NCBI RefSeq assembly: GCF_900142325.1
Contig: NZ_FRAM01000002.1
Location: 186,001 to 250,000, forward strand
Direction: 5' to 3'
From: Epilithonimonas mollis
GTDB lineage: Bacteria; Bacteroidota; Bacteroidia; Flavobacteriales; Weeksellaceae
DNA: 64,000 bases
The first letter of the stretch is position 1; each line of letters opens with the position of its first letter. The notes under the pieces are model-generated. The model saw only the letters and a list, made by a program, of their open reading frames with translations, was not told the origin of the DNA and made no database searches. This document shows, piece by piece, positions 1 to 64,000 of the stretch. Position numbers and translations under genes: made by a program.

Positions 1-2
1 AC

Positions 3-737
3 ATGCAGACTGAAGTGGCAAAGGAGCTGGAGAAACAACAAAATTGGGAAGCTCATACAAGAATGTCGGGTAAGGCTTGGGGTTGGTCTGTAGAAGTTGG
101 AGGTAGTTATGCCAATTCCACCGCACAGCATGATAGTACGAGACAAGCAGTTGCTAAATCTCAGGAATTAACAGAAAGAGCCATGGAGCGTGTTCTTACA
201 AAAGTCTCAGAAGAAAGGATACAAAAAATTATCAGAGAACATACTGAGACCAATGTGCATGAGTTTGATAATCGTGGCAATAAAACGACTACAAATCCTG
301 AAGAGGCAGTGCCACAACACATTACTGGAGTTTACAGATGGGTAGATAAGAAAATGAAAAACCAAATCTACAACTACGGCAAGCGTACAATGTTTGAATT
401 TATGATTCCAGAGCCGGCACGTCTGCATAGATTGGCTCTTAAATCTGCTAAAAATGTATTGACTGCGCCTCAAGACCCTAGAAAACCACTGGATGACAAA
501 TGGAAAATGACAGATACCAATGTTGATGAAACAATTTTGAAACACAGGGCGGATGAATACGGTGTAACAATAGACGTAAATCCATATCAGGAAAAAGAGG
601 TTTATTTTAATTTCGATGGTAACCAATCTAATTCTACACAGCTGCCAGATAATTTTATTGGTACAAAAGCGCACGTAAGAGTAGAGTACCAAGTTAAAAA
701 ATGGCACAATGGTGAAGTTCAAGCAGATAATTTTTAA
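3..737 (+). CDS. C-terminal part of a large unrecognised protein, first piece (frame broken)
   Basis: This is the visible first half of a protein that probably begins upstream of the window, since the frame is open to the left edge and the ATG at 3 has no leader to judge. It has a charged, helix-prone segment (about residues 45-85), then a segment with VYRWVDKKMKNQ and NYGKRTMFEFMIPEPA (about residues 110-140). I associate this pattern with long uncharacterised bacterial proteins but cannot name the family. The frame stops at TAA 735-737 inside TTTTTAAAGG, and the protein continues one frame over in the next entry. Removing one T from 731-735 would fuse the two pieces into one reading of about 574 residues. 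It lies directly upstream of a phospholipase effector gene. The function is unknown. Confidence 0.6.
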   Translation: MQTEVAKELEKQQNWEAHTRMSGKAWGWSVEVGGSYANSTAQHDSTRQAVAKSQELTERAMERVLTKVSEERIQKIIREHTETNVHEFDNRGNKTTTNPEEAVPQHITGVYRWVDKKMKNQIYNYGKRTMFEFMIPEPARLHRLALKSAKNVLTAPQDPRKPLDDKWKMTDTNVDETILKHRADEYGVTIDVNPYQEKEVYFNFDGNQSNSTQLPDNFIGTKAHVRVEYQVKKWHNGEVQADNF

Positions 738-1725
738 AGGAGGTTTGAATTGGATTAGTTATTCAGGACAAGAATATGATGCTTTAGATTTATCATTAAG
801 AGGTTCAGTAAGTGTTAATTACGTAATCGATGAAATTAAAACAATTAATTTTTGGATAACATTCTACTGTCAGACTGCACCTGAGATTATTACTGATTGG
901 AAAAAAAAGAGTTTCGATGCCATCATTGCAAAATATGAGGAAGCGCTCAAAGCTTTTAGTGATGCGCAAACTGCAGCAGATGAAGCGGCGGCAGATGAAG
1001 AAGCAGCCAACAAAGAAAAGATGTCTACATACTATAGAGATATGGAAGCTGAAGTTCTTAAACACAACTGTATTGCTTATCTGCTGCAAAATAATGATTT
1101 GAAGTTAGGAAAAGGCTTGACCTTAGGCAACACAATGCAAAGCTTCGCAGTCAATTTTGGAGACGATTTGGATGCCTATACATCACTTGCCAAATTTATG
1201 GAGCAGGCTATGGAATGGAGTATTATGGACTATACATTCTATCCATACTATTGGGCAGACAGCAACAACTGGCAGGAGATGTATCTGTCATCAGACCTAG
1301 ATCCTTTGTTTCGTAATTTCTTGCAGGCAGGTATGGCACGTGTTATTGTAACCGTTAAACCGGGTTTTGAGGATGCTGTTAACTTCTTTATGTCAACTGG
1401 TAGGATCTGGAATGGAGGCGAAGTTCCAGTGATTGGAGACCCAATGTATATGTCAATCGTAGAAGAACTAAGACAACCAACGGGTGTAGCTCAAGGTAAA
1501 TACTGGATCACAAGAGTACCAACAGCTTTAACTATTCTTCAAGCCAAATCTGTTGGATTAGAAATGACGGATGCTCTGCCAATCTTCCCAGAGAACGATA
1601 ATGGAGAGAATTGTGAGAATCCATTGGAGTTGGAGACTAAGAGTGCTTTTAAACCTGTAGATGCTGTAATGCAACATGGAGGAGATACAAGTACATTACC
1701 AAGTACAATCATTAAGCCTATTTAA
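709..1725 (+). CDS. Same unrecognised protein, second piece after a +1 frame shift
   Basis: This frame continues the protein above. The true homologous sequence most likely starts at about 738 (KGGLNWISYSGQEYD) rather than at the ATG at 709, because the residues before 738 merely read the end of the upstream piece in another frame. Visible parts are a beta-rich start with FWITFYCQ, a short Ala/Glu-rich helix (about residues 75-105, with AADEAAADEEAANKE), and a long mixed domain with WSIMDYTFYPYYWADSNNW. No signal peptide or known catalytic motif is seen, and I do not recognise the family. A strong hairpin terminator follows at 1738. The broken frame could be a real pseudogene, a sequencing error, or recoding. 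Confidence 0.55.
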   Translation: MVKFKQIIFKGGLNWISYSGQEYDALDLSLRGSVSVNYVIDEIKTINFWITFYCQTAPEIITDWKKKSFDAIIAKYEEALKAFSDAQTAADEAAADEEAANKEKMSTYYRDMEAEVLKHNCIAYLLQNNDLKLGKGLTLGNTMQSFAVNFGDDLDAYTSLAKFMEQAMEWSIMDYTFYPYYWADSNNWQEMYLSSDLDPLFRNFLQAGMARVIVTVKPGFEDAVNFFMSTGRIWNGGEVPVIGDPMYMSIVEELRQPTGVAQGKYWITRVPTALTILQAKSVGLEMTDALPIFPENDNGENCENPLELETKSAFKPVDAVMQHGGDTSTLPSTIIKPI

Positions 1726-1737
1726 TTTTTAATAGAG

Positions 1738-1773
1738 AAGAAAGTGGTAAATCTTTTTTACCACTTTCTTTTT
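1738..1773 (+). terminator. Rho-independent terminator after the split gene
   Basis: There is a perfect 12-bp stem, AGAAAGTGGTAA (1739-1750) with TTACCACTTTCT (1758-1769), around a 7-nt loop. It is followed by a T run. It separates the split gene from the phospholipase gene. Confidence 0.85.
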
Positions 1774-1813
1774 AATCTCGATTTCAAATATTAATTTTTA
1801 AAAATCTCACAAA

Positions 1814-3814
1814 ATGAAAATAGGAAATATAGGAATAAAAAATCCTGCAGATATTGGTATCTCTGATATAGATGTTTATGGAACTAATGAAAAAAAATAT
1901 GAAGCATTTGAAAGAACAGAAAAGGTAAAACTACGCATAGGCGTTTTCTTTGACGGCACAGGTAATAATAAGTTTAATTCTGATAGTGTTTACTACAATA
2001 AAAAGTACCATAAAGAATTATTAAAAGAAAATGATATAAAAAAAATTAAAGGCTTTAAAAGCTTTGTCATAGAATCTGGAAGTAGTTATTGGAACTCTTA
2101 CTCCAATATCGTACTGCTGCACGATTTGTATGAAGAAAAGACAGATATAAAAAATAGTACTGATGGGAAGTTTCAAAGTCTCCAATTAAAAGTTTATATG
2201 CAGGGTATAGGGACATTAAAGGATGAAAAAGATGACATGTTAGGTTCTGGAATGGGAGAAGGACCAAGAGGGGTTATTGCGAGAGTAGAGCGGGCTTGTC
2301 AAGATATAGCGAATAAGATTGATGAGACACTAAAAGAAATTCATGCTTCCAAACCATTGGAAATTATTTCCATCCAGTTTGATGTATTTGGATTCAGCAG
2401 AGGTGCGGCAGCGGCAAGACATTTTAGTAATGAGGTGCTCAAATCTGGAAGGGACAAGAATCCTGGTAACGGAGGCGAGCGCAAACTTATAAATCTAAAA
2501 CGTCCTTCGATGAAAAAGTATGTCAATGCAAAAGACCAGCTTCCTGAAATCAAGCTATACAATGCGAACGATTATAAAAAAGTGAAAGATAATACCAATG
2601 TGGTACAGCAGTTCAATGCTCCGGCCAGGAATGTTTTTACTGGAGGAATGTTGGGAGAGTTTCTTAGTAAAACAACTAAAAATAAAATCAATTATCCGAA
2701 ATATAATGTTAGCGTAGAGTTTTTAGGGATTTTTGACACGGTTATTTCACAGATGCTGGAAAGAAAAGGAGTTATTGACTTGGCAAGAAATCCTATTACA
2801 CAAGCTTTATCAGCTACATTGAGCCCTGTGATCAATCTGTTGACCAATGCTGTTGCGGAAATACCAAAAGTGAATACGAGTTTGTCCAATCCCAATATCC
2901 GTAAGATATTACATATCAAAGCCAAAGACGAATGGCGGGACAACTTCCCCATAACACCTCTTGGAGATATTGCAAGTACAACCTACGCAAAGGAGGTTAC
3001 GGTGTTGGGTGCGCACTCGGATGTGGGAGGTGGCTACTGGCAAACCGAAAAAGAGCTGAACACCTTGCAGTTTTTTGATTTGGCAGTGGGGGCAGATGCT
3101 TCGGAAAAGCAAAAACTGGAAAAGCAGAAAGATTTATTGCGGAAATGGTATATAGACCAGAACTTAGGAAATGTTACGCAGTTGACCTGGAAAATCATGC
3201 ACCACGTGAGAGCATACACCTTATCGGGAAGTATGGACGATGATTTGGAATCTCATATTAATAAATCTAAATACCTGCTTTTGGAGCCAGAGTTTATGGG
3301 GGATGATGTGTACAAAGTAAAAGACGGTTGGCATTATAAGTTACAAGGCTATCACCATAAGCTATTATCCGAACGCCCATTGGATAATAAACTATCATTA
3401 GCTTATATGAATGTAATGAAACAGATAGCCTTAAGCTACGCAGATGTACCTTTTAGAATTCCAGAAACTAAAACACAACATCCGGAGGAGTATATCTATT
3501 CTAAGGAAACGGAGATTAATATGAAGGCTTATCAAAATTTAATATTCGCTGCTACCGAACACGGATGGACGGATAAAGATGGTAAAATGGTTACGCATCC
3601 TGAGCTTGTGGATGAGAAGGGATATTATACCATTTCTAAGGAAACTAATAATTTTATTATGGGGACTTTTGTACATTTATCGGCAAATTTTAACTCCCCT
3701 TTGGTGGAGACATTAGACCACTATAACCTTGTTTATGCAAACGTTCCTCATTTCACAAATGAAAAAGAATATAAAAACCCGCCTTATAAAAGAGTTCCAT
3801 ACACTCCCACATAA
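1814..3814 (+). CDS. Tle1-like (DUF2235) phospholipase effector
   Basis: This 666-residue alpha/beta-hydrolase is of the DUF2235/Tle1 type, a family that includes type VI secretion phospholipases attacking bacterial membranes. It opens with the family signature RIGVFFDGTGNNKFN (residues 41-55). The nucleophile elbow GFSRG is at 193-197 (Ser195), the FLGIFDTV strand at 303-310, and GAHSDVGGGYW, which carries the expected catalytic Asp403, at 399-409. There is no signal peptide, as expected for a protein loaded directly into a contractile injection system, and no N-terminal PAAR or VgrG domain. A DUF2931-like lipoprotein gene overlaps its 3' end. Membership of the hydrolase family is clear. That it is a T6SS or similar effector is inference, because no injection-system structural gene lies in the window. 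Confidence 0.85.
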   Translation: MKIGNIGIKNPADIGISDIDVYGTNEKKYEAFERTEKVKLRIGVFFDGTGNNKFNSDSVYYNKKYHKELLKENDIKKIKGFKSFVIESGSSYWNSYSNIVLLHDLYEEKTDIKNSTDGKFQSLQLKVYMQGIGTLKDEKDDMLGSGMGEGPRGVIARVERACQDIANKIDETLKEIHASKPLEIISIQFDVFGFSRGAAAARHFSNEVLKSGRDKNPGNGGERKLINLKRPSMKKYVNAKDQLPEIKLYNANDYKKVKDNTNVVQQFNAPARNVFTGGMLGEFLSKTTKNKINYPKYNVSVEFLGIFDTVISQMLERKGVIDLARNPITQALSATLSPVINLLTNAVAEIPKVNTSLSNPNIRKILHIKAKDEWRDNFPITPLGDIASTTYAKEVTVLGAHSDVGGGYWQTEKELNTLQFFDLAVGADASEKQKLEKQKDLLRKWYIDQNLGNVTQLTWKIMHHVRAYTLSGSMDDDLESHINKSKYLLLEPEFMGDDVYKVKDGWHYKLQGYHHKLLSERPLDNKLSLAYMNVMKQIALSYADVPFRIPETKTQHPEEYIYSKETEINMKAYQNLIFAATEHGWTDKDGKMVTHPELVDEKGYYTISKETNNFIMGTFVHLSANFNSPLVETLDHYNLVYANVPHFTNEKEYKNPPYKRVPYTPT

Positions 3815-4796
3815 TCTTCTTCTGATTAGTCTTAGCTTGCTGTTATTTTCCTGCCAGAAGAAAAAGTACCCATGGCAGCCGGGTATTTCAGCACCTAGAT
3901 ATTATCCAGTTGCAGGGCATGTAGATTTTGGCAATGCTGGTAATGGCAGTAATACCTCTTTTGCAAATGGCTGGGGAGATCAATACGGAGGTGTAGTTTC
4001 AGGAAATCAACTCAAAGAAGTCCCTAAACAGGTGTATATAGATTACTATAGTGTTGTAGATGGGAAAGGATTTAGTGGAGAAGTCCTACTTCCACAGGAA
4101 AAGATTCTAGATTTATTTAGGGAATACCACATAAATGATAAGAATTCGGCAGATTTACTCGTCGGGATGGCTCCCGGAGGATGGATTCGAGTATGGTTTC
4201 AGGTTTCTGTAGGATTTGTTAATAAAGGAGGTAAGGTAATAATCATAGAAGTAGCAAAATCTAGACTGAGAAGCTATAAAGATGAAACTGTAGGAGTAGG
4301 ATTAAAAACAAAGGATTTTAAAACATGGGGTAATACTTATACATACTGGCAACATCATGGTATTCCCTACTCAGCTTGGGCAGAAAATGAGAAAGAATAT
4401 GATATTATTTTTGATTTTTATAAGCCCAATCATAGAAAGATAGGATTTAGTTATATCTCTGCAGATGGTACCATTTATCAGGTTGGACGGGAGAAGGCTC
4501 ATCAAAAACTTCCTGTACAACTAGAACAGATTGCCTGGCAAGGTAAAAATAGGGAGGCTTATAATTGTAAAGTACCCTTTCCTAAGAATTTTAAAAAGTA
4601 CATCGAGCAAAAAAAATTACAAAGGCTACATCTGCAGCTAGAAATAGAAAAAGATGATGAACACGCAATTATTTATCTCATTACAAACAATTCAAAAGAA
4701 AAAATAGTAAGGTTTAAAAACAAGACTATCACAGCAGAGGAAGACAAGAATATAGATTTTGATTACGCAAAAGAAGTAGAATATTTCATCCAATAA
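3759..4796 (+). CDS. DUF2931-like lipoprotein, possible immunity partner of the phospholipase
   Basis: This 345-residue protein has an N-terminal hydrophobic stretch ending in a lipobox, LLLFS then Cys32, and Lys residues directly after it, so it is predicted to be a lipoprotein of the cell envelope. The body has features I associate with DUF2931: a GMAPGGWIRVWF segment, a WAENEKEYDIIFDF segment and an IGFSYISADGTIY strand. The start at 3759 is chosen because it gives a normal signal peptide. The ATG at 3729 would add ten residues of no obvious use. The gene overlaps the phospholipase gene by 56 nt, so the two are translationally linked. A periplasm-facing lipoprotein beside a membrane-attacking phospholipase suggests immunity, but this is not shown by the sequence itself. 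Confidence 0.75.
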   Translation: MKKNIKTRLIKEFHTLPHNLLLISLSLLLFSCQKKKYPWQPGISAPRYYPVAGHVDFGNAGNGSNTSFANGWGDQYGGVVSGNQLKEVPKQVYIDYYSVVDGKGFSGEVLLPQEKILDLFREYHINDKNSADLLVGMAPGGWIRVWFQVSVGFVNKGGKVIIIEVAKSRLRSYKDETVGVGLKTKDFKTWGNTYTYWQHHGIPYSAWAENEKEYDIIFDFYKPNHRKIGFSYISADGTIYQVGREKAHQKLPVQLEQIAWQGKNREAYNCKVPFPKNFKKYIEQKKLQRLHLQLEIEKDDEHAIIYLITNNSKEKIVRFKNKTITAEEDKNIDFDYAKEVEYFIQ

Positions 4797-4818
4797 TTTT
4801 CTCACTCATTTCCTATTA

Positions 4819-4839
4819 GCGCGAGCGTCTCACTCGTGC
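4819..4839. repeat. Small GC-rich palindrome between genes
   Basis: GCGCGAG (4819-4825) pairs with CTCGTGC (4833-4839) through one G-T wobble, around a 7-nt loop. It is far more GC-rich than its surroundings and lies just before a terminator. It resembles short palindromic intergenic elements seen in Bacteroidota, but its copy number cannot be judged here. Confidence 0.4.
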
Positions 4840-4846
4840 CCTTCAA

Positions 4847-4880
4847 AAAAGCAGTGATACACTCTCACTGCTTTTCTGTT
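4847..4880 (+). terminator. Terminator after the DUF2931-like gene
   Basis: An 11-bp stem, AAAAGCAGTGA (4847-4857) with TCACTGCTTTT (4865-4875), surrounds a 7-nt loop, and the right arm ends in a T-rich tail. It closes the phospholipase/lipoprotein unit. Confidence 0.75.
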
Positions 4881-4968
4881 TCCAATCATTGCAGCAAATA
4901 TATTATGTTAAATAGAACTTTGTCAATAAAAATTTACAGTAAAACAATCTATTATTGAAAATAATTTT

Positions 4969-4976
4969 TACATTTG
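4969..4976 (+). promoter_or_regulatory. Candidate -7 promoter element
   Basis: TACATTTG fits the Bacteroidota -7 consensus TAnnTTTG and lies 32 nt before the start at 5009. No TTG is found at the usual 17-23 nt upstream; the nearest is at 4955-4957. Only the -7 part is therefore supported. Confidence 0.35.
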
Positions 4977-5008
4977 TCATAACAAACAATTAAAAAACAC
5001 AAAATATT

Positions 5009-5746
5009 ATGACACCAGTTTACGAAACAGGGCACGCAAAAAACGTCGCCAATTTCCAGGATCTCATCGCTTTCTGCCAAGGCTACGGAGATAAATACAA
5101 CCCTTCCAAAAAAAGCCTTCAGATTCCACAACTGCAGCTCCTCTATCAGGAAGCACAAAGCAAGTTAGATGAGGCCAAAACACAAAAAACAGCTTTTGAC
5201 AATGCCACCAACAGCAGGAGGAATACCTTCGCAGACCTCAGGCCTCTTTCCACCAGGATCATCAATGCACTGTCCGTCTCCGGTGCAGATACTTTGGCAA
5301 TAGAAGATGCAAAATCCATCAACAAAAAGATACAGGGCACATCTTCCAAAAAACCAGCATCTGCAGAAACACCCACACCAACGCAGGGCACAGCCGCAGG
5401 GATTTCCACTTCCCAGCAATCCTACGATCGCTTGATCGATCATTTTACCAGCCTGATAGAATTACTAAACCAAAACGAATTCTATGCACCCAACGAGGAT
5501 GATCTCAAGACCATAACCCTGCAGGCCAGGCTCACAGAACTGAAAACAGCAAACACAGAACTTATAAACGCCTTCACCGCCCATAGCAATGCCATGATCA
5601 GCAGAAACGAAACACTCTATCACAAACAGACAGGGCTCGTTCAGATTTCCAAAGAGGTCAAGCAATATGTAAAAAGCGTATTCGGAGCAGGCAGCCCACA
5701 ATATGATCAGGTAAATGGTCTGGAGTTCAAAGTTCGTAGGAACTAG
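5009..5746 (+). CDS. Conserved hypothetical protein of Chryseobacterium type
   Basis: This 245-residue protein has no signal peptide or membrane segment. It is mostly helical and rich in Ala, Thr, Asn and Gln, with two helical halves separated by a Pro/Thr/Ser-rich linker (about residues 110-130, SAETPTPTQG). The C-terminal block contains YVKSVFGAGSPQYDQVNGLEF, which is like the end of a family of hypothetical proteins I recall from Chryseobacterium. No function is known to me. Codon use is rich in C-ending codons compared with the phospholipase gene upstream. Directly behind the TAG stop, in the same frame, lies a 21-bp tandem repeat array with no stop until 6106, so a readthrough product or an extended ancestral gene is possible. 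Confidence 0.7.
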   Translation: MTPVYETGHAKNVANFQDLIAFCQGYGDKYNPSKKSLQIPQLQLLYQEAQSKLDEAKTQKTAFDNATNSRRNTFADLRPLSTRIINALSVSGADTLAIEDAKSINKKIQGTSSKKPASAETPTPTQGTAAGISTSQQSYDRLIDHFTSLIELLNQNEFYAPNEDDLKTITLQARLTELKTANTELINAFTAHSNAMISRNETLYHKQTGLVQISKEVKQYVKSVFGAGSPQYDQVNGLEFKVRRN

Positions 5747-5777
5747 TATAAAACGACCGCCGTCTCTCTCAAAACGG

Positions 5778-5987
5778 CCATTGGCGGACATACTATTACC
5801 ATTGGCAGTTCCAAAGTTACCCTTGGCGGCCATATTATTGGCGGTGGCAGCCATACTTTTACCTCTGGCGAACATACTATGAGCAATGTCTTTGACAAAA
5901 CGACCTATGGCGACTATACTTTTACCCTTGGCGTTGACAATATTACCGATGGCGGAGATACTTCAGGCAATGGCAGTGTGACATCAG
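5778..5987 (+). repeat. Degenerate 21-bp tandem array, about ten units
   Basis: Ten consecutive 21-nt units run without gaps from 5778 to 5987. The consensus is close to CC-TTGGCGG-CATACTATTA. Unit 1 is 5778-5798, and later units start at 5799, 5820, 5841, 5862, 5883, 5904, 5925, 5946 and 5967. Units 1, 3, 5 and 7 are closest to the consensus, and unit 6 is the most diverged. Read in the frame of the upstream gene, the array encodes heptads such as TIGGHTI and TLGGHII. On the other strand it encodes heptads such as MAATANN and MAAKGNF. No ribosome-binding or start signal makes it a convincing gene of its own. It fills most of the 383-nt gap between 5746 and 6130. Confidence 0.8.
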
Positions 5988-5992
5988 AACAC

Positions 5993-6016
5993 AGCACGGA
6001 TCCACATCCGTGCTTT
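5993..6016 (+). terminator. Hairpin terminator after the tandem array
   Basis: A 9-bp perfect stem, AGCACGGAT (5993-6001) with ATCCGTGCT (6006-6014), surrounds a CCAC loop and is followed by a short T stretch. It lies after the array, which suggests that transcription from 5009 runs through the repeats and ends here. Confidence 0.6.
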
Positions 6017-6083
6017 ATCATTTCTAATAAGCAAAACTTATCCACAAAAACAAAACACGACACCTTTTGTCGCATTAAGAATT

Positions 6084-6091
6084 TATATTTG
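6084..6091 (+). promoter_or_regulatory. Candidate -7 element for the WYL regulator gene
   Basis: TATATTTG matches TAnnTTTG 38 nt before the start codon at 6130. A TTG at 6067-6069 is only 14 nt upstream, shorter than usual, so the -33 part is doubtful. Confidence 0.4.
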
Positions 6092-6129
6092 TCTGTCAAA
6101 ATTTAAAAACTGAATATCCCGGACCATCC

Positions 6130-7056
6130 ATGAAAAAAGATTTCTATCTCACCAGGTATGCCCTCATTATCAAGAGGCTGGAGCGCTCACCAGCCACCTA
6201 TCCGGAGATAGAATCCTACCTCCTCGGCTCCTTCGAGTTTCAGGATGCCAACATCACCGGTTACTCCATCCGCACCCTCCAGAGAGATATCAGAGACATC
6301 GCCAATCTTTTCAATTTTGACATCCATAACAAAAAAAAGGGAGACAACAGGTATTACATAGAAAGCCGCCCCGTCATGGAAGTGGACGAGTACAACCAGA
6401 GGCTGTTAGAATCTTTCCAGATCATGAACGCCGTCAACGCCCAGCCGGACTTTGCAGAGTTCATCCATCTGGAAAACCGGACACCACGCGGGATTCAGAA
6501 CTTCTATGATCTGCTCTTCGCCATCCGGAACAAAAAAATACTCGAATTCCGGTACTTCAAATACAAAGACCAGACTACCACCTCCCGGAAAGTCCGCCCA
6601 CTGGCGCTCAAAGAGTCCAAAGACCGCTGGTATCTCATAGCAAAAGATACAAAAGACGAAAAACTGAAGGCATTCGGCCTGGACAGGATCAGCGATTTGA
6701 CAGTCACCAAAGCAGGCTTCCGCCAAGAACAGACCATCAACCTGAAAGAACATTTCAAAAACGCTTTCGGCATCATGAACCTGGAAGAAGAGCCGGAGAA
6801 GATTGTCATCAGATCAACCAAAGAGCAGGCAGAGTATCTGAAAAGCTCGCCGCTGCACCATTCCCAGAAGATCGAAAAGGAAACCGACAGCTCAGTGTAT
6901 TTTGCCTATGACCTTTACCCCACCTATGATTTCATTCAGGAGATCCTCTCATTCGGCAACCAGGTAAAGGTCATGGAGCCGCAGATGCTCATCGGGAAAG
7001 TAAAAGAGATGCTCAAAAAATCAGTTCAGCAGTACGATGACCCTTCCGCAGAATAG
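6130..7056 (+). CDS. WYL-domain transcriptional regulator
   Basis: This 308-residue regulator has the usual order: an N-terminal winged helix-turn-helix (about 5-75, with YSIRTLQRDIRDI as the recognition part), a WYL domain (about 134-195, with LEFRYFKYKD, RWYLIAK at 166-172 and FGLDRISDL at 182-190), and a C-terminal WCX-like extension (about 215-295). WYL proteins sense ligands, often nucleotides or nucleic acid, and control defence, DNA-damage or metabolic genes; the target here is unknown. The gene stands alone, convergent with the polysaccharide locus. Its codon use is notably C-rich compared with its neighbours, which hints at a separate origin. The family call is firm. Confidence 0.9.
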   Translation: MKKDFYLTRYALIIKRLERSPATYPEIESYLLGSFEFQDANITGYSIRTLQRDIRDIANLFNFDIHNKKKGDNRYYIESRPVMEVDEYNQRLLESFQIMNAVNAQPDFAEFIHLENRTPRGIQNFYDLLFAIRNKKILEFRYFKYKDQTTTSRKVRPLALKESKDRWYLIAKDTKDEKLKAFGLDRISDLTVTKAGFRQEQTINLKEHFKNAFGIMNLEEEPEKIVIRSTKEQAEYLKSSPLHHSQKIEKETDSSVYFAYDLYPTYDFIQEILSFGNQVKVMEPQMLIGKVKEMLKKSVQQYDDPSAE

Positions 7057-7079
7057 GTATTTCAGCAATTTTTGCTAAG

Positions 7080-7631
7080 CTAAATTTTATTATTGATATA
7101 ATGCTCGGTCGCATGAGCTCTCGGTGTGATAACCGCAGGGTTGCCGGTTACAACAGAATGATCGGGAACATCCGTAGTCACATAAGCATTAGGCGCAATC
7201 AAAACATCATCCCCGATGGTGATATTCCCGACAACAACAGCATTCGGGCCGATCCAGACTTCGTTCCCGATCACCGGAACACCTTCGTTCTTCCCGCGAT
7301 TGGCTTGCGCGATAGTAACGCCCTGGGCAATGTTACAGTTCTTCCCGATTTTTGTTTTCGGATTGATCACCAGATGCCCCCAGTGTCCCAGGTAAAAACC
7401 CTCCCCGATCTGGGTTTCCGGATAGATCTGGAAGCCATATCTGATCTGGTAATGGCGTAGCAGAAGCTTGTAGAACAGTCCGGTAATTGGTTTTCTGTGA
7501 TGCTTCTGAGCTTTTCGGAAAAGATAAATATAATGCAGATTGGGACTGAAGCACTTTCTCAGGATCTGAAAATAAGACAGATACTTTCCGCTTTCCCTGT
7601 AAAAATCTTTCTGTATAATCGAATGGCTCAT
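7080..7631 (-). CDS. Serine-acetyltransferase-like LbH O-acetyltransferase
   Basis: This 183-residue protein has an N-terminal helical part and then hexapeptide-repeat turns from about residue 70 to 160, forming a left-handed beta-helix. GHWGHLVIN (82-90) sits where CysE has its catalytic His region, and GNPAVI near the end matches the usual acetyl-CoA binding turn. Proteins of this type in polysaccharide loci usually O-acetylate sugars rather than serine, and its place at the end of a glycosyltransferase unit supports this. It follows the GT4 gene after a 9-nt gap and is probably co-transcribed with the genes up to 9750. The exact acceptor cannot be told from the sequence. Confidence 0.8.
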   Translation of the reverse strand: MSHSIIQKDFYRESGKYLSYFQILRKCFSPNLHYIYLFRKAQKHHRKPITGLFYKLLLRHYQIRYGFQIYPETQIGEGFYLGHWGHLVINPKTKIGKNCNIAQGVTIAQANRGKNEGVPVIGNEVWIGPNAVVVGNITIGDDVLIAPNAYVTTDVPDHSVVTGNPAVITPRAHATEHYINNKI

Positions 7632-7640
7632 CGGATAAAT

Positions 7641-8786
7641 TTACAAATTATCAATGATTTCCATAATGGAATTGACAGAATTTTCCAAATCGAACGGCAT
7701 TTTGTAACGGTTAAGATGCTCTTGAAAAGGAACAAAAGACCCCGGATTGGTAAGCGCCTGCTTCATCCCGTTATAGATGCCGTCTTCCGAATTATCAACG
7801 ATGCATCCGAGTTTTCCGATTTCCAGCATCTCTTTCACACCGGAAACATCTGTGGCAATAATTTTCTTTTTCAGGGTGATGGCCTCGAACAGAACTGTTG
7901 GAAAACCTTCATACCTGGAGCTCAGGATATAGAAGTCCGCTTGTTTGAAATAAGGATAAGGATTATCCGTAAAACCGAGCATTGTAGCAGTTTCATCCAG
8001 ACCCAGACTGGATTTCATGGTTTTGATATTTTCAAAATCATAGCCATCGCCGACAATGAGGATTTTATGTTGCAGCCCTTCATCCAAAAGTTGTTTGTGA
8101 ACACGCAGCAGCCTGTCAAACCCTTTTTGAGGAAACACGGTTCCTACAGAAATAAAAGTCGGGACATGGCTGTCAAAATTATATTGGGTCACCGGTTTTT
8201 CCGCTTTTGTCAGTATCTCTTCAGTGTCCAGAGGATTGTAGATCCTTACAATTTTCTTTTTCTCCGCTTCGTTTTCTGCCAGCGACAGAAAAGTCTCCTG
8301 TATTTTTTCAGAGATCACCATCACCTTGTCATAGTTGAAAAAACGCCGGATCTTTTCTGGTGTATAACCGCTGACCTGTGTGAGGTCATTATGGATCCAC
8401 ATCAGTTTTTTGGAAGATTTCAGCGGGCTGTTCAGGATTTCATCCATAAAACCGTGGATGGCTGCAAACTCAATATCGTATAACTTGTTTTTGAGTTTTC
8501 TTTTGTAAAGGATTTTCGGATATTTTTTCAGCAGCAGCTGATAGACAACCCGGTAGATTTTTTTTGGTAAATCTTTTGGGCGGTTGGTGGTGATCATCTC
8601 TCCACGGTTCAGAAACATTACATTCACCCAGTCAGGAACATCCGCCAGGTATTTCCCGGAATAAAGATTCAGTAACAGATCGATTTCGTATTGGTCTTTG
8701 GGGAGGTTTTTGAGAAAAGTTATAAGAACTTTTTCTGCGCCCCCATGACGCAGAGATCCGATTCTGATAAGGATTTTTTTTTTCAA
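7641..8786 (-). CDS. GT4 glycosyltransferase with TTG start on a poly-A tract
   Basis: This is a GT-B fold transferase of family GT4 that uses an activated sugar to extend a surface glycan. The N-terminal domain carries the acceptor-side motif GSLRHGGAEKV. The C-terminal domain has SVGTVFPQKGFDRL and SSRYEGFPTVLFEA with the E-x7-E pair. The start chosen is TTG at 8786, followed directly by ten A residues. Two other transferase genes in the locus begin with the same TTG plus A9 pattern. An ATG at 8822 would add 12 residues and overlap the upstream ketoacyl synthase gene by 23 nt. Slippage in the A tract would shift the frame early. Donor and acceptor are unknown. Confidence 0.85.
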   Translation of the reverse strand: MKKKILIRIGSLRHGGAEKVLITFLKNLPKDQYEIDLLLNLYSGKYLADVPDWVNVMFLNRGEMITTNRPKDLPKKIYRVVYQLLLKKYPKILYKRKLKNKLYDIEFAAIHGFMDEILNSPLKSSKKLMWIHNDLTQVSGYTPEKIRRFFNYDKVMVISEKIQETFLSLAENEAEKKKIVRIYNPLDTEEILTKAEKPVTQYNFDSHVPTFISVGTVFPQKGFDRLLRVHKQLLDEGLQHKILIVGDGYDFENIKTMKSSLGLDETATMLGFTDNPYPYFKQADFYILSSRYEGFPTVLFEAITLKKKIIATDVSGVKEMLEIGKLGCIVDNSEDGIYNGMKQALTNPGSFVPFQEHLNRYKMPFDLENSVNSIMEIIDNL

Positions 8787-8799
8787 AATAGTTTCATTA

Positions 8800-9750
8800 T
8801 TAAAATTCCAGGACCCCCGCACCCCAGGAATATCCGACCCCGAAACCCACTACCATCACTTTATTCCCTTTCTGTATGATGCTTTTATCCTGCGCCAGCT
8901 TCAATGCAATTGGTATACTGGCAGAAACAGTATTGCCGATATCCTTCATCTCCATAAAGAATTTTTCATCAGGAATATTGCAAAGATCTTTCAGATAATT
9001 CAGCATGTAGGAACTCGCCTGGTGAAATACGAAAAGATCGATGTCATCCATCCTGAGTCTGTTTTTTTCCAGAGTGTCATTAATCAGTGTAGGAATATTT
9101 TCTACTGCAAATGTAAATATTTTTGGACCTTTCATATACAGAACAGGTTTTTCTGCATTGTTTCTGGATGCGCCATTCTCAACTATCAGATTGCTGAAGC
9201 CGCTTCCGTCTGTCCCTACTGAGAATTGAAAGTCAGATTTCGCACTATCTTTTTCTACGATGGTAACAGCGGCGCCATCACCAAATATGGTCCTGTTGGA
9301 TTTGTCTTCTTTATCGAGGAATTTGGAATAAGTTTCAGAAGTAACAAGCAGAATGTTTTGGGCAATTCCGGTTGCGATAAGACCTTTTGCAAGAGTCAGT
9401 CCATAAACAAAACCTGAACATCCCAGATTGAAATCCAAGGCGCCAACAGATTTGGAAAGCCCCAATTTGTCCTGAAGGATGCAGGCTGTGGTGGGAAGAA
9501 AATAATCCGGACTCTGTGTGCAGAAAAGAATAAAATCAATTTTATTTTTATCATAATTTCTGAAAAGCTTTTTACAGGCTTTATAAGCCATATCCAATGC
9601 CGTTTCGTCCTGCTCTGCAATATGTCTCGATTCGACACCGATTTTAGCTTTTATTTTTTCAGCGCTCCATTCGGGGAATTCTTTTGCTATATCATCATTT
9701 GTGAGAATGTTTCTGGGCAGATAGTATTCTATCGCTGCAATATTGATCAT
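8800..9750 (-). CDS. FabH-like 3-oxoacyl-ACP synthase III in a glycan locus
   Basis: This 316-residue protein has normal length for a ketoacyl synthase III. The catalytic triad is intact: Cys111 in NLGCSGFVYGL, His243 in FVFHQAS and Asn273 in DIGNTVSASIP. Such enzymes condense an acyl-CoA starter with malonyl-ACP. Because it sits between glycan-modifying genes rather than in a fatty-acid cluster, it may make a short acyl group for transfer to an amino sugar or to a hydroxyl of the polysaccharide. That role is inference. It heads a three-gene unit with the GT4 and acetyltransferase genes, with a TATCTTTG element just upstream. It is unlikely to be the housekeeping FabH, which would sit with lipid genes, but this cannot be excluded. 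Confidence 0.85.
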   Translation of the reverse strand: MINIAAIEYYLPRNILTNDDIAKEFPEWSAEKIKAKIGVESRHIAEQDETALDMAYKACKKLFRNYDKNKIDFILFCTQSPDYFLPTTACILQDKLGLSKSVGALDFNLGCSGFVYGLTLAKGLIATGIAQNILLVTSETYSKFLDKEDKSNRTIFGDGAAVTIVEKDSAKSDFQFSVGTDGSGFSNLIVENGASRNNAEKPVLYMKGPKIFTFAVENIPTLINDTLEKNRLRMDDIDLFVFHQASSYMLNYLKDLCNIPDEKFFMEMKDIGNTVSASIPIALKLAQDKSIIQKGNKVMVVGFGVGYSWGAGVLEF

Positions 9751-9772
9751 AATTCCTCGTCGTAAATTTGTG

Positions 9773-9780
9773 CAAAGATA
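9773..9780 (-). promoter_or_regulatory. -7 element upstream of the FabH-like gene
   Basis: On the minus strand the sequence reads TATCTTTG, the strongest form of the TAnnTTTG consensus, 22 nt before the start at 9750. No TTG at the right distance is visible. The terminator of the upstream gene lies just before it, which fits a new transcription unit. Confidence 0.45.
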
Positions 9781-9823
9781 CTCATCCTGATATAAAATAT
9801 TAGGCTGTGAATAGCTTTTGAAA

Positions 9824-9861
9824 GTTAAAAAACCTATAAAATTACACTACTTTATAGGTTT
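9824..9861 (-). terminator. Terminator overlapping the end of the LbH acyltransferase gene
   Basis: An 11-bp stem, 9830-9840 with 9851-9861, surrounds a 10-nt loop that holds the stop codon of the gene ending at 9847. On the minus strand the second arm runs into a T stretch, so it stops transcription of the 11568-9847 unit. Confidence 0.6.
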
Positions 9862-10407
9862 GTAGGTATGGGGTAGATTTGTTTTGATGAAATCATCCAG
9901 CGCCATTCTGTTCTTTTCGATCGACCTCGGATACATTACATTATTCTCCAGAGCTTTGTCACCATACTCGTCAATTGTGCAGATAAACCTTGCCGGAACG
10001 CCTGCGTAGACAGAGTTGTCCGGCATAGATGAGCTGAGAACGGATCCCGCTCCCAGGATGCAGTTGCTGCCCATCTGTGAACCGGGAAGAAAAATACAGT
10101 TGTTGCCGACGAAGCAGTTTTTCCCTATTTTGATTCTGCCGAAGTTTCGGGCATCGGCATATTTTTCCATGCTTCTGATCACATACATCGCGCCATCATG
10201 ATTGATGAAAGAGCAACCTGCTGTAATCTTAGTCCCGTCCCCGATTTCTATCAAATAAGGTTCTGATCCGCAAGATGGTTTCTCTACAAAAATGACATTC
10301 TTGCCCACCTTCATTCCTCTGGATTTACAAACTTCTATATAAGCTTTTTTGTAAATATTTTTCAGGATGGTGTCAATTTTCAGGATAACTCTGTAGAGGA
10401 AAATCAT
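9847..10407 (-). CDS. LbH acyltransferase
   Basis: This 186-residue protein is built of hexapeptide repeats (about residues 45-150, with IEIGDGTKIT, IKIGKNCFVGNNCIF and ILGAGSVLSSSMPDNSVYAG), ending in the AGVPAR turn common to acetyl-CoA-dependent sugar acetyltransferases. SFINHDG at about 67-73 is in the place of the catalytic His seen in related enzymes. It follows a GT4 gene after only 3 nt, so the pair is co-transcribed and likely acts on the same repeat unit. The N-terminus is a short helical segment, and no other domain is present. The substrate is unknown. Confidence 0.8.
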   Translation of the reverse strand: MIFLYRVILKIDTILKNIYKKAYIEVCKSRGMKVGKNVIFVEKPSCGSEPYLIEIGDGTKITAGCSFINHDGAMYVIRSMEKYADARNFGRIKIGKNCFVGNNCIFLPGSQMGSNCILGAGSVLSSSMPDNSVYAGVPARFICTIDEYGDKALENNVMYPRSIEKNRMALDDFIKTNLPHTYKPIK

Positions 10408-10410
10408 GGG

Positions 10411-11568
10411 CTATTTTTGTGCTAATTTAATAATGATTTCTTCAACCGAATCAAAAATTTTCTGATTGTCAAATTGACTTTCAGAATTTTCCAGGCCCTT
10501 TTTTATTTGACTGACAAGATTCTCATTGATCATGAATTCTTTCATAGCATTATAAATTTCATCAGCATCATAGTCAATCAGGATTCCGTTTTTATTATGC
10601 GTTATCATTTCCGGGATGCCACCAACGGCAGTAGAAATAATCGGTTTCTGAAGAATCAGAGTGTCTGCGATAATAAGCGGCCAGCCTTCTGATTCTGATG
10701 GCATGATGAAAAAATCAGCATGTTTGACATAAGGATAAGGATTCAAAAGAGATCCTAGTAGTACAAAGGATTTTTCGACTTCTAGTTTCTCCGCAAGACG
10801 CTGCAGATTTTCTTTTTCTTCTCCGTCACCAATAATGATTATTTTATGAGGGAAACCATCCTTTATCAATCTGGCGTGTACTTCTATGAGTTTATGATAT
10901 CCTTTTCTGGAATGCAGCCTGCCAACAGAAACAAAAACAGGATTCTCAGTTTCAAAATCAGGAATGTATTCTTCGGCTTTTAGCTTGATTTCATCGATGG
11001 GAATTGCATTCAGGATGACCTTATTATCGGGGATTTTCAATCCGGGATATGTTTCATTCAGAATATCGTTCGTCTGCTGGGATCCGAAAATGAAATAATC
11101 GAACTGTGGTATCTGATGCAGAATCTTCGGAACAGCCGGCTGTAGTTTTGGAAAGGTGATATCAGAATGAAACCAGCCAATCTTTTTGGAAGTTTTGTCA
11201 GGACTTGATAGCACGGCTTCAAAATCTGTATATGAGGAAGCAATTTCCACATCATATTTTTCGTCCAGATAAATCCGGTCTATTATCTTTGGGAATTGTT
11301 GCAATGATTTTATCCTGAGACCTCTCAACAGGAGCTGGATCTTATTTAAGAAAGGGTTTTTCGAGAAATCTTCCCTTCCTTTGTTGATCTTGATGTAACG
11401 GATATGAGCAGGGACTTTGTCGCGCAACTCCCCTTGATATAAACTGACCATTAAGGTGATATCAAATTTCTCTCTGTCAAGATTGTTCAGAAGACTGAGG
11501 ATTACTTTTTCCACACCTCCCATTTCCATAGACCGGTGGCGGAAAAGAACTTTTATTTTTCGATGCAT
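10411..11568 (-). CDS. GT4 glycosyltransferase with an E-x7-D variant motif
   Basis: This 385-residue protein has the two-domain GT-B layout of GT4. The N-terminal RHRSMEMGGVEKVILS segment binds the acceptor side, and SVGRLHSRKGYHKLIE marks the start of the nucleotide-sugar domain. The donor motif reads SEGWPLIIAD, with Glu294 and, eight positions on, Asp302 where most members have a second Glu. This is a conservative but notable change. Neighbours are an LbH acyltransferase 3 nt downstream and a divergent methyltransferase gene. It heads its own unit, with a TATCTTTG element upstream at 11597-11604. Donor and linkage cannot be inferred. Confidence 0.85.
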   Translation of the reverse strand: MHRKIKVLFRHRSMEMGGVEKVILSLLNNLDREKFDITLMVSLYQGELRDKVPAHIRYIKINKGREDFSKNPFLNKIQLLLRGLRIKSLQQFPKIIDRIYLDEKYDVEIASSYTDFEAVLSSPDKTSKKIGWFHSDITFPKLQPAVPKILHQIPQFDYFIFGSQQTNDILNETYPGLKIPDNKVILNAIPIDEIKLKAEEYIPDFETENPVFVSVGRLHSRKGYHKLIEVHARLIKDGFPHKIIIIGDGEEKENLQRLAEKLEVEKSFVLLGSLLNPYPYVKHADFFIMPSESEGWPLIIADTLILQKPIISTAVGGIPEMITHNKNGILIDYDADEIYNAMKEFMINENLVSQIKKGLENSESQFDNQKIFDSVEEIIIKLAQK

Positions 11569-11596
11569 TTGCTTTTTTCAAAAAAAATTCAAAAAA

Positions 11597-11604
11597 CAAA
11601 GATA
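11597..11604 (-). promoter_or_regulatory. -7 element for the GT4/acyltransferase unit
   Basis: The minus strand reads TATCTTTG 29 nt before the start at 11568. A TTG-like -33 element is present only at 13 nt spacing, so the -33 part is uncertain. Confidence 0.4.
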
Positions 11605-11608
11605 AGTA

Positions 11609-11637
11609 TTGTTTGCCCAAATCTTTTGCTATTTTTG
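11609..11637 (+). promoter_or_regulatory. Promoter for the methyltransferase gene
   Basis: TTG at 11609-11611, an 18-nt spacer and TATTTTTG at 11630-11637 match the Bacteroidota promoter pattern. The element lies 16 nt before the start at 11654. It is divergent from the GT4 unit. Confidence 0.55.
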
Positions 11638-11653
11638 TATCAAACATATCTGA

Positions 11654-12430
11654 ATGAAAAAAATCTCTGAAATCATCTCGACATTCTTTGCTTATCTGAG
11701 ACGTCCTGATCTCTATCCAGAACTGAGAAGAAAAATCTGGAAAAATATTTTTAACCGTTCATCCGCACTGCGTGGTAAAGAAGAAGCCGAAAAATGGTGC
11801 GCATCTTTGGCGGTTTCTGAGAAAGATTTTATAGAGAATGTATTGCAAATGCCTTTTGTTCCGTTCGAGAATATTTTTCCTCACGAATTTGCGTCTGCAT
11901 TACAGGCTCAGGCAAAAGCACCTGTAAAAATGGGAGGTGCAGGTTCTCTCAGCGTTATTTATTATATCAATGAGTTTACAAATGCTCAAAACACAATAGA
12001 AACAGGCGTTGCTTATGGTTGGTCTTCTTTTGCCGCACTGGCATCTTTAGTTGACAGAAACGGAATCTTGTACAGTTCTGATATGCCATATATATTACAA
12101 AACCACAGTTCCGATTTTGTCGGCTGTGTGATACCGGAAAAATATAGAAAAAACTGGAGGCTTTTCCGTTTTGCGGATAAAGAATCACTCCCGAAAATCT
12201 TTGCTGAGCAATCTGTTTTTGATGTGATGCATTATGACAGTGATAAATCCTATGATGGAAGAATCTGGGCCTACAATATGCTGTTTGATAAAGTTAAAAA
12301 AGGTGGGGTCTTTATGAGTGACGACGTTGGAGATAATGCTGCATTCAAACATTTTTGTGAAGCGGGGAGTTTGAAACCGCATATTTTGGAATTCGATGGA
12401 AAATATGCCGGACTTATATTGAAAGATTGA
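11654..12430 (+). CDS. Class I SAM-dependent methyltransferase (Methyltransf_24-like)
   Basis: This 258-residue protein has a helical N-terminal part and then a Rossmann-type methyltransferase fold. TIETGVAYGWSSF (about 114-126) is the SAM-binding glycine motif. LYSSDMPY provides the acidic residue after strand 2, and DVMHYDSDKSYDGR (about 191-204) with GGVFMSDDVGDNAAF (about 219-233) matches the metal-binding pattern of the Methyltransf_24 group. In polysaccharide loci such enzymes often O-methylate a sugar. It is the only methyltransferase here. It has its own promoter and points against its neighbours. The acceptor is unknown. Confidence 0.8.
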   Translation: MKKISEIISTFFAYLRRPDLYPELRRKIWKNIFNRSSALRGKEEAEKWCASLAVSEKDFIENVLQMPFVPFENIFPHEFASALQAQAKAPVKMGGAGSLSVIYYINEFTNAQNTIETGVAYGWSSFAALASLVDRNGILYSSDMPYILQNHSSDFVGCVIPEKYRKNWRLFRFADKESLPKIFAEQSVFDVMHYDSDKSYDGRIWAYNMLFDKVKKGGVFMSDDVGDNAAFKHFCEAGSLKPHILEFDGKYAGLILKD

Positions 12431-12459
12431 TAAAAAGGTGCTATCAATACTGCATCGGT

Positions 12460-13323
12460 CTACCAGGCAAGACAATTGATATGGACCAGAAAGTAAATAA
12501 AAATAAATAACGTCCATCTTAGTTTTCTTTTCAACCGTCTATATATGGTGTTTTGTTTACTGTAGATGAACTCCGGAAGATTTGTGATGTCAGATATTTC
12601 CTTGTTATACAGTCTGTTGATCTTTCTCCTTTCCAGCGTTTCAAGGATGACAGAGTGCCAGTTTCTGAACAGCTTCGCCTTCTTGCTTTTTGTCTGGGAG
12701 ACACCATCCGTATGAAGGCGGTACAGGTATAATGGTTTTTTTACAAATTTAAAATCACCAGTTTCATAGAGTTTGAGATATAAGTCCTGATCAACAGCAG
12801 AAGTCAGTTCCGGATTGATACCGGACGTTTTTTGATAGGCACTTTTTCTGAAAGTAAAAAAATGATTGGCTTTTAGAAAAATATTAAAAAAATAAATATT
12901 GTTATTCCTGACCTGTTCGGATCCGGTAAATGTCTTTTCGATATTCATGCTTTTATCGCACATCATAAACTGAGAATAGACAGCAGAGATTTTATCAGTT
13001 TGATAATGCCTCAGAATTACTTCCAAAGCATCCGGCATGAGTGCATCATCTGAATCTACAAAACCCAATATATCGCCGCTAGATTCTTCTATGCATCTTC
13101 TTTTGGTAAATCCAACGCCGCAGTTTCGCTCATTCCGGAAGAGTTTTACAGATGTATCACCGGAAACGAGATCCTTCATTTTTTCAAATGATCCATCCGT
13201 AGAACAATCGTCAACAATGATAATTTCGTAATCCGTCAGGGTCTGTTTTTTCAAACTCGAATAACAGTCAACGAAATATTCAAAATTATTATAGAAAGCT
13301 ACGAGGAGGGAAAATCTCGGCAT
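12460..13323 (-). CDS. GT2 family glycosyltransferase (paralogue 1)
   Basis: This 287-residue GT-A transferase has the nucleotide-binding VDDCSTDGSFEK at about 37-48 and the metal-binding DSDD at 90-93. A hydrophobic C-terminal segment (about 268-287) may anchor it to the inner membrane. It resembles the next gene upstream (13425-14291) along its whole length, including FFTFRKSAYQK, PLYLYR and NWH-VI-ETL-RR segments, so the pair arose by duplication. The gene is separated from neighbours by about 100 nt and converges with the methyltransferase gene. The sugar donor is unknown. Confidence 0.85.
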   Translation of the reverse strand: MPRFSLLVAFYNNFEYFVDCYSSLKKQTLTDYEIIIVDDCSTDGSFEKMKDLVSGDTSVKLFRNERNCGVGFTKRRCIEESSGDILGFVDSDDALMPDALEVILRHYQTDKISAVYSQFMMCDKSMNIEKTFTGSEQVRNNNIYFFNIFLKANHFFTFRKSAYQKTSGINPELTSAVDQDLYLKLYETGDFKFVKKPLYLYRLHTDGVSQTKSKKAKLFRNWHSVILETLERRKINRLYNKEISDITNLPEFIYSKQNTIYRRLKRKLRWTLFIFIYFLVHINCLAW

Positions 13324-13424
13324 ATTGTTATGAATTGGATTAGTATTAGTTATAAATTAAAATCAATCATATAGCTATATGAGTATTGAAGCGGCTTTCC
13401 ATGAAGTAAAGTTACATAATTATT

Positions 13425-14291
13425 TTATTCCGGAAGTGCTTTGAAAACGGATGCCATTTTCTGAATCAGTCTTCTTTTAGCTTTTGAAAATTTGCTGAGT
13501 ATTTTTCTGGATAACGTATTCTCTTTCTTATAAATAAACTTGGGCAAATCAGAAATCTCTGAAATCGGAGTTCCGTAAAGTCGGGTGATATTTCTTCTTC
13601 TCAGCGTTTCTTTGATCACAAGATGCCAGTTTTCGTTTTTAAGATTTTCTTTTTCAGGCGTATGCGAAAGGCCATTATCGTGGATTCTGTAGAGATATAA
13701 TGGCTTTGGAATAAAAATAATCCTTCCCAGGTCGTACAACTGAAGATAGAGATCCATATCTTCGGCCACTCTCAAATCCGGATTTATACCACGTATTTTC
13801 TGATAGGCACTTTTCCTGAATGTAAAAAAATGCGAGATTTCAAACCCGATATTAAAAAATAAAGGATTTGACTTTCTGACTTTTCTTGTGTTTGGGAAGA
13901 TTTTAGTAAACACCAGATGTTCGTCACATATTTTGATATAAGAATAAGTTGCAATGACTTCTTCATCACGGTAGCTGTTTACGGATTCCTGTATGGCATT
14001 TTCTGTAATGGCATCATCCGGATCCACAAACCCGCAGATCTCTCCGGAAGCCAGTTCTACCAGTCTTTTCTTTGTATAGCCGACGCCTAGGTTCTGTGTA
14101 TTTCTCAGAACGATAAAACGAGGGTCGTCCCCAACCAGCGTTTGCAGTTTGTCAAAGGATCCATCCGTAGAACAATCATCCAGGATTATCGCTTCAAAAT
14201 TTTGGTAAGTCTGTCTCAGGAGACTTTCGTGGCAATCTCTGAAGTAATTATAATTGTTGTAATGAGCAATTAGAACAGAAAATTTTTTCAT
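13425..14291 (-). CDS. GT2 family glycosyltransferase (paralogue 2)
   Basis: This 288-residue GT-A transferase has LDDCSTDGSFDK near residue 40 and DPDD at 90-93 as the metal site. The ATG at 14291 is preferred; a TTG immediately before it (14294) would add one residue. It is the duplicate partner of the gene at 12460-13323, sharing FFTFRKSAYQK and the C-terminal LPKFIYKKENT block, but it lacks the hydrophobic tail. A TATTTTTG element on the minus strand at 14309-14316 may be its promoter. The divergence between the copies suggests different linkage or donor. Confidence 0.85.
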   Translation of the reverse strand: MKKFSVLIAHYNNYNYFRDCHESLLRQTYQNFEAIILDDCSTDGSFDKLQTLVGDDPRFIVLRNTQNLGVGYTKKRLVELASGEICGFVDPDDAITENAIQESVNSYRDEEVIATYSYIKICDEHLVFTKIFPNTRKVRKSNPLFFNIGFEISHFFTFRKSAYQKIRGINPDLRVAEDMDLYLQLYDLGRIIFIPKPLYLYRIHDNGLSHTPEKENLKNENWHLVIKETLRRRNITRLYGTPISEISDLPKFIYKKENTLSRKILSKFSKAKRRLIQKMASVFKALPE

Positions 14292-14418
14292 CAATTTATA
14301 AAATCATTCAAAAATATTAAATTTAATCATTTGCATTTTAAAAAATATATACAATATTTTTATAAATTTTTTAAAGCTTAAAATAAAACTACATTCAAGT
14401 GATATTAAATATTCTTCA

Positions 14419-14426
14419 TAGTTTTG
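14419..14426 (+). promoter_or_regulatory. Candidate -7 element
   Basis: TAGTTTTG fits TAnnTTTG 27 nt before the ATG at 14454. A TTG at 14424 could otherwise be read as a start, but it falls inside this element. No clear -33 TTG is seen. Confidence 0.35.
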
Positions 14427-14453
14427 CAGATAATAGTAAAAACACTTCTTTTG

Positions 14454-15455
14454 ATGAATGTCCAAGATCTTTTAGTCAGTATTAACATTCCTGTTTTTAA
14501 ATGCGAAAAATATATTCTGCGCTGCCTGCAATCTGTTAAAAACCAGACTTATAAAAATATAGAAATTATTCTGATAAATGACTGTACGCCGGACAGGAGT
14601 ATAGAAATTGCACAGGAGTTCATGTCAGAAAATCCGGAGCTTGATGTCAGAATCGTTACGCATCAGAAGAATCAGGGGCTTTCTGTAACGAGAAATGCAG
14701 GTGTTGATAATTCTTCCGGAGATTATATCTATATGCTTGACAGTGACGATTATATCCCTGCAGATTGCATAGAAGTGCTTTTGAAGCTGGCACAGGAAAC
14801 GGATGCGGATGTAACGATAGGGCAGACTATGTGTTTCGATTCCAAAACCAATGAGGAAAAACTTGTATTCCCCATCAGAACTGATGAAAAGGTAATATCT
14901 GGAGATGCCGTTTTCAGAAGTTTTGTGAAAGAAAAATGGCCTGTTATTGCACCGAATAAGCTTTACAAAAAGACTTTTATTACGGATAACATAATTAAGT
15001 TTATCCCTGATCTGTTTTCTCAGGACGAGTTGTGGACTTTTCACTGGACATTAAAAGCAGATAAAATTGCTTTAACTAAGCATGTAACATATATCTACTA
15101 TTTCCACGGAGAATCTATTATTTTTAACAGAACCAAAGTTAATTTTGAAAATTATATGACAATTCTGGGTCATTTTTTTGAAGAATATAAAAAAGCGGAC
15201 AACCATGATCTGAGAGTTTTGATCAAGGAAAAAATTATCAAATTCAAAGAAATGATTCTGATTATCCAATGGAAAACAATCAAAGAGAGAGCGTATCTTT
15301 CGCACAACATAAAACGTATGAAAAAGATGGCGAAGCTGAGCCTGGCCGATTATTTGTCTTCAGAATTCTCCACTGGTATCAAGAAAAAAAACTTTTTCCA
15401 GAATCTGCCGACCAAGATTGCTTCGGATCTTTTTATATGGCGGTTTGAAAGATAG
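14454..15455 (+). CDS. GT2 family glycosyltransferase
   Basis: This 333-residue GT-A transferase has SINIPVFKCEKYI at the first strand, INDCTPDRS near residue 42 and the metal-binding DSDD at 96-99. The second domain contains QDELWTFHW, a segment shared with the GT2 at 26816 (HEDELWAFE), so the two belong to one subgroup. The start at 14454 is chosen because an upstream TTG at 14424 lies in a promoter-like element. It is a lone plus-strand gene between minus-strand transferases, converging with the gene ending at 15461. Donor and acceptor are unknown. Confidence 0.85.
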   Translation: MNVQDLLVSINIPVFKCEKYILRCLQSVKNQTYKNIEIILINDCTPDRSIEIAQEFMSENPELDVRIVTHQKNQGLSVTRNAGVDNSSGDYIYMLDSDDYIPADCIEVLLKLAQETDADVTIGQTMCFDSKTNEEKLVFPIRTDEKVISGDAVFRSFVKEKWPVIAPNKLYKKTFITDNIIKFIPDLFSQDELWTFHWTLKADKIALTKHVTYIYYFHGESIIFNRTKVNFENYMTILGHFFEEYKKADNHDLRVLIKEKIIKFKEMILIIQWKTIKERAYLSHNIKRMKKMAKLSLADYLSSEFSTGIKKKNFFQNLPTKIASDLFIWRFER

Positions 15456-15460
15456 TGTTT

Positions 15461-16480
15461 CTATTTCTTTAATTTATAGAAAAAAAACAGCACAGGAAAA
15501 TTGATCAGCAGAATGGCATTATAGATTTTTGCAAAACCGCTGAACTGAGAGATCACGGTATTCCTGTCCAGTTCAGAAAAAGCTTCCTTTAATCTTTTTT
15601 TCTGCATGGGAAGTTCCTCAGCAGTCATTTTGCCGGAGAATATATGGAAAGTTTTGATTCCGCTCACCAGGTTTTTAAAAGCCGTAAGCTCGAAAAGAGT
15701 TTTCCGGTTCTCGTAGATTGCCTTGGTTTTGAATAATCTTCTTAATAAAACATCCGTCCTTACTATATCTATCTTTTTTGCTGAAGGTAATTTTGCAGAA
15801 GAATCGGGATGAATATAATGGGTGTAAACGGCATCGCAGCTTGCGATAGACCTCGCATTTTCGTAGATCAGTCTTTCTACGATTTCATCGGCGTTCAGCA
15901 ACGGTTCTGTGAATGCGAATGAATTGGATTTGAAAACGCTTTTCCTGTACAGACCTCGTATATGGATGTCATATCTTCCGACGGTTTTTTTGATGGCTTC
16001 TTTCCCAGATATTCTACGGAAAGTATAATCTGAGGTATTTTCAATATACGTGTCAAGATTACTGATATATTTTATCTTTCCGTTTGTGAAAACTGTTTTC
16101 ACCATAGGCGTCACAATGTCAATGTCTGGAAAGCGGCTGAGAATGTCAAGGCATTTTTCTATCGTATCCGTATCGATCAGATCATCATGGTCAAACAAAA
16201 AAATGAATGCTCCGGACGCTTTTTCCTGTCCATAAGATTTGGAATACTGCGCATATTTCTGATTTTCTTTTGTATATATCCTGATTCTGTCATCCTGTGT
16301 AGAAAAAAACTCCAGCTCCTGCAAAGTAGAATCCTGTGACCCATCATTTACACAGATAAACTCGATGTTTTTATAAGTCTGATTAAGAAGACAGTTCATC
16401 GATGATTTTACAAAGTCGCCCAGCTGGACAGAATTATAATAAGTTGTGATCACAGAAACCAGAGGCTGAGTTGAGAACAT
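15461..16480 (-). CDS. GT2 family glycosyltransferase
   Basis: This 339-residue GT-A transferase carries CVNDGSQDST (about 43-52) and the metal site FDHDD (96-100). It has a longer C-terminal helical region than the two paralogues to its left, ending in a short hydrophobic stretch (ILLINFPVLFFFYKL) that may associate with the membrane. It stands alone between a convergent GT2 gene and an LbH acyltransferase gene. The family is certain, the specificity unknown. Confidence 0.85.
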   Translation of the reverse strand: MFSTQPLVSVITTYYNSVQLGDFVKSSMNCLLNQTYKNIEFICVNDGSQDSTLQELEFFSTQDDRIRIYTKENQKYAQYSKSYGQEKASGAFIFLFDHDDLIDTDTIEKCLDILSRFPDIDIVTPMVKTVFTNGKIKYISNLDTYIENTSDYTFRRISGKEAIKKTVGRYDIHIRGLYRKSVFKSNSFAFTEPLLNADEIVERLIYENARSIASCDAVYTHYIHPDSSAKLPSAKKIDIVRTDVLLRRLFKTKAIYENRKTLFELTAFKNLVSGIKTFHIFSGKMTAEELPMQKKRLKEAFSELDRNTVISQFSGFAKIYNAILLINFPVLFFFYKLKK

Positions 16481-16532
16481 GAATAATGTTTATATAAATT
16501 ATTTCTTCGATTAATTCTGAAGATAAAGATTG

Positions 16533-17084
16533 TCAAAAAGAATTTCCCGCCTGAATGGTCAAGGATTGATCCATCCTGATAATACTCCCCGCAGCAACAT
16601 TTCTGTGGATAAGGCAGTTAGCGCCTATAATGCAGTTGTCACCAATTGTTACACCTCTCAGCACGGTAACATTGCTCCCAAGCCAGCAGTTTTTTCCGAT
16701 CGTTATGGGAGAAGATCTGAATTTTTTGTGTTCAACGCCTTGTCCGTCATATTCATGGTTGTGATCATAAAGCTTTACACCTTCTCCAAACAAAGTATTA
16801 TCCCCGATTTCTATTTTTTCAATGGCATTAACGGAGCAGTAATTGTTCATAAAAACATTTTTTCCGAGGATCACTTTTGCACGTTCTGCCAAAACGATAT
16901 TGCAGTAGTTTTTCAGATGAACATTATCACCGATTGACAGTGATGCGGAAGAATGAATATAAACGCAGGGATAATTGCCGATTCTGAAAGCCTTGCCAAT
17001 CCGGGAATTTTTATTTCTACGGATTTCAGAAAAGGTATTCTCTTTCAGGATCTTGAATATAACTTTGGAAAATAAATTCAACAT
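16533..17084 (-). CDS. LbH acyltransferase (WcaF/NodL-like)
   Basis: This 183-residue hexapeptide-repeat protein has DHNHEYDGQG (about 113-122), which holds the catalytic His pair typical of sugar O-acetyltransferases such as NodL, WcaF and maltose acetyltransferase. ITIGKNCWLGSNVTVLRGVTIGDNCIIGANC follows as regular beta-helix turns. The usual AGxPA end is changed, reading AAGSIIRMDQS. A TATATTTG element lies on the minus strand at 17099-17106. The gene appears to be a single unit downstream of a hairpin that closes the TviB/WbpO-type operon. The acceptor is unknown. Confidence 0.8.
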   Translation of the reverse strand: MLNLFSKVIFKILKENTFSEIRRNKNSRIGKAFRIGNYPCVYIHSSASLSIGDNVHLKNYCNIVLAERAKVILGKNVFMNNYCSVNAIEKIEIGDNTLFGEGVKLYDHNHEYDGQGVEHKKFRSSPITIGKNCWLGSNVTVLRGVTIGDNCIIGANCLIHRNVAAGSIIRMDQSLTIQAGNSF

Positions 17085-17098
17085 AATTTGTATTGATG

Positions 17099-17106
17099 CA
17101 AATATA
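17099..17106 (-). promoter_or_regulatory. Candidate -7 element for the LbH acyltransferase gene
   Basis: The minus strand reads TATATTTG, matching TAnnTTTG, 14 nt before the start at 17084. No -33 TTG is visible at the right spacing. Confidence 0.35.
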
Positions 17107-17149
17107 CACCTAAAGATATGTTATTTTTTATTTTCCCCTTAAATTTATA

Positions 17150-17188
17150 AGGCCTAAGATAACTGATAGGTTGGTTAATCTCAGGCCT
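17150..17188 (-). terminator. Hairpin closing the 24813-17230 operon
   Basis: AGGCCTAAGAT (17150-17160) pairs with ATCTCAGGCCT (17178-17188). On the minus-strand RNA this is an 11-bp stem with a single G-U pair, and it can extend inward past a bulge. The following T stretch is weak (TATAAATTT). It lies right after the dehydrogenase stop. Confidence 0.45.
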
Positions 17189-17229
17189 GGTTTGATGTAT
17201 ACTAAAGAAAGTAAAGATGTATTTATTTT

Positions 17230-18516
17230 CTATAGTCTTTTTACACCGTCTTCTTTGGATAAAATTCCCTTCACATCATAGATAATTCCGTTTTCTGAAA
17301 GAAGATTCTTGATGTTAAGATCTTCAAATTCTTTGTGAGAAACGGCCAGAACAACAGCATCATATTTTTTGAAAGGTGTTTTCGTTGAGGTTTCCAGACC
17401 ATACTCGTGTTTTACCTCTTCAGGATTAGCCCAAGGATCATAAATTGTAACATTGATGCCGTAATCTTCAAGATTTTTAACAACGTCAACAACTTTAGTG
17501 TTTCTGACATCCGGACAGTTCTCCTTGAAAGTAAAACCAAGAACCAAAACATCGGAACCGTTCACTTTCAGGTCTTGTTTCAGCATTTGCTTTACTGCTT
17601 CGCTGGCAACGTATTGTCCCATAGAATCGTTCATTCTTCTTCCTGCAAGAATGATTTCCGGATGATAGCCAAATTCCTGGGCTTTTTGTGCCAGATAATA
17701 CGGATCTACGCCAATACAGTGGCCGCCAACCAGACCCGGTTTGAAAGGAAGGAAATTCCATTTTGTTCCGGCGGCTGTCAGGACATCATGGGTGTCAATT
17801 CCCATCAGGTTGAAGATTTTTGCCAGCTCGTTAACGAAAGCTATATTGATGTCTCTCTGAGAGTTTTCAATCACTTTTGCCGCTTCTGCAACTTTGATTG
17901 TCGGTGCAAGATGCGTTCCTGCAACAATGACAGATTTATAAAGATCATCAACTATTTTTCCGATTTCCGGAGTTGAACCTGCTGTGACTTTCAGAATTTT
18001 TTCCACAGTGTGTAGTTTATCTCCCGGATTGATTCTTTCCGGAGAATAGCCGGCGAAGAAATCAATATTGAACTTCAGTCCGGATTTTTTTTCCAGAACA
18101 GGTATGCATTCTTCTTCTGTAACACCAGGATAAACAGTTGATTCGTAAATTACAATATCTCCTTTTTTCAAAACTCTTGCTACTGTTTGACTTGCTTTAT
18201 AAAGCGGTGTAAGATCTGGTCTGTTGTTTTTGTCAACTGGTGTAGGAACAGTAACGACATAGATATTGGAGTCAGCTATATCTTCAAATTTATTGGAGCA
18301 AAATAATCCTGTTTCTCCGAAATTCGGATTATTGGGAACGAGTGCAGATTTTAGCAGGTCGTCCTCGACCTCTAGGGTGTCATCTTTTCCGGAGTTGAGA
18401 TCGGAAATTCTTTTCTCATTGATGTCGAAACCTACAACTGGATATTTGGTAGAGAATAATCTTGCAAGAGGTAAGCCTACATAACCAAGACCGATGATTG
18501 TAATTTTATGATTCAT
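17230..18516 (-). CDS. tviB: UDP-N-acetylhexosamine 6-dehydrogenase (TviB/WbpO/CapL type)
   Basis: This 428-residue nucleotide-sugar dehydrogenase oxidises C6 of a UDP-N-acetylhexosamine to the uronic acid with two NAD. It has the NAD-binding GLGYVG at 9-14, a central helical domain, the catalytic Cys267 in [13 protein letters not shown], and a C-terminal UDP-binding domain with [17 protein letters not shown], a pattern typical of TviB/WbpO/CapL rather than UDP-glucose dehydrogenase. The start at 18516 overlaps the epimerase stop as TAATG, so the pair is coupled. Next to a WbpP/TviC-type 4-epimerase it should give UDP-GalNAcA. Substrate assignment rests on family pattern and context. Confidence 0.9.
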
Positions 18517-19517
18517 TAGTTTATTTTTAGATTTTCCCAATACCACTTTACAGCTTCCTTAAGACCATTCTGCATAGAGAACTGTGGATTATAATCAAGT
18601 AGTTTTTTTGCTTTGTCAATGCTTGCAAGCGAATGAGGGACATCTCCTTTCCGGTAATCGCCATAGATGACCTCCACCTCTGCGATTTTAGGATCAAAAT
18701 CCGAAAGATAGAGCTTCAGATATTTCACTAGATCATTAAGCGTTGTTCTTTCCCCAAAAGCCGTGTTGTAAACCTGATTCAAAGATTCTGAATTGTCGGA
18801 AGTGAGCGCCAGAAGGTTCATCAGAATAACATTGTCAATATAGGTAAAGTCTCTGGAATATTCTCCACCACCGTTGATGACAGGGGATTCATGGCTCATG
18901 AGCTGCATCACGAATTTTGGAATCACGGCTGCGTAAGCACCATTTGGATTTTGCTTTCTTCCAAATACATTAAAATATCTTAAACCGATTGTGTCAAAAT
19001 CATAGGTTCTTTTAAAAACATCAGCATATAATTCATTCACATATTTTGTGATAGCATACGGTGAAAGTGGTTTTCCGATTTTATCCTCAACCTTCGGAAG
19101 ACTTTCGGAATCACCATAAGTGGATGAGCTTGCAGCATAAATAAATCTTTTGACACCACACTCTCTTGCTGCTACCAGCATGTTAAGAAATCCGCCAACA
19201 TTCACATCATTACTAGTAACAGGGTCGTTTATGGATCTTGGAACAGAGCCAAGCGCCGCTTCGTGCAAAACGAAATCCTGATTTTTGCAGGCTTTCTGAC
19301 AATCTTCCAGACTCCGGATGTCACCTTCTATCAGATTAAAATTTTTATGATTCCGAAATGCTTCCAGATTTTCACGAAAGCCGGTGGAAAAGTTATCAAG
19401 GCAGGTGACGTTTGCACCTAATGCTAAAAGTTCTTCACAAAGATTGGAACCTATAAAACCGGCGCCTCCGGTTACAAGGATGTTTTTACTGGAAAGTTTT
19501 TCTTTAAAATTATTCAT
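18516..19517 (-). CDS. UDP-GlcNAc 4-epimerase (WbpP/TviC type)
   Basis: This 333-residue extended SDR has [11 protein letters not shown] at 16-26, the Tyr154-x3-Lys158 pair in PYAITK, and [15 protein letters not shown] (85-99), a segment characteristic of the WbpP/TviC group of UDP-N-acetylglucosamine 4-epimerases. It interconverts UDP-GlcNAc and UDP-GalNAc in the cytoplasm. It is translationally coupled to the TviB/WbpO-type dehydrogenase downstream (TAATG) and follows a short SDR gene by 3 nt. The pair recalls the Vi antigen and Pseudomonas O6 pathways to galactosaminuronic acid. The family call is strong. Confidence 0.88.
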
Positions 19518-19520
19518 AGT

Positions 19521-20201
19521 TTAAGCGTAAAATTTCTTCAGGATTTTGCAAAGATAAGATTCTTTGTCTGTCAATCCGTTAATCTTAAAATAACTTTCTA
19601 CATCGGGAACATTAATATCATAACCGGAGCCGCTTTTAATTAGATTCAGCGTAAGTTTTTTATTATAAAACCGTTCTATGATTTCTAGAATCTCAATGAT
19701 TTTATAGTTGTGAATGTAAGCAACGTTGATGATTTTATTAAAATCGGCATTATCAATCAGTTGGAAGGTTATGCTTTTTACATCATCCGCATCTATGAGA
19801 TTTCTGGTTGCCTTCGTATGAACATTGATTGTTTCATTATTATTCACAGACCGGATCAGATAGTTCATCAGGAGGTTGGGGTTGCCGCCTTTCCCTACAA
19901 CATTACTGACCCTCAGAATTAAATATTTCTTACAGGAATACTTGATCAGCTGTTCCATTTTCAGTTTATGGAGAACATAATCGCTTTCGGTTTTGGAAGA
20001 ATCATAAACACTGCAGGTTGAAAAATAAATGAATATTTTTTCCGGATTTTCTGACATTGTCTTTTTGATGAGGTTTTCTTCTCTCTGGAATTCTTCTTTC
20101 CTCGTCTCCAGGGAGTTGGATACGCCGGAAGCAAAGATAATTATATCATCCCTGTCTGCATCTAAGAATAAACTGGCAACAAGCCCTCTGCCTATTATCA
20201 T
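19521..20201 (-). CDS. Short atypical SDR/NAD-dependent epimerase-like protein
   Basis: This 226-residue protein looks like a reduced extended-SDR. It begins at once with the nucleotide-binding strand MIIGRGLVASLF, where the usual GxxGxxG is degenerate. It keeps a STCSVYD strand, a Y-x3-K pair in DYVLHKLK and RVSNVVGKGG. An in-frame stop lies immediately before the ATG, so the N-terminus is real and not truncated by start choice. Length is about 100 residues below typical epimerases, so the substrate domain is small. It sits between a transferase-like gene and the 4-epimerase in one operon. It may be a sugar reductase or epimerase with an unusual substrate, or a degenerate enzyme. Confidence 0.65.
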   Translation of the reverse strand: MIIGRGLVASLFLDADRDDIIIFASGVSNSLETRKEEFQREENLIKKTMSENPEKIFIYFSTCSVYDSSKTESDYVLHKLKMEQLIKYSCKKYLILRVSNVVGKGGNPNLLMNYLIRSVNNNETINVHTKATRNLIDADDVKSITFQLIDNADFNKIINVAYIHNYKIIEILEIIERFYNKKLTLNLIKSGSGYDINVPDVESYFKINGLTDKESYLCKILKKFYA

Positions 20202-20242
20202 TTACTAAAGTTTTTAATTATTTTCCGGATGCTAATCCCGGC

Positions 20243-21133
20243 TTATATTTTCACATTATAAAATTTTGCAACTGTCGGATGTCCGACGTGCAGTATCACC
20301 TCATTTCCGATTCCTTCGCTGCCTCTGCAAACACAAAATTCTTTTGGCAGAAAATAAGGATAAACACCACTTTCCCAAGCAGATTTCCACATCACAATGG
20401 ATGCACGGGAAGGTTCTTTTTCCATGATTTTGCAGCATTTCTCGTAGAACAATTTTCCAGCTTCCGATTTCTTTGAGAGTGTCATCGGGGTGATATTGGA
20501 TGTCGTCCCGAATCCTTTGCTCTCATCTGTTACAGGAATAGTATCAAGCGAAGTTGCGATCTCGAAGTTCATACTCTGTGCAGAACTGTTCGGTACGCAG
20601 AAACCAAATTTATGTGTCAGATAGATTAAGCTGTATATATTTTCATTCAGAATATACATGTCGGAATCAATGGAAACCGCAATGTCGGCTTTGGAATCTA
20701 GCATGCCTTTGAATTTATAATAATCCGCCAGATGATAGAAATGTCTTTTCAGATCTTTTTTGCCCTGCAGAACGGGTGTTTCGATTTTTTTCAAATCAAC
20801 ACCATCGATATTCAAATCAAAGTCCGAATAAACCGTGTATTTTGCATTCGGAAAAAATTTTTTTAATGTGCTGAGACTTGGATCCAGCCTCAACTGATGA
20901 CTGAGATCAGCACCACCGGCATTTACTCTCTCTTCATTGAACTCACTGAAAATAAATTCAATAGACAGTCCGGATAAAAACTGATTCAGTTTTTCGTCAG
21001 CGATATGAAAAGGTGTCAGGCTCTTCAGGTTTTTTTCCGGGAAATCCGGTCTCGGTAACTCTCTCTGGGTTTTCTTCTTTCCGAGGAAAACGGCAGTTGC
21101 TTCTTTTATTCGCCAGATGATTGTTCCTAACAT
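20243..21133 (-). CDS. Unrecognised protein with GT-A-like features
   Basis: This 296-residue protein has no close family that I can name. It has a strand-turn pattern YTVYSDFDLNIDGVD, and later IAVSIDSDMYILNENIYSL (around residue 150), where DSD could be the metal-binding site of a GT-A glycosyltransferase. No signal peptide is seen, and a basic hydrophobic N-terminus (about 1-20) might touch the membrane. It lies inside the operon, 8 nt from a GT4 gene and 41 nt before the short SDR gene. A role as a glycosyltransferase is likely from context and the DxD-type motif, but it is unproven. Confidence 0.6.
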   Translation of the reverse strand: MLGTIIWRIKEATAVFLGKKKTQRELPRPDFPEKNLKSLTPFHIADEKLNQFLSGLSIEFIFSEFNEERVNAGGADLSHQLRLDPSLSTLKKFFPNAKYTVYSDFDLNIDGVDLKKIETPVLQGKKDLKRHFYHLADYYKFKGMLDSKADIAVSIDSDMYILNENIYSLIYLTHKFGFCVPNSSAQSMNFEIATSLDTIPVTDESKGFGTTSNITPMTLSKKSEAGKLFYEKCCKIMEKEPSRASIVMWKSAWESGVYPYFLPKEFCVCRGSEGIGNEVILHVGHPTVAKFYNVKI

Positions 21134-21141
21134 TTGTTTTT

Positions 21142-22221
21142 TTAGCTAAATAATTGTTGTAAATTCTCAATGGAAAAGCGGTTGTCCAGAATTTTCAGAT
21201 AATCCTCTTTTATTCTTGATGAAAATGATTTCAGAAGTTCTCTGTTGTCATAAAGCTTTATAATGGCGGTTTTCATCTCTTCAATATCTCTCTTCACGAT
21301 AATACCATTCACGCCGTCTTCGATAATCATTTTTGGGAAACCGATTTTCGTAGATATTGCAGGCACTTTTGACAGGCTCGCTTCAGCAAAAAGTGAAGGG
21401 CCAGTGTCTGCTTTTGACGCAATTGCAATCAGATCAACATCATGATAAAAGCTCAGAATACTTTCATAACTGCCGGAAAACTGAGTTTTTAGGTTGATCT
21501 TTCTTCCTGTTTTTTTGACTTCTTCAATGGCCGGTTCTATTATTTCACGGAAACCCTTCATCGGACGATTTGGGTTTCCTGTCCAGCCAATTGTCATAAC
21601 TTCCTTTTCTCTGATATTTTTATTTTCAACAAATTTATCTTGAAGATAAATTCCGTTAGCAAACGTTATTTTATCTGTCAGGGCTTTGTAATCATTGTAC
21701 AAACCGGAACTTCCTACGATAATACCGTCATAAGATTTCAGGTATTTTTCAAAGAATTCTTTGCGTGAAAGTTTTTTGAGATCGGTTTTTGTTTTTTCAT
21801 CAAAGCTTGGACCTTCGTGCGGAAAAGAATCGGTGTAGATTCCGACAAATTTTTTATCCGCTCTGAATGGAAGAACCGACATGAAGTGGAAGTAAAAAGC
21901 ACACTCAAATATCACATCAAATTGTATTTTTTCTACTTTTTTCCCGGAAATAACTTCAAAGACCGGCGGTGTTTTATATTCAGGAAAAGAAAATTTTGAA
22001 GAATTGTCTATAACGAATTTCTTCTCACCATTTTTAATAAGATTGATAAGGCTGGTCATCAGCTTTTCCGGCCATGAAAAATTCTTGGCTCTGATGTTAA
22101 AATCCTCCTCAAAGCTTACATAACAATCAAAATCCTTCAGCCCTTCACCCCAGGTTCTGATGAGATTGTGATAAGCCCAATCCGGCCTGTCTGCAACGAA
22201 AAGTATTGATTTTTTTTTCAA
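21142..22221 (-). CDS. GT4-like glycosyltransferase with TTG start and A9 tract
   Basis: This 359-residue protein has a GT-B layout. An acceptor domain holds VADRPDWAYHNLIRTWG near the start, then TIGWTGNPNRPMKGFREI opens the nucleotide-sugar domain, and KADTGPSLFAEASLSKVPAISTK carries the donor-binding acidic residues. The start codon is TTG at 22221, immediately followed by nine A residues, the same arrangement as two other transferase genes in this locus. It is separated by 3-4 nt from the PglD-type gene upstream. The specificity is unknown. Confidence 0.8.
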   Translation of the reverse strand: MKKKSILFVADRPDWAYHNLIRTWGEGLKDFDCYVSFEEDFNIRAKNFSWPEKLMTSLINLIKNGEKKFVIDNSSKFSFPEYKTPPVFEVISGKKVEKIQFDVIFECAFYFHFMSVLPFRADKKFVGIYTDSFPHEGPSFDEKTKTDLKKLSRKEFFEKYLKSYDGIIVGSSGLYNDYKALTDKITFANGIYLQDKFVENKNIREKEVMTIGWTGNPNRPMKGFREIIEPAIEEVKKTGRKINLKTQFSGSYESILSFYHDVDLIAIASKADTGPSLFAEASLSKVPAISTKIGFPKMIIEDGVNGIIVKRDIEEMKTAIIKLYDNRELLKSFSSRIKEDYLKILDNRFSIENLQQLFS

Positions 22222-22224
22222 CTT

Positions 22225-22857
22225 TCAAAGTGTTTTTTTTATTTCTGCAGGAACGCCTGCTGCCATAGAATTTTCAGGTACATCTTGTCTTACAACCGCT
22301 CCGGCAGCTATTATTGAATGATCACCAATTGTCACATCAGGAAAAATAATGGCACCAGCTCCGATTTTCACATGATTTCCGATTTTACATCTTCCTAACA
22401 ATATAGCTCCCGGTGATATTTCACAAAAATCTCCGTTCACAACATCGTGTGTAATTATGCAATTATAATAAACAATAGTTCCTATCCCTATTTTGACGTC
22501 ATTGGAAATTCTCGTGCCTCCCAGAATGTTTGTACCTTCCCCGATTTTCACACCGAAACTTCCTATCTCTGCAAATTTGCTTATAGACGAAGTTAACAAT
22601 CCGCCCAGATTTTGGAATTTTTCTGCCAGCTTAGATCTCAATTCCGGATTTCCAATTCCTAAAACAAACTCAGCTGAATTTTTTTCGAAATGCGCTTTTG
22701 CCTGTTGCTCGTTTTTTATAACTTTAAACTGATCGTAGAGAACATCAGGTATACCAGATGACATGTCATCATAGAAGCATAAATTCTCAGTCTCGCCTTT
22801 CTGATGAAAAATCTCCAAAACTTCTTTGGCAAAGCCTTTTGCGCCTACAATCAACAT
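22225..22857 (-). CDS. PglD/NeuD-family sugar N- or O-acetyltransferase
   Basis: This 210-residue protein has an N-terminal Rossmann-like nucleotide-sugar domain (LIVGAKGFAKEVLEIF at the start, then FVLGIGNPELR) and a C-terminal left-handed beta-helix (about 90-205) ending with the conserved AAGVPAE turn. ITHDV at about 134-138 supplies the usual catalytic His. Members N-acetylate UDP- or dTDP-4-amino-6-deoxy sugars (PglD, VioB) or O-acetylate sialic acid (NeuD). It follows a VioA/DegT-type aminotransferase by 4 nt, which supports the 4-amino-sugar role. The acyl group may be other than acetyl. Confidence 0.85.
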   Translation of the reverse strand: MLIVGAKGFAKEVLEIFHQKGETENLCFYDDMSSGIPDVLYDQFKVIKNEQQAKAHFEKNSAEFVLGIGNPELRSKLAEKFQNLGGLLTSSISKFAEIGSFGVKIGEGTNILGGTRISNDVKIGIGTIVYYNCIITHDVVNGDFCEISPGAILLGRCKIGNHVKIGAGAIIFPDVTIGDHSIIAAGAVVRQDVPENSMAAGVPAEIKKTL

Positions 22858-22861
22858 ATTT

Positions 22862-23947
22862 TTAATTATTTTGAATCCTTAACATTAGCCGGGCAATCAT
22901 ATCCACTTCTTCCAAAGTCAGATCATGATAAAGCGGCAGACAAAGCACACGTTCAGCGACGTCTTCTGTAACCGGAAGATCACTTTCTGATTTTACATAA
23001 GGCAAAGAATTTGACAAAGAAGGATAAAAATAACGTCTTGTGTAGATCTCGTGAAGCTTGAGATGTTCGATGATTTTCAGCATCAGTTTCTCACTTTCGA
23101 AAACGACCGGGTAATAGGAAAAATTATTTTTGGAATCCTTGTGCCAGACAGGTCTTACTGCTTTCAGGTTCTGCAACTTTTCGTCATATCTTTCGGTGAT
23201 TTCTTTTCTTTTTTTATGAATAGAATCGATGTATTTCAGATTTGCCAATCCCATCGCCGCATGGAATTCGGAGTTTTTTCCATTGATCCCCAGTTCTGCA
23301 AAATTTTCCGGACCATCGAAACCGAAATTTCTTATGTAGGCTAATTTCTTGAGAAGTTCAGGTGATTTTGTTAGAATCAGTCCGCCTTCTGTCGAATGAT
23401 AGAGTTTGGTTGCATGCAAAGAGCAAATGGAAATATCGCCGTACTCAAAAATGGATTTTCCATTGATTTCTACACCAAAGGCGTGAGCGGCGTCATAAAT
23501 AACTTTAAGATTGTGCTTTTTTGCAATTTCTTCGATCTTATCAACGTTACAGGGATTTCCATAGACATGGGTTGCCAGGATTGCAGATGTTTTAGCGGTA
23601 ATGGAAGCTTCGATTTTATCGGCATCGATGTTCAGCGAATCTTTGTCAATATCAACAAAAACAGGTTCACAGTTTTCCCAAACAATTGAGCTGGTCGTAG
23701 CTACAAAAGAAAAAGGTGTTGTGATGATCTCGCCCTGTAGTTCTAATGCCTTGATAGCCATCTGGATAGCCACGGTCCCGTTGGTCACAAACAGCAGGTG
23801 ATCCAGTTTTAGATGCTCCTTCAGTCTCATTTCCAGATCATTGGCGAGCGGCCCCATGTTAGTGAGCCATTGCCGTTTCCATATTCCTTCCAGAAAGTAC
23901 TGGTAAACCTGGATTGGCGGTAAAAAAGGTTTGGTTACCGGAATCAT
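22862..23947 (-). CDS. DegT/DnrJ/EryC1-family PLP aminotransferase (VioA-like)
   Basis: This 361-residue PLP enzyme transfers an amino group, normally from glutamate, to a keto-sugar nucleotide. It shows FVTNGTVAIQMAIKAL (phosphate-binding turn), the PLP-contacting Asp in YDAAHAFG (151-158) and the Schiff-base Lys181 in SLHATKLYHSTEGG. The likely substrate is dTDP-4-keto-6-deoxy-D-glucose, because rmlA and rmlB are in the same locus while rmlC and rmlD are missing and a PglD-type acetyltransferase follows. The product would then be dTDP-Qui4N or dTDP-Fuc4N. It overlaps the GT17 gene upstream by 4 nt. Confidence 0.87.
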   Translation of the reverse strand: MIPVTKPFLPPIQVYQYFLEGIWKRQWLTNMGPLANDLEMRLKEHLKLDHLLFVTNGTVAIQMAIKALELQGEIITTPFSFVATTSSIVWENCEPVFVDIDKDSLNIDADKIEASITAKTSAILATHVYGNPCNVDKIEEIAKKHNLKVIYDAAHAFGVEINGKSIFEYGDISICSLHATKLYHSTEGGLILTKSPELLKKLAYIRNFGFDGPENFAELGINGKNSEFHAAMGLANLKYIDSIHKKRKEITERYDEKLQNLKAVRPVWHKDSKNNFSYYPVVFESEKLMLKIIEHLKLHEIYTRRYFYPSLSNSLPYVKSESDLPVTEDVAERVLCLPLYHDLTLEEVDMIARLMLRIQNN

Positions 23948-24813
23948 TTTTTATGTTTTAGAAGATACAATAATGTGGTGATTTTACTATGTAATCTAAG
24001 AAATAAGATTTGGAAAAAAAGTTTAGGTGTAACGCTGAAATGATATTTTTCCAGATTGAGCCTTTTAAAAACCGGGCTTATTTCTTTATATTCAGAAGGT
24101 TTGCAGATTTCCAGTTTTATAAAACTCCGGTTAAACAGGTCTCTTTGCACAAGGAGATTGTTATAAATCCGTTTAGGGTTTTTGAAAAAAGCAGTATTAT
24201 ACTCCTGATGAGAAAACGATTCGATCTTTTCAACATATCTGCTGATATCAAAGCCGAAAAGATAACTAAAATGCCAACCAGTGTTATAGCCAACCGGTTT
24301 GATTATGTCATGCGCAAAATCCTTGTACTTGTTTCTGTTTCCCAAATGCCGATTTTTGATATCCTTATATCTGGATACCAGATTGGCCTGGATTGGCTCA
24401 TCCAGCTTTATGTTGAAAAAATAGTAAAATGCCGGAATCTCTATTAAAGTTGCAGATTGTATCTTATTATGGATCAGAATGTCTTTTATATTGATGATCT
24501 CATCCACATCGGAGACGAAAATCAGATCCTCGTCATTACAGTTACTCAGCCCGTTTTTTATAGCATCACGTTGAAACCATTCATAATCCCAGTCTTTCAG
24601 CTCAGGTTTTTCGCCGGCCTGTACATAGATAATCTTATCTGAATATTTGGCAAACCTGGCGGCATTTTCTTTGTAGGAAAGAGGTTTCGGAATCCCCGTG
24701 AGTGTCCGGTTGGCTTCTACCAAAACGAAAAAATCTACCTGATCATAAAGATATTCTAACCGGGTTGTCAGTATATCAAATTCATTGTTGAAGATGAAGC
24801 AATCGTAAATCAT
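23944..24813 (-). CDS. GT17-family glycosyltransferase
   Basis: This 289-residue protein begins MIYDCFIFNNEFDILTTRL and continues with FVLVEANRTLTG and FVSDVDEIINI, the pattern of Glyco_transf_17, a family related to beta-1,4-mannosyl-glycoprotein N-acetylglucosaminyltransferase. SDVDE is the probable metal-binding acidic motif. The C-terminus is basic and hydrophobic. It is the first gene of the operon running to 17230, with a TACATTTG element on the minus strand at 24913-24920. In bacteria these enzymes occur in O-antigen loci, usually with unknown linkage. Confidence 0.8.
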   Translation of the reverse strand: MIYDCFIFNNEFDILTTRLEYLYDQVDFFVLVEANRTLTGIPKPLSYKENAARFAKYSDKIIYVQAGEKPELKDWDYEWFQRDAIKNGLSNCNDEDLIFVSDVDEIINIKDILIHNKIQSATLIEIPAFYYFFNIKLDEPIQANLVSRYKDIKNRHLGNRNKYKDFAHDIIKPVGYNTGWHFSYLFGFDISRYVEKIESFSHQEYNTAFFKNPKRIYNNLLVQRDLFNRSFIKLEICKPSEYKEISPVFKRLNLEKYHFSVTPKLFFQILFLRLHSKITTLLYLLKHKK

Positions 24814-24912
24814 TTATGTTTGTGAGTTTATAAATTGTATCATATAATACAAATGCTTAATTAATTCCTTTTTACTGTTAAAAATTTCAGTAAAAAAGCC
24901 AATTACAATCTA

Positions 24913-24920
24913 CAAATGTA
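24913..24920 (-). promoter_or_regulatory. Candidate -7 element for the 24813-17230 operon
   Basis: The minus strand reads TACATTTG, fitting TAnnTTTG, about 100 nt before the GT17 start. No TTG is found at the expected distance, so it is a weak call. Confidence 0.3.
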
Positions 24921-24969
24921 TTAAAAAAAACATAATTTAGCAGATTGCATTTGGCCAGACAAATTTGTG

Positions 24970-25983
24970 ATGAAGTTATTGTATATCAATAAAAATATTA
25001 ATCTATCCCAACCGATTATAGCGCAGCTGAATAAAATGGGATTTGAGGTAGATGTTCTTATAGAATCTCTGCCAAAGCCAAGTGACAGGTTTTCTGTTTT
25101 TGATAGATTTTTCAATATATTTTCAAGGGTGATATTGAAAGACAAATTCTATTTTTTAAATAAAGAAAAGAAACGGTTTCAGGCCTACGCAGAAAAAAAA
25201 CTCAAGAAAAAAACATACGATTACGCACTTTTCATGAGAGCTGATATGTATCCCGCAAGTTTGATCAGGAAGGTGAGAAAACAATCCCGGATGATGGTCA
25301 ATTATCAATGGGACGGCTTGGACATGTATCCTGGAATTTTTGATTTTATACCATTTTTTGACCGTTTTTTTGTGTTCGACAGTTTTGATATCCAAAAGTA
25401 TCCGCAATACCATTTTCTTCCGCTCACAAATTTCCATTATAATGAAAATCATGTTAAAACCGACACAAAATTTGATTTTTTCTACGTTGGAGTTGGCTTG
25501 GAGGAGCGTATCAGATGGACTCATAATTTAAAAAAATTTTGTGATGAAAATGGACTGAAACTTAAAGCAATTATGACAATCCCGGATTTCCGTGAAGAGA
25601 AAATTACGGATTCGGTGAGTCTTCAGCATAATGGGATTTCTCTGAAAGAAAATGATGCATATGCCTCGAATGCAAAAACAGTTATTGATTATAAGCTGAA
25701 AAATCATAATGGCGCATCGTTCAGGGTTTTCGAATGTATGGCGAGAGAACAGAAACTTATCTCAAATAATCCGAACCTCAAGGATTATGACTTCTACCAT
25801 CCGGATAATATTTTCTTCACTGATTTTGAGGATTTCACAGGTCTTGGAGAATTCCTGGAAAAGCCATATCACAAGCTTGATCAGAAAATTGTAGAAAAAT
25901 ACAGCATCGGAAACTGGCTGAAATATGCTTTGGATTTCGGAGAATATGAACCAATAGATCTACCGCTATGGAAAAGTTCCTGA
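24970..25983 (+). CDS. Putative GT-B glycosyltransferase (CgeB-like)
   Basis: This 337-residue protein starts MKLLYINKNINLSQPIIAQL, a typical first GT-B strand. Its second half has DFFYVGVGLEERIRWTHNL and NHNGASFRVFECMAREQKLISNN, which resembles the donor-binding region of CgeB and related GT4-like enzymes (FE-x-MA). The ATG at 24970 is preferred over a GTG just before it. It is the first of three overlapping plus-strand genes and shares 16 nt with the GT2 gene that follows. Family membership is by motif only, and the donor is unknown. Confidence 0.7.
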   Translation: MKLLYINKNINLSQPIIAQLNKMGFEVDVLIESLPKPSDRFSVFDRFFNIFSRVILKDKFYFLNKEKKRFQAYAEKKLKKKTYDYALFMRADMYPASLIRKVRKQSRMMVNYQWDGLDMYPGIFDFIPFFDRFFVFDSFDIQKYPQYHFLPLTNFHYNENHVKTDTKFDFFYVGVGLEERIRWTHNLKKFCDENGLKLKAIMTIPDFREEKITDSVSLQHNGISLKENDAYASNAKTVIDYKLKNHNGASFRVFECMAREQKLISNNPNLKDYDFYHPDNIFFTDFEDFTGLGEFLEKPYHKLDQKIVEKYSIGNWLKYALDFGEYEPIDLPLWKSS

Positions 25984-26819
25984 CCATTTTTACCCCGACA
26001 TACAATAGGGCATATATTCTTCCAAAATTGTACGAAAGCCTGAAAAACCAAGCTTATAAAAACTTTGTCTGGCTGATAGTGGATGATGGTTCTTCGGATG
26101 AAACTAAAACTTTAGTTCAGCGGTTTCAACGAGAAAACAATATAGAAATACGCTATATCCATCAGGAAAATAAAGGAAAACATTTTGCTGTTAATCAAGG
26201 TCTCAGAAATACAAAAACCGATTTTTTCTGTGTTATAGACAGCGATGATCATCTGGCGGAAAATGCGGTCGAAGAAATGAAGGAGCTTTCCGGAAAGGTT
26301 ATCAATAATCCAGGAATAGCAGGTTTTGCATTCATCCGTTTGTCTGAGAAAGAAAAAATTGATCACCGTTCTTTCGGGCAAAAAGAGTGGCTGTCAGGCG
26401 ATTCTGATTATGATTGGAAAGTTCCCGGAGAAATGATGTATTGCTGCAAAACTAAAGTCCATCAGCAGTTTTATTTTCCGGAGTTTGGAGGTGAGAAGTT
26501 CTGCCCGGAATCGCTGGTTTACAGAAGAATCGAGAGGAAGTATAAAATCCTGGTTACGGACAAGGTTCTTGCATTCGGGGATTATCTGGAAGACGGTTTG
26601 ACCAGCAGCTATTATCAGCTTCTGCTGAAAAATCCTAGAAGCTCGCTTCTCAATATCAGGGAACGTTTCCGGGATAATTTGTCAGAAGAGGAAAAGATGA
26701 GCCTAGCCAGGATTTATTGGGATATTGCTTCCAAAACGGATCAGTCTTTTACAACAAAATTCTTTGGAATCAATCCTTTTCTTATCCTGAAAATGCTGAT
26801 CAATAAACGTATAAGATGA
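25968..26819 (+). CDS. GT2 family glycosyltransferase
   Basis: This 283-residue GT-A transferase has IFTPTYNRAYILPKLYESL at the first strand, LIVDDGSSDET (about 36-46) and the metal site VIDSDDHLAENA (about 87-98). It overlaps the upstream gene by 16 nt and the downstream GT2 gene by 4 nt (ATGA), so the three are one translationally coupled unit. The C-terminal region is helical and basic, with no clear membrane span. Donor and acceptor are not deducible. Confidence 0.88.
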   Translation: MEKFLTIFTPTYNRAYILPKLYESLKNQAYKNFVWLIVDDGSSDETKTLVQRFQRENNIEIRYIHQENKGKHFAVNQGLRNTKTDFFCVIDSDDHLAENAVEEMKELSGKVINNPGIAGFAFIRLSEKEKIDHRSFGQKEWLSGDSDYDWKVPGEMMYCCKTKVHQQFYFPEFGGEKFCPESLVYRRIERKYKILVTDKVLAFGDYLEDGLTSSYYQLLLKNPRSSLLNIRERFRDNLSEEEKMSLARIYWDIASKTDQSFTTKFFGINPFLILKMLINKRIR

Positions 26820-27826
26820 TGAAAAAAATATCGATTATCATTCCGTTATACAACGCGGAAAATTACATTTCCAAATGTCTGGATTCTATAAAAAACCAGA
26901 CTTACAAGAACTTTGAAATTATTGTTATTAATGATAAAAGCAAAGACAATTCCTGGGGTATTTTGAATGATTACGTTTCTGAACACCTGAATTTGAATTT
27001 TATAATTATCAATAACGAAATCAACCTCGGACTGAGCAAGACCAGGAACAAAGGGATTGATCTCGCAACTGGCGGTTACATCATTTTTATGGATAATGAT
27101 GATACTTTAGCAGATGCACTTTCTCTTCAGTATTTTATCGATCAAACAGATAATGATCCGGATATCATTCTTGGAAAAACACGTTTTCTTCTCAATGATG
27201 TTCCTAAGGAGAGTAATTATCACAGACTTAAAAATAAGAAAGGAACTTATACAGATAACGAAATTCTGGATGGCTTTTTCTCCGGCGAATGGGCTGTCAC
27301 AGCCTGGAACAAGCTATATAAAACCGCTTTTCTGAAAAATAACAATCTGAAATTTTTGGATGATCTTCTGCATGAAGATGAACTCTGGGCTTTTGAGACG
27401 GCCATTGCTGCAAAGAAAATTAATTTCCTGCAAGAGGAGACTTACGTCTATTATTCTATGTCCAACCCGAATTCTATGACCGCCACCGTCGGCCTGAAAA
27501 ACATAGAACATTACCTTATTATTCTTACAAAAAAACTGGAAATGTCTACGGAAAAAGGTCTTTATTGTAGATCCCGATTTACAGAAAATTATCTTAAAAA
27601 CTTTGCTAATTACACGATTCTGAGAAATGTATGCAAAATGGATTTCGGAACTTTCAAAAGTTTCTATGTAAAAATTGAAAAAGAATTTGATAAGAGTTTT
27701 CCCCAAAAAGGTTTATTCCGGCTCCATCCGGTTTTGGCCTATTATCTTTATAGAATGAAGTTTGATAAAGATTTTTTTCTGTACGGAAAATTCCCGAAAT
27801 ATGTTAATCCGCTTCTGAAGATCTAG
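26816..27826 (+). CDS. GT2 family glycosyltransferase
   Basis: This 336-residue GT-A transferase shows IIIPLYNAENYISKCL, VINDKSKDNSW (about 36-46) and the acidic FMDNDDTLADA (around residue 90) as the metal site, then HEDELWAFE in the second domain. The start ATG at 26816 overlaps the stop of the preceding gene; a second ATG at 26819 is equally possible. It converges with the GT2 gene at 27823-28641, and the two 3' ends overlap by 4 nt. It resembles the GT2 at 14454 in its second domain. Confidence 0.88.
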   Translation: MMKKISIIIPLYNAENYISKCLDSIKNQTYKNFEIIVINDKSKDNSWGILNDYVSEHLNLNFIIINNEINLGLSKTRNKGIDLATGGYIIFMDNDDTLADALSLQYFIDQTDNDPDIILGKTRFLLNDVPKESNYHRLKNKKGTYTDNEILDGFFSGEWAVTAWNKLYKTAFLKNNNLKFLDDLLHEDELWAFETAIAAKKINFLQEETYVYYSMSNPNSMTATVGLKNIEHYLIILTKKLEMSTEKGLYCRSRFTENYLKNFANYTILRNVCKMDFGTFKSFYVKIEKEFDKSFPQKGLFRLHPVLAYYLYRMKFDKDFFLYGKFPKYVNPLLKI

Positions 27827-28641
27827 TCGATATATTTTCTTTCGTAACTTCTTTTCCGGTATATCAGATTATAAATTTTGTCCCGGATAATTCTGAGCAT
27901 TGTTCCCGGTTTTCCATTGTAGAATTTGGAATATTCATCAAAATATTTGGCCATGCTCTGGATTTCGTCAGACACATTTTCGTCAAGATATTTTTTCTGT
28001 TCAGAAAAGCTCAGATCCGTGTTTGTATTGCTGATACCTGTTTTTTCGAAAATGCTTATAAACTCATTGATGTACTTTTGGGAAATATTGTGATGCATAA
28101 AAAGATCCATCATGAAGGTCCAGTCAGAGGCGATTCGGTTGGTTTCGTCATACATTCCGTATTTTTCGAAAAGCTCTTTCCTGAAAAATGCTGACTGGTG
28201 GCAGATCGGCTCTTTTAAAAGAGAACCGATGGTTATTTTGGAAGGGATTCTGTATTCGTATTTTTTACGGTTCTCCAATTCATAGTAGGCATTTCCGTAA
28301 ACAATGTCTTCATTATTGAAAGACGGCGCGATTTTTTCAAGTATTTCAGGGGTAGAAAAACGGTCTCCGCTATTCATAAAAATCAGATAATCTCCTTTTG
28401 AGTTTACAATTCCTTTATTCATTGCGTTATAAATCCCTTTATCAGGTTCGCTGATCCAGAAATTAATTTGGGATGAATAAGATTCTAATAACTCCTTGCT
28501 TCCGTCATTAGAATTGCCATCAATAATTATAAATTCAAAATTTTTAAAAGACTGATTAATAACGCTTTTGATGGTTTCTTCTAATCCAAATCGGTTGTTA
28601 TAAGCAACGGTGATGATAGAAATAAGAGGTCGATTCTGCAT
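27823..28641 (-). CDS. GT2 family glycosyltransferase (WcaE-like)
   Basis: This 272-residue GT-A transferase has IITVAYNNRFGLEETIKSV, IIDGNSNDGSKE (about 38-49) and the acidic LIFMNSGDRF (about 85-94), where the usual DxD is replaced by NSGD. This is the pattern of WcaE-type colanic-acid glycosyltransferases and related enzymes with ISEPDKGIYNAMNKG. It lies downstream of the gmd operon but after a hairpin terminator, so it may be partly separate. The 3' end overlaps the convergent gene by 4 nt. The linkage is unknown. Confidence 0.85.
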   Translation of the reverse strand: MQNRPLISIITVAYNNRFGLEETIKSVINQSFKNFEFIIIDGNSNDGSKELLESYSSQINFWISEPDKGIYNAMNKGIVNSKGDYLIFMNSGDRFSTPEILEKIAPSFNNEDIVYGNAYYELENRKKYEYRIPSKITIGSLLKEPICHQSAFFRKELFEKYGMYDETNRIASDWTFMMDLFMHHNISQKYINEFISIFEKTGISNTNTDLSFSEQKKYLDENVSDEIQSMAKYFDEYSKFYNGKPGTMLRIIRDKIYNLIYRKRSYERKYID

Positions 28642-28668
28642 AGAATGATTATGAATATTTTATAGAAA

Positions 28669-28690
28669 CGGAGAGAAAAACTCTCTCCGC
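28669..28690 (-). terminator. Hairpin after gmd
   Basis: CGGAGAGA (28669-28676) pairs with TCTCTCCG (28682-28689) around a 5-nt loop, in the gap between gmd and the GT2 gene. The T run on the minus strand is short, so termination may be partial. Confidence 0.5.
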
Positions 28691-28702
28691 TGTTTTGTTT
28701 TT

Positions 28703-29776
28703 TTACATCAATTTCAGATCCTCCTGCATCATCTCTTTCACAAGACCGGCAAGATCATATTTTGGTTTCCAGCCCAGCTGTGTTTTTGATTTTGTAGGAT
28801 CACCGATCAAAAGATCTACTTCTGTTGGGCGGTAATATTGTGGATCGATTTTCACAACCGTTTTTCCGATTTCTAACTGATAATCAGGATGGTTACATTT
28901 GGCAACTTTCGCTACTTCATTTTCATTTTCGCCTTCGAATGTCAATTCAATTCCTGCTTCTGCGAAAGCCATTCTTACAAAATCTCTGACGTAAGTTGTT
29001 TTCCCGGTTGCGATGACATAATCTTCCGCAACGTCCTGCTGTAGAATTCTCCACATTGCTTCTACATAATCTTTAGCGTGCCCCCAGTCTCTTTGAGCAT
29101 TCAGGTTTCCTAGGTATAAAATTTCCTGTTTTCCTTTTGCAATAGCTGCAGTCGCCATTGTAATTTTTCTGGTAACAAAAGTTTCGCCTCTTCTTGGAGA
29201 CTCATGATTGAAAAGGATACCGTTGCAGGCATAGATGCCGTAAGCTTCACGGTAGTTTTTTGTGATCCAGAATCCATAGATTTTTGCAACACCATAAGGC
29301 GACCTTGGATAAAAAGGTGAATTCTCATCATAAAAACCAGCCGCATTTTTATTCTCTTCCAAACCGCCATATAACTCAGAAGTCGATGCCTGATAGATTC
29401 TGGTTTTCTTTTCCAAACCAAGAATACGGACGGCTTCTAAAATTCTAAGCGTTCCGATTCCGTCTACATTGGCAACATATTCCGGAGAGTCGAAAGATAC
29501 TTTAACGTGTGACATAGCACCAAGATTATAAATCTCGTCTGGCTGAACTTCCTGGATGATTCTGATAATATTGGTAGAATCTGTCAGATCGCCGTAATGC
29601 AATTTGAAATTCACGTGTTTCTCATGCTGGTCTACATATAAGTGATCAATTCTCTGGGTGTTAAATGAAGAAGCTCTTCTTTTGATACCGTGAACCATAT
29701 AACCTTTTTCTAAAAGCAATTCTGCCAGATAAGAACCATCCTGTCCTGTAACGCCTGTTATTAATGCCGTTTTCAT
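28703..29776 (-). CDS. gmd: GDP-mannose 4,6-dehydratase
   Basis: This 357-residue extended SDR converts GDP-D-mannose to GDP-4-keto-6-deoxy-D-mannose, the first step to GDP-L-fucose. It shows [16 protein letters not shown] near the N-terminus, [18 protein letters not shown], the catalytic STSELYG and YGVAKIYG segments, and [17 protein letters not shown], all diagnostic for Gmd. It abuts the fucosyltransferase gene, with the GDP-fucose synthase gene beyond that, so precursor synthesis and use are encoded together. It is the last gene of the operon that begins at ugd. Length is normal for the family. Confidence 0.96.
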
Positions 29777-30604
29777 CTATTTTGTTTTATATTTATAACC
29801 TCTAATTTCTTTAATTATTTTATCTTCTGTAATGGTTTCTTCCGGATGATAGATGTGATAGTAAGGAACTTCTCCCATTACACTAGCCCATTGCGAAAAT
29901 GTTGAAGGCGCTCCTAAAAGGTAATGCGTCTGAGACATCAGGTATTGATCTTCCAGCGGACCTTCTTTGGACAGAACAACATTTCCGAATTCATTTTTAT
30001 AACGTTCCAGATCAAAATTTTCATCATTGGTACAAATCAGGAATTTAAAATTCCCTACTGGAATTGATTGTAGGAATTCTTTTATTTTTCGGATATAAAG
30101 ATCATCATCAAAGAAATATTTACCTTCCATAAAATCTTTATAATCCCCTCTTCTGATATGGACACTAATGATTTTTTCATCAGAATGATGCTGAAGATAT
30201 TTTTGCTTCAGAGTCTCTTTGTCAACATTGGGATCAAAAAGCTTTTGATAATGCCTGATGTCTTCTTCCCTGTAAAGATCATTATTGAAAAACCAGCCGT
30301 AACAAAAATTGACTAAATAATTTTTTTTAATTTGTGCTCTGTATTTCGGGATTTCCTTCTCATCATTGAAGCCAATAATACAATTCGGATTAAGTTTTTT
30401 ATAATACTTATTGTATAAAAATTTCTTAACAAGATAAGGCGTTTTTGGCGTTTCCGGAAGATTCGGAAAATCCTTGCGATATTTTTCGGTAAAAGTCGGG
30501 GAATAAAAAGTGACGCCGTTTCTTCTGCAAAATGCATCCGAATGCATAAACTGGAACAGGTCATTACCACGACCGCCCCCTAGTATGGAGAGACAGATCA
30601 GCAT
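29777..30604 (-). CDS. GT11 alpha-1,2-fucosyltransferase
   Basis: This 275-residue GT-B transferase of family GT11 carries the donor-binding motif HIRRGDY at 149-155, plus GGGRGNDLFQFMHSDAF at the start, which matches the family's GRLGNQxFQ-type motif in altered form (a change worth noting), and LLGAPSTFSQWASVMG near the C-terminus. It transfers L-fucose from GDP-fucose to a terminal sugar, usually in alpha-1,2 linkage. It sits exactly between fcl and gmd with no intergenic bases, which fits with its donor supply. The acceptor is unknown. Confidence 0.87.
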   Translation of the reverse strand: MLICLSILGGGRGNDLFQFMHSDAFCRRNGVTFYSPTFTEKYRKDFPNLPETPKTPYLVKKFLYNKYYKKLNPNCIIGFNDEKEIPKYRAQIKKNYLVNFCYGWFFNNDLYREEDIRHYQKLFDPNVDKETLKQKYLQHHSDEKIISVHIRRGDYKDFMEGKYFFDDDLYIRKIKEFLQSIPVGNFKFLICTNDENFDLERYKNEFGNVVLSKEGPLEDQYLMSQTHYLLGAPSTFSQWASVMGEVPYYHIYHPEETITEDKIIKEIRGYKYKTK

Positions 30605-31528
30605 CTAGTTTTTGAATTTTTTCTCATAAACATCTCTGATTCCTTCTTCTAATCCGATTTTTGCTTTCCACCCCAAATTATTTATTTTTGTAACATCCAT
30701 CAGCTTTCTCGGTGTTCCGTCCGGTTTTGAAGTGTCCCAGACCAGATTGCCTTCATAACCGACAATTTTCTTGACCAGCAAAGCCAGATCTTTTATACTA
30801 AGATCTTCACCAATCCCGACATTCACATGTCCGAAATCATTATAATTCTCCATTAGAAAAATACAAGCTTCTGCAAGATCATCGGAATGCAAGAACTCCC
30901 GAAGCGGTGTTCCTGTTCCCCAAACGGTAACTTCCGGAAGGTTCTGTTCTTTAGCCTCATGGAATTTTCTCAATAAAGCCGGTAAAACGTGCGAATTATT
31001 CAGATCATAATTGTCATTCGGTCCATACATATTCGTAGGCATTGCCGAAATGAAATTAGAATTATACTGACTTCTGTAGGCATCACACATTTTGATGCCT
31101 GCAATTTTTGCAATTGCATAAGGCTCGTTCGTAGGTTCCAAGGTCCCTGTCAATAGAGAGTCTTCTTTCAAAGGCTGAGGCGCCATTTTCGGATAGATAC
31201 AGCTTGAACCTAAGAATAACAATTTTTTGACATCATTTATATGAGCCTGATGGATCACATTATTCTGGATCATCATATTATCATACAAAAACTCTGCTCT
31301 GAAAGTATTATTAGCCTGAATTCCACCTACTTTTGCAGCAGCAAGAAAAACATATTCGGGTTTTTCCTGGGCGAAAAAATCGGCAGTCTGTTGGTAGTCA
31401 CGCAAATCAACCAGATCAGAAGTTCTCGTGACAATGTTTGTGAATCCTTGTTTTTCCAAGGCTCGGAAAATTGCACTTCCAACCAGTCCTCTGTGGCCGG
31501 CCACATATATTTTGGAATTCTTGTCCAT
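30605..31528 (-). CDS. fcl: GDP-L-fucose synthase
   Basis: This 307-residue extended SDR epimerises and reduces GDP-4-keto-6-deoxy-mannose to GDP-L-fucose with NADPH. The sequence has [12 protein letters not shown] at the N-terminus, [35 protein letters not shown] (catalytic Ser region), [17 protein letters not shown] with the Tyr-x3-Lys pair, and [28 protein letters not shown], all typical of Fcl (WcaG). It overlaps the gene upstream by 1 nt and abuts the GT11 gene. Together with gmd it completes the pathway. Confidence 0.95.
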
Positions 31529-32352
31529 TACTTTTTTATCCTGTAATAGGTTTTTTTTATTATTGATTTGATAATGCTTGCCTCTGCTTTATCGACCCTT
31601 CGTGCTGCCTTTAAAATCTGGTTTTGATAATCTCCTTCACTTTCTTCATCCAGAATCTTGATCTTCATTTCAGTTTCATAGTATCTTACAATTATTGACA
31701 AAATACTTTGATCGTGCCTGTGAGATGAAAAATCGGGATTCTGATGATATCTTTCCGAAATCAGCGGATCCGTTACCAGTTCCGGACGGAACAACATCAC
31801 ATCAAGCCAGTCTTTTATTAGTTGTAAAGTTGAATCCGTTTTTTTCAAGAAAATAAATCCTGCCCAGAGTTTATTTTTTTCCAGCCATCTATCATTATTC
31901 CCAAACAGAATTTGGAAATGATCTATCGTGTTTTTCTTGACCCAGTATTTCAGCTTCGGACTGTCATTGAATTTTGAATTGAATGCGTTCCAGCCATAGT
32001 TTTTATCATCGCGGTACTGAAAAAATAATGCATCATGGTTATTTAACTGCTCAAAGTGGTTTTCCCAACCGGAAATATTTTTTATCAGCTCACAACCCGC
32101 ATCTGCATATACGAGAATGTCCCTGTCATTTAGTTTTTTAAGACTGTCGTATATGATATAGGCTTTCCAGATCCAAAACCCACCTTTTCTGTCATCTAAA
32201 AACAGAGGAGAAGCTTTTAATGCCAGAGGCAAATCTGCAAAACTATAACGTTGTGTCTGGTCGAAAACATTCAAAGCATTTGCTTCTTCAATAATTCTTT
32301 TAGAGGATTGAAGGAAAGCATTGCTACCATATGCGATGAATTTTTTTTTCAA
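31528..32352 (-). CDS. Putative glycosyltransferase of an uncharacterised family, TTG start with A9 tract
   Basis: This 274-residue protein has the segment [33 protein letters not shown] (about 58-90), in which ADAG lies where GT-A enzymes carry their acidic metal site. I recall this pattern from uncharacterised proteins of O-antigen loci. A tail of basic residues follows. It begins at TTG 32352 followed by nine A residues, as in two other genes of the locus. It lies 2 nt after wzt and overlaps fcl by 1 nt. A transferase role is inferred from context and the acidic motif. Confidence 0.6.
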
Positions 32353-32354
32353 AT

Positions 32355-33608
32355 TTATTTTAAATATAATATTCCTGCACTATCGATTTGAAATACCCAG
32401 CCGGTTTCCATTCTTGTTCCTTCAAATTCAATTCTGATTTTATTCTTCAGATCCGTGTACATTTTCTTACCCGGATCAGCAAGATACGCATGCATATATA
32501 GGTTTCCTTTGTTTATTCCTTCAGGTAAAAGGATTGTTTTTTCTATTGTGAATTTACCTTTCGGATATTTTTTAACACCTTCATAATGACCAGGCGCATA
32601 AAACATCATCGGAATGTCAAAGTTATTGAAAAATAAAGACTCCAGTTCAAACTCGGCTTCTTCTTTCAGTTCTCCTTCGATTCTTATATTAAGCTGATTA
32701 TTATCAAAGTTCATAGGAATCAGGGTTCCGTTGATTCCGTTAACAGAAAAATGGGTAATGGTCAGGTTGGGATCCTTGATATTGAGAATGTCAAGAATTG
32801 ATGAATCTGCGGCGATATTATCGTTAGAATAAAGGTTGATACACTCATCAATATTTCCGTTATATCTGATGGATCCTTTTTCCAGAAAAATCCCTTTGTT
32901 ACAAAGTTGTTTGATGGAAGCCATATTGTGACTTACGAAAAGTACGGTTCTTCCTTCGCCGTTGCTCACATCGCCCATTTTGCCAAGACATTTTTTCTGG
33001 AACTCCAAATCTCCGACCGCTAAAACTTCATCCACAATCAGAATCTCTGATTCCAAATGTGCAGCAACAGCAAATGCCAGACGGACATACATCCCTGAAC
33101 TGTATCGTTTTACAGGCGTATCGATGTATTTTTCGACTCCGGAAAAATCAACAATTTCATCGAATTTTCTCGTGATTTCTTTTCTTGTCATTCCGAGAAT
33201 GGCACCGTTCAGGAAAACATTTTCGCGACCAGTCATCTCAGGATGAAAGCCCGTTCCTACTTCTAGTAATGAAGCGATTCTGCCATTGGTGTATATTTTA
33301 CCGGTAGTCGGTTTTGTTACTTTACTCAGTAATTTCAATAAAGTTGATTTCCCGGCACCGTTCCTTCCGATGATTCCGACAGCGTCTCCCTGTTCTATTT
33401 CGAAATTAATATCTCTGAGAGACCACACGTAGTCACTGTTTCCCTTTGTTGTTCTGTCATTGACTTCTCCAATGCGCAGATAGGGATCTTCCTTTCCGCG
33501 TACTCTGTGCCAGAAACGGTTGAGATCGTGAGATAAGGTTCCTGTCCCGACTTGCCCGAGGCGGTATTGTTTAGAAATATTTTCAGCCTTTATTGCGATT
33601 GGTTTCAT
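32355..33608 (-). CDS. Polysaccharide ABC exporter, ATP-binding protein Wzt-like
   Basis: This 417-residue protein has an ATPase domain with GRNGAGKS (Walker A, 81-88), YSSGM as the ABC signature (169-173) and ILIVDEVLAVGD (Walker B, 189-200). A C-terminal extension (about 250-417) resembles the Wzt carbohydrate-binding domain that recognises the finished chain end. It powers export of undecaprenyl-linked polysaccharide across the inner membrane with the Wzm-like permease encoded three genes upstream. It overlaps the LbH acyltransferase gene by 4 nt. Such C-terminal domains are often specific to the chain's terminal modification. Confidence 0.92.
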   Translation of the reverse strand: MKPIAIKAENISKQYRLGQVGTGTLSHDLNRFWHRVRGKEDPYLRIGEVNDRTTKGNSDYVWSLRDINFEIEQGDAVGIIGRNGAGKSTLLKLLSKVTKPTTGKIYTNGRIASLLEVGTGFHPEMTGRENVFLNGAILGMTRKEITRKFDEIVDFSGVEKYIDTPVKRYSSGMYVRLAFAVAAHLESEILIVDEVLAVGDLEFQKKCLGKMGDVSNGEGRTVLFVSHNMASIKQLCNKGIFLEKGSIRYNGNIDECINLYSNDNIAADSSILDILNIKDPNLTITHFSVNGINGTLIPMNFDNNQLNIRIEGELKEEAEFELESLFFNNFDIPMMFYAPGHYEGVKKYPKGKFTIEKTILLPEGINKGNLYMHAYLADPGKKMYTDLKNKIRIEFEGTRMETGWVFQIDSAGILYLK

Positions 33609-34180
33609 TCTCTGTGTTTTATAAATTTTGCAGGAACTCCCGCGATTACGGTGTTTGCTTCAACATCTTTTGTAACAACACTTCCTGCTGCGATGACGGC
33701 TCCGTTTCCTATTTTGACGCCGGCCATTATCTGTACCGAGCAGCCAATCCAGACGTCATCGCCGATTTCAACGCCACTGTTTTCTTCTTTCAAAGGCTGA
33801 TCCTGAATGTTGATTCCTTTTTTATAATTATGGTCTGCCCCGATAATGCTCACCTGTTGAGAAATAAGGCAGTTTTTACCGATCCTGATTGTTCCGCCGG
33901 CTGCTCGTATGTTGTTTTGTTCTCCGATATATGTGTTTTCTCCAATGACGAGTTTGTCGTCGCCATTCACAAAAATGACGGTATATGCCCCTATGTAAAC
34001 ATTGCTTCCAATCTCGAAATTATCTACATCATCATAAGAAATCCTTACACGGTAATCAATATTGCAGTTGTATTTTTGCTTAAGATTTTCAACTTTTCTG
34101 AAATCGGTAATGATATTATCAAAGGCTGACTCCAGGTGATAATATTTTTTTAATGTTTTGAAAAATTTAATCCAATTCAT
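33605..34180 (-). CDS. LbH acyltransferase between wzm and wzt
   Basis: This 191-residue hexapeptide-repeat protein has a helical N-terminus (1-40), then turns IGSNVYIGAYTVIFV, IGENTYIGEQNNI and IGKNCLISQQVSIIGADHNYKKG, the last holding the catalytic His. It ends with AGVPAKF. It resembles NodL/WcaF-type sugar O-acetyltransferases. Its place between the exporter subunits suggests a modification of the finishing or exported chain, possibly one that the Wzt C-terminal domain reads; this is inference. Spacing to the permease gene is 9 nt, and it overlaps wzt by 4 nt. Confidence 0.8.
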   Translation of the reverse strand: MNWIKFFKTLKKYYHLESAFDNIITDFRKVENLKQKYNCNIDYRVRISYDDVDNFEIGSNVYIGAYTVIFVNGDDKLVIGENTYIGEQNNIRAAGGTIRIGKNCLISQQVSIIGADHNYKKGINIQDQPLKEENSGVEIGDDVWIGCSVQIMAGVKIGNGAVIAAGSVVTKDVEANTVIAGVPAKFIKHRE

Positions 34181-34189
34181 AACATTAGT

Positions 34190-35041
34190 TTATACCGTAT
34201 CCATAAAACCTTTTTCAACTTTGTTGAAAATTACAGTTCCTATTGCCAAAGTGACAAAAATGATCACGGAGCTTATCATCAGCATCATCGGACTGAAATC
34301 ACCGACACCCAGCCATGCATATTTGAAACATTCAAAAATTCCGGTCAGAGGATTATAAAAAGCAATGGTTTTGAAAATCCCTTTCAGGGTAGATGCGGGA
34401 TAAATCACCGGTGTTGCATACATATATAAGCTGATCCCAAATGACAGAAGCATCTGAAGATCCCGGTATTTTGTAGTCAAGGAAGAAAAGATCATCCCCA
34501 ATCCCAATGCAAAAACGGCCATCAGAGCAATTAGAAATGGCGTCGCAAGTATCCAAAGATTTGGTTTTACTTCTCCCAGGAATAGATAGTAAAGGAAAAC
34601 TACTAAGAATAGCGCCATCTGTACGCCCAACTTCATCAAATTGGAAAATACGATCGAAATCGGCATTACTAACCTCGGGAAATAAACTTTCCCGAAGATG
34701 CTGGCATTTGCTGTGAAAACATTCGATGTGGAGGTGAGACAAGTGGAAAAATAATTCCAAAGCGTAATCCCGGCCAGGTAGAATAAAATTTTCGGAGCGC
34801 CATCTGTTGATAGTTTTGCAATATTCCCAAAAACAACGATATAAACAACGGTTGTAAAAATCGGGTTGATAAAAAACCAGATTGGACCAAGAACGGTCTG
34901 CTTAAAGCTGGAAACAAAATCTCTTTTCACGAACATATAAACCAGATCCTTGTAGCGCCAGACTTCTTTCAGATTGAGATCGAAGAGGGAGTGGCTGGAT
35001 TCTATGGTTTCTGTCCATTGGTGTTTATGAGAATCACTCAT
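34190..35041 (-). CDS. Polysaccharide ABC exporter permease Wzm-like
   Basis: This 283-residue inner-membrane protein of the ABC-2 transporter type has a cytoplasmic N-terminal region (about 1-30, with a WRYKDLVYMFVKRDF amphipathic helix) and six hydrophobic segments, including FLYYLFLGEVKPNLWILATPFLIALMAVFALGLGMIFSSL. It contains KQTVLGPIWFFINPIF, a conserved stretch of Wzm/KpsM-like permeases. With the Wzt-like ATPase it forms the exporter for the polysaccharide made by this locus. It lies 15 nt after rmlA in the same operon. Confidence 0.93.
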   Translation of the reverse strand: MSDSHKHQWTETIESSHSLFDLNLKEVWRYKDLVYMFVKRDFVSSFKQTVLGPIWFFINPIFTTVVYIVVFGNIAKLSTDGAPKILFYLAGITLWNYFSTCLTSTSNVFTANASIFGKVYFPRLVMPISIVFSNLMKLGVQMALFLVVFLYYLFLGEVKPNLWILATPFLIALMAVFALGLGMIFSSLTTKYRDLQMLLSFGISLYMYATPVIYPASTLKGIFKTIAFYNPLTGIFECFKYAWLGVGDFSPMMLMISSVIIFVTLAIGTVIFNKVEKGFMDTV

Positions 35042-35056
35042 TTGTGTTGTGTTAAG

Positions 35057-35917
35057 TTATTTAATAAGGTTCTTCAGATACTCGCCGTATCCGCTTTTAC
35101 CATATTTTGCTGCAGTTTCCAGAAGCTTTTCTTCGTTAATAAATTTATTTCTGAAGGCTATTTCTTCAATACATCCGATTTTGAAACCTTGTCTTTTTTC
35201 AATAACACTTACAAATTCCGAAGCGTCCTGAAGAGAATCAAAAGTCCCCGTGTCCAGCCAGGCTGTTCCTCTGTCGAGGACACCAACTTCCAATTTACCA
35301 TTACTGAGATAAACATTATTAACATCGGTAATTTCCAGTTCGCCTCTTGGAGAAGGTTTGATGTTTTTTGCGATTTCTACCACATCATTGTCATAAAAAT
35401 ATAAGCCAGGAACGGCATAATTGGATTTTGGTTTCAGTGGTTTTTCCTCAATAGAAAGCGCCTTGAAATCACCATCAAATTCTACAACACCATATCTTTC
35501 CGGGTCGGAAACGTGATAAGCGAAAACAACTCCACCGTCCGGATTGGTTTTGTTTTTGAGTAATGTTCCCATTTCGGAACCATAGAAAATATTGTCACCT
35601 AAAACCAAAGCTGCTGCATCATTCCCGATGAATTCATCACCCAGAATAAAAGCTTGTGCCAATCCATCCGGGCTTGGCTGTACTTTGTACTGGATATTGC
35701 AGCCGATCTGAGAACCGTCTCCCAAAAGTTTGATAAATCCTTCTTGATCGTGTGGCGTAGTAATGATTAAAATATCCTTAATACCTGCCAGCAACAATGT
35801 TGAAAGCGGATAATAGATCATCGGCTTGTCATACACAGGCATCAGCTGCTTGCTTACAGCGATTGTTAATGGGTATAGTCTGGTTCCTGAACCGCCTGCA
35901 AGAATAATTCCTTTCAT
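35057..35917 (-). CDS. rmlA: Glucose-1-phosphate thymidylyltransferase
   Basis: This 286-residue enzyme makes dTDP-glucose from glucose-1-phosphate and dTTP. It begins [18 protein letters not shown] (nucleotide-binding loop near 8-18) and has [30 protein letters not shown] and [10 protein letters not shown], all typical of RmlA. The ATG at 35917 is the right start; an upstream alternative at 36004 adds 29 non-family residues that overlap rmlB. Its product feeds RmlB. Because rmlC and rmlD are absent nearby, the product likely goes on to the 4-amino-sugar branch. Confidence 0.96.
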
Positions 35918-35943
35918 AGATTTGAAATTATGGTTGTTAGTTT

Positions 35944-37023
35944 TTATGAATATTGACCTTCGTAATATTTCTGATAATCGCCGGAAGTTACATTGTCCAA
36001 CCATTCTTTGTTTTCCAAGAACCAGTCAATGGTTTTTCCCAAACCTTCTTCAAAGGTCACAGATGGTTTCCAACCTAGGTCTTTATTCAATTTTGAAGCA
36101 TCAATGGCGTAACGTTTATCATGTCCAGGTCTGTCTTTGACGTAAGTAATCAGCTTTTCTGAATGACCTTCCGGTTTTCCCAATTTTGCATCCAGTTGTT
36201 TGATTAGTTCCTTCACCAAATCAATATTCTGCCATTCATTGAAACCTCCGATATTGTAAGTTTCTCCAGTTTTTGCTTCATTGAAAATCTGATGAATAGC
36301 TCTCGCATGGTCAATCACGAATAACCAATCTCTTGTGTATTTTCCATCACCATAGATTGGCAATGGTTTTTCATTCAGAATATTTGAAATACAAAGCGGA
36401 ATCAATTTTTCAGGAAAATGGTTTGGACCGTAATTGTTGGAACAGTTAGACAAGATGAAAGGCATTCCATAAGTATTTCCGTAAGCTCTTACCAAATGGT
36501 CAGAAGCGGCTTTGGATGCAGAATATGGAGATTGTGGATCGTAAGGTGTAGTCTCTAAGAAAAAGCCAGTCTCACCTAAGCTACCGTAAACTTCATCTGT
36601 TGAAACGTGATAAAATAAATTTTTTCTAGGTTCATTCGGGAATCTTCCGTGTGTGTGATCAGGATTCAGAGTCCAGAATTCGATACAAAGATTGAGAAGA
36701 TTGGCAGTTCCGTTAACGTTAGTATTAATGAAAGCGTTGGGATCTGTGATACTTCTGTCTACGTGACTTTCTGCAGCCAAATGGACAACGGCATCCGGAT
36801 TGTATTTTTCGAAGACTTTTCTAAGTTCTTCAGGTTTTGTAATATCAGCTTTTTCGAAAACGTAATTAGGCTCATTTTCGATGTCTTTCAGGTTTTCAAG
36901 ATTTCCAGCGTAAGTTAAAGCATCAAGGTTGATGATTTTAGAATCCGGATTGTTTTTTACAAATTCACGAACAACGTGTGATCCGATAAAACCTGCACCT
37001 CCGGTGATTATTATATTTTTCAT
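35944..37023 (-). CDS. rmlB: dTDP-glucose 4,6-dehydratase
   Basis: This 359-residue extended SDR converts dTDP-glucose to dTDP-4-keto-6-deoxy-D-glucose. It has [13 protein letters not shown] at the N-terminus, [27 protein letters not shown] with the catalytic Thr-Asp-Glu, [20 protein letters not shown] with the Tyr-x3-Lys pair, and [18 protein letters not shown], which are diagnostic. It lies between ugd (23 nt) and rmlA (26 nt) in one operon. The keto sugar it makes is the likely substrate of the DegT/VioA-type enzyme at 22862. Confidence 0.96.
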
Positions 37024-37046
37024 AAATGGTTTATAAATTTTCTAAT

Positions 37047-38213
37047 TTAGTCGTTTCCGAATAAATCTCTTGTATATACTTTTTCTTTTACATCCTCCAG
37101 TTCTGGAGTCTTTCGGTTGGATATGATAATGTCACATTCTTGTTTAAAAGCATCCAGGTCCCGAGATACTTTCGAGCCGAAAAAAGAATCTTCTTTCAGA
37201 ACAGGTTCATAAACAATTACTTCCACGCCTTTTGCTTTGATTCTTTTCATTATGCCCTGTATGGCAGACGCCCGAAAATTGTCTGACCCGGATTTCATGA
37301 TTAAGCGATAAACACCAACTTTTTTTGGTTTTTTCGCTAAAATAGAATCCGCAATAAAATCTTTTCTGGTACGGTTGGCATCCACAATAGCCTGGATAAG
37401 ATTATTGGGAACCGAATTATAATTGGCCAGCAATTGTTTGGTGTCTTTTGGTAAGCAATAGCCACCATATCCAAAAGAAGGATTATTATAATGAGAACCT
37501 ATTCTTGGATCCAGCCCAACACCTTCAATGATTTGACGGCTGTCCAATCCGTGGATTTGGGAGTAACTGTCCAACTCATTGAAATAAGCTACACGCATTG
37601 CCAAATAGGTGTTTGAGAATAATTTGATAGCTTCTGCCTCTGTTGCATTGGTGAAAAGAGTAGGAATATCCTTTTTTATAGCACCTTCTTTCAAAAGATT
37701 TGCAAAAACAGTTGCCCGCTCACTCTGCTCACCAATAATAATTCTCGATGGGTAAAGATTATCGTAAAGCGCTTTTCCTTCTCTCAAAAACTCCGGAGAA
37801 AATATAATATTGTTAAAGCCTAAATCTTTTTTCAGATTTTCTGTAAAGCCAACAGGTACAGTAGATTTTACAATAACAACTGCTTTTGGGTTGTTGGTTT
37901 TAACCTCTTTTATCACATTTATAACACTACTGGTATCGAAGTAATTTGTAGAAGAGTCGTAATCTGTTGGTGTGGCTACTATAATAAAATCCGCATTTTT
38001 ATAGGCCTCTTCTTTATCAAGAGTTGCTTTTAAGTTAAGACTTTTTGTCTTTAGAAATTCTGTAATTTCAGGGTCGTCAATAGGAGATTGCTTATTTTTC
38101 AGCATTTCAACCTTTTCCGGAATAATGTCCAGGGCAACTACATTATGATGCTGTGCTAGCAAAACAGCATTAGAAAGCCCAACATATCCGGTTCCGACAA
38201 TTGTAATATTCAC
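37047..38213 (-). CDS. ugd: UDP-glucose 6-dehydrogenase
   Basis: This 388-residue NAD-dependent enzyme oxidises UDP-glucose to UDP-glucuronate. It shows the NAD-binding GTGYVGLSN at 7-15, [17 protein letters not shown], and the catalytic Cys253 in [19 protein letters not shown]. It closely follows the short Ugd type known from E. coli and Klebsiella, including [22 protein letters not shown] and the VYTRDLFG end. It heads the large operon running to gmd, and a TATTTTTG element lies upstream on the minus strand at 38238-38245. It is a different class from the TviB/WbpO-type enzyme at 17230. Confidence 0.94.
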
Positions 38214-38237
38214 AAAGAATAAGTTTTATAATTCTGG

Positions 38238-38245
38238 CAAAAATA
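38238..38245 (-). promoter_or_regulatory. -7 element for the ugd operon
   Basis: The minus strand reads TATTTTTG, fitting TAnnTTTG, 25 nt before the ugd start. The -33 part is not clear. It lies in the divergent gap shared with the rimP promoter. Confidence 0.4.
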
Positions 38246-38289
38246 AGAAAAATTTGTTTGCAGTTATTATAATTGAAATAATTGGTTTC

Positions 38290-38320
38290 TTGTATATTAA
38301 AGAAAAAATAATTATCTTTG
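38290..38320 (+). promoter_or_regulatory. Promoter of the rimP-nusA-infB operon
   Basis: TTG (38290-38292), a 20-nt spacer and TATCTTTG (38313-38320) match the Bacteroidota housekeeping promoter very well. Transcription should start a few bases downstream, leaving a leader of about 65-70 nt that contains a hairpin. Confidence 0.75.
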
Positions 38321-38343
38321 CAAAAGATTTACGGGGAAAATGG

Positions 38344-38370
38344 AAAGGCTTTCGCAAGAATGCCTTTTTT
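38344..38370 (+). terminator. Terminator-like hairpin in the rimP leader
   Basis: AAAGGC (38344-38349) pairs with GCCTTT (38362-38367). Inside, after a T-T mismatch, TTC pairs with GAA around a GCAA (GNRA) tetraloop. A run of six T follows at 38365-38370. It lies between the promoter and the rimP start, so it may act as an attenuator of the operon that encodes the transcription factor NusA. Confidence 0.55.
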
Positions 38371-38394
38371 CGTAGATATAATTAAAGGATTAAT

Positions 38395-38862
38395 ATGGAT
38401 TTTAAAACAGAAGTAAACCGCCTCATCAACGAGTTTCTTTTAACAAGACCTGATCTTTTTTTGGTAGATCTTAAAATATCTGCTGCTTCTGATGTTACAT
38501 TGATTCTGGATGGTGACAATGGCGTTACACTTCAGGATTGTCTGGATGCAAGCAGGGCAATAGAATTCAATATGGATCGCGAAGTCCATGACTTCAGTCT
38601 TCAGGTGATGTCAGCTGGTCTGAGTGAACCACTTGAGTTTCCGAGACAGTTTAAAAAAAATATCGGAAGACCTGTGGATGTATTGCTGAATAATGATTCT
38701 AAAATTGAAGGCGAGTTAATAAATGTAGATGATGAGAAGATCGTAATCCGGTTAGAATACAGACGCCCGAAAGTGATTGGAAAAGGAAAGGAAGATGTGG
38801 TAGAGGATAAGGAAATCCTTTATTCTGATATCAAAAAAGCATTAGTAGTAATAAAATTTTAA
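38395..38862 (+). CDS. rimP: Ribosome maturation factor RimP
   Basis: This 155-residue cytoplasmic protein is needed for maturation of the 30S subunit. It has an N-terminal alpha/beta domain (about 1-80) with LILDGDNGVTLQDCLDASRAIE and the conserved LQVMSAGLSEPL turn, and a C-terminal SH3-like barrel with GRPVDVLLNND and ADDEK-like INVDDEKIVI. It is the first gene of the classical rimP-nusA-infB order, 44 nt before nusA. Expression is from the strong promoter at 38290 through a leader hairpin. Confidence 0.95.
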   Translation: MDFKTEVNRLINEFLLTRPDLFLVDLKISAASDVTLILDGDNGVTLQDCLDASRAIEFNMDREVHDFSLQVMSAGLSEPLEFPRQFKKNIGRPVDVLLNNDSKIEGELINVDDEKIVIRLEYRRPKVIGKGKEDVVEDKEILYSDIKKALVVIKF

Positions 38863-38906
38863 CAAATAGAGCAATTAATATTGCTCATTATCATTGATAT
38901 AAAAAT

Positions 38907-40142
38907 ATGGATAATTTAGCTTTAATAGAAGCCTTTGGTGATTTTAAAGAAATAAAAAATATCAGCAAAATAGATTTAATGGCTATTATCGAAGATTCTC
39001 TCAAGACTCTTCTTAGAAAAAGATATGATTCTGATGATCATTTTGATGTAATTGTTAACCCTGACAAAGGAGATTTTCAGATCTTCTTGAACAAAGTTAT
39101 TGTTGAGGATGAAATGTCTGAAGATGACGATCTGGAAATCGAGATTTCTGAAGTGAGAAAAATTGACCCGACTTTTGAAGTTGGAGAAGAATATACACAG
39201 GAGATTCCTGTTTCTAAACTGGGAAGAAGAAATATCCTTACTCTGAAACAAATCCTGGCTACGAAGATCCAGGAGCATTTTAATGCGTCTCTGTATGAGC
39301 AGTTCCGCGATAAAATTGGCGAGCTAATTGTAGGAGAAGTTCATCACATACGTCACAAACACGTGATCTTGTTAGATGATGAGGATAACGAGTTTATCCT
39401 TCCGAAAGAAAATCAGATCCCTTCCGATTTCTTCAAAAAAGGAGATAGTGTAAGAGCGATCGTTGAAAGTGTGGATTTCCGAGGTTCAAAACCTCAGATC
39501 ATTGTTTCCAGAACGGCACCGAAATTCCTTGAGGAATTGTTGGAACTGGAAATTCCTGAGATACAGGACGGAACGATCATCCTGAAAAAAGTGGTTAGAA
39601 TCCCTGGTGAGAAAGCTAAGATCGCAGTAGATGCTTATGATGACAGAATCGACCCTGTTGGAGCTTGTGTTGGTGTGAAGGGTTCCAGAATACATGGTGT
39701 TGTAAGAGAATTGAGAAACGAAAATATCGATGTCATCCAATGGTCAAAAAATCCGGAAATTCTTGTAAAAAGAGCTTTAGGAAATATCACGATCAATAAA
39801 ATTGAAGTCAACACGGAAACCAACTATGCCCTGGTTTATACGCCGGTTGATGAAATTTCTAAAGTGATTGGTAAGCAAGGTCAGAACATAAAACTGGCTT
39901 CTTGGTTGTCCGGTTTTGAGATTGATGTATACAGAGAAACTTCTGAGGATGATGATGTGGAATTGACAGAGTTCAATGACGAGATTGAATCTTGGATTAT
40001 TGACGAGTTCAAGAAAGTAGGACTGAATACAGCAAGAAGTGTTCTTGACAAAGATACCGATGCACTATTGAAAATGGTAGATTTGGAAGAAGAAACGATT
40101 GAAGATGTAAAAAACATTCTACGAGAAGAATTGGAAGGATAA
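38907..40142 (+). CDS. nusA: Transcription elongation/termination factor NusA
   Basis: This 411-residue protein binds RNA polymerase and nascent RNA, affecting pausing, termination and antitermination. It has the N-terminal polymerase-binding domain (about 1-125), an S1 domain (about 130-200, IVGEVHHIRHKHVILLDD), and KH1 and KH2 (about 200-345, with DPVGACVGVKGSRI and VIGKQGQNIKLAS). A short C-terminal helical part follows, without the acidic repeats of the E. coli protein, which is normal for this phylum. It is the second gene of the operon, 104 nt before infB. Confidence 0.97.
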   Translation: MDNLALIEAFGDFKEIKNISKIDLMAIIEDSLKTLLRKRYDSDDHFDVIVNPDKGDFQIFLNKVIVEDEMSEDDDLEIEISEVRKIDPTFEVGEEYTQEIPVSKLGRRNILTLKQILATKIQEHFNASLYEQFRDKIGELIVGEVHHIRHKHVILLDDEDNEFILPKENQIPSDFFKKGDSVRAIVESVDFRGSKPQIIVSRTAPKFLEELLELEIPEIQDGTIILKKVVRIPGEKAKIAVDAYDDRIDPVGACVGVKGSRIHGVVRELRNENIDVIQWSKNPEILVKRALGNITINKIEVNTETNYALVYTPVDEISKVIGKQGQNIKLASWLSGFEIDVYRETSEDDDVELTEFNDEIESWIIDEFKKVGLNTARSVLDKDTDALLKMVDLEEETIEDVKNILREELEG

Positions 40143-40246
40143 TTGAATCAGGATCTGAAAAAGATTCTGAAAAATAAACTTAATAAAAAAGAAAAATTAA
40201 AGCTTGAAAGCTTAAAACGCTAAAAGCCAAAAGCAAATTAATATTT

Positions 40247-43084
40247 ATGCCAAAAATAAGATTAAATAAAGCCGTTAAAGAACTGAACATATCTATCCCG
40301 AGGGCTGTGGAATATCTCCAGGGCAAAGGAATAGAGGTGGACAGCAATCCTAACGCTCTATTGGAAGAACAGGCATTTTCTGCATTAGAAGCTGAGTTCC
40401 GAAAAGATGGAGAACAGAGAAAAGCTTCTCATGAGGTTGTGATTTCTAAAGTTCCTGATGAAAAATTAGCAATTGAAGAAAAGGCACCTGAGGTAATAAG
40501 AGCCAAAGCAAATCTAAAACCCGAAACCAAAGTTTTAGGTAAAATTGATTTGAATCCTAAAAAGCCTGTTGACGAACTGACGCCGGAAAAACCGGTTCAG
40601 GAAAAGCAGGAGACGACAGAAGTTGTAAAAAAAGAAGAGAAGCAGGAGTTCAAAGTTTTGGATAAAATTGATCTTTCTAAGTTGGAAAGCAATAAGCCAA
40701 AACCATCGATTAAGGAAAAAGAAGAACAGAAAGAGACACCAGTTGTTCAGGAAGAAAAGAAACCGGAAGTCAAGATCGAAAAAGTACCTGAAGCACCAGT
40801 TTCCCAAGCTCCCGAATCAGAGGAACCTCAGAAAATAGAAACAGTTTATCAAAAACTGGATGGTCCAAAAATTCTGAAGCAGACCGTGGATCTTTCCCAG
40901 TTTAATAAGCCAAAATCTTCAAACAGCAGCGCTGCCAAGAAAAAAAGAAAACGTATTACCAAAGATACACCTGGACAAAACACTGCCGGACAAGGCAATA
41001 ATCAGCAAGGTGGCGGTAACAGACCGGGTCAGGGAAATCAGAACAATAACCGCCCTCAAGGACAGGGTGGAAACAACCAAGGTGGTGGAAACAGACCTGG
41101 AAATAATAACAACAGACCAGGAAATAACAACAGAGGTGGCAACAACAGAGGTCAGGCTCGGGTTATGCCTGTTGAACTTACTGATGAGCAGGTAAAAAAT
41201 CAAATTAAGGAAACTCTGGAAAAGCTTACCAATAAAGGAGGGAAATCCAAAGGATCTAAACATAGAAAAGATAAAAGAACCTGGAGAAGGGAACAAGATG
41301 AACTTCAGCAGGAAATTGATGCACAGGACAGAACACTGAAAGTAACAGAATTCATCACAGTCAGCGAATTAGCCAGTTTGATGAATGTCAGTGCGACAGA
41401 AGTGATTTCAGCTTGTTTTTCACTTGGTGTGATGGTTACAATGAACCAACGTCTGGAAGCGGATACATTAACGCTGGTAGCGGATGAGTTCGGCTATAAA
41501 ATTGAATTTTCTGATGCTGATATCGAAGAAGCTGCTGCGGAAGAAGAACCGGATTCGGAAGAAGATTTGTTACCAAGAGCGCCGATTGTAACTGTGATGG
41601 GGCATGTGGATCACGGTAAAACATCGTTGCTGGATTATGTCAGAAAAACAAACGTGATCGCAGGCGAATCTGGAGGAATTACCCAGCATATAGGTGCCTA
41701 CAACGTGAAGCTGGAAAACGGACAAAGAATAACATTCTTGGACACGCCGGGTCACGAAGCCTTTACAGCGATGAGAGCCAGAGGTGCGCAAGTAACTGAT
41801 ATTGCAATTATTGTTGTGGCTGCTGATGATGATGTAATGCCTCAGACTAAAGAAGCTATTGCCCATGCACAAGCGGCTGGCGTTCCTATGATTATTGCCA
41901 TTAACAAAGTAGATAAAGCAAATGCCAATCCTGATAAAATCAGAGAGCAACTTTCTGCAATGAATGTTTTGGTAGAAGAATGGGGAGGAAATGTTCAGGC
42001 ACAAGAAATTTCGGCTAAATTTGGTAACAATGTAGAGCTGTTATTAGAGAAAGTACTTTTGCAGGCAGAGCTTTTAGAATTAAAATCAAATCCAAATAAA
42101 CAAGCCAGCGGTGTAGTTATAGAAGCTGCTTTGGATAAAGGAAGAGGATATGTTGCTACAATGCTGGTTCAGAACGGAACTTTAACTGTCGGAGATTATG
42201 TTCTTGCAGGGAAAAATCATGGTAAGGTAAAGGCAATGCTGGATGAGAGAGGCAAGCCAATGGAAAAAGCAGGACCATCAATTCCTGTTACAATTCTTGG
42301 TCTGGACGGCGCACCGACTGCGGGTGACAAATTCAGAGTTTTTGCTGATGAAAAAGAGGCTAAAACTATTGCGAATAAGAGAGAACAACTTCAGAGAGAG
42401 CAATCCATCAGAACCAAGAAACATCTTACGCTTGATGAGATCGGGCGTCGTATTGCTTTAGGAGATTTCAAAGAACTTAATATTATCCTTAAAGGTGACG
42501 TGGATGGATCTGTGGAAGCATTATCTGATCAGTTACAAAGATTATCAACTGAAGAGATTCAGGTGAATATTCTTCATAAGGGAGTCGGACAAATTACTGA
42601 AAGTGACATCTTATTGGCTGCTGCTTCTGATGCAATTGTCATCGGCTTTAATGTAAGAGCCAGTGTCAATGCAAAAGACATTGCTGATAAAGAAGAAGTC
42701 GAGATCAGAACTTATTCTATTATCTATAAAGCTATCGATGAGGTCAAGGAAGCGATGGAGGGATTACTTTCTCCTGAGATTCAGGAACAGGTGATTGGTA
42801 ATGTGGAAATCAGAGAAGTATTCAGGATTTCTAAAGTTGGATCAATTGCCGGATGTATGGTTCTTACAGGTAAGGTCACTAGGAATTCTAAAATCAGACT
42901 TCTGAGAGACGGCATTGTAAAATTTGACGGAGAACTGGAAAGTCTGAAACGATACAAAGACGATGTTAAGGAAGTAACCAAAGGTTATGAATGCGGTCTT
43001 AATATAAAAGGATACAATGACATAGAAGTTGGAGATATTCTTGAAGTCTATGAAGAAGTTGCAATTAAGAAAAAATTGAAATAA
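40247..43084 (+). CDS. infB: Translation initiation factor IF-2
   Basis: This 945-residue GTPase places initiator tRNA on the ribosome. The N-terminus has a small IF2_N domain (1-50). A Lys/Glu/Pro-rich linker follows, then a Gly/Asn/Gln-rich low-complexity segment around 244-305, and a second IF2_N-like domain (about 367-420). The G domain carries GHVDHGKT at 452-459, DTPGHE and NKVDKAN, followed by domains II, III and IV, the last being the fMet-tRNA-binding C2 part. The Gly/Asn-rich insertion is unusual against E. coli but common in Bacteroidota. A terminator follows directly. Confidence 0.97.
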
Positions 43085-43090
43085 TTAATA

Positions 43091-43115
43091 AGCCTGCTTT
43101 CGAGCAGGTTTTTTT
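43091..43115 (+). terminator. Terminator of the rimP-nusA-infB operon
   Basis: CCTGCT (43093-43098) pairs with AGCAGG (43103-43108) around a TTCG tetraloop, flanked by A-T pairs and followed by a T7 run. It is a textbook intrinsic terminator. Confidence 0.9.
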
Positions 43116-43310
43116 ATGGACAATTATTTATTTATAATAATTCTAAATAATAATTTTAATATTATCATATTATCATAGGTGTAGCTTATTATACTTTGAG
43201 AATTCTTTTTTTATAAGTGTTAAATCATTTATTGTTGTTAAATCATCGGTCGTTTTTATATTAAATCAATAAGGAAAATTAAAAATCTTTGTTATTGAGA
43301 ATTTGTTTTC

Positions 43311-43341
43311 TTGGCTGTGTTAATTTTTTTTAACATATTTG
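43311..43341 (+). promoter_or_regulatory. Promoter of the SusC/SusD genes
   Basis: TTG (43311-43313), a 20-nt spacer and CATATTTG (43334-43341), one base off TAnnTTTG, lie 25 nt before the SusC start. The rest of the 250-nt gap after the infB terminator is AT-rich and shows nothing else clear. Confidence 0.5.
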
Positions 43342-43366
43342 CAGATTATAATTAAATAGTGTTAAT

Positions 43367-46363
43367 ATGAATGTAAAATTACGATTGTTGTCTGTTGGGG
43401 TTCTTTTCTTCACAGGACAGGCATTAATGGCACAGAAAAAAACTACAGTTAGACCAAAAACTGACACCACTACGAAAACCAAAGAAATTGAAGAGGTTGT
43501 TATCATAGGAGGTGTAAAGTTAGATCCGGCACAAAAAGTAGGTTCCTATAATGTCGTTTCAAAAGCCAGTTTTGAATCAACGCCTTTTTCGAATGTTGAT
43601 GATGTATTAAATGGAAGAGTTGCAGGATTAACTTTTTCTTCTGCAAGTGGTGATCCAGGATCATCAAATATGGTTTTAGTTAGAGGTGTGAGTTCGTTAA
43701 TAGGTACTCCTAATCCACTATATGTAATTGATGGAGTGGTGGTTGGTAAGGGAGCTGACAATGCCAGCCTAATGGAGTCATGGAATCCACTTTCATCTAT
43801 TGATCCCAATGCTATTGAGTCAGTATCTGTTCTTAAAGATGCATCAGCAACAGCATTATATGGTTCTAGAGGAGCAAATGGAGTTATAATTATCAAAACT
43901 AAAAGAGGAAAATATAACCAAAAGACAAGATTGGAGTTTTCATCTGAAACAGGTATTCAAGATCGTGCTTTTGATAATCTAAAATTGATGAGTGGTGATG
44001 AATACATTAAGTATGGGGGTATGCTAATGTGGAACAGTCAAGGTACAAATGGCATACCAGTGGGAGCATTTACTTCTTTAAATGATGCGATTTATAACCC
44101 GACTTATGGTTATTTAGCCAAATATGAACCTGAATTTAAAAATAACCCTACGCCTTATACAGACTGGGAAAAAGCCGTAAATCGATCATCATCTGTTGTA
44201 AACACATATAATTTTGGAGCCACAGGTGGGGGAGAAAATACATCATTTAGAATTGGAGGGTCTTATTATCAAAATAAACCTCTTGTTAATACATCCGCTT
44301 TTGACAGAATCAGTATAAATGCTGCAATCGATCACAAAGCATCAGAAAAATTGAAATTTGGTTTGAATATTAATTATTCAAATGTAAAGAGAAATACATA
44401 TTTTGGAGGACGAGCATCTGCAAACCCGGTAACATCTTCAATCATGTTATCACCATTAAGACCTATTTATAATTCGGATGGTACATATAATCAAATTCTA
44501 GGAGATGGTGCTTCGACAGAAGGGTTTAATCCAGTTTCAATTCTTAATAATATTGATCAAATTTCGAAAATAAATACATTTATCGGTTCTGCTAATGTCG
44601 ACTATCAATTCGCAAAGAATCTTTATTTTAATTCACTTTTTGGAACACAGGCCCAGTTTATGAATGAAACAATTCATGTGCTAGCCGGGCATCCTGTTTA
44701 TACAATAATGTCAACGATAGATCCTCCAAAAGGTTTTTTAGGAGACTATAGAACTACAATTTTTGATTGGAACTGGTCTAATACTTTCAGTTACAGAAAA
44801 GTATTTGCTGAAAAACATAATCTTGAGACTTTTATAGGTATGGAATATCAAAATCATACATATAACAATATATCTTCTCAAACATATACACTGAATGATC
44901 CGAGGCCATACTTTAATTTTGCCGATGAGGTATTTACAAGTAATACTGATCAGGAGTGGACACAGATTTCATATTTTGGAAGACTTAATTACACCTTTGA
45001 TAATAAGTATACAGTTACAGGACAATTAAGAAGGGATGGTAACTCTACTTTAGGTCATCAGAAATGGGGCAATTTTTGGTCTGTAGGTGGATCATGGAAT
45101 GTTCAAAACGAATCTTTTATTCCTAAAATCTTTTCTTCCGCAGTGTTACGTGCAAGTTATGGTGTTTTAGGTAATATCCCATATGCAGATCAATGGTATA
45201 ATCAATATAATATGTACGCACTTGCGGGATATAACTCTAACATTGGATGGGGCCCAAATAATGGATATGGTTTTATTGCCACAGCAGGTAATAAAGATTT
45301 GAAATGGGAAGAGTCAAAACATTTTGATATAGGAGCAGATTTTGGATTCTTTAATGAACGATTAAAGTTTACCCTAGACTACTATAATAAAATTACTGAT
45401 GATGCAATTTTCGAGATTGATACACCTTCTGAAACTGGATCGCCATCTTCATATTATGCAAATGCTGCAAAAATAAATAATAAAGGTTTTGAACTTGTAA
45501 TAGATGCAACACCAATTTCTAAGGGCGATTTCAAATGGAATATAAATGCAAATGCAGCATACAATAGGACGGTTCTGGATAAATTTTATTATCCAATAGA
45601 TATTAAAACCTATGAAAGTGACACTGACGATGATAGTAATGAATTGGTTGCACTAGCCCCAGGACATTTATTAGGGGAATATTATGCTATTCAATGGGCG
45701 GGTATAGCACAACAAGATGATCCGGCAAAAGGAATTAAGGCTGGGGATGCTTTATTTTATACCGACGCATCACGTACTGACGTAACAAATATTAGAAATC
45801 AAGCCGAAAGAGTATGGATGGGTAAGAATGCTTTCCCAAAATATACAGTGGGTATCACGAATGACTTCAAATATAAAAATTGGTCTCTGAGCTTTTTAAT
45901 TACGGGACAATTTGATTTTTATGTTCAAAACGGAGTTAGGTCATATACTATTCATTATGGAGCATTTCCTACAAGAAATCAAATTACAGATGCATTATAT
46001 GATAGCTGGACAGACGCACCAGGAATGGAAAATTATAGTGCGTCAAACCCAAAGGCAGTAATTGGTAATCCGACAGGTTCTAGATTAGAATCTTCACGCT
46101 TTATTTATAAAGGAGATCATTTGCGATTGAAAGAATTAAAAATATCATATTCCTTTGGAAGTCTATTTAAAGAAAGCGTAGGTATAAATAATCTAACAGT
46201 ATATTTAAGAGGAACCAATCTTTTAACATATGTATTCGATAAAAATTTGAACTTTGATCCGGAATCAAATTCCAATGCATGGTCATGGATTGGTAAAGGA
46301 AGATATTGGTATGCTTCTCCTGTACTAAGAACTATGTCATTAGGTATTCAATTAGGATTTTAA
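43367..46363 (+). CDS. SusC/RagA-family TonB-linked outer-membrane transporter
   Basis: This 998-residue protein has a signal peptide (about 1-22, ending ALMA|QKK), a short acidic TonB-box-like stretch (KEIEEVVIIGG), a plug domain with VLNGRVAGLTF, RGVSSL, NPLYVIDGVVV and GSRGANGVIIIKTKRG (about 70-180), and a 22-strand barrel to the end. The usual N-terminal carboxypeptidase-regulatory-like domain of SusC is missing. It imports a large substrate together with the SusD-like lipoprotein encoded 11 nt downstream. No glycan hydrolase or regulator lies beside it, so the substrate is unknown. Confidence 0.95.
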   Translation: MNVKLRLLSVGVLFFTGQALMAQKKTTVRPKTDTTTKTKEIEEVVIIGGVKLDPAQKVGSYNVVSKASFESTPFSNVDDVLNGRVAGLTFSSASGDPGSSNMVLVRGVSSLIGTPNPLYVIDGVVVGKGADNASLMESWNPLSSIDPNAIESVSVLKDASATALYGSRGANGVIIIKTKRGKYNQKTRLEFSSETGIQDRAFDNLKLMSGDEYIKYGGMLMWNSQGTNGIPVGAFTSLNDAIYNPTYGYLAKYEPEFKNNPTPYTDWEKAVNRSSSVVNTYNFGATGGGENTSFRIGGSYYQNKPLVNTSAFDRISINAAIDHKASEKLKFGLNINYSNVKRNTYFGGRASANPVTSSIMLSPLRPIYNSDGTYNQILGDGASTEGFNPVSILNNIDQISKINTFIGSANVDYQFAKNLYFNSLFGTQAQFMNETIHVLAGHPVYTIMSTIDPPKGFLGDYRTTIFDWNWSNTFSYRKVFAEKHNLETFIGMEYQNHTYNNISSQTYTLNDPRPYFNFADEVFTSNTDQEWTQISYFGRLNYTFDNKYTVTGQLRRDGNSTLGHQKWGNFWSVGGSWNVQNESFIPKIFSSAVLRASYGVLGNIPYADQWYNQYNMYALAGYNSNIGWGPNNGYGFIATAGNKDLKWEESKHFDIGADFGFFNERLKFTLDYYNKITDDAIFEIDTPSETGSPSSYYANAAKINNKGFELVIDATPISKGDFKWNINANAAYNRTVLDKFYYPIDIKTYESDTDDDSNELVALAPGHLLGEYYAIQWAGIAQQDDPAKGIKAGDALFYTDASRTDVTNIRNQAERVWMGKNAFPKYTVGITNDFKYKNWSLSFLITGQFDFYVQNGVRSYTIHYGAFPTRNQITDALYDSWTDAPGMENYSASNPKAVIGNPTGSRLESSRFIYKGDHLRLKELKISYSFGSLFKESVGINNLTVYLRGTNLLTYVFDKNLNFDPESNSNAWSWIGKGRYWYASPVLRTMSLGIQLGF

Positions 46364-46374
46364 AATTAGATAAA

Positions 46375-47832
46375 ATGAAAAAATATATTAAAACAATAAC
46401 GGCTGCGGCACTACTTATAGTATCTGCTAATTCTTGTAGTGACAAGGAACTAGAGCTTTTACCTCCTGATCAGGATTTATTAGAATTATCATTGAATAAT
46501 GAGGAGCAATTACAACAGTTCCTTAATCGAGCATATTTTTCTATGTCGAGTGCTAGTGCTTTCGGAACTGATATATTGGTTTATGGTGATTTATTGTCTG
46601 ATCATATAAATGTAGTTACTCCTGCACCAACATCATTTACAAACCTTTATACCCTTACTTATAGTGGATTAAGTAGTGATTTTGGTTTTTACAGAACTCT
46701 TTATGATGCAATTGCTAAATGTAATTTAATTATTAATAATACAAAAGTTGAAGATTCTGAAAATGTTTCCAGAATAAAAGCCGAAGCTAAAATTATAAGA
46801 GGTTTTGCATATTTTACCCTTGTGAATTTCTTTTCTCCAACACCAACTTCTGGAGTCAATCAAGAGTATGGTGTTCCATTATTATTAGAAAATTATGATG
46901 CCACGCTACAAAAACCTAGAGCATCAATTGCTGAAGTTTACAACCAGATAATTTCTGATTTGACTGATGGTGCAAACAATGCGGGTGAAGGTTCTACTGA
47001 AAATAAAGTAACACTTACAAGAACTGCTGCTAAACTGTTATTGTCAAGGGTTTATCTCACAAGGAGAGCCAATGGAGACGCTCAGCTTGCATTACAATAT
47101 GCTTCAGACGTAGTTGAAAATTCACCTAGTGGTATTTTCGCACCTGTTAATTCTTCTACTCAAGCTAATTATGTTAATTATTTTACTAGCTCTAATGATG
47201 ATATTTCTGAAAATCAGCCGGAAACAATTTGGGAACTGGATATGACATCTTTAACAAGTACTGTTAATGGTATAGGAGCTAATAAAGCCATATCAGGATA
47301 TTACGACAGAGTAGATTCTCGTAAGTGTCTTATGTTTACCAGATCTTTTTATGATGCATTAAATAGTACCACGGATGTTAGAAAAGGATTATTTTCAACA
47401 GCTTCTGGAGGAAATACCCCTAGCGGAGTTTGGACAACAAAGTTTCCAAGACTTTCATCAGGAGGTAACTATACTAGAAATAATAAAATCCTTAGATTTG
47501 CTGAGGCAGAACTTAATCAAATTGAAGCTTATTATCTTACAGGACAAACCCAGATAGCCTTAACAAAACTTAATAGTTTTGCACAAAAAAGAAAAGGAAC
47601 ACAATATACGGGTTCTAATTTACTGGATGATATTCTTAAAGAAAGAGAAAAAGAATTTTTTGCTGAAGGCTATAGATTTTTTGATTTAAAAAGATATAGT
47701 TTACCTCTCGTTAAGAATGCGAATTGTACAATTAATTGTAATGTTCCCGCAAATGACAAATTATTTGTTATGCCTATGAATCAAGACGCATTAAACTATA
47801 ACTTAAATTTAAAACAATATCCTGGATATTAA
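46375..47832 (+). CDS. SusD/RagB-family nutrient-binding lipoprotein
   Basis: This 485-residue outer-membrane lipoprotein has its lipobox at Cys21 (VSANSC). It has the SusD features: LELLPPDQDL near the start, FYRTLYDAIAKCNLIINNT, RIKAEAKIIRGFAYFTLVNFF (TPR-like helices), and the C-terminal LDDILKEREKEFFAEGYRFFDLKRY block. The start at 46375 is chosen for its signal peptide; the frame is open further upstream, overlapping susC, but without a leader. It caps the SusC-like barrel and captures the ligand at the cell surface. A strong hairpin follows. Confidence 0.95.
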   Translation: MKKYIKTITAAALLIVSANSCSDKELELLPPDQDLLELSLNNEEQLQQFLNRAYFSMSSASAFGTDILVYGDLLSDHINVVTPAPTSFTNLYTLTYSGLSSDFGFYRTLYDAIAKCNLIINNTKVEDSENVSRIKAEAKIIRGFAYFTLVNFFSPTPTSGVNQEYGVPLLLENYDATLQKPRASIAEVYNQIISDLTDGANNAGEGSTENKVTLTRTAAKLLLSRVYLTRRANGDAQLALQYASDVVENSPSGIFAPVNSSTQANYVNYFTSSNDDISENQPETIWELDMTSLTSTVNGIGANKAISGYYDRVDSRKCLMFTRSFYDALNSTTDVRKGLFSTASGGNTPSGVWTTKFPRLSSGGNYTRNNKILRFAEAELNQIEAYYLTGQTQIALTKLNSFAQKRKGTQYTGSNLLDDILKEREKEFFAEGYRFFDLKRYSLPLVKNANCTINCNVPANDKLFVMPMNQDALNYNLNLKQYPGY

Positions 47833-47863
47833 AAATTAAGGGCAATGATATTGCCCTTAATTT
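47833..47863 (+). terminator. Hairpin after the SusD gene
   Basis: A 13-bp perfect stem, 47833-47845 with 47851-47863, surrounds a 5-nt loop directly behind the stop codon. The tail is AT-rich rather than a pure T run, but the stem itself ends in TTT. Confidence 0.7.
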
Positions 47864-47956
47864 ATAAAAAAGATGTTAAAAATTAAATGTTGCTTTTTCA
47901 TTCGCATTATTTTTTCTATTTTAGCATCAAGTTATTAATTATTAAAAAATTTTATT

Positions 47957-49336
47957 ATGAAAAAAGTTTTACTTTCTTTAAGTTTAATTACACTTTCAGT
48001 GAGCACATATGCTCAGTATTCTTGGACGCAACAAGGTACTAAATTAGCTACCAGTAATGGTGTTAATGAGATGGCTATTGTTGATGCAAATACAGTTTGG
48101 ATCACGGCTTATGATGGCTCCGGAGGTGGCACCTACCCAAAATCATTTTCCAAAACAACAGATGGCACAAACTGGACCGCAGGTACAATCGCAGGTCCTG
48201 TATCAGCAGCATTAGTTGGTGATATTGCAGCAATCGATGCTAATACAGCTTGGGTTGTGACAGCACCATCATCAGGTTCTAACGGAAATGGTATCTGGAA
48301 GACAACTAACGGAGGATCCACATGGGCAAGACAGGGAACCACCACACAACCTTACAATACATCATCATTTGCAAATGTTATCCATTTTTGGGATGCTAAC
48401 GAAGGCTTTACCGCTGGTGACCCAGTAGGTGGCGTGTTTCAGATTTTCCGAACTACTAATGGAGGAACAACTTGGACTGCAGTAGCAGGTGCTCCAGCAC
48501 CTTTAGCTGGTGTTGAATACGGTTTGACAGGGGTTAAATATGTTATCGGAAATAACGTTTGGATGGGTACAACGAAAGGTAGAATCCTTCGTTCTTATGA
48601 TAAAGGAGCTACGTGGACAGCTCACGTAACACCTGCTTTAGATTTCGGTGGTGGTGCTGCTGGAGGTGGTGTTGATGGTTCTTCTGCTAAAATGGCATTC
48701 AAAGATGCTAATAATGGTATTTTGATAGCTATTGATAATTCAACGGACGCAGTAATGTATTCTACTGAAGATGGTGGTGCTACTTGGGAACCTATTGAAT
48801 CTACAGGAACATGGTTCTTCGGAGATATTACTTATGTTCCTGGAACAGAAAACACTTACGTTTCAACAGGTATTAATTCTGATGCCGCACAAGGTACAGG
48901 ATCTTCTTACAGTGCAGACGGAGGAGTAACTTGGACAATCATTGATAACATTGCTGGTGTAGATGGTGGACAAAGAGGAAAAGTTAATTTCTTGAACACT
49001 TCTACAGGATGGGCAGGTTTCTTTAGTGATGGTCCTACAGGTTCTGAAGGTATTTTAAAATTTGTTGGTACTTTGCCTGCTACAAGTATGGCAGTTGCTG
49101 ATGTAGCTGGAAAATCTAACCTGAAAGTTTTCCCTAACCCGGCTGTTGATGTAGTAAACCTTACAGCAAACAAAGAAATCAAGTCTGTTAATATCTATGA
49201 TTTATCCGGTAAAAAAGTTAAATCAGTTAACGAAGGAAAACAGATCAATGTTTCTAACCTTGCAAAAGGAACTTATATTCTTCAGGCTTATTATGGTAAC
49301 GGTTCTGTTGAAAACACGAAACTTATCAAAAAATAA
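47957..49336 (+). CDS. T9SS-exported beta-propeller protein (BNR/YCF48-like)
   Basis: This 459-residue secreted protein has a signal peptide (1-19, TYA|QYS). Repeated TTNGGSTW, TTNGGTTW, EDGGATW and ADGGVTW blades (Asp-box-like, sialidase or sortilin type propeller) fill about residues 25-370. A type A T9SS sorting domain forms the end (about 390-459, NLKVFPNPAVD, SVNIYDLSGKKV, GTYILQ). It should cross the outer membrane through the type IX system and be attached or released. No catalytic Arg triad of sialidases is evident, so it is probably a binding or structural protein. It lies downstream of SusC/SusD but after a terminator. Confidence 0.88.
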   Translation: MKKVLLSLSLITLSVSTYAQYSWTQQGTKLATSNGVNEMAIVDANTVWITAYDGSGGGTYPKSFSKTTDGTNWTAGTIAGPVSAALVGDIAAIDANTAWVVTAPSSGSNGNGIWKTTNGGSTWARQGTTTQPYNTSSFANVIHFWDANEGFTAGDPVGGVFQIFRTTNGGTTWTAVAGAPAPLAGVEYGLTGVKYVIGNNVWMGTTKGRILRSYDKGATWTAHVTPALDFGGGAAGGGVDGSSAKMAFKDANNGILIAIDNSTDAVMYSTEDGGATWEPIESTGTWFFGDITYVPGTENTYVSTGINSDAAQGTGSSYSADGGVTWTIIDNIAGVDGGQRGKVNFLNTSTGWAGFFSDGPTGSEGILKFVGTLPATSMAVADVAGKSNLKVFPNPAVDVVNLTANKEIKSVNIYDLSGKKVKSVNEGKQINVSNLAKGTYILQAYYGNGSVENTKLIKK

Positions 49337-49358
49337 TTTATATTATTTTATATAATAG

Positions 49359-49387
49359 AATCCCGCAATAGTGCGGGATTTTTTATT
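49359..49387 (+). terminator. Terminator after the T9SS propeller gene
   Basis: AATCCCGCA (49359-49367) pairs with TGCGGGATT (49372-49380) around a 4-nt loop, followed by TTTT. It is a strong intrinsic terminator. Because it covers 49371, the GTG there is not a credible start for the next gene. Confidence 0.9.
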
Positions 49388-49400
49388 TAAGGATAATTAC

Positions 49401-49408
49401 TATTTTTG
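49401..49408 (+). promoter_or_regulatory. -7 element for the porin gene
   Basis: TATTTTTG matches TAnnTTTG 17 nt before the ATG at 49425 and just after the upstream terminator. No TTG is seen at the usual distance. Confidence 0.4.
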
Positions 49409-49424
49409 TACCCAAATTTCCTCG

Positions 49425-51347
49425 ATGAAATATCTATCAATACTACTGGTTGCATTTGGCATCTTCCTGAATGCGCAGCAGGTTAATAAAACTGACTCTA
49501 ACAAAATGTCTTCTGACACGCTCAAAGTGGATTCCGGAGAGAAGGATTCATTAGAGATATACAAACCCACTATAAATGACTATCTGGTTAAGAAAAGATT
49601 CTCTGAGAAAAAAATATTTGATACCACTTTTGCTATTGAAAAATCCTATATCGTAACACAATACAATAAAAAAGATAACTTTGGGAAAATTCAATATGCC
49701 AATGTAGGTTCCGGGTTTCAAAATCTGATGTATGATAAAAATTCGGCACAAAACCTTACGCTTCTTCCGGAAAACAAGTCTTTCTGTATTATTGGAGAGA
49801 ACGATATCAATTACTATGATGTAAAAACACCGACTACAACATTTTTCTATAACAACGCTATGAAAAATGGAGGACAGCTGCATACAACTTATACCCAGAA
49901 TGTCGGCAAGAATTTCAATTTTGCAATAGAATACATGGGGCTTCGATCTCAGGGTCTTTATAGAAACAGTTTAGCGTCGAGTAATAATACAATTTTCAGC
50001 GGCCATTACATTTCTAAAAATAACAAGTACGAAGCTTACGCTCATTACATCCATCAGAATGTCAACAATCAGGAAAACGGAGGAATTGCTGATCTTGATG
50101 TTTTTCTCAGTGGAGATTCCCGATTCAGTAACCGGCAAAATATAGAAACCAATCTGTCGGGTGTAGAATCCAGGTACGGTTACAGAAGATATTACTTCAG
50201 TCAGGAGTTTTCCCCTTTCGACCCGGCAAAATATCCATTCAAACTGAGACATACCATTTATCATCAGGGAAATAAATATTATTTTTCAGAGACCACAAGT
50301 AATAATTTATTCTTCAATTCAACAAGTATAGATGGTTTTCCTTTGTACAACAAAAAGTTTTCCAATGATCTGAGCAATACATTTAGTTTGGTTTGGGATA
50401 ACGAAAAATTTAAACTGGATGCAGGATTCCGTCATCAATACATCACTTTCGGGAACAAAAATGCATATCCGGTCCTTAATATTCCGGGTTATTTTAAAGA
50501 ACAGAGATTCGGAGCTGTCGGGAATTTACAGATCAAATTATTAGATAAGATTCGACTGAAGTCTTTCCTGGAAATCTCCAAAGGTTCAGAATTCGGGAAC
50601 TATCTCAAAACTACAAACCAATTGGTTTTTGAACCAGTCAAGGACTATCTGGTAGAAGGAAGGCTGAATTTCCAATCGGCATATCCGAGTTTCAATTATC
50701 TGGTGAATTCTTCACATTATGTTAACTACAATTTTTATCTCCAGAATCCGAATAACGAAACAGTCACACAGATCGGAGGAACTCTGAAGCTTGCCAAGTG
50801 GTTCGATTCCCAGGTTTTTGCAGATTATTACAGAATTGATAACTATACTTATTTTGATAATTTTTCCAGGCCCGAACAGAGCTCTTCCTCGCTCAATATA
50901 TCCCAGATTGGAGGAGAAGCTACGGCAAAATACAGAAAGTTCAATCTGAATGCGAGAGTTCTTTTTCAAAAAATTCTGAGCAATCAGGATTTGCTTCCTG
51001 TTCCGGATTTTATTGGCAGGATCAATCTTTTCTACCAGGCGTCGGCATTCAAAAAGGCAGCAACTATACAGACCGGAATCAAAGTTTATTATTTCACCAG
51101 ATTTGCCTCAAGAGAATACTCGCCTATGCTCAGCGAGTATATTTTGCCAGGGACAAACGCCGGTTCTATCGGAGGTCAGCCGATCGCCGACGTTTATTTT
51201 AATATGAAGGTGAAACGGATGTTTTTCTATATAGAAGGACAGCACATCAATCAGACTTTTATGCAGAACAAATCCTTCACAGCACCAAATTACCCAATAT
51301 ATGATTTCCGACTGAATCTTGGTTTGGTTTGGTATCTTTTCCACTAA
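49425..51347 (+). CDS. Putative outer-membrane porin
   Basis: This 640-residue protein has a signal peptide (about 1-17, FLNA|QQV) and a body of alternating aromatic strands (for example YNFYLQNPNNETVTQIGG and FRLNLGLVWYLF at the C-terminus) expected of an outer-membrane beta-barrel. It matches what I know as the flavobacterial 'putative porin' family. The ATG at 49425 is chosen because it yields the signal peptide and follows a promoter element; earlier starts fall in a terminator. The terminal aromatic residues fit a barrel end. Transported substrates are unknown. Confidence 0.82.
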   Translation: MKYLSILLVAFGIFLNAQQVNKTDSNKMSSDTLKVDSGEKDSLEIYKPTINDYLVKKRFSEKKIFDTTFAIEKSYIVTQYNKKDNFGKIQYANVGSGFQNLMYDKNSAQNLTLLPENKSFCIIGENDINYYDVKTPTTTFFYNNAMKNGGQLHTTYTQNVGKNFNFAIEYMGLRSQGLYRNSLASSNNTIFSGHYISKNNKYEAYAHYIHQNVNNQENGGIADLDVFLSGDSRFSNRQNIETNLSGVESRYGYRRYYFSQEFSPFDPAKYPFKLRHTIYHQGNKYYFSETTSNNLFFNSTSIDGFPLYNKKFSNDLSNTFSLVWDNEKFKLDAGFRHQYITFGNKNAYPVLNIPGYFKEQRFGAVGNLQIKLLDKIRLKSFLEISKGSEFGNYLKTTNQLVFEPVKDYLVEGRLNFQSAYPSFNYLVNSSHYVNYNFYLQNPNNETVTQIGGTLKLAKWFDSQVFADYYRIDNYTYFDNFSRPEQSSSSLNISQIGGEATAKYRKFNLNARVLFQKILSNQDLLPVPDFIGRINLFYQASAFKKAATIQTGIKVYYFTRFASREYSPMLSEYILPGTNAGSIGGQPIADVYFNMKVKRMFFYIEGQHINQTFMQNKSFTAPNYPIYDFRLNLGLVWYLFH

Positions 51348-51365
51348 TTTTGTTAGAATAATTAT

Positions 51366-51455
51366 GGCAGCTATTTCCGCCTTCCGCTCCCAATCTTTTT
51401 ATTTTTTTCAAAAAAACAAAAAGGATTTCCGCTCAAGTCGGGCTGCGAGCCATCA
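51366..51455. repeat. Intergenic repeat-like element with T-rich/A-rich hairpin
   Basis: This gap before bshC holds a CCGC-rich stretch (51377-51390), then an imperfect inverted repeat (51395-51408 with 51410-51423, one A-C mismatch), then a GC-rich tail with TCGGGCTGCGAGCC. The mix is unlike coding sequence on either side and resembles intergenic repeated elements I recall from Flavobacterium and Chryseobacterium genomes. Copy number cannot be seen from one window. The T/A hairpin could also end porin transcription. Confidence 0.4.
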
Positions 51456-51481
51456 ACAATCAATCCACAATAGACACCATA

Positions 51482-53065
51482 ATGACCATCGGTTTCGAAC
51501 ATATAGAAAACATTCCAAAACTTGTAAAAGACTTTCTGAAAAAAGATCTGGAAGGATTCCAAAATAAAATTTTTGATTTGGAGAACTTCAGAAATCAGAT
51601 TGCAGAAAAACAAAGTTCCTATTCTGATGACAGAAGGAAAATCTTAAAACGGATTATTGCCGAACAAAATTTTGGATTAGAACAGACGCCGCTGTCGTCA
51701 AAACAAGTTGAGAATCTGTCCGTTTTGGACAATGGAAACACGTTTACCATTACAACCGGACATCAGCTAAACCTGTTTACCGGTCCGGTCTTCTTTGTCT
51801 ACAAGATTTTACAAACGATAAAAACAGCGGAATTTTTAAAGTCCAATTTCCCGGAACATAATTTCGTCCCGGTTTTTTGGATGGCGACAGAAGACCATGA
51901 TTTTGATGAGATAGATCATTTCAAAACCCGTGAACATTATTACGAAATCAAAGGAATTGCTGGCGGCGATGTTGGAAATATCAAAATTGATGAAAATTTT
52001 TTTATTCAGGAATTTGAGAAAGAATTCAAAGACAATCTCTATGGAATCGAATTGATTCTCTGGATCATACAGGCTTATAAAAAAGGAAATACCCATACAC
52101 AGGCAATCCGGTATCTTGTGCATCAGTTATTTTCAGATTACGGATTATTGACAGTTGACGGAAACGAAAAGGAACTGAAATCTCAGGTTAAAGATATTTT
52201 CCGTAAAGAATTATTGTCCAATCAGCTTTTCGAAACGACTAAAAATCAAAGAGGATTTCTTGAGAAAGAATATCACAAAGTTCAGGTCAATCCAAGGGAA
52301 ATCAATCTTTTTTACCTGACGGAAACCAGAAATAGAATTGAGAAAATCAATAGCGAATATTATATTCTTGACACCGATTTAAAATTCTCAGAAGAAGAAA
52401 TTTTGAACGAATTAGAAAATTATCCTGAAAAATTCAGTCCCAATGCGGTTCTTCGTCCAGCTTATCAGGAAACGATTATGCCGAATCTGGCTTACGTTGG
52501 CGGAAATGCGGAAATAATGTATTGGATAGAGTTAAAAGATTATTTCGAATCCATTGACCTTCCTTTTCCGATTTTGATTCCGAGAAACTCGATGTTGTTT
52601 TTAGAAGAAAAAATCTTCAGAAAAATTGAAAATGCAGGATTGAAGATTGAAGATTTCTTTGGAAACTTTGCTGAAGTCATCAACAAAAAAATATTAGATA
52701 ACAACGGAATCAAATCACTTCTGGAACAGAAAGAACAGGATCTGATCCATTCATTTTCTGAAATAAAAACTAAAGCTGGCCAAACGGACAAAACATTTGT
52801 AAACCTTGTGAATGCAGAAGAAACACGCCAGTTAAAATCTTTCAAAAGAATGAAAAAACGCCTTCTGAAAGCGGAAAAAATAAAGCAGTCGGAGAAGGTT
52901 GAGCAGATGCAGAGCTTATTTCTGAACGTTCATCCGGGCGGAACCTGGCAGGAAAGAGTGTTCAATTTCAGCGTGTTCTACGCAGATTTAGGAAAAGAAT
53001 GGATTGCCGAAACTTATCAACAAATGGATGTTCAAAAATCGGAATTGATTATTTCGCCCATTTAA
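51482..53065 (+). CDS. bshC: Bacillithiol biosynthesis cysteine-adding enzyme BshC
   Basis: This 527-residue enzyme performs the last step of bacillithiol synthesis, adding cysteine to glucosaminyl-malate. Motifs are TGHQLNLFTGP at 92-102, FVYKIL, and FWMATEDHDFDEI at 132-144, which are characteristic. A coiled-coil region lies in the last third (about 425-490). The C-terminal LFLNVHPGGTWQERVFNF is also family-typical. Length fits BshC. The gene is single here; bshA and bshB are elsewhere. This supports a Bacteroidota host that uses bacillithiol as its low-molecular-weight thiol. Confidence 0.93.
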   Translation: MTIGFEHIENIPKLVKDFLKKDLEGFQNKIFDLENFRNQIAEKQSSYSDDRRKILKRIIAEQNFGLEQTPLSSKQVENLSVLDNGNTFTITTGHQLNLFTGPVFFVYKILQTIKTAEFLKSNFPEHNFVPVFWMATEDHDFDEIDHFKTREHYYEIKGIAGGDVGNIKIDENFFIQEFEKEFKDNLYGIELILWIIQAYKKGNTHTQAIRYLVHQLFSDYGLLTVDGNEKELKSQVKDIFRKELLSNQLFETTKNQRGFLEKEYHKVQVNPREINLFYLTETRNRIEKINSEYYILDTDLKFSEEEILNELENYPEKFSPNAVLRPAYQETIMPNLAYVGGNAEIMYWIELKDYFESIDLPFPILIPRNSMLFLEEKIFRKIENAGLKIEDFFGNFAEVINKKILDNNGIKSLLEQKEQDLIHSFSEIKTKAGQTDKTFVNLVNAEETRQLKSFKRMKKRLLKAEKIKQSEKVEQMQSLFLNVHPGGTWQERVFNFSVFYADLGKEWIAETYQQMDVQKSELIISPI

Positions 53066-53076
53066 ATTGAAAGCAT

Positions 53077-53084
53077 TATTTTTG
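53077..53084 (+). promoter_or_regulatory. Candidate -7 element before the LysM gene
   Basis: TATTTTTG fits TAnnTTTG 20 nt before the ATG at 53104. No -33 TTG at suitable spacing is visible. Confidence 0.35.
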
Positions 53085-53103
53085 TAACCATATAAAGAAA
53101 GGG

Positions 53104-55086
53104 ATGATTAAAAAGATTTTCATTTTATCGGGACTTATCAGCTTTTTAGGGCTTTCTGCACAGAAAACCCACACCGTTTTAGCTAAGGAAACGCCTTATG
53201 GGATTTCCAAACAGTATGGTTTGACGGTAGATGAATTGTATAGGATGAATCCTTCCGCTAAAGATAATGGGCTGAAAATCGGCGATGTTATCGTTGTTTC
53301 CAAAAATGGAGCTGGCTCAAAATCAACAACTCCTGTCTCTACAACTCCTGCAGCAAAATCCGGAAAAACAGGAACCATTACTTTGCAGCCAAAACAAACA
53401 ATCTACGGAATTACCAAACAATATCAAATTTCTGAGGCTGACCTTAGAAAACTGAATCCTGAGCTGGATTCTCACATGAAAATCGGGGACAAAATTACTT
53501 TGCCTTTAGATAATATTCAGAAATTTGGAGGTTCTTTTTCGTCAACTGTAGCTAAAGGTTCAACTGAGAAACCTACTGACGTAAAACCTGCTGTTAAAAC
53601 TGAAGCTTCGACCGATAAAGGGTTGTATATCGTTCAGGCAAAGGACAATTATTATAAAATATCGAGACAGTTTAATCTGACTCAGAAGCAATTATTTGCT
53701 TTGAACCCGGGATTAGAAACCTCAGGCCTCAAACCAGGCGAAGCAATTAGGATTTCAGAGTCGGATTCTATTACAGGTAGTTCTTCAAATTCTATCAAGA
53801 TTGAAGATAATTATCAAAATAATACGGCTTCGGCTCCAGCTACACAGACTATAAATGAGACAGTTTCTGAGCCTGTAAAAAGTGCATCAGCTGCAACGTC
53901 TTCTGAAGATGATTTTGTGACTTATACTGTTCAGAGTGGTGATACAATGTTTAGCATTATGAACAGATTCAATGTCACATTGGACCAATTGATCAGCCTT
54001 AATCCAAATCTTGCAGATGGTCTGAAAGCTGGTATGACTTTGAAAATCAAGAAACAGGATCCGATGTATTCTAAGAAAAGCGGCGATGTTTTAAGTGTCG
54101 TTTTAATGTTACCTTTCGGATTTGATGCAAACGATGCGAAGTACAGAACAATGTCCATGGATTTCTTGACTGGTGCAAAACTAGCGGCTGAGAGAAATGC
54201 AAAATCCGGACAGAAACTGGACATCAAAGTTGTAGATGCGGGAAACGAAAATACTTTTAAAAACAGCCTTTCTCAAATCAACCCTGATAATACGGATTTG
54301 ATTATCGGACCTTTTTTCAAATCAAGTGTTCTGGAAGTTCTGAGATTTGTGAATGATAAAAAAATCCCTGTGGTCGCACCTTTTGCGAACTCCGAAGACC
54401 TTTTCGATTATAACAATCTCATTATCATCGAAACTGAAAATTCGGTTTATTCTGACAGAATCGTAAAAGAAGTTGGGCAGGTTTATCAGGACCAAAAAAT
54501 CTTTATAGTTGCAGATAATTCCAAAGCTAATGCTAACGCAATCAAAGCAGGATTGGAAAAATCATTATCAAAACCGAATGTAGTTATTGTTAATTCTTCA
54601 TCAGAAATTCAGTTAGAAAATAATATGATGACAGGACAGTTGGTGCCTGTGATTGCGATTCTCGCTGACGATGATGAATCTGCAGGTGTGGCATTCGCTT
54701 CAAAAATTATTGCTCTTGGAAAACAAACCGACGGTGTAAAAGCATTCAGTATGTTCTACAGCCCAAGTTTTGAGAAAAATGTGGATGACCTTTCCAAAGT
54801 GAGTCTGGTTTATCTGATGGACAGAAAAATCAATTACGATGGTGATTTTGAGAAAGAAATTCTAGCAGCTTATAAAGATAAATATTGTAAAACGCCTTCA
54901 AAATACGCAGTAATTGGTTTCGACGTGATGAACGATATGTTGACTAGAGAAAACAAAAAAGGCGAAATCTTCAAACAAATCGGTAAATCTCAAACACAAC
55001 TCGCTACAAAATTCGAATTCGTCAAAGCAAAAGCAAACGGTGCTTATATCAATAACGGTTATAGAGTTGTAAGACTGATGCAGTAA
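53104..55086 (+). CDS. LysM protein with C-terminal periplasmic-binding-like domain
   Basis: This 660-residue exported protein has a signal peptide (about 1-19, GLSA|QKT) and four LysM repeats at about 22-66, 92-134, 175-219 and 272-317, each with the NP or LNP turn. A C-terminal type I periplasmic-binding fold spans about 325-660 (LSVVLMLPFGFDANDAKYR, LDIKVVDAGNENTFKN, DLIIGPFFKSSVLEVLRFVND). The LysM part binds peptidoglycan. The C-terminal domain resembles the LpoA-type or amino-acid-binding family, so a role at the cell wall as sensor or regulator is plausible but not proven. Four separate LysM units joined to this fold is a flavobacterial arrangement. Confidence 0.85.
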   Translation: MIKKIFILSGLISFLGLSAQKTHTVLAKETPYGISKQYGLTVDELYRMNPSAKDNGLKIGDVIVVSKNGAGSKSTTPVSTTPAAKSGKTGTITLQPKQTIYGITKQYQISEADLRKLNPELDSHMKIGDKITLPLDNIQKFGGSFSSTVAKGSTEKPTDVKPAVKTEASTDKGLYIVQAKDNYYKISRQFNLTQKQLFALNPGLETSGLKPGEAIRISESDSITGSSSNSIKIEDNYQNNTASAPATQTINETVSEPVKSASAATSSEDDFVTYTVQSGDTMFSIMNRFNVTLDQLISLNPNLADGLKAGMTLKIKKQDPMYSKKSGDVLSVVLMLPFGFDANDAKYRTMSMDFLTGAKLAAERNAKSGQKLDIKVVDAGNENTFKNSLSQINPDNTDLIIGPFFKSSVLEVLRFVNDKKIPVVAPFANSEDLFDYNNLIIIETENSVYSDRIVKEVGQVYQDQKIFIVADNSKANANAIKAGLEKSLSKPNVVIVNSSSEIQLENNMMTGQLVPVIAILADDDESAGVAFASKIIALGKQTDGVKAFSMFYSPSFEKNVDDLSKVSLVYLMDRKINYDGDFEKEILAAYKDKYCKTPSKYAVIGFDVMNDMLTRENKKGEIFKQIGKSQTQLATKFEFVKAKANGAYINNGYRVVRLMQ

Positions 55087-55115
55087 TTATGGTTGATTCA
55101 ATCTTTGCTGAGTTT

Positions 55116-55180
55116 TACGCCTTTGCGAACTTAAAAACATTTAGTAGTAAAAAAAACTTTGCGGACTTTGCGTTCAAAAA
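55116..55180. repeat. CTTTGCG-rich intergenic repeat
   Basis: Three copies of CTTTGCG occur within 52 nt (55121, 55157 and 55166), twice followed by a purine-rich AAC or GAC. The 189-nt gap before fabD contains this, AT-rich filler and nothing else clear. Similar strings are familiar from intergenic regions of flavobacteria. Confidence 0.35.
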
Positions 55181-55275
55181 GATTATTAAAATAAAAATTT
55201 TTAAATATTGATGAATAATCAATTATCATTGGCTTCGCCGAATCTTTGATTTCATCAATCATCATTTATAAAAGT

Positions 55276-56151
55276 ATGAAAGCACTTGTATTTCCTGGGC
55301 AGGGTTCACAGTTTGTCGGGATGGGAAAAGAATTGTACGATTCCCGAAAAGACGTAAAAGACCTGATGGATTCTGCCAATGATATTCTTGGTTTCGATAT
55401 TGTTTCTGTGATGTTCAACGGGACAGACGAAGACCTTAAAAAAACCAGCGTAACTCAGCCGGCTATTTTCTTACATTCAGTTGCTGCTGTAAAAGTAGCA
55501 AACGGTTTGGGCGCAGAAATGGTTGCCGGACATTCTTTGGGAGAATTTTCCGCTTTGGTTGCCAACGGCGTTTTGTCTTTCGAAGACGGATTGAAATTAG
55601 TTTCCGAAAGAGCACAGGCAATGCAGATGGCTTGCGATATCAATCCAAGTTCTATGGCGGCTATTCTTGGTCTGGAAGATGCTAAAGTTGAAGAAATCTG
55701 TGCAGAAATCGAAGGAATCGTTGTTCCTGCCAATTACAACTGTCCTGGACAATTGGTAATTTCCGGAGAAACAGTTGCTGTTGAAAAAGCTTGTGAGGCT
55801 TTGAAAGCGGCTGGTGCCAAAAGAGCTTTGTTGTTGCCTGTAAATGGCGCTTTTCATTCACCATTGATGATGCCGGCTCAGGAGAGATTGGCTGCTGCGA
55901 TAGAAAACACAAAGTTCAGGAATGCCACGATTCCGGTTTATCAGAACATAACGACAACAGCAGTCTCTGACCCGGAAGATATCAAAAAGAACCTGATTGC
56001 TCAGTTAACAGGTCCTGTAAAATGGACTCAGAGCGTTCAGAATATGATAAAAGACGGTGCAACCAATTTTGTAGAAGTCGGACCAGGAAAAACACTGCAA
56101 GGTTTGATTAAAAAAATCAATCCGGAAGTAACTGTCGCATCTGCAATTTAA
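55276..56151 (+). CDS. fabD: Malonyl-CoA:ACP transacylase
   Basis: This 291-residue enzyme loads malonyl groups onto acyl carrier protein for fatty-acid synthesis. It begins MKALVFPGQGSQFVGMG, with the nucleophile Ser87 in GHSLGE (85-90), Arg112 in SERAQAM and His194 in NGAFHSPLM as the catalytic partner. The ATG at 55276 matches the family start; an earlier in-frame ATG at 55246 adds ten non-family residues. A GHMP kinase gene follows after 9 nt. Length is normal. Confidence 0.96.
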   Translation: MKALVFPGQGSQFVGMGKELYDSRKDVKDLMDSANDILGFDIVSVMFNGTDEDLKKTSVTQPAIFLHSVAAVKVANGLGAEMVAGHSLGEFSALVANGVLSFEDGLKLVSERAQAMQMACDINPSSMAAILGLEDAKVEEICAEIEGIVVPANYNCPGQLVISGETVAVEKACEALKAAGAKRALLLPVNGAFHSPLMMPAQERLAAAIENTKFRNATIPVYQNITTTAVSDPEDIKKNLIAQLTGPVKWTQSVQNMIKDGATNFVEVGPGKTLQGLIKKINPEVTVASAI

Positions 56152-56160
56152 CAATCAACT

Positions 56161-57063
56161 ATGAGCAGGATATTTTCACCAGGCAAGTTAATGCTTACCT
56201 CAGAATATGTTGCTGTAGATGGTGCTCTTGTTCTGGCTGTTCCGACAAAACTGGGACAAGAGCTTTTTTATACAGAGAGTGAAGACCAAAGCGCGTTGAT
56301 CCATTGGCAGGCCTATCATCAGGATCAATTGTGGCTGGATGCATTTATTGATTATAAAAATTGGAAAATCCTGAAAACCAATAATCAAAAAGCTGCCGGA
56401 TTTATCTTTAAAGTTCTTAAAAACGTTCAGACTCTTTCTGAAACTAAATTCAAAAGTGATGTTTCATATCACTTAAAGACCAATCTTCAGTTCCCGGCAG
56501 ACTTCGGGCTTGGAAGCAGTTCTACTTTGATGAGCAATTTGGCAGAATGGGCCAGTATTGATCCTTTTATTCTTAATGAAATAAGTCTTGGCGGAAGTGG
56601 TTATGATGTTGCCGTTGCCAAAGAAAAGTCTGCAGTTTTGTACAGCCGTTTTCCTGAACGTATATATAAAACAATCAATTTTCAACCAAATTTCAAAGAC
56701 GAATTGGTTTTTATTCATCTCAATCAAAAACAAGATACAAGAGAAGGAATATCCCATTACAGGTCTAGGGCAACTTCTACGGAATTAATCAATGATTATT
56801 CTAAATTAACAAGAAGGGTTGTCAAATGTCAGGATTTGGAAGAATTTTCACAATTAATGACCATTCATGAGCAAAAACTGTCTGATTTTCTTGGAATTCC
56901 GACTGTCAAGGAAAAATATTTCCAAAACTGCCCGGCCTTTGTCAAGAGTTTAGGAGCTTGGGGAGGAGATTTTGTGATAACATCCAAATTTCCGGATTAT
57001 GAGTCTTGGTTCCGGAAGAAAGGTTTTTCAAGTATTTTTATTTGGAATGATTTAATATATTGA
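56161..57063 (+). CDS. GYDIA-type GHMP kinase
   Basis: This 300-residue GHMP-fold protein has SPGKLMLTSEYVAVDG at the N-terminus, the phosphate-binding FGLGSSST (115-122) and the family-specific GSGYDVA (145-151), which corresponds to the GYDIA signature. Related kinases act in the mevalonate pathway or on sugars, but the substrate of this subgroup is not known to me. It is 9 nt after fabD, so co-transcription is likely. The N- and C-terminal domains are both complete. Confidence 0.82.
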   Translation: MSRIFSPGKLMLTSEYVAVDGALVLAVPTKLGQELFYTESEDQSALIHWQAYHQDQLWLDAFIDYKNWKILKTNNQKAAGFIFKVLKNVQTLSETKFKSDVSYHLKTNLQFPADFGLGSSSTLMSNLAEWASIDPFILNEISLGGSGYDVAVAKEKSAVLYSRFPERIYKTINFQPNFKDELVFIHLNQKQDTREGISHYRSRATSTELINDYSKLTRRVVKCQDLEEFSQLMTIHEQKLSDFLGIPTVKEKYFQNCPAFVKSLGAWGGDFVITSKFPDYESWFRKKGFSSIFIWNDLIY

Positions 57064-57084
57064 TTTCCAGTTGATTATTTTTTT

Positions 57085-57114
57085 TTGCGTTATCTGATAG
57101 ATATCATTACCTTG
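57085..57114 (+). promoter_or_regulatory. Promoter of pckA
   Basis: TTG (57085-57087), a 20-nt spacer and TACCTTG (57108-57114), close to TAnnTTTG but one T short, lie 22 nt before the ATG at 57137. The match is fair. Confidence 0.4.
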
Positions 57115-57136
57115 CCCGCAATCATAATTTTAAGAA

Positions 57137-58807
57137 ATGGGTAACTTTGAATTAGTAAAAAAAACAATCAATAAACATTTAGTTATGAAGAACATTAGAG
57201 TCATTCAAGAACTGCATGAAATGGGGATTACCGGTTACCACGAAGTGGTGTATAATCCTAGCTATGAAGAGCTTTTTCAAGCTGAAACATCAACTAAAAA
57301 TAAAGGTTTTGAAAAAGGTGCTGTTACCGATTTAGGTGCTGTAGCTGTTAAAACAGGTATTTTTACAGGACGTTCGCCAAAAGATCGCTACATTGTTGAG
57401 GATGAGGTAACAAAAGATACTATTTGCTGGGATGGGAAAGTAAATTTCTCTACAACACCACAAATTTTTTCACATTGTAAAACTCTGGTGTTGGAGCAAC
57501 TTTCAAAATCAAAAAGATTATATGTTGTAGATGCTTTCTGCGGAACCAATCCAGATACAAGACTGAAAGTGAGATTTGTGATGGAAGTGGCTTGGCAGGC
57601 TCATTTTGTAACTAATATGTTTATCCGTCCTTCTCATTACGAATTGGAAAATTTTGGAGAGCCGGACTTTATCGTAATGAATGGTTCTAAAACCACAAAT
57701 CCTAATTGGAAAGAACAAGGTCTGAATTCTGAAAACTTCGTCATGTTTAATCTTACTGAGAAAATTCAAATTATCGGCGGAACATGGTACGGTGGTGAGA
57801 TGAAGAAAGGAATGTTTGCAATGATGAATTATTATCTTCCTCTTAAAGGGATGGCTTCCATGCACTGTTCTGCCAATGTGGGAGAAGAAGGGGATGTTGC
57901 TTTATTTTTCGGACTTTCTGGAACAGGAAAAACAACGCTTTCTGCTGATCCGAAAAGATACCTGATTGGAGATGATGAGCATGGCTGGGATGATGAAGGT
58001 GTTTTCAATTACGAAGGCGGATGCTATGCAAAAGTTATTGACCTTACTGAAGAAAAAGAGCCGGATATCTACAGAGCCATTAAAAGAGATGCACTTCTTG
58101 AAAATGTGGTGGTAAACGAGTATGGCGAAACAGACTTTACAGATAATTCTATCACTGAAAATACCAGAGTTTCTTATCCTATTTATAATATCAATAAAAT
58201 TGTACTTCCTTCCAAAGCCGGACACGCAAACAAGATTATTTATCTTTCTGCAGATGCATTTGGAGTTTTGCCTCCGGTTTCTGTTCTTGATGAAGATCAG
58301 GCACAATATCACTTCCTATGCGGTTACACTTCAAAACTTGCAGGAACTGAAAGAGGAATTACAGAACCACAACCATCATTTTCTCCCGCGTTTGGTGAAG
58401 CATTTTTAACCTTACATCCAACAATGTATTCTAAAACATTGATCGGGAAAATGAAAGAACATGGCGCAAAAGCATATTTGGTAAATACTGGCTGGAACGG
58501 AACTGGAAAAAGAATTTCCCTGAAAGACACTAGAGCGATTATTGATGCTATCCTGGACGGATCTATTGATAATGCACCAAAAACTAAAGTTCCAATTTTG
58601 AATCTTGAAATCCCTACAGAATTGCCAAATGTGTCAGAAGGAATCTTGGATCCTAGAAATACATATGACAATACTTCCGAATGGGAAACAAAAGCAAAAG
58701 ATCTGGGTGCTAAGTATATTGAGAACTTTAAGCAATACTGCAATACAGAAGAGGGACAAAGATTAGTTGCTGCAGGACCAATTTTAGAAGAGGCTTATCA
58801 AAATTAA
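57137..58807 (+). CDS. pckA: Phosphoenolpyruvate carboxykinase (ATP)
   Basis: This 556-residue enzyme converts oxaloacetate to phosphoenolpyruvate with ATP. It shows [10 protein letters not shown] (78-87), [14 protein letters not shown], the kinase-1a loop [11 protein letters not shown] (259-269), GDDEHGWDD (278-286) and [11 protein letters not shown], all as in E. coli PckA. The start is uncertain: ATG 57137 adds 16 residues before the ATG at 57185 ([14 protein letters not shown]), which aligns better with the family N-terminus. It has its own promoter-like element and a perfect bidirectional terminator behind it. It feeds gluconeogenesis and so sugar-nucleotide supply. Confidence 0.95.
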
Positions 58808-58821
58808 AATATAATAACTTT

Positions 58822-58860
58822 TAACAAAAAACGCTTCCGAATTGGAAGCGTTTTTTGTTA
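58822..58860. terminator. Bidirectional terminator between pckA and the metallo-hydrolase gene
   Basis: A 17-bp perfect stem, 58822-58838 with 58844-58860, surrounds a 5-nt loop. A6 and T6 runs flank a CGCTTCC core, so it works on both strands. Its right arm contains the stop codon of the minus-strand gene. Confidence 0.92.
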
Positions 58861-59496
58861 TTTTAAAAATGGATTATGCTCTTTTTCAAAACCAACGGTT
58901 GTCGGTTCTCCGTGCCCGCTGAAAACTTTTGTATTTTCCGGCAAGGTTAATAATTTATTTTTAATGCTTGAGATCAATTGATTGTAATCACCTTTGTAAA
59001 GGTCAGTTCTACCAATGCTCATCATAAAAAGTGCGTCACCGGAAATCACAAATCCGTTATTTTGGTTATAAAAAGCAACACTTCCGGGTGAGTGTCCGGG
59101 AACATCATAGATAGCGATGGGTTCGGAACCTAATTTTAATATTTCACTTTCTCTTATATGTTGAATCTCCCCGGAAAAAGAAGGAAAGAAGAACCCATAA
59201 TTCTTTGCTGTGAAAGAAGCTCTGTCAAGAATCTCCATTTCGTCAGAATGCATCAGGACAGGAACATTAAATGTATCATGTGCCCATTGTAATCCGATAA
59301 TATGGTCAATATGTGCATGAGTCAAAAGGATATTTTTGATTTTGAGCTCATTTAATTTGATGAAATTATGCAGAGATTCAGTTTCGTTTTCGGGCATATT
59401 TCCCGGATCTATAAGAAAAGCCTCCTTTTCATCGTTATAAATGATATATGTATTCTCAGAAAACGGATTGAATGCAAAGGATTTTACGTGTAGCAT
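58858..59496 (-). CDS. MBL-fold metallo-hydrolase (glyoxalase II-like)
   Basis: This 212-residue metallo-beta-lactamase fold protein has the zinc-binding THAHIDH (59-65), His135 in VPGHSPGSV, Asp154 in SGDALF and His195 in SGHGEPT. The short form, without the glyoxalase II C-terminal substrate helix domain, suggests a general thioesterase or a glyoxalase II-like hydrolase. It is a single gene, convergent with pckA and sharing its terminator. The substrate is unknown. Confidence 0.9.
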   Translation of the reverse strand: MLHVKSFAFNPFSENTYIIYNDEKEAFLIDPGNMPENETESLHNFIKLNELKIKNILLTHAHIDHIIGLQWAHDTFNVPVLMHSDEMEILDRASFTAKNYGFFFPSFSGEIQHIRESEILKLGSEPIAIYDVPGHSPGSVAFYNQNNGFVISGDALFMMSIGRTDLYKGDYNQLISSIKNKLLTLPENTKVFSGHGEPTTVGFEKEHNPFLK

Positions 59497-59542
59497 TTTT
59501 TTTAAATTTAACTGTAAAAATATAAAACATTAAATTAGCGGT

Positions 59543-60754
59543 ATGAATGTAATCAAACTATTTTTTCTTTTTTTAGCGGCAATTTCTTTTGGGCAGGAGA
59601 TCAGGAGCATTCAGGTTTTCAATCCCAAAACCAATGATGAAACACCAATTATTGCACAAGGCGGACAATTGATTTTAAGATTCGATGATTTGTCCAATAG
59701 CAGTCAGTTATATCGTTATACTTACAAGCACTATAACAGGAATTGGGAAGAAGACGGCTTGTTTTTTACCGAGTTTGCCAATGGAAGTATGAATGCTCTG
59801 ATCGAGAACTTCCAGTATTCTTTCAATACTTATCAGAAATATACACATTACGAACTCGCTTTCCCGAATGAAAAAATACAGCCGAAAATTTCCGGCAACT
59901 ATGAGATTATCGTTTATAAAGATTCTCAGGAAAAACCATTATTTACAAGAAGATTTTGTATTTATGAAGATGGAGCAAATCTGGGAATCAATGTCACCAG
60001 ATTTATCGATGCGAGAAATCCTGATGCGAAACAACGGCTTGAGATCCAGGCAACCGGTAACGGATCAGGCATCACCAATAATCTTTCATCGCTTTCGCTA
60101 AGTGTTATTCAGAATAATAATTGGGGCATTTCGCTAAAAAATATCCGGGCAAGCTCCACGCTTGGAAATCAGCTGCTTTTTCAACAGCTGAATCTGGCTT
60201 TTCCAGGAAACAACGAGTTTTATTATTTCGACAACAAAATTATCAATCAGCCGCTGGATATGGTTGCCAACACAGAAAATATCGATGGACGGAACTATAC
60301 TTACCTTCATCCGGTCTGGGCCTATCCAGGAGATTATCAATATCAGCCGGACGTCAATGGTGCTTTTTATTTCCGCAGAAATGATTTGGGAATCGAAAGA
60401 AATGCAGATCGGGAAGCGGATTATTCCTGGGTTTATTTTGCTTTAGACAGTCAGAAATCGGACAAGGAATTCTATGTTCTTGGCATGTTCAATGATTATA
60501 AAGCAGATAAAAAGAGCCAAATGCAATATGATGAAAAATCGCAGAAGTATATTGCAAAAATATATCTGAAACAGGGTTTCTACAGTTACATCATTGCCAC
60601 AAAAGATGCAGGCGGAAAACTGAATTATGGTGAGGTCAACGGAAATTTCTGGCAGACAGAAAACCTTTATCAGGCATTTTTGTATTACACGCCTTTCGGA
60701 AGAAACTTCGATGGACTAATTGGTTATGGAGAATTCCGGACACCTGTGAGGTAA
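59543..60754 (+). CDS. Type IX secretion system plug-type protein (DUF5103)
   Basis: This 403-residue secreted protein has a signal peptide (about 1-17, ISFG|QEI) and the DUF5103 pattern that is now described as a T9SS plug protein: IRSIQVFNPKTNDETPII, LILRFDDLSNSSQLYRYTYKHYNRNW, and a C-terminal YVLGMFNDYKADKKSQM with QGFYSYIIATKD. Such plugs are reported to close the outer-membrane translocon SprA, keeping it shut when empty. The gene stands alone, divergent from the metallo-hydrolase gene. The family identification is good; the mechanism is taken from the known family. Confidence 0.85.
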   Translation: MNVIKLFFLFLAAISFGQEIRSIQVFNPKTNDETPIIAQGGQLILRFDDLSNSSQLYRYTYKHYNRNWEEDGLFFTEFANGSMNALIENFQYSFNTYQKYTHYELAFPNEKIQPKISGNYEIIVYKDSQEKPLFTRRFCIYEDGANLGINVTRFIDARNPDAKQRLEIQATGNGSGITNNLSSLSLSVIQNNNWGISLKNIRASSTLGNQLLFQQLNLAFPGNNEFYYFDNKIINQPLDMVANTENIDGRNYTYLHPVWAYPGDYQYQPDVNGAFYFRRNDLGIERNADREADYSWVYFALDSQKSDKEFYVLGMFNDYKADKKSQMQYDEKSQKYIAKIYLKQGFYSYIIATKDAGGKLNYGEVNGNFWQTENLYQAFLYYTPFGRNFDGLIGYGEFRTPVR

Positions 60755-60835
60755 TCTTCAATTTTAATATCGGAGCCGCATTTCATATAAATTATTTTTT
60801 GGAACAATTTTCGCTGCTATTTTCAAAACAATTTT

Positions 60836-61129
60836 ATGGAGCTCTTTTTTGAAAATCATAAATCTGGAAACGGCGGTTATATAACGCTCAAAAGTTCTTC
60901 CGAAGATATAGGAAGATTGACCTATACAATCGTTCCGGAGCTTAAAAGACTCATTGTGAGCTATGTTATGATTTTCCCGAAATTTGAGGGTCAGGGATTA
61001 GGAAAGAGATTAGTGGAAAATTCTGTCGAATTCGCCAGAAAAAACGGATGGACCATCAAGGCACATTGTTCATACGCACATGCGGTTCTCAGCAGGAAAA
61101 ATGACGTGTCGGATGTCTTCGTCTCATAA
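60836..61129 (+). CDS. Small GNAT-family N-acetyltransferase (Acetyltransf_CG)
   Basis: This 97-residue protein is of the short GNAT type. It contains LIVSYVMIFPKFEGQGLGKRLVENSVEFARKNGWTIKAHCSYA, where EGQGLGKRL is the acetyl-CoA pyrophosphate loop and the following Cys lies in the family's HCSYA end. The length fits the minimal GNAT group, which lacks the first part of the usual fold. Its substrate is unknown. It is a single gene, convergent with rho and sharing a terminator with it. Confidence 0.85.
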   Translation: MELFFENHKSGNGGYITLKSSSEDIGRLTYTIVPELKRLIVSYVMIFPKFEGQGLGKRLVENSVEFARKNGWTIKAHCSYAHAVLSRKNDVSDVFVS

Positions 61130-61159
61130 AGATTAATTTTATTACCTTGGTTGTAATAA

Positions 61160-61197
61160 AAAAGTTACGGCTCGCAAATTTTGCGAGCCGAGCTTTT
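61160..61197. terminator. Bidirectional terminator between the GNAT gene and rho
   Basis: CGGCTCGC (61168-61175) pairs with GCGAGCCG (61183-61190) around AAATTTT. It has an A-rich left flank and a TTTT right flank, so it can end transcription of both convergent genes. Confidence 0.82.
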
Positions 61198-61214
61198 ATA
61201 ATTTAATGTGAAAA

Positions 61215-62963
61215 TTATCTGTTCATAGACATCAGGAACTCTTCATTGTTTCTTGTTCCCTGCATCTGTTTCTGAACGAATTCCATGGCTTCCAGAGGAT
61301 TCATGTCAGCAAGGTACTTTCTCATGATCCACATACGTTGCTGTGTTGCTTCATCCTGTAACAGGTCGTCACGTCTAGTACTCGAAGAAACCAGATCTAC
61401 AGCAGGATAAATTCGTTTATTGGCAATTTTTCTATCCAGTTGTAATTCCATATTCCCCGTTCCTTTGAACTCCTCGAAGATTACTTCATCCATTTTGGAG
61501 CCTGTGTCAATCAGTGCTGTTGCAATAATTGTCAATGATCCGCCACCTTCAATTTTTCTTGCAGCTCCGAAGAAACGTTTTGGCTTGTGAAGGGCATTTG
61601 CATCCACACCTCCGGAAAGAATCTTTCCAGATGCCGGCGTCACCGTATTGTAAGCTCTTGCAAGGCGCGTAATAGAATCCAGCAAAATCACCACATCGTG
61701 TCCGCATTCCACCATTCTTTGCGCTTTGGAAAGAACAAGGTTGGCTACTTTTACGTGCTTATCTGCTGCTTCATCAAACGTTGAGGCAATCACTTCTGCG
61801 TTGACGCTTCTCTGCATATCTGTTACTTCTTCCGGTCTTTCATCAATGAGAAGAACCATCATATAAGCTTCCGGGTGGTTTGCTGAGATAGCATTGGCGA
61901 TATCTTTTAATAAAATTGTTTTACCGGTTTTCGGCTGTGCGACTATCATCGCTCTTTGTCCTTTCCCTATTGGTGCAAACAAATCTACGATCCTGGTAGA
62001 AAGTGTTGCATTTCTACCTGCAAGATTGAATTTTTCCTGAGGGAAAAGCGGTGTCAGGTATTCAAAAGCGACCCGGTCTTTGATGAAAGCCAGATCTCTG
62101 CCGTTAACTTCTGTAGGTTTCAGGAGTGAAAAATATTTCTCGCCCTCTTTTGGAAGTCTCACGATTCCTTTTACCGTGTCCCCGGTTTTCAAACCATAAT
62201 TCCTGATCTGATTTGTAGAAACGTACACGTCATCCGGAGATGATATATAACTGAAATCTGAAGAACGAAGAAATCCGTAGTTATCAGGAAGAATTTCCAG
62301 CACGCCTTCTATAGAAACAATACCGTCAAAGTTGAATTCCTTTTTTGGAGCAGTTTCAGGCTGATGGTTGTCAGATTGTTCTTTTTGATTGTTGTGTTGA
62401 GGGTTGGGGTTTTGTGTTTTTTGTTGACCTCTGTTATTATTGTTGGTCTTTTGCTGATTATTTTGATGCTGAGGATTTTGCTGTTTTGCTTTTGGATCCT
62501 CGGTTTTTTCTTCAGCTTTTGGAAGGCTTTCTACAGTATTTTCGGCGGTTGTTTCTTCCGGCTTTGGTTGGCTGACTCTTGTCCTTTGTTTTTTATTCGG
62601 TGGATTTTGCTTTTTGATTTCCGTTGTTTGGACTTCCTCCTTTATTGGCATTTCTGCTACAGGGTTTTCAGCAATTGTGGACGTTTCTTCCTGCTGAGCA
62701 GAAGTTTTTTCTGTTGGTTTCCTGCCTCTTTTTTTAGGAGCAGGTGCTTTTTCCTTCGGTGTTTCGTCGGGAGTTTTATTCATATTTTCCGGGTTGGCGT
62801 TCAGATAATCTTTGATGACTTTCGGGTTGGAAGCCTGATAATCGAGGATTGCAAAAACAGTCTCTTCAGGAGAGCTTTTCTTTGCAAGTTTAACGCCTAA
62901 ATCTTTAGAAAGTTTGGTCAATTCCTCTTCGGATTTGGACCTTAGCGTTTCAATATTAAACAT
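61215..62963 (-). CDS. rho: Transcription termination factor Rho
   Basis: This 582-residue hexameric RNA helicase has a Rho_N domain (about 1-45), then a very long polar insertion (about 60-208) rich in Lys, Gln, Asn, Pro and Glu, with [10 protein letters not shown]-like stretches. The cold-shock RNA-binding domain (about 213-290) and the ATPase core follow, with the P-loop QPKTGKT at 343-349 and [13 protein letters not shown]. The E. coli protein is 419 residues, so the insertion explains most of the added length. The equivalent region in Bacteroides Rho is disordered and reported to drive condensates. It is expressed from the promoter at 63050-63079. Confidence 0.97.
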
Positions 62964-63049
62964 ATAATACGTAAAAGGGTAATTTTTATTTGTGTAAAAG
63001 TAAGAATGAAAACCAGGCGGTTATCATTTTTAAAAAGGTAATTACAATG

Positions 63050-63079
63050 CAAATCTACATTAATTTTTGAATTACGCAA
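63050..63079 (-). promoter_or_regulatory. Promoter of rho
   Basis: On the minus strand TTG (complement of 63077-63079), a 19-nt spacer and TAGATTTG (complement of 63050-63057) fit the Bacteroidota promoter. The rho start at 62963 is 87 nt downstream, leaving a leader of about 80 nt. Confidence 0.6.
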
Positions 63080-63096
63080 AAATTATTTTATTTTTG
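63067..63096 (+). promoter_or_regulatory. Promoter of the DUF4293 gene
   Basis: TTG (63067-63069), a 19-nt spacer and TATTTTTG (63089-63096) match the consensus well. It runs divergently from the rho promoter, and the two share bases 63067-63079, so binding at one may block the other. The start codon at 63136 is 40 nt downstream. Confidence 0.65.
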
Positions 63097-63135
63097 CAGC
63101 CTATTTATAAGCTTTATAAAAGATTTATAATAAAG

Positions 63136-63525
63136 ATGTTACAAAGAATACAGACAGTCTGGATATTTTTAGCCGTTTTGGGAACTGTTTTCCTGAATAT
63201 CACTGCGCAGGATTTCGATATTCTGGGCAGATATTTGACGATCAATGCCACCACGGTTATTTTGATTTTATTCGGTGTGTTGAGTATTTTTAGTTTCAGA
63301 AACAGGAAAAGACAAATTTTGCTGAATAACATCAGCATCATTATAAACGTTTTGTTGATTGGTCTTTTAGCGTATTGGCTGCTAAACCTATCCGGAGGAA
63401 TCTCGATTCCTGAGAAGGGTATTGAGCCGGTTTTTCCATTGATTTCTGTGATATGTCTGCTTCTTGCGAACATGTACATCAGAAAAGATGAAAGGCTCGT
63501 AAAATCTGTAGACAGACTGCGATAG
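63136..63525 (+). CDS. DUF4293 membrane protein
   Basis: This 129-residue inner-membrane protein has four hydrophobic segments (about 7-25, 40-55, 65-85 and 97-115) and MLQRIQTVWIFLAVLG at the start, as in DUF4293 proteins. The ATG at 63136 is preferred over an earlier one at 63067, which lies inside the promoter. A charged C-terminal tail (KDERLVKSVDRLR) probably faces the cytoplasm. In flavobacteria this gene is often found next to rho; its function is unknown. Confidence 0.85.
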   Translation: MLQRIQTVWIFLAVLGTVFLNITAQDFDILGRYLTINATTVILILFGVLSIFSFRNRKRQILLNNISIIINVLLIGLLAYWLLNLSGGISIPEKGIEPVFPLISVICLLLANMYIRKDERLVKSVDRLR

Positions 63526-63550
63526 ACCTGCGACGATTTTTTTGAGTGAG

Positions 63551-63579
63551 AACAGCTTCCGTTTTGGAAGCTGTTTTTT
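63551..63579 (+). terminator. Terminator after the DUF4293 gene
   Basis: AACAGCTTCC (63551-63560) pairs perfectly with GGAAGCTGTT (63566-63575) around GTTTT, followed by T4. A strong intrinsic terminator. Confidence 0.9.
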
Positions 63580-63645
63580 CGTATAATAAGTAACAATTAC
63601 AGGATAATAAAGACTTATATTTAACTTAATAACAAGCATTAAATT

Positions 63646-64000
63646 ATGAAAAAATTAAATATTACTTTTTTATTTATGTTATCTGCTTTTTCTTTCGCAC
63701 AGGAAATTTCAAAAGAAAGAGTTATAGAAATCGTTTCTACCTTAGCTTCGGATGAGATGAAAGGCAGAAAATTCGGAATGACCGAAAATGACAAGGCTGC
63801 AGAATATATCGCCAGCGAATTCAAAAATAATAATCTAGCCTTTTGTACAGGAGATTCTTATCTGATTCCTTTTGAATATAAAGGACAGAAAGGTTATAAC
63901 ATTTGTGGTGTCAAAAAAGGAAAATCAGATAAAAGCCTTGCTTTTTCAGCGCATTTTGACCATATCGGAACAAATAATAATAAGGAAGGCGATAATATCT
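63646..64000 (+). CDS. M28-family zinc peptidase, partial (runs off the window)
   Basis: The first 118 codons of a secreted protein are visible. The signal peptide is LFMLSAFSFA|QEI (about 1-18). The body starts ERVIEIVSTLASDEMKGRKFG, followed by EYIASEFKNNNL. SAHFDHIG near the window edge is the first zinc-binding motif of M28 aminopeptidases. The gene begins at ATG 63646 after an AT-rich leader and continues past 64000, so the remaining metal ligands are not visible. The exact substrate class cannot be determined. Confidence 0.85.
   Translation, partial: MKKLNITFLFMLSAFSFAQEISKERVIEIVSTLASDEMKGRKFGMTENDKAAEYIASEFKNNNLAFCTGDSYLIPFEYKGQKGYNICGVKKGKSDKSLAFSAHFDHIGTNNNKEGDNI

Follow-up and report, generated by a model that had tools for sequence, protein, structure and literature searches.

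A gene family of Epilithonimonas and its relatives carries a strictly spaced, non-coding 21-bp array and suggests an unrecognised protein-and-DNA-array system

The Locus and Its Surroundings

The window, a stretch of 64,000 nt from the genome of Epilithonimonas mollis (3.7 Mb in 13 contigs), contains near its start a gene that is followed by a row of 21-bp repeats and a hairpin. The features are:

5009–5746, + strand: array-linked family gene, an open reading frame of 245 aa with its stop codon TAG at 5744–5746
5736–5756, + strand: possible first 21-bp unit, degenerate, overlapping the TAG stop and sharing the end AAAACGA with the unit at 5883
5757–5987, + strand: untranslated 21-bp array of 11 units in phase, based on TRF, lag-21 identity, the counterpart in E. 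hungarica and the non-coding substitution pattern
5993–6014, + strand: intrinsic-terminator-like hairpin directly 3' of the array (9 pairs, loop of 4, T-rich tail)

TRF reports period 21 at 5778–5880 with 60% matches, while units listed by hand continue in phase up to 5987, so that the array covers approximately 5757–5987 (11 units, perhaps with a twelfth from 5736). Identity at lag 21 over 5757–5987 is 0.538, as compared to 0.248 in shuffled sequences (sd 0.030, maximum 0.367; n = 5000). Values of similar height are reached at lags 42 and 63 (0.58 and 0.51), as expected for a 21-nt array. The array, the TAG stop and the hairpin ending the unit behind the repeats had all been recognised in an earlier note made from the letters of the sequence, and all three are borne out. 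That note counted ten units at 5778–5987, which a degenerate unit at 5757–5777 and perhaps another at 5736–5756 precede, and it described the encoded heptads as regular: the 21-nt periodicity stands, the heptads however are less regular than worded there, adjacent units being only ∼54–57% alike. An equivalent locus exists in E. hungarica, with an array of the same length and a hairpin at the equivalent place.

The genes on both sides deserve a brief description. A WYL/WCX regulator gene (6130–7056) lies directly 3' of the array, an adjacency kept in E. hungarica. On the 5' side, the segment 1814–4796 encodes a protein with a Tle1-like phospholipase domain (PF09994) and, after it, a DUF2931 protein; the two genes look like a secretion-system effector and immunity pair. 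The stretch between these and the family gene (4817–4997) is present as a tandem duplicate in E. hungarica (L028:2585–2989, copies 73% alike). In a search of the whole window at Rfam gathering scores, a Flavo-1 RNA (51369–51455, minus strand) was the sole match, and none was obtained at the array.

A Gene Family Accompanied by 21-bp Arrays

Relatives of the window gene were found in 15 of 23 genomes of the genus and in 10 of 395 genomes sampled across the phylum (own genome counted in both cases), and at 59 loci in genome_contigs. The named ones belong mostly to Flavobacteriales (Epilithonimonas, Chryseobacterium, Flavobacterium, Aequorivita and others); further relatives stem from some Chitinophagales bins and from one bin labelled Neisseriaceae. 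Downstream of the stop codon, lag 21 was the top lag among lags 8–39 in 68 of 73 loci, a count that includes the window's own locus and near-duplicates and leaves out loci with <300 nt downstream, whereas it was on top in only 7/77 control segments upstream, 8/62 further downstream and 3/78 inside the gene. When proteins were collapsed at 90% identity, all members of 49 out of 53 clusters had lag 21 on top. It was missing downstream of L009 and L043 and of the partial gene matches L072, L080 and L084. Two distant relatives (L099, L101) have a 21-nt array upstream of the gene instead of downstream, and L095 and L104 have one on neither side. Arrays shorter than 105 nt were left out of all later array analyses, for which 68 were kept.

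A terminator-like hairpin was located ≤100 nt after the array in 25/66 loci, between gene and array in 15/66, and within the array, whose bounds are loose, in 17/66. The nearest neighbours of the family gene varied: a scan of 86 of the 91 neighbour proteins gave 66 families, the commonest with 9 members, and in the same scan no partition motor gene was constantly adjacent among the best 25 of these families. A plasmid or phage origin was considered and set aside, as the window protein had no match in a collection of 72,556 plasmid records and the relative L047 none in a phage collection; on two IMG/VR contigs (L139, L140), which may be phage or host DNA, a relative is followed by a lag-21 array.

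Several single loci are worth recording. The family gene is broken by one stop in genome G020 (L147/L170), and two adjacent family genes with one TAA inside each occur in G017 (L009/L025), both cases of gene decay. Gene and array of a locus of Flavobacterium croceum (L050) and of one of Epilithonimonas tenax (L052) share 98% DNA identity over 1467 bases, reflecting either a recent transfer or mixed assemblies. The contigs of L036, L042, L047, L057, L065, L071 and others end <1 kb behind the gene, as if assemblies were broken by the arrays or by multiple copies.

The Array Is Non-coding

In the window the gene frame remains open from 5747 through the TAA at 6104–6106, as the earlier note had correctly observed, and the arrays of the window and of E. 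hungarica contain no stops in this frame where ∼4 would be expected in each. Two of the readings offered in that note, namely that the gene once continued through the repeats or that its stop is read through, would fit such an open frame. The substitutions do not fit: among 243 aligned bases 3' of the stop in the two species we counted 21 changes, distributed 9:8:4 over the codon positions, of which 17 would be non-synonymous and 2 synonymous codon changes in the array, while the gene itself exhibits the third-position excess of a coding sequence (27:8:48) that is absent from the array. Across the 68 arrays the gene frame contains 344 stops as compared to 414 expected from shuffles and is free of stops in 7 and interrupted in 61 arrays; the next frame has 263 stops, with 12 arrays stop-free. 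Given the stops in most relatives together with the non-coding substitution pattern, the open frame of the window is most likely due to chance. The earlier note had itself named random stops in the frame or unit lengths that are not multiples of 3 as evidence against a coding tail, and both are found, the latter as periods of 41/42 in the possibly related DUF6261 loci described below. The upstream arrays of L099 and L101 and the existence of orphan arrays without the gene point in the same direction. Continuation or readthrough is thus rejected, a coding tail at the window locus being extremely improbable and as a reading for the whole family already refuted.

Unit Spacing, Sequence and Conservation

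Distances between neighbouring units, determined in 56 of the 68 arrays with a profile of their own, were 21 in 612 of 646 cases and never 20 or 22, and 9 were 42, although it should be noted that the profiles were built at period 21 and hence favour this distance somewhat. The unit sequence itself is free: consensus sequences differ strongly between loci. Their similarity follows the distance of the adjoining proteins (Mantel r 0.64, p 0.0005, 46 loci of 49 aligned proteins), which derives in part from shared descent. In some loci the units have been homogenised within the array, with a lag-21 identity of up to 0.96.

Array identity was above the value for four-fold sites in 16 of 19 close pairs, two further pairs being tied and one lower (gapped columns excluded). 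Between the window and E. hungarica it amounts to 0.92 as opposed to 0.73 at four-fold sites; the other intergenic flanks of this pair are also kept, at 0.86 on both sides. Units of the window family show dyad symmetry (p<0.05) in just 2 of 68 arrays. RNA folding of the 68 arrays is alike on the two strands (median z −0.89 and −0.78), with z < −2 in 19 arrays on the plus and 15 on the minus strand. The gene strand is poor in G, C exceeding G in 56/68 arrays and also in 47/66 of the flanks that follow them. The units are arranged head-to-tail without spacers, so that the repeat and unique-spacer layout of CRISPR is absent.

Orphan Arrays at Two Conserved Chromosomal Sites

In Kaistella gelatinilytica (genome G682, L075) and in genome G015, the unit of the gene-linked array recurs in further arrays that lack the gene nearby. 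A search with the G015 array gave matches in 12 of 23 genomes of the genus, and among the 28 loci fetched for these, several of them overlapping, 4 contained the family gene. Two orthologous locations host the orphan arrays: at site A they lie between a major-facilitator-type transporter and a symporter, at site B 5' of a peptidase-E-like gene (gene names from our reading of the translations). Where the neighbour gene could be located, an array is present at site A in 10/21 genomes and at site B in 14/22, some of these arrays (for example G018 at A, or the window's genome and G017 at B) being weak.

The unit type at site B varies between species. In G007, taken as E. hungarica because of matching gene coordinates, site B holds 19 units of the window type. 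The window's own genome is also among those in which the linked unit type recurs at a conserved site: its site B contains a short remnant of which 72 gapless bases align to the window array with a score of 60, neither 440 congener pieces nor 300 shuffles giving more than 36. A pattern search for the window unit in this genome returned the known array only, the site-B copy being too degenerate for the pattern and found via its neighbour gene. Compared to permuted genomes, site arrays matched the unit of their own genome with p 0.006 over 21 site arrays, in a statistic that leaves genome kinship aside. The own unit ranked 1 or 2 of 15 in 8 of the 21, including rank 1 at site B in both G007 and the window's genome, and 5 or worse in 12. 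Site segments scoring <18 and four site-B segments consisting of 7-nt repeats had been dropped from this test, and 3 of 24 site arrays sit in genomes without a detected family gene. The site arrays of G008, G013, G017, G018 and G019 are unlike their own linked arrays; site B of G003 resembles the window type (score 56), and the linked unit of G003 itself is different. Site arrays are present and no family gene was detected in the assemblies G012 (73% complete) and G016 (88%).

Beyond a 14-base match (E 0.015), the linked arrays of G015 and G682 have no flank in common with the orphan ones, and we therefore discarded a mobile element with common ends for these two genomes. Site A of G015 carries its array in a direction that reads against both flanking genes. 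An orientation of the arrays with replication was likewise dropped: sampled GC skew of G015 gave no clear signal, and in G022 the skew puts sites A and B on one replichore with the linked array, which nevertheless points the opposite way.

Other repeats were noticed along the way. A further 21-nt array with another unit, of the type AACTAAATGAATCA, is found in G015 at ∼1.805 Mb (L226:5271–5418), flanked by an ABC-transporter-like and a mevalonate-pathway-like gene; no family gene was matched in the 20 kb covered, which hints at more array families. Tandem repeats of 7 nt occur at the site-B loci L195, L196 and L200, and in G015 such repeats (ATCAACT-like in L142) separate the 21-nt array from the peptidase gene. 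Site B of G008 and G013 also has lag 14 on top.

The Protein and Its Possible Relationship to DUF6261

AlphaFold2 predicts the 245-aa window protein as all-helical, with eight helices (pLDDT 89.1, pTM 0.77) and a disordered linker at residues 113–132. From the list of helices and the conserved columns we read it as probably composed of two similar halves. The family is mostly basic (median pI 9.2, range 5.5–9.6, 49 relatives), the median of the seven first DUF6261 proteins being 7.9. No DNA-binding domain was recognised in the window protein. Foldseek returned no match with E≤0.001 among folds in the PDB for the window or the DUF6261 model, and none among viral models for the window model; sequence searches of the PDB gave best E values of 0.43 (window protein) and 0.19. 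The helical bimodular sensor domain of McpS was the best helical bundle for one model and ranked near the top for the other, with a VIA-align Z of 9.4 where the tool advises ∼13 for helical bundles and with Foldseek E values of 0.058 and above for the DUF6261 model, and has no bearing on function. Searches of NCBIfam, PHROGs and PADLOC yielded weak matches only, with best E values of 0.0016, 0.0033 and 0.0021 among the families listed. A recurrent weak match to arylmalonate decarboxylase (Pfam, 15/49 relatives, best E 0.00066; NCBIfam, 14/49, best E 0.0025) was set aside, since the window protein lacks it, the relatives are not mutually independent and the predicted structure is all-helical.

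A distant homology with DUF6261 (PF19775) is likely, albeit not proved. The window protein scores 18.7 bits against this family, below the Pfam gathering score of 27, and 4 of 49 relatives match it at E≤0.1 (best 0.0017). Aligned with hhalign to 35 true DUF6261 proteins, the window family gives E 0.00066 and a probability of 27% over 61 columns, and the AlphaFold2 models of the two proteins have their helices in the same order. Of 296 genomes from the taxonomic family, 115 encode DUF6261, in up to 6 copies each; the window's own genome has 2. The only mention of DUF6261 found in the literature concerns Streptococcus oralis, subscription papers having been mostly outside the search.

Both families share a similar length, the order of helices, an array adjoining the gene and a weak profile match. 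They differ in that the arrays of DUF6261 lie upstream of the gene, have a period of 41/42 and often contain dyads, whereas those of the window family lie downstream with a period of 21. Within the 420 nt preceding the gene, 31 of 35 DUF6261 loci have 41 or 42 as their top lag, and neither is among the six commonest downstream lags. Dyad symmetry (p<0.02) was observed in 18 of 37 DUF6261 arrays, several being alternating palindromes about every 21 bp; this count includes L129 and L135, which were read with a wrong open reading frame and are omitted from the 35 loci of the lag count. Pairs in the 18 dyad arrays comprise 813 Watson-Crick, 21 G.T, 34 A.C and 71 other combinations, without the G-U excess that stems of RNA would show. 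An array of RNA hairpins is therefore unsupported, considering also the few dyads in the window family and the similar folding on both strands. Steps of two (21) or four (41/42) helical turns suit a DNA element.

Interpretation and Alternatives

We propose that the array is made up of DNA binding sites that recur with an exact step of two helical turns (21 bp), which would place all copies on the same face of the double strand. The protein of the adjoining gene would recognise the unit and assemble along the repeats to form a phased nucleoprotein row, and would also recognise matching orphan arrays at fixed intergenic sites of the same chromosome. Its role could then be structural, such as anchoring or looping of the chromosome, rather than the control of one gene. 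That a helical two-module protein occupies 21-bp sites along one face of the DNA helix, both in cis and in trans, appears to us rather probable, though by no great measure; the identity of the binder, the binding to DNA and the structural role are all inferred. In its favour are the tie between gene and array, the fixed spacing, unit sequences that follow protein distance, the DUF6261 dyads without a G-U excess, the similar folding of both strands, the orphan arrays at two orthologous sites, the window unit at site B of two genomes and the mostly basic protein. It counts against this proposal that the own unit ranks fifth or lower in the majority of the ranked site arrays, that G012 and G016 have site arrays and no detected family gene, that the protein has no recognised DNA-binding domain and no matching solved fold, that units of the window family hardly ever show dyads, that a minority of arrays fold stably as RNA, that some relatives lack the array, and that the first DUF6261 proteins are less basic; arrays could also be homogenised by recombination among themselves, with no protein involved. 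The earlier note had offered as its third option a length-variable non-coding array, of which the non-coding part holds true; the strict 21-bp spacing, the tie to a gene family and the matching arrays elsewhere are more than a mere repeat of variable length would show.

An origin of the arrays as selfish or neutral minisatellites, spread and homogenised by recombination or slippage next to a gene that is a chance or hitch-hiking neighbour, would account for the homogenised units of some loci and for orphan arrays without a matching gene, and mobile minisatellite elements of 23 and 41 nt are indeed described from Porphyromonas gingivalis (PMC4596501). Drift should however give rise to steps of 20 and 22 nt, which were never found, and the near-constant company of one gene family, the two orthologous sites occupied by orphan arrays in many congeners, the lack of a common flank in G015 and G682 beyond the 14-base match and the array identity above that of four-fold sites all speak against this origin, which we judge unlikely. 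A touch less likely still is a function as RNA, in which the array would be transcribed with or beside the gene and its 21-nt motif would bind the protein, comparable to RNA antitoxins or protein-sponging RNAs. As the window array precedes a terminator-like hairpin, it may belong to the transcript of the gene, and more than a third of the loci have such a hairpin behind the array; the G-poor gene strand and the stable folding of a minority of arrays would also fit. Elsewhere, however, such a hairpin separates gene and array or falls inside the loosely bounded array, the bias in C over G extends into the flanks, the opposite strand folds alike, the dyads of DUF6261 lack a G-U excess, the array at site A of G015 is antisense to both its neighbours, and an RNA has no need for a fixed step of 21 bp.

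Alternatively, the units might be operators through which transcription of the adjacent gene (autoregulation) and of the genes at sites A and B is regulated. Such a role has common ground with the proposed phased nucleoprotein row because both need a DNA-binding protein, and it agrees with the location of DUF6261 arrays upstream of the gene, where promoters are expected, and with site B preceding the peptidase-E-like gene. Given that the arrays of the window family lie downstream of the gene, that ten to twenty copies in phase exceed the usual need of an operator and that neighbours of the family gene are of many kinds, we give operators about as little chance as a function in RNA.

Returning to the binding of phased DNA sites, the gene family and its arrays suggest a so far unrecognised protein-and-DNA-array system. 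In a wider sense, it is quite possible, although we would stop short of calling it probable, that we are looking at a widespread two-part chromosomal system of Bacteroidota, composed of one family of helical proteins, comprising the window family and DUF6261, and of satellite-like arrays phased at two or four helical turns, located beside the gene and at fixed sites, with specificities that diversify between species and paralogs and arrays in trans that follow. If true, a gene family carrying its own strictly phased array, with arrays of the same period, and in some species of the same unit, at conserved sites, would represent a naturally occurring equivalent, in bacteria, of satellites of the centromere or anchor type, with protein and DNA that co-evolve. 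Should the protein bind the arrays, these would offer a ready set of protein-DNA pairs with differing specificities and a new route to study the anchoring and organisation of bacterial chromosomes, and would explain junk-looking repeats that may break assemblies.

Comparison with Known Systems

Iteron-type plasmid origins combine a Rep protein with direct repeats of 17–22 bp. The likeness is evident in direct repeats, each spanning about two turns of the helix (∼21 bp here), beside the gene of the presumed binder, and in a unit sequence that differs among relatives while the spacing is kept. Unlike iterons, the arrays described here are chromosomal, occur several times per genome in some cases, comprise 10–20 units and have orphans at fixed chromosomal sites; moreover, the window protein is without a match in the plasmid collection, and no replication initiator domain is among the best 25 of 33 Pfam families (49 relatives, E≤0.1, ranked by members). 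ParR-parC and similar plasmid centromeres consist of short phased repeats adjoining the gene of the protein that binds them, and a row of such repeats beside the gene of a presumed binder is what we observe as well, with the difference that our family has no constant partner gene, is chromosomal and has unlinked arrays. Type III toxin-antitoxin loci also combine a gene with tandem repeats, as does the window locus; in contrast to them, no toxin of the ToxN family is present among the families listed (25 of 25 in NCBIfam, 6 of 6 in PADLOC and the best 25 of 33 in Pfam), and there is no G-U signal. By analogy, the logic of the proposed system resembles that of iterons and plasmid centromeres, but the defining features looked for in the searches above (an initiator domain, a plasmid match and a constant partner gene) were not found.

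Among the matches listed in our literature search, which left subscription papers mostly outside, we found no account of the system, including the accessible parts of PMC6749651, PMC4501049 and PMC4596501. A survey of prokaryotes, in its accessible part, describes families of non-coding satellites spread through the genome as rare and considers repeats of >30 nt (PMC6749651). The elements BrickBuilt and 464/PgRS of P. gingivalis are intergenic, non-coding and dispersed in one genome, with tandem units of 23 and 41 nt; they have been classed as MITEs bearing terminal inverted repeats, to which BrickBuilt adds a leader and a tail (accessible part of PMC4596501). They differ from the arrays reported here, which share no flanks in G015 and G682, and no gene family is tied to them in the part of the paper that is accessible. 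As far as that part goes, these 23- and 41-nt minisatellite elements are nevertheless the nearest described repeats we found: they too belong to Bacteroidota, and their 41-nt step is that of many DUF6261 arrays.
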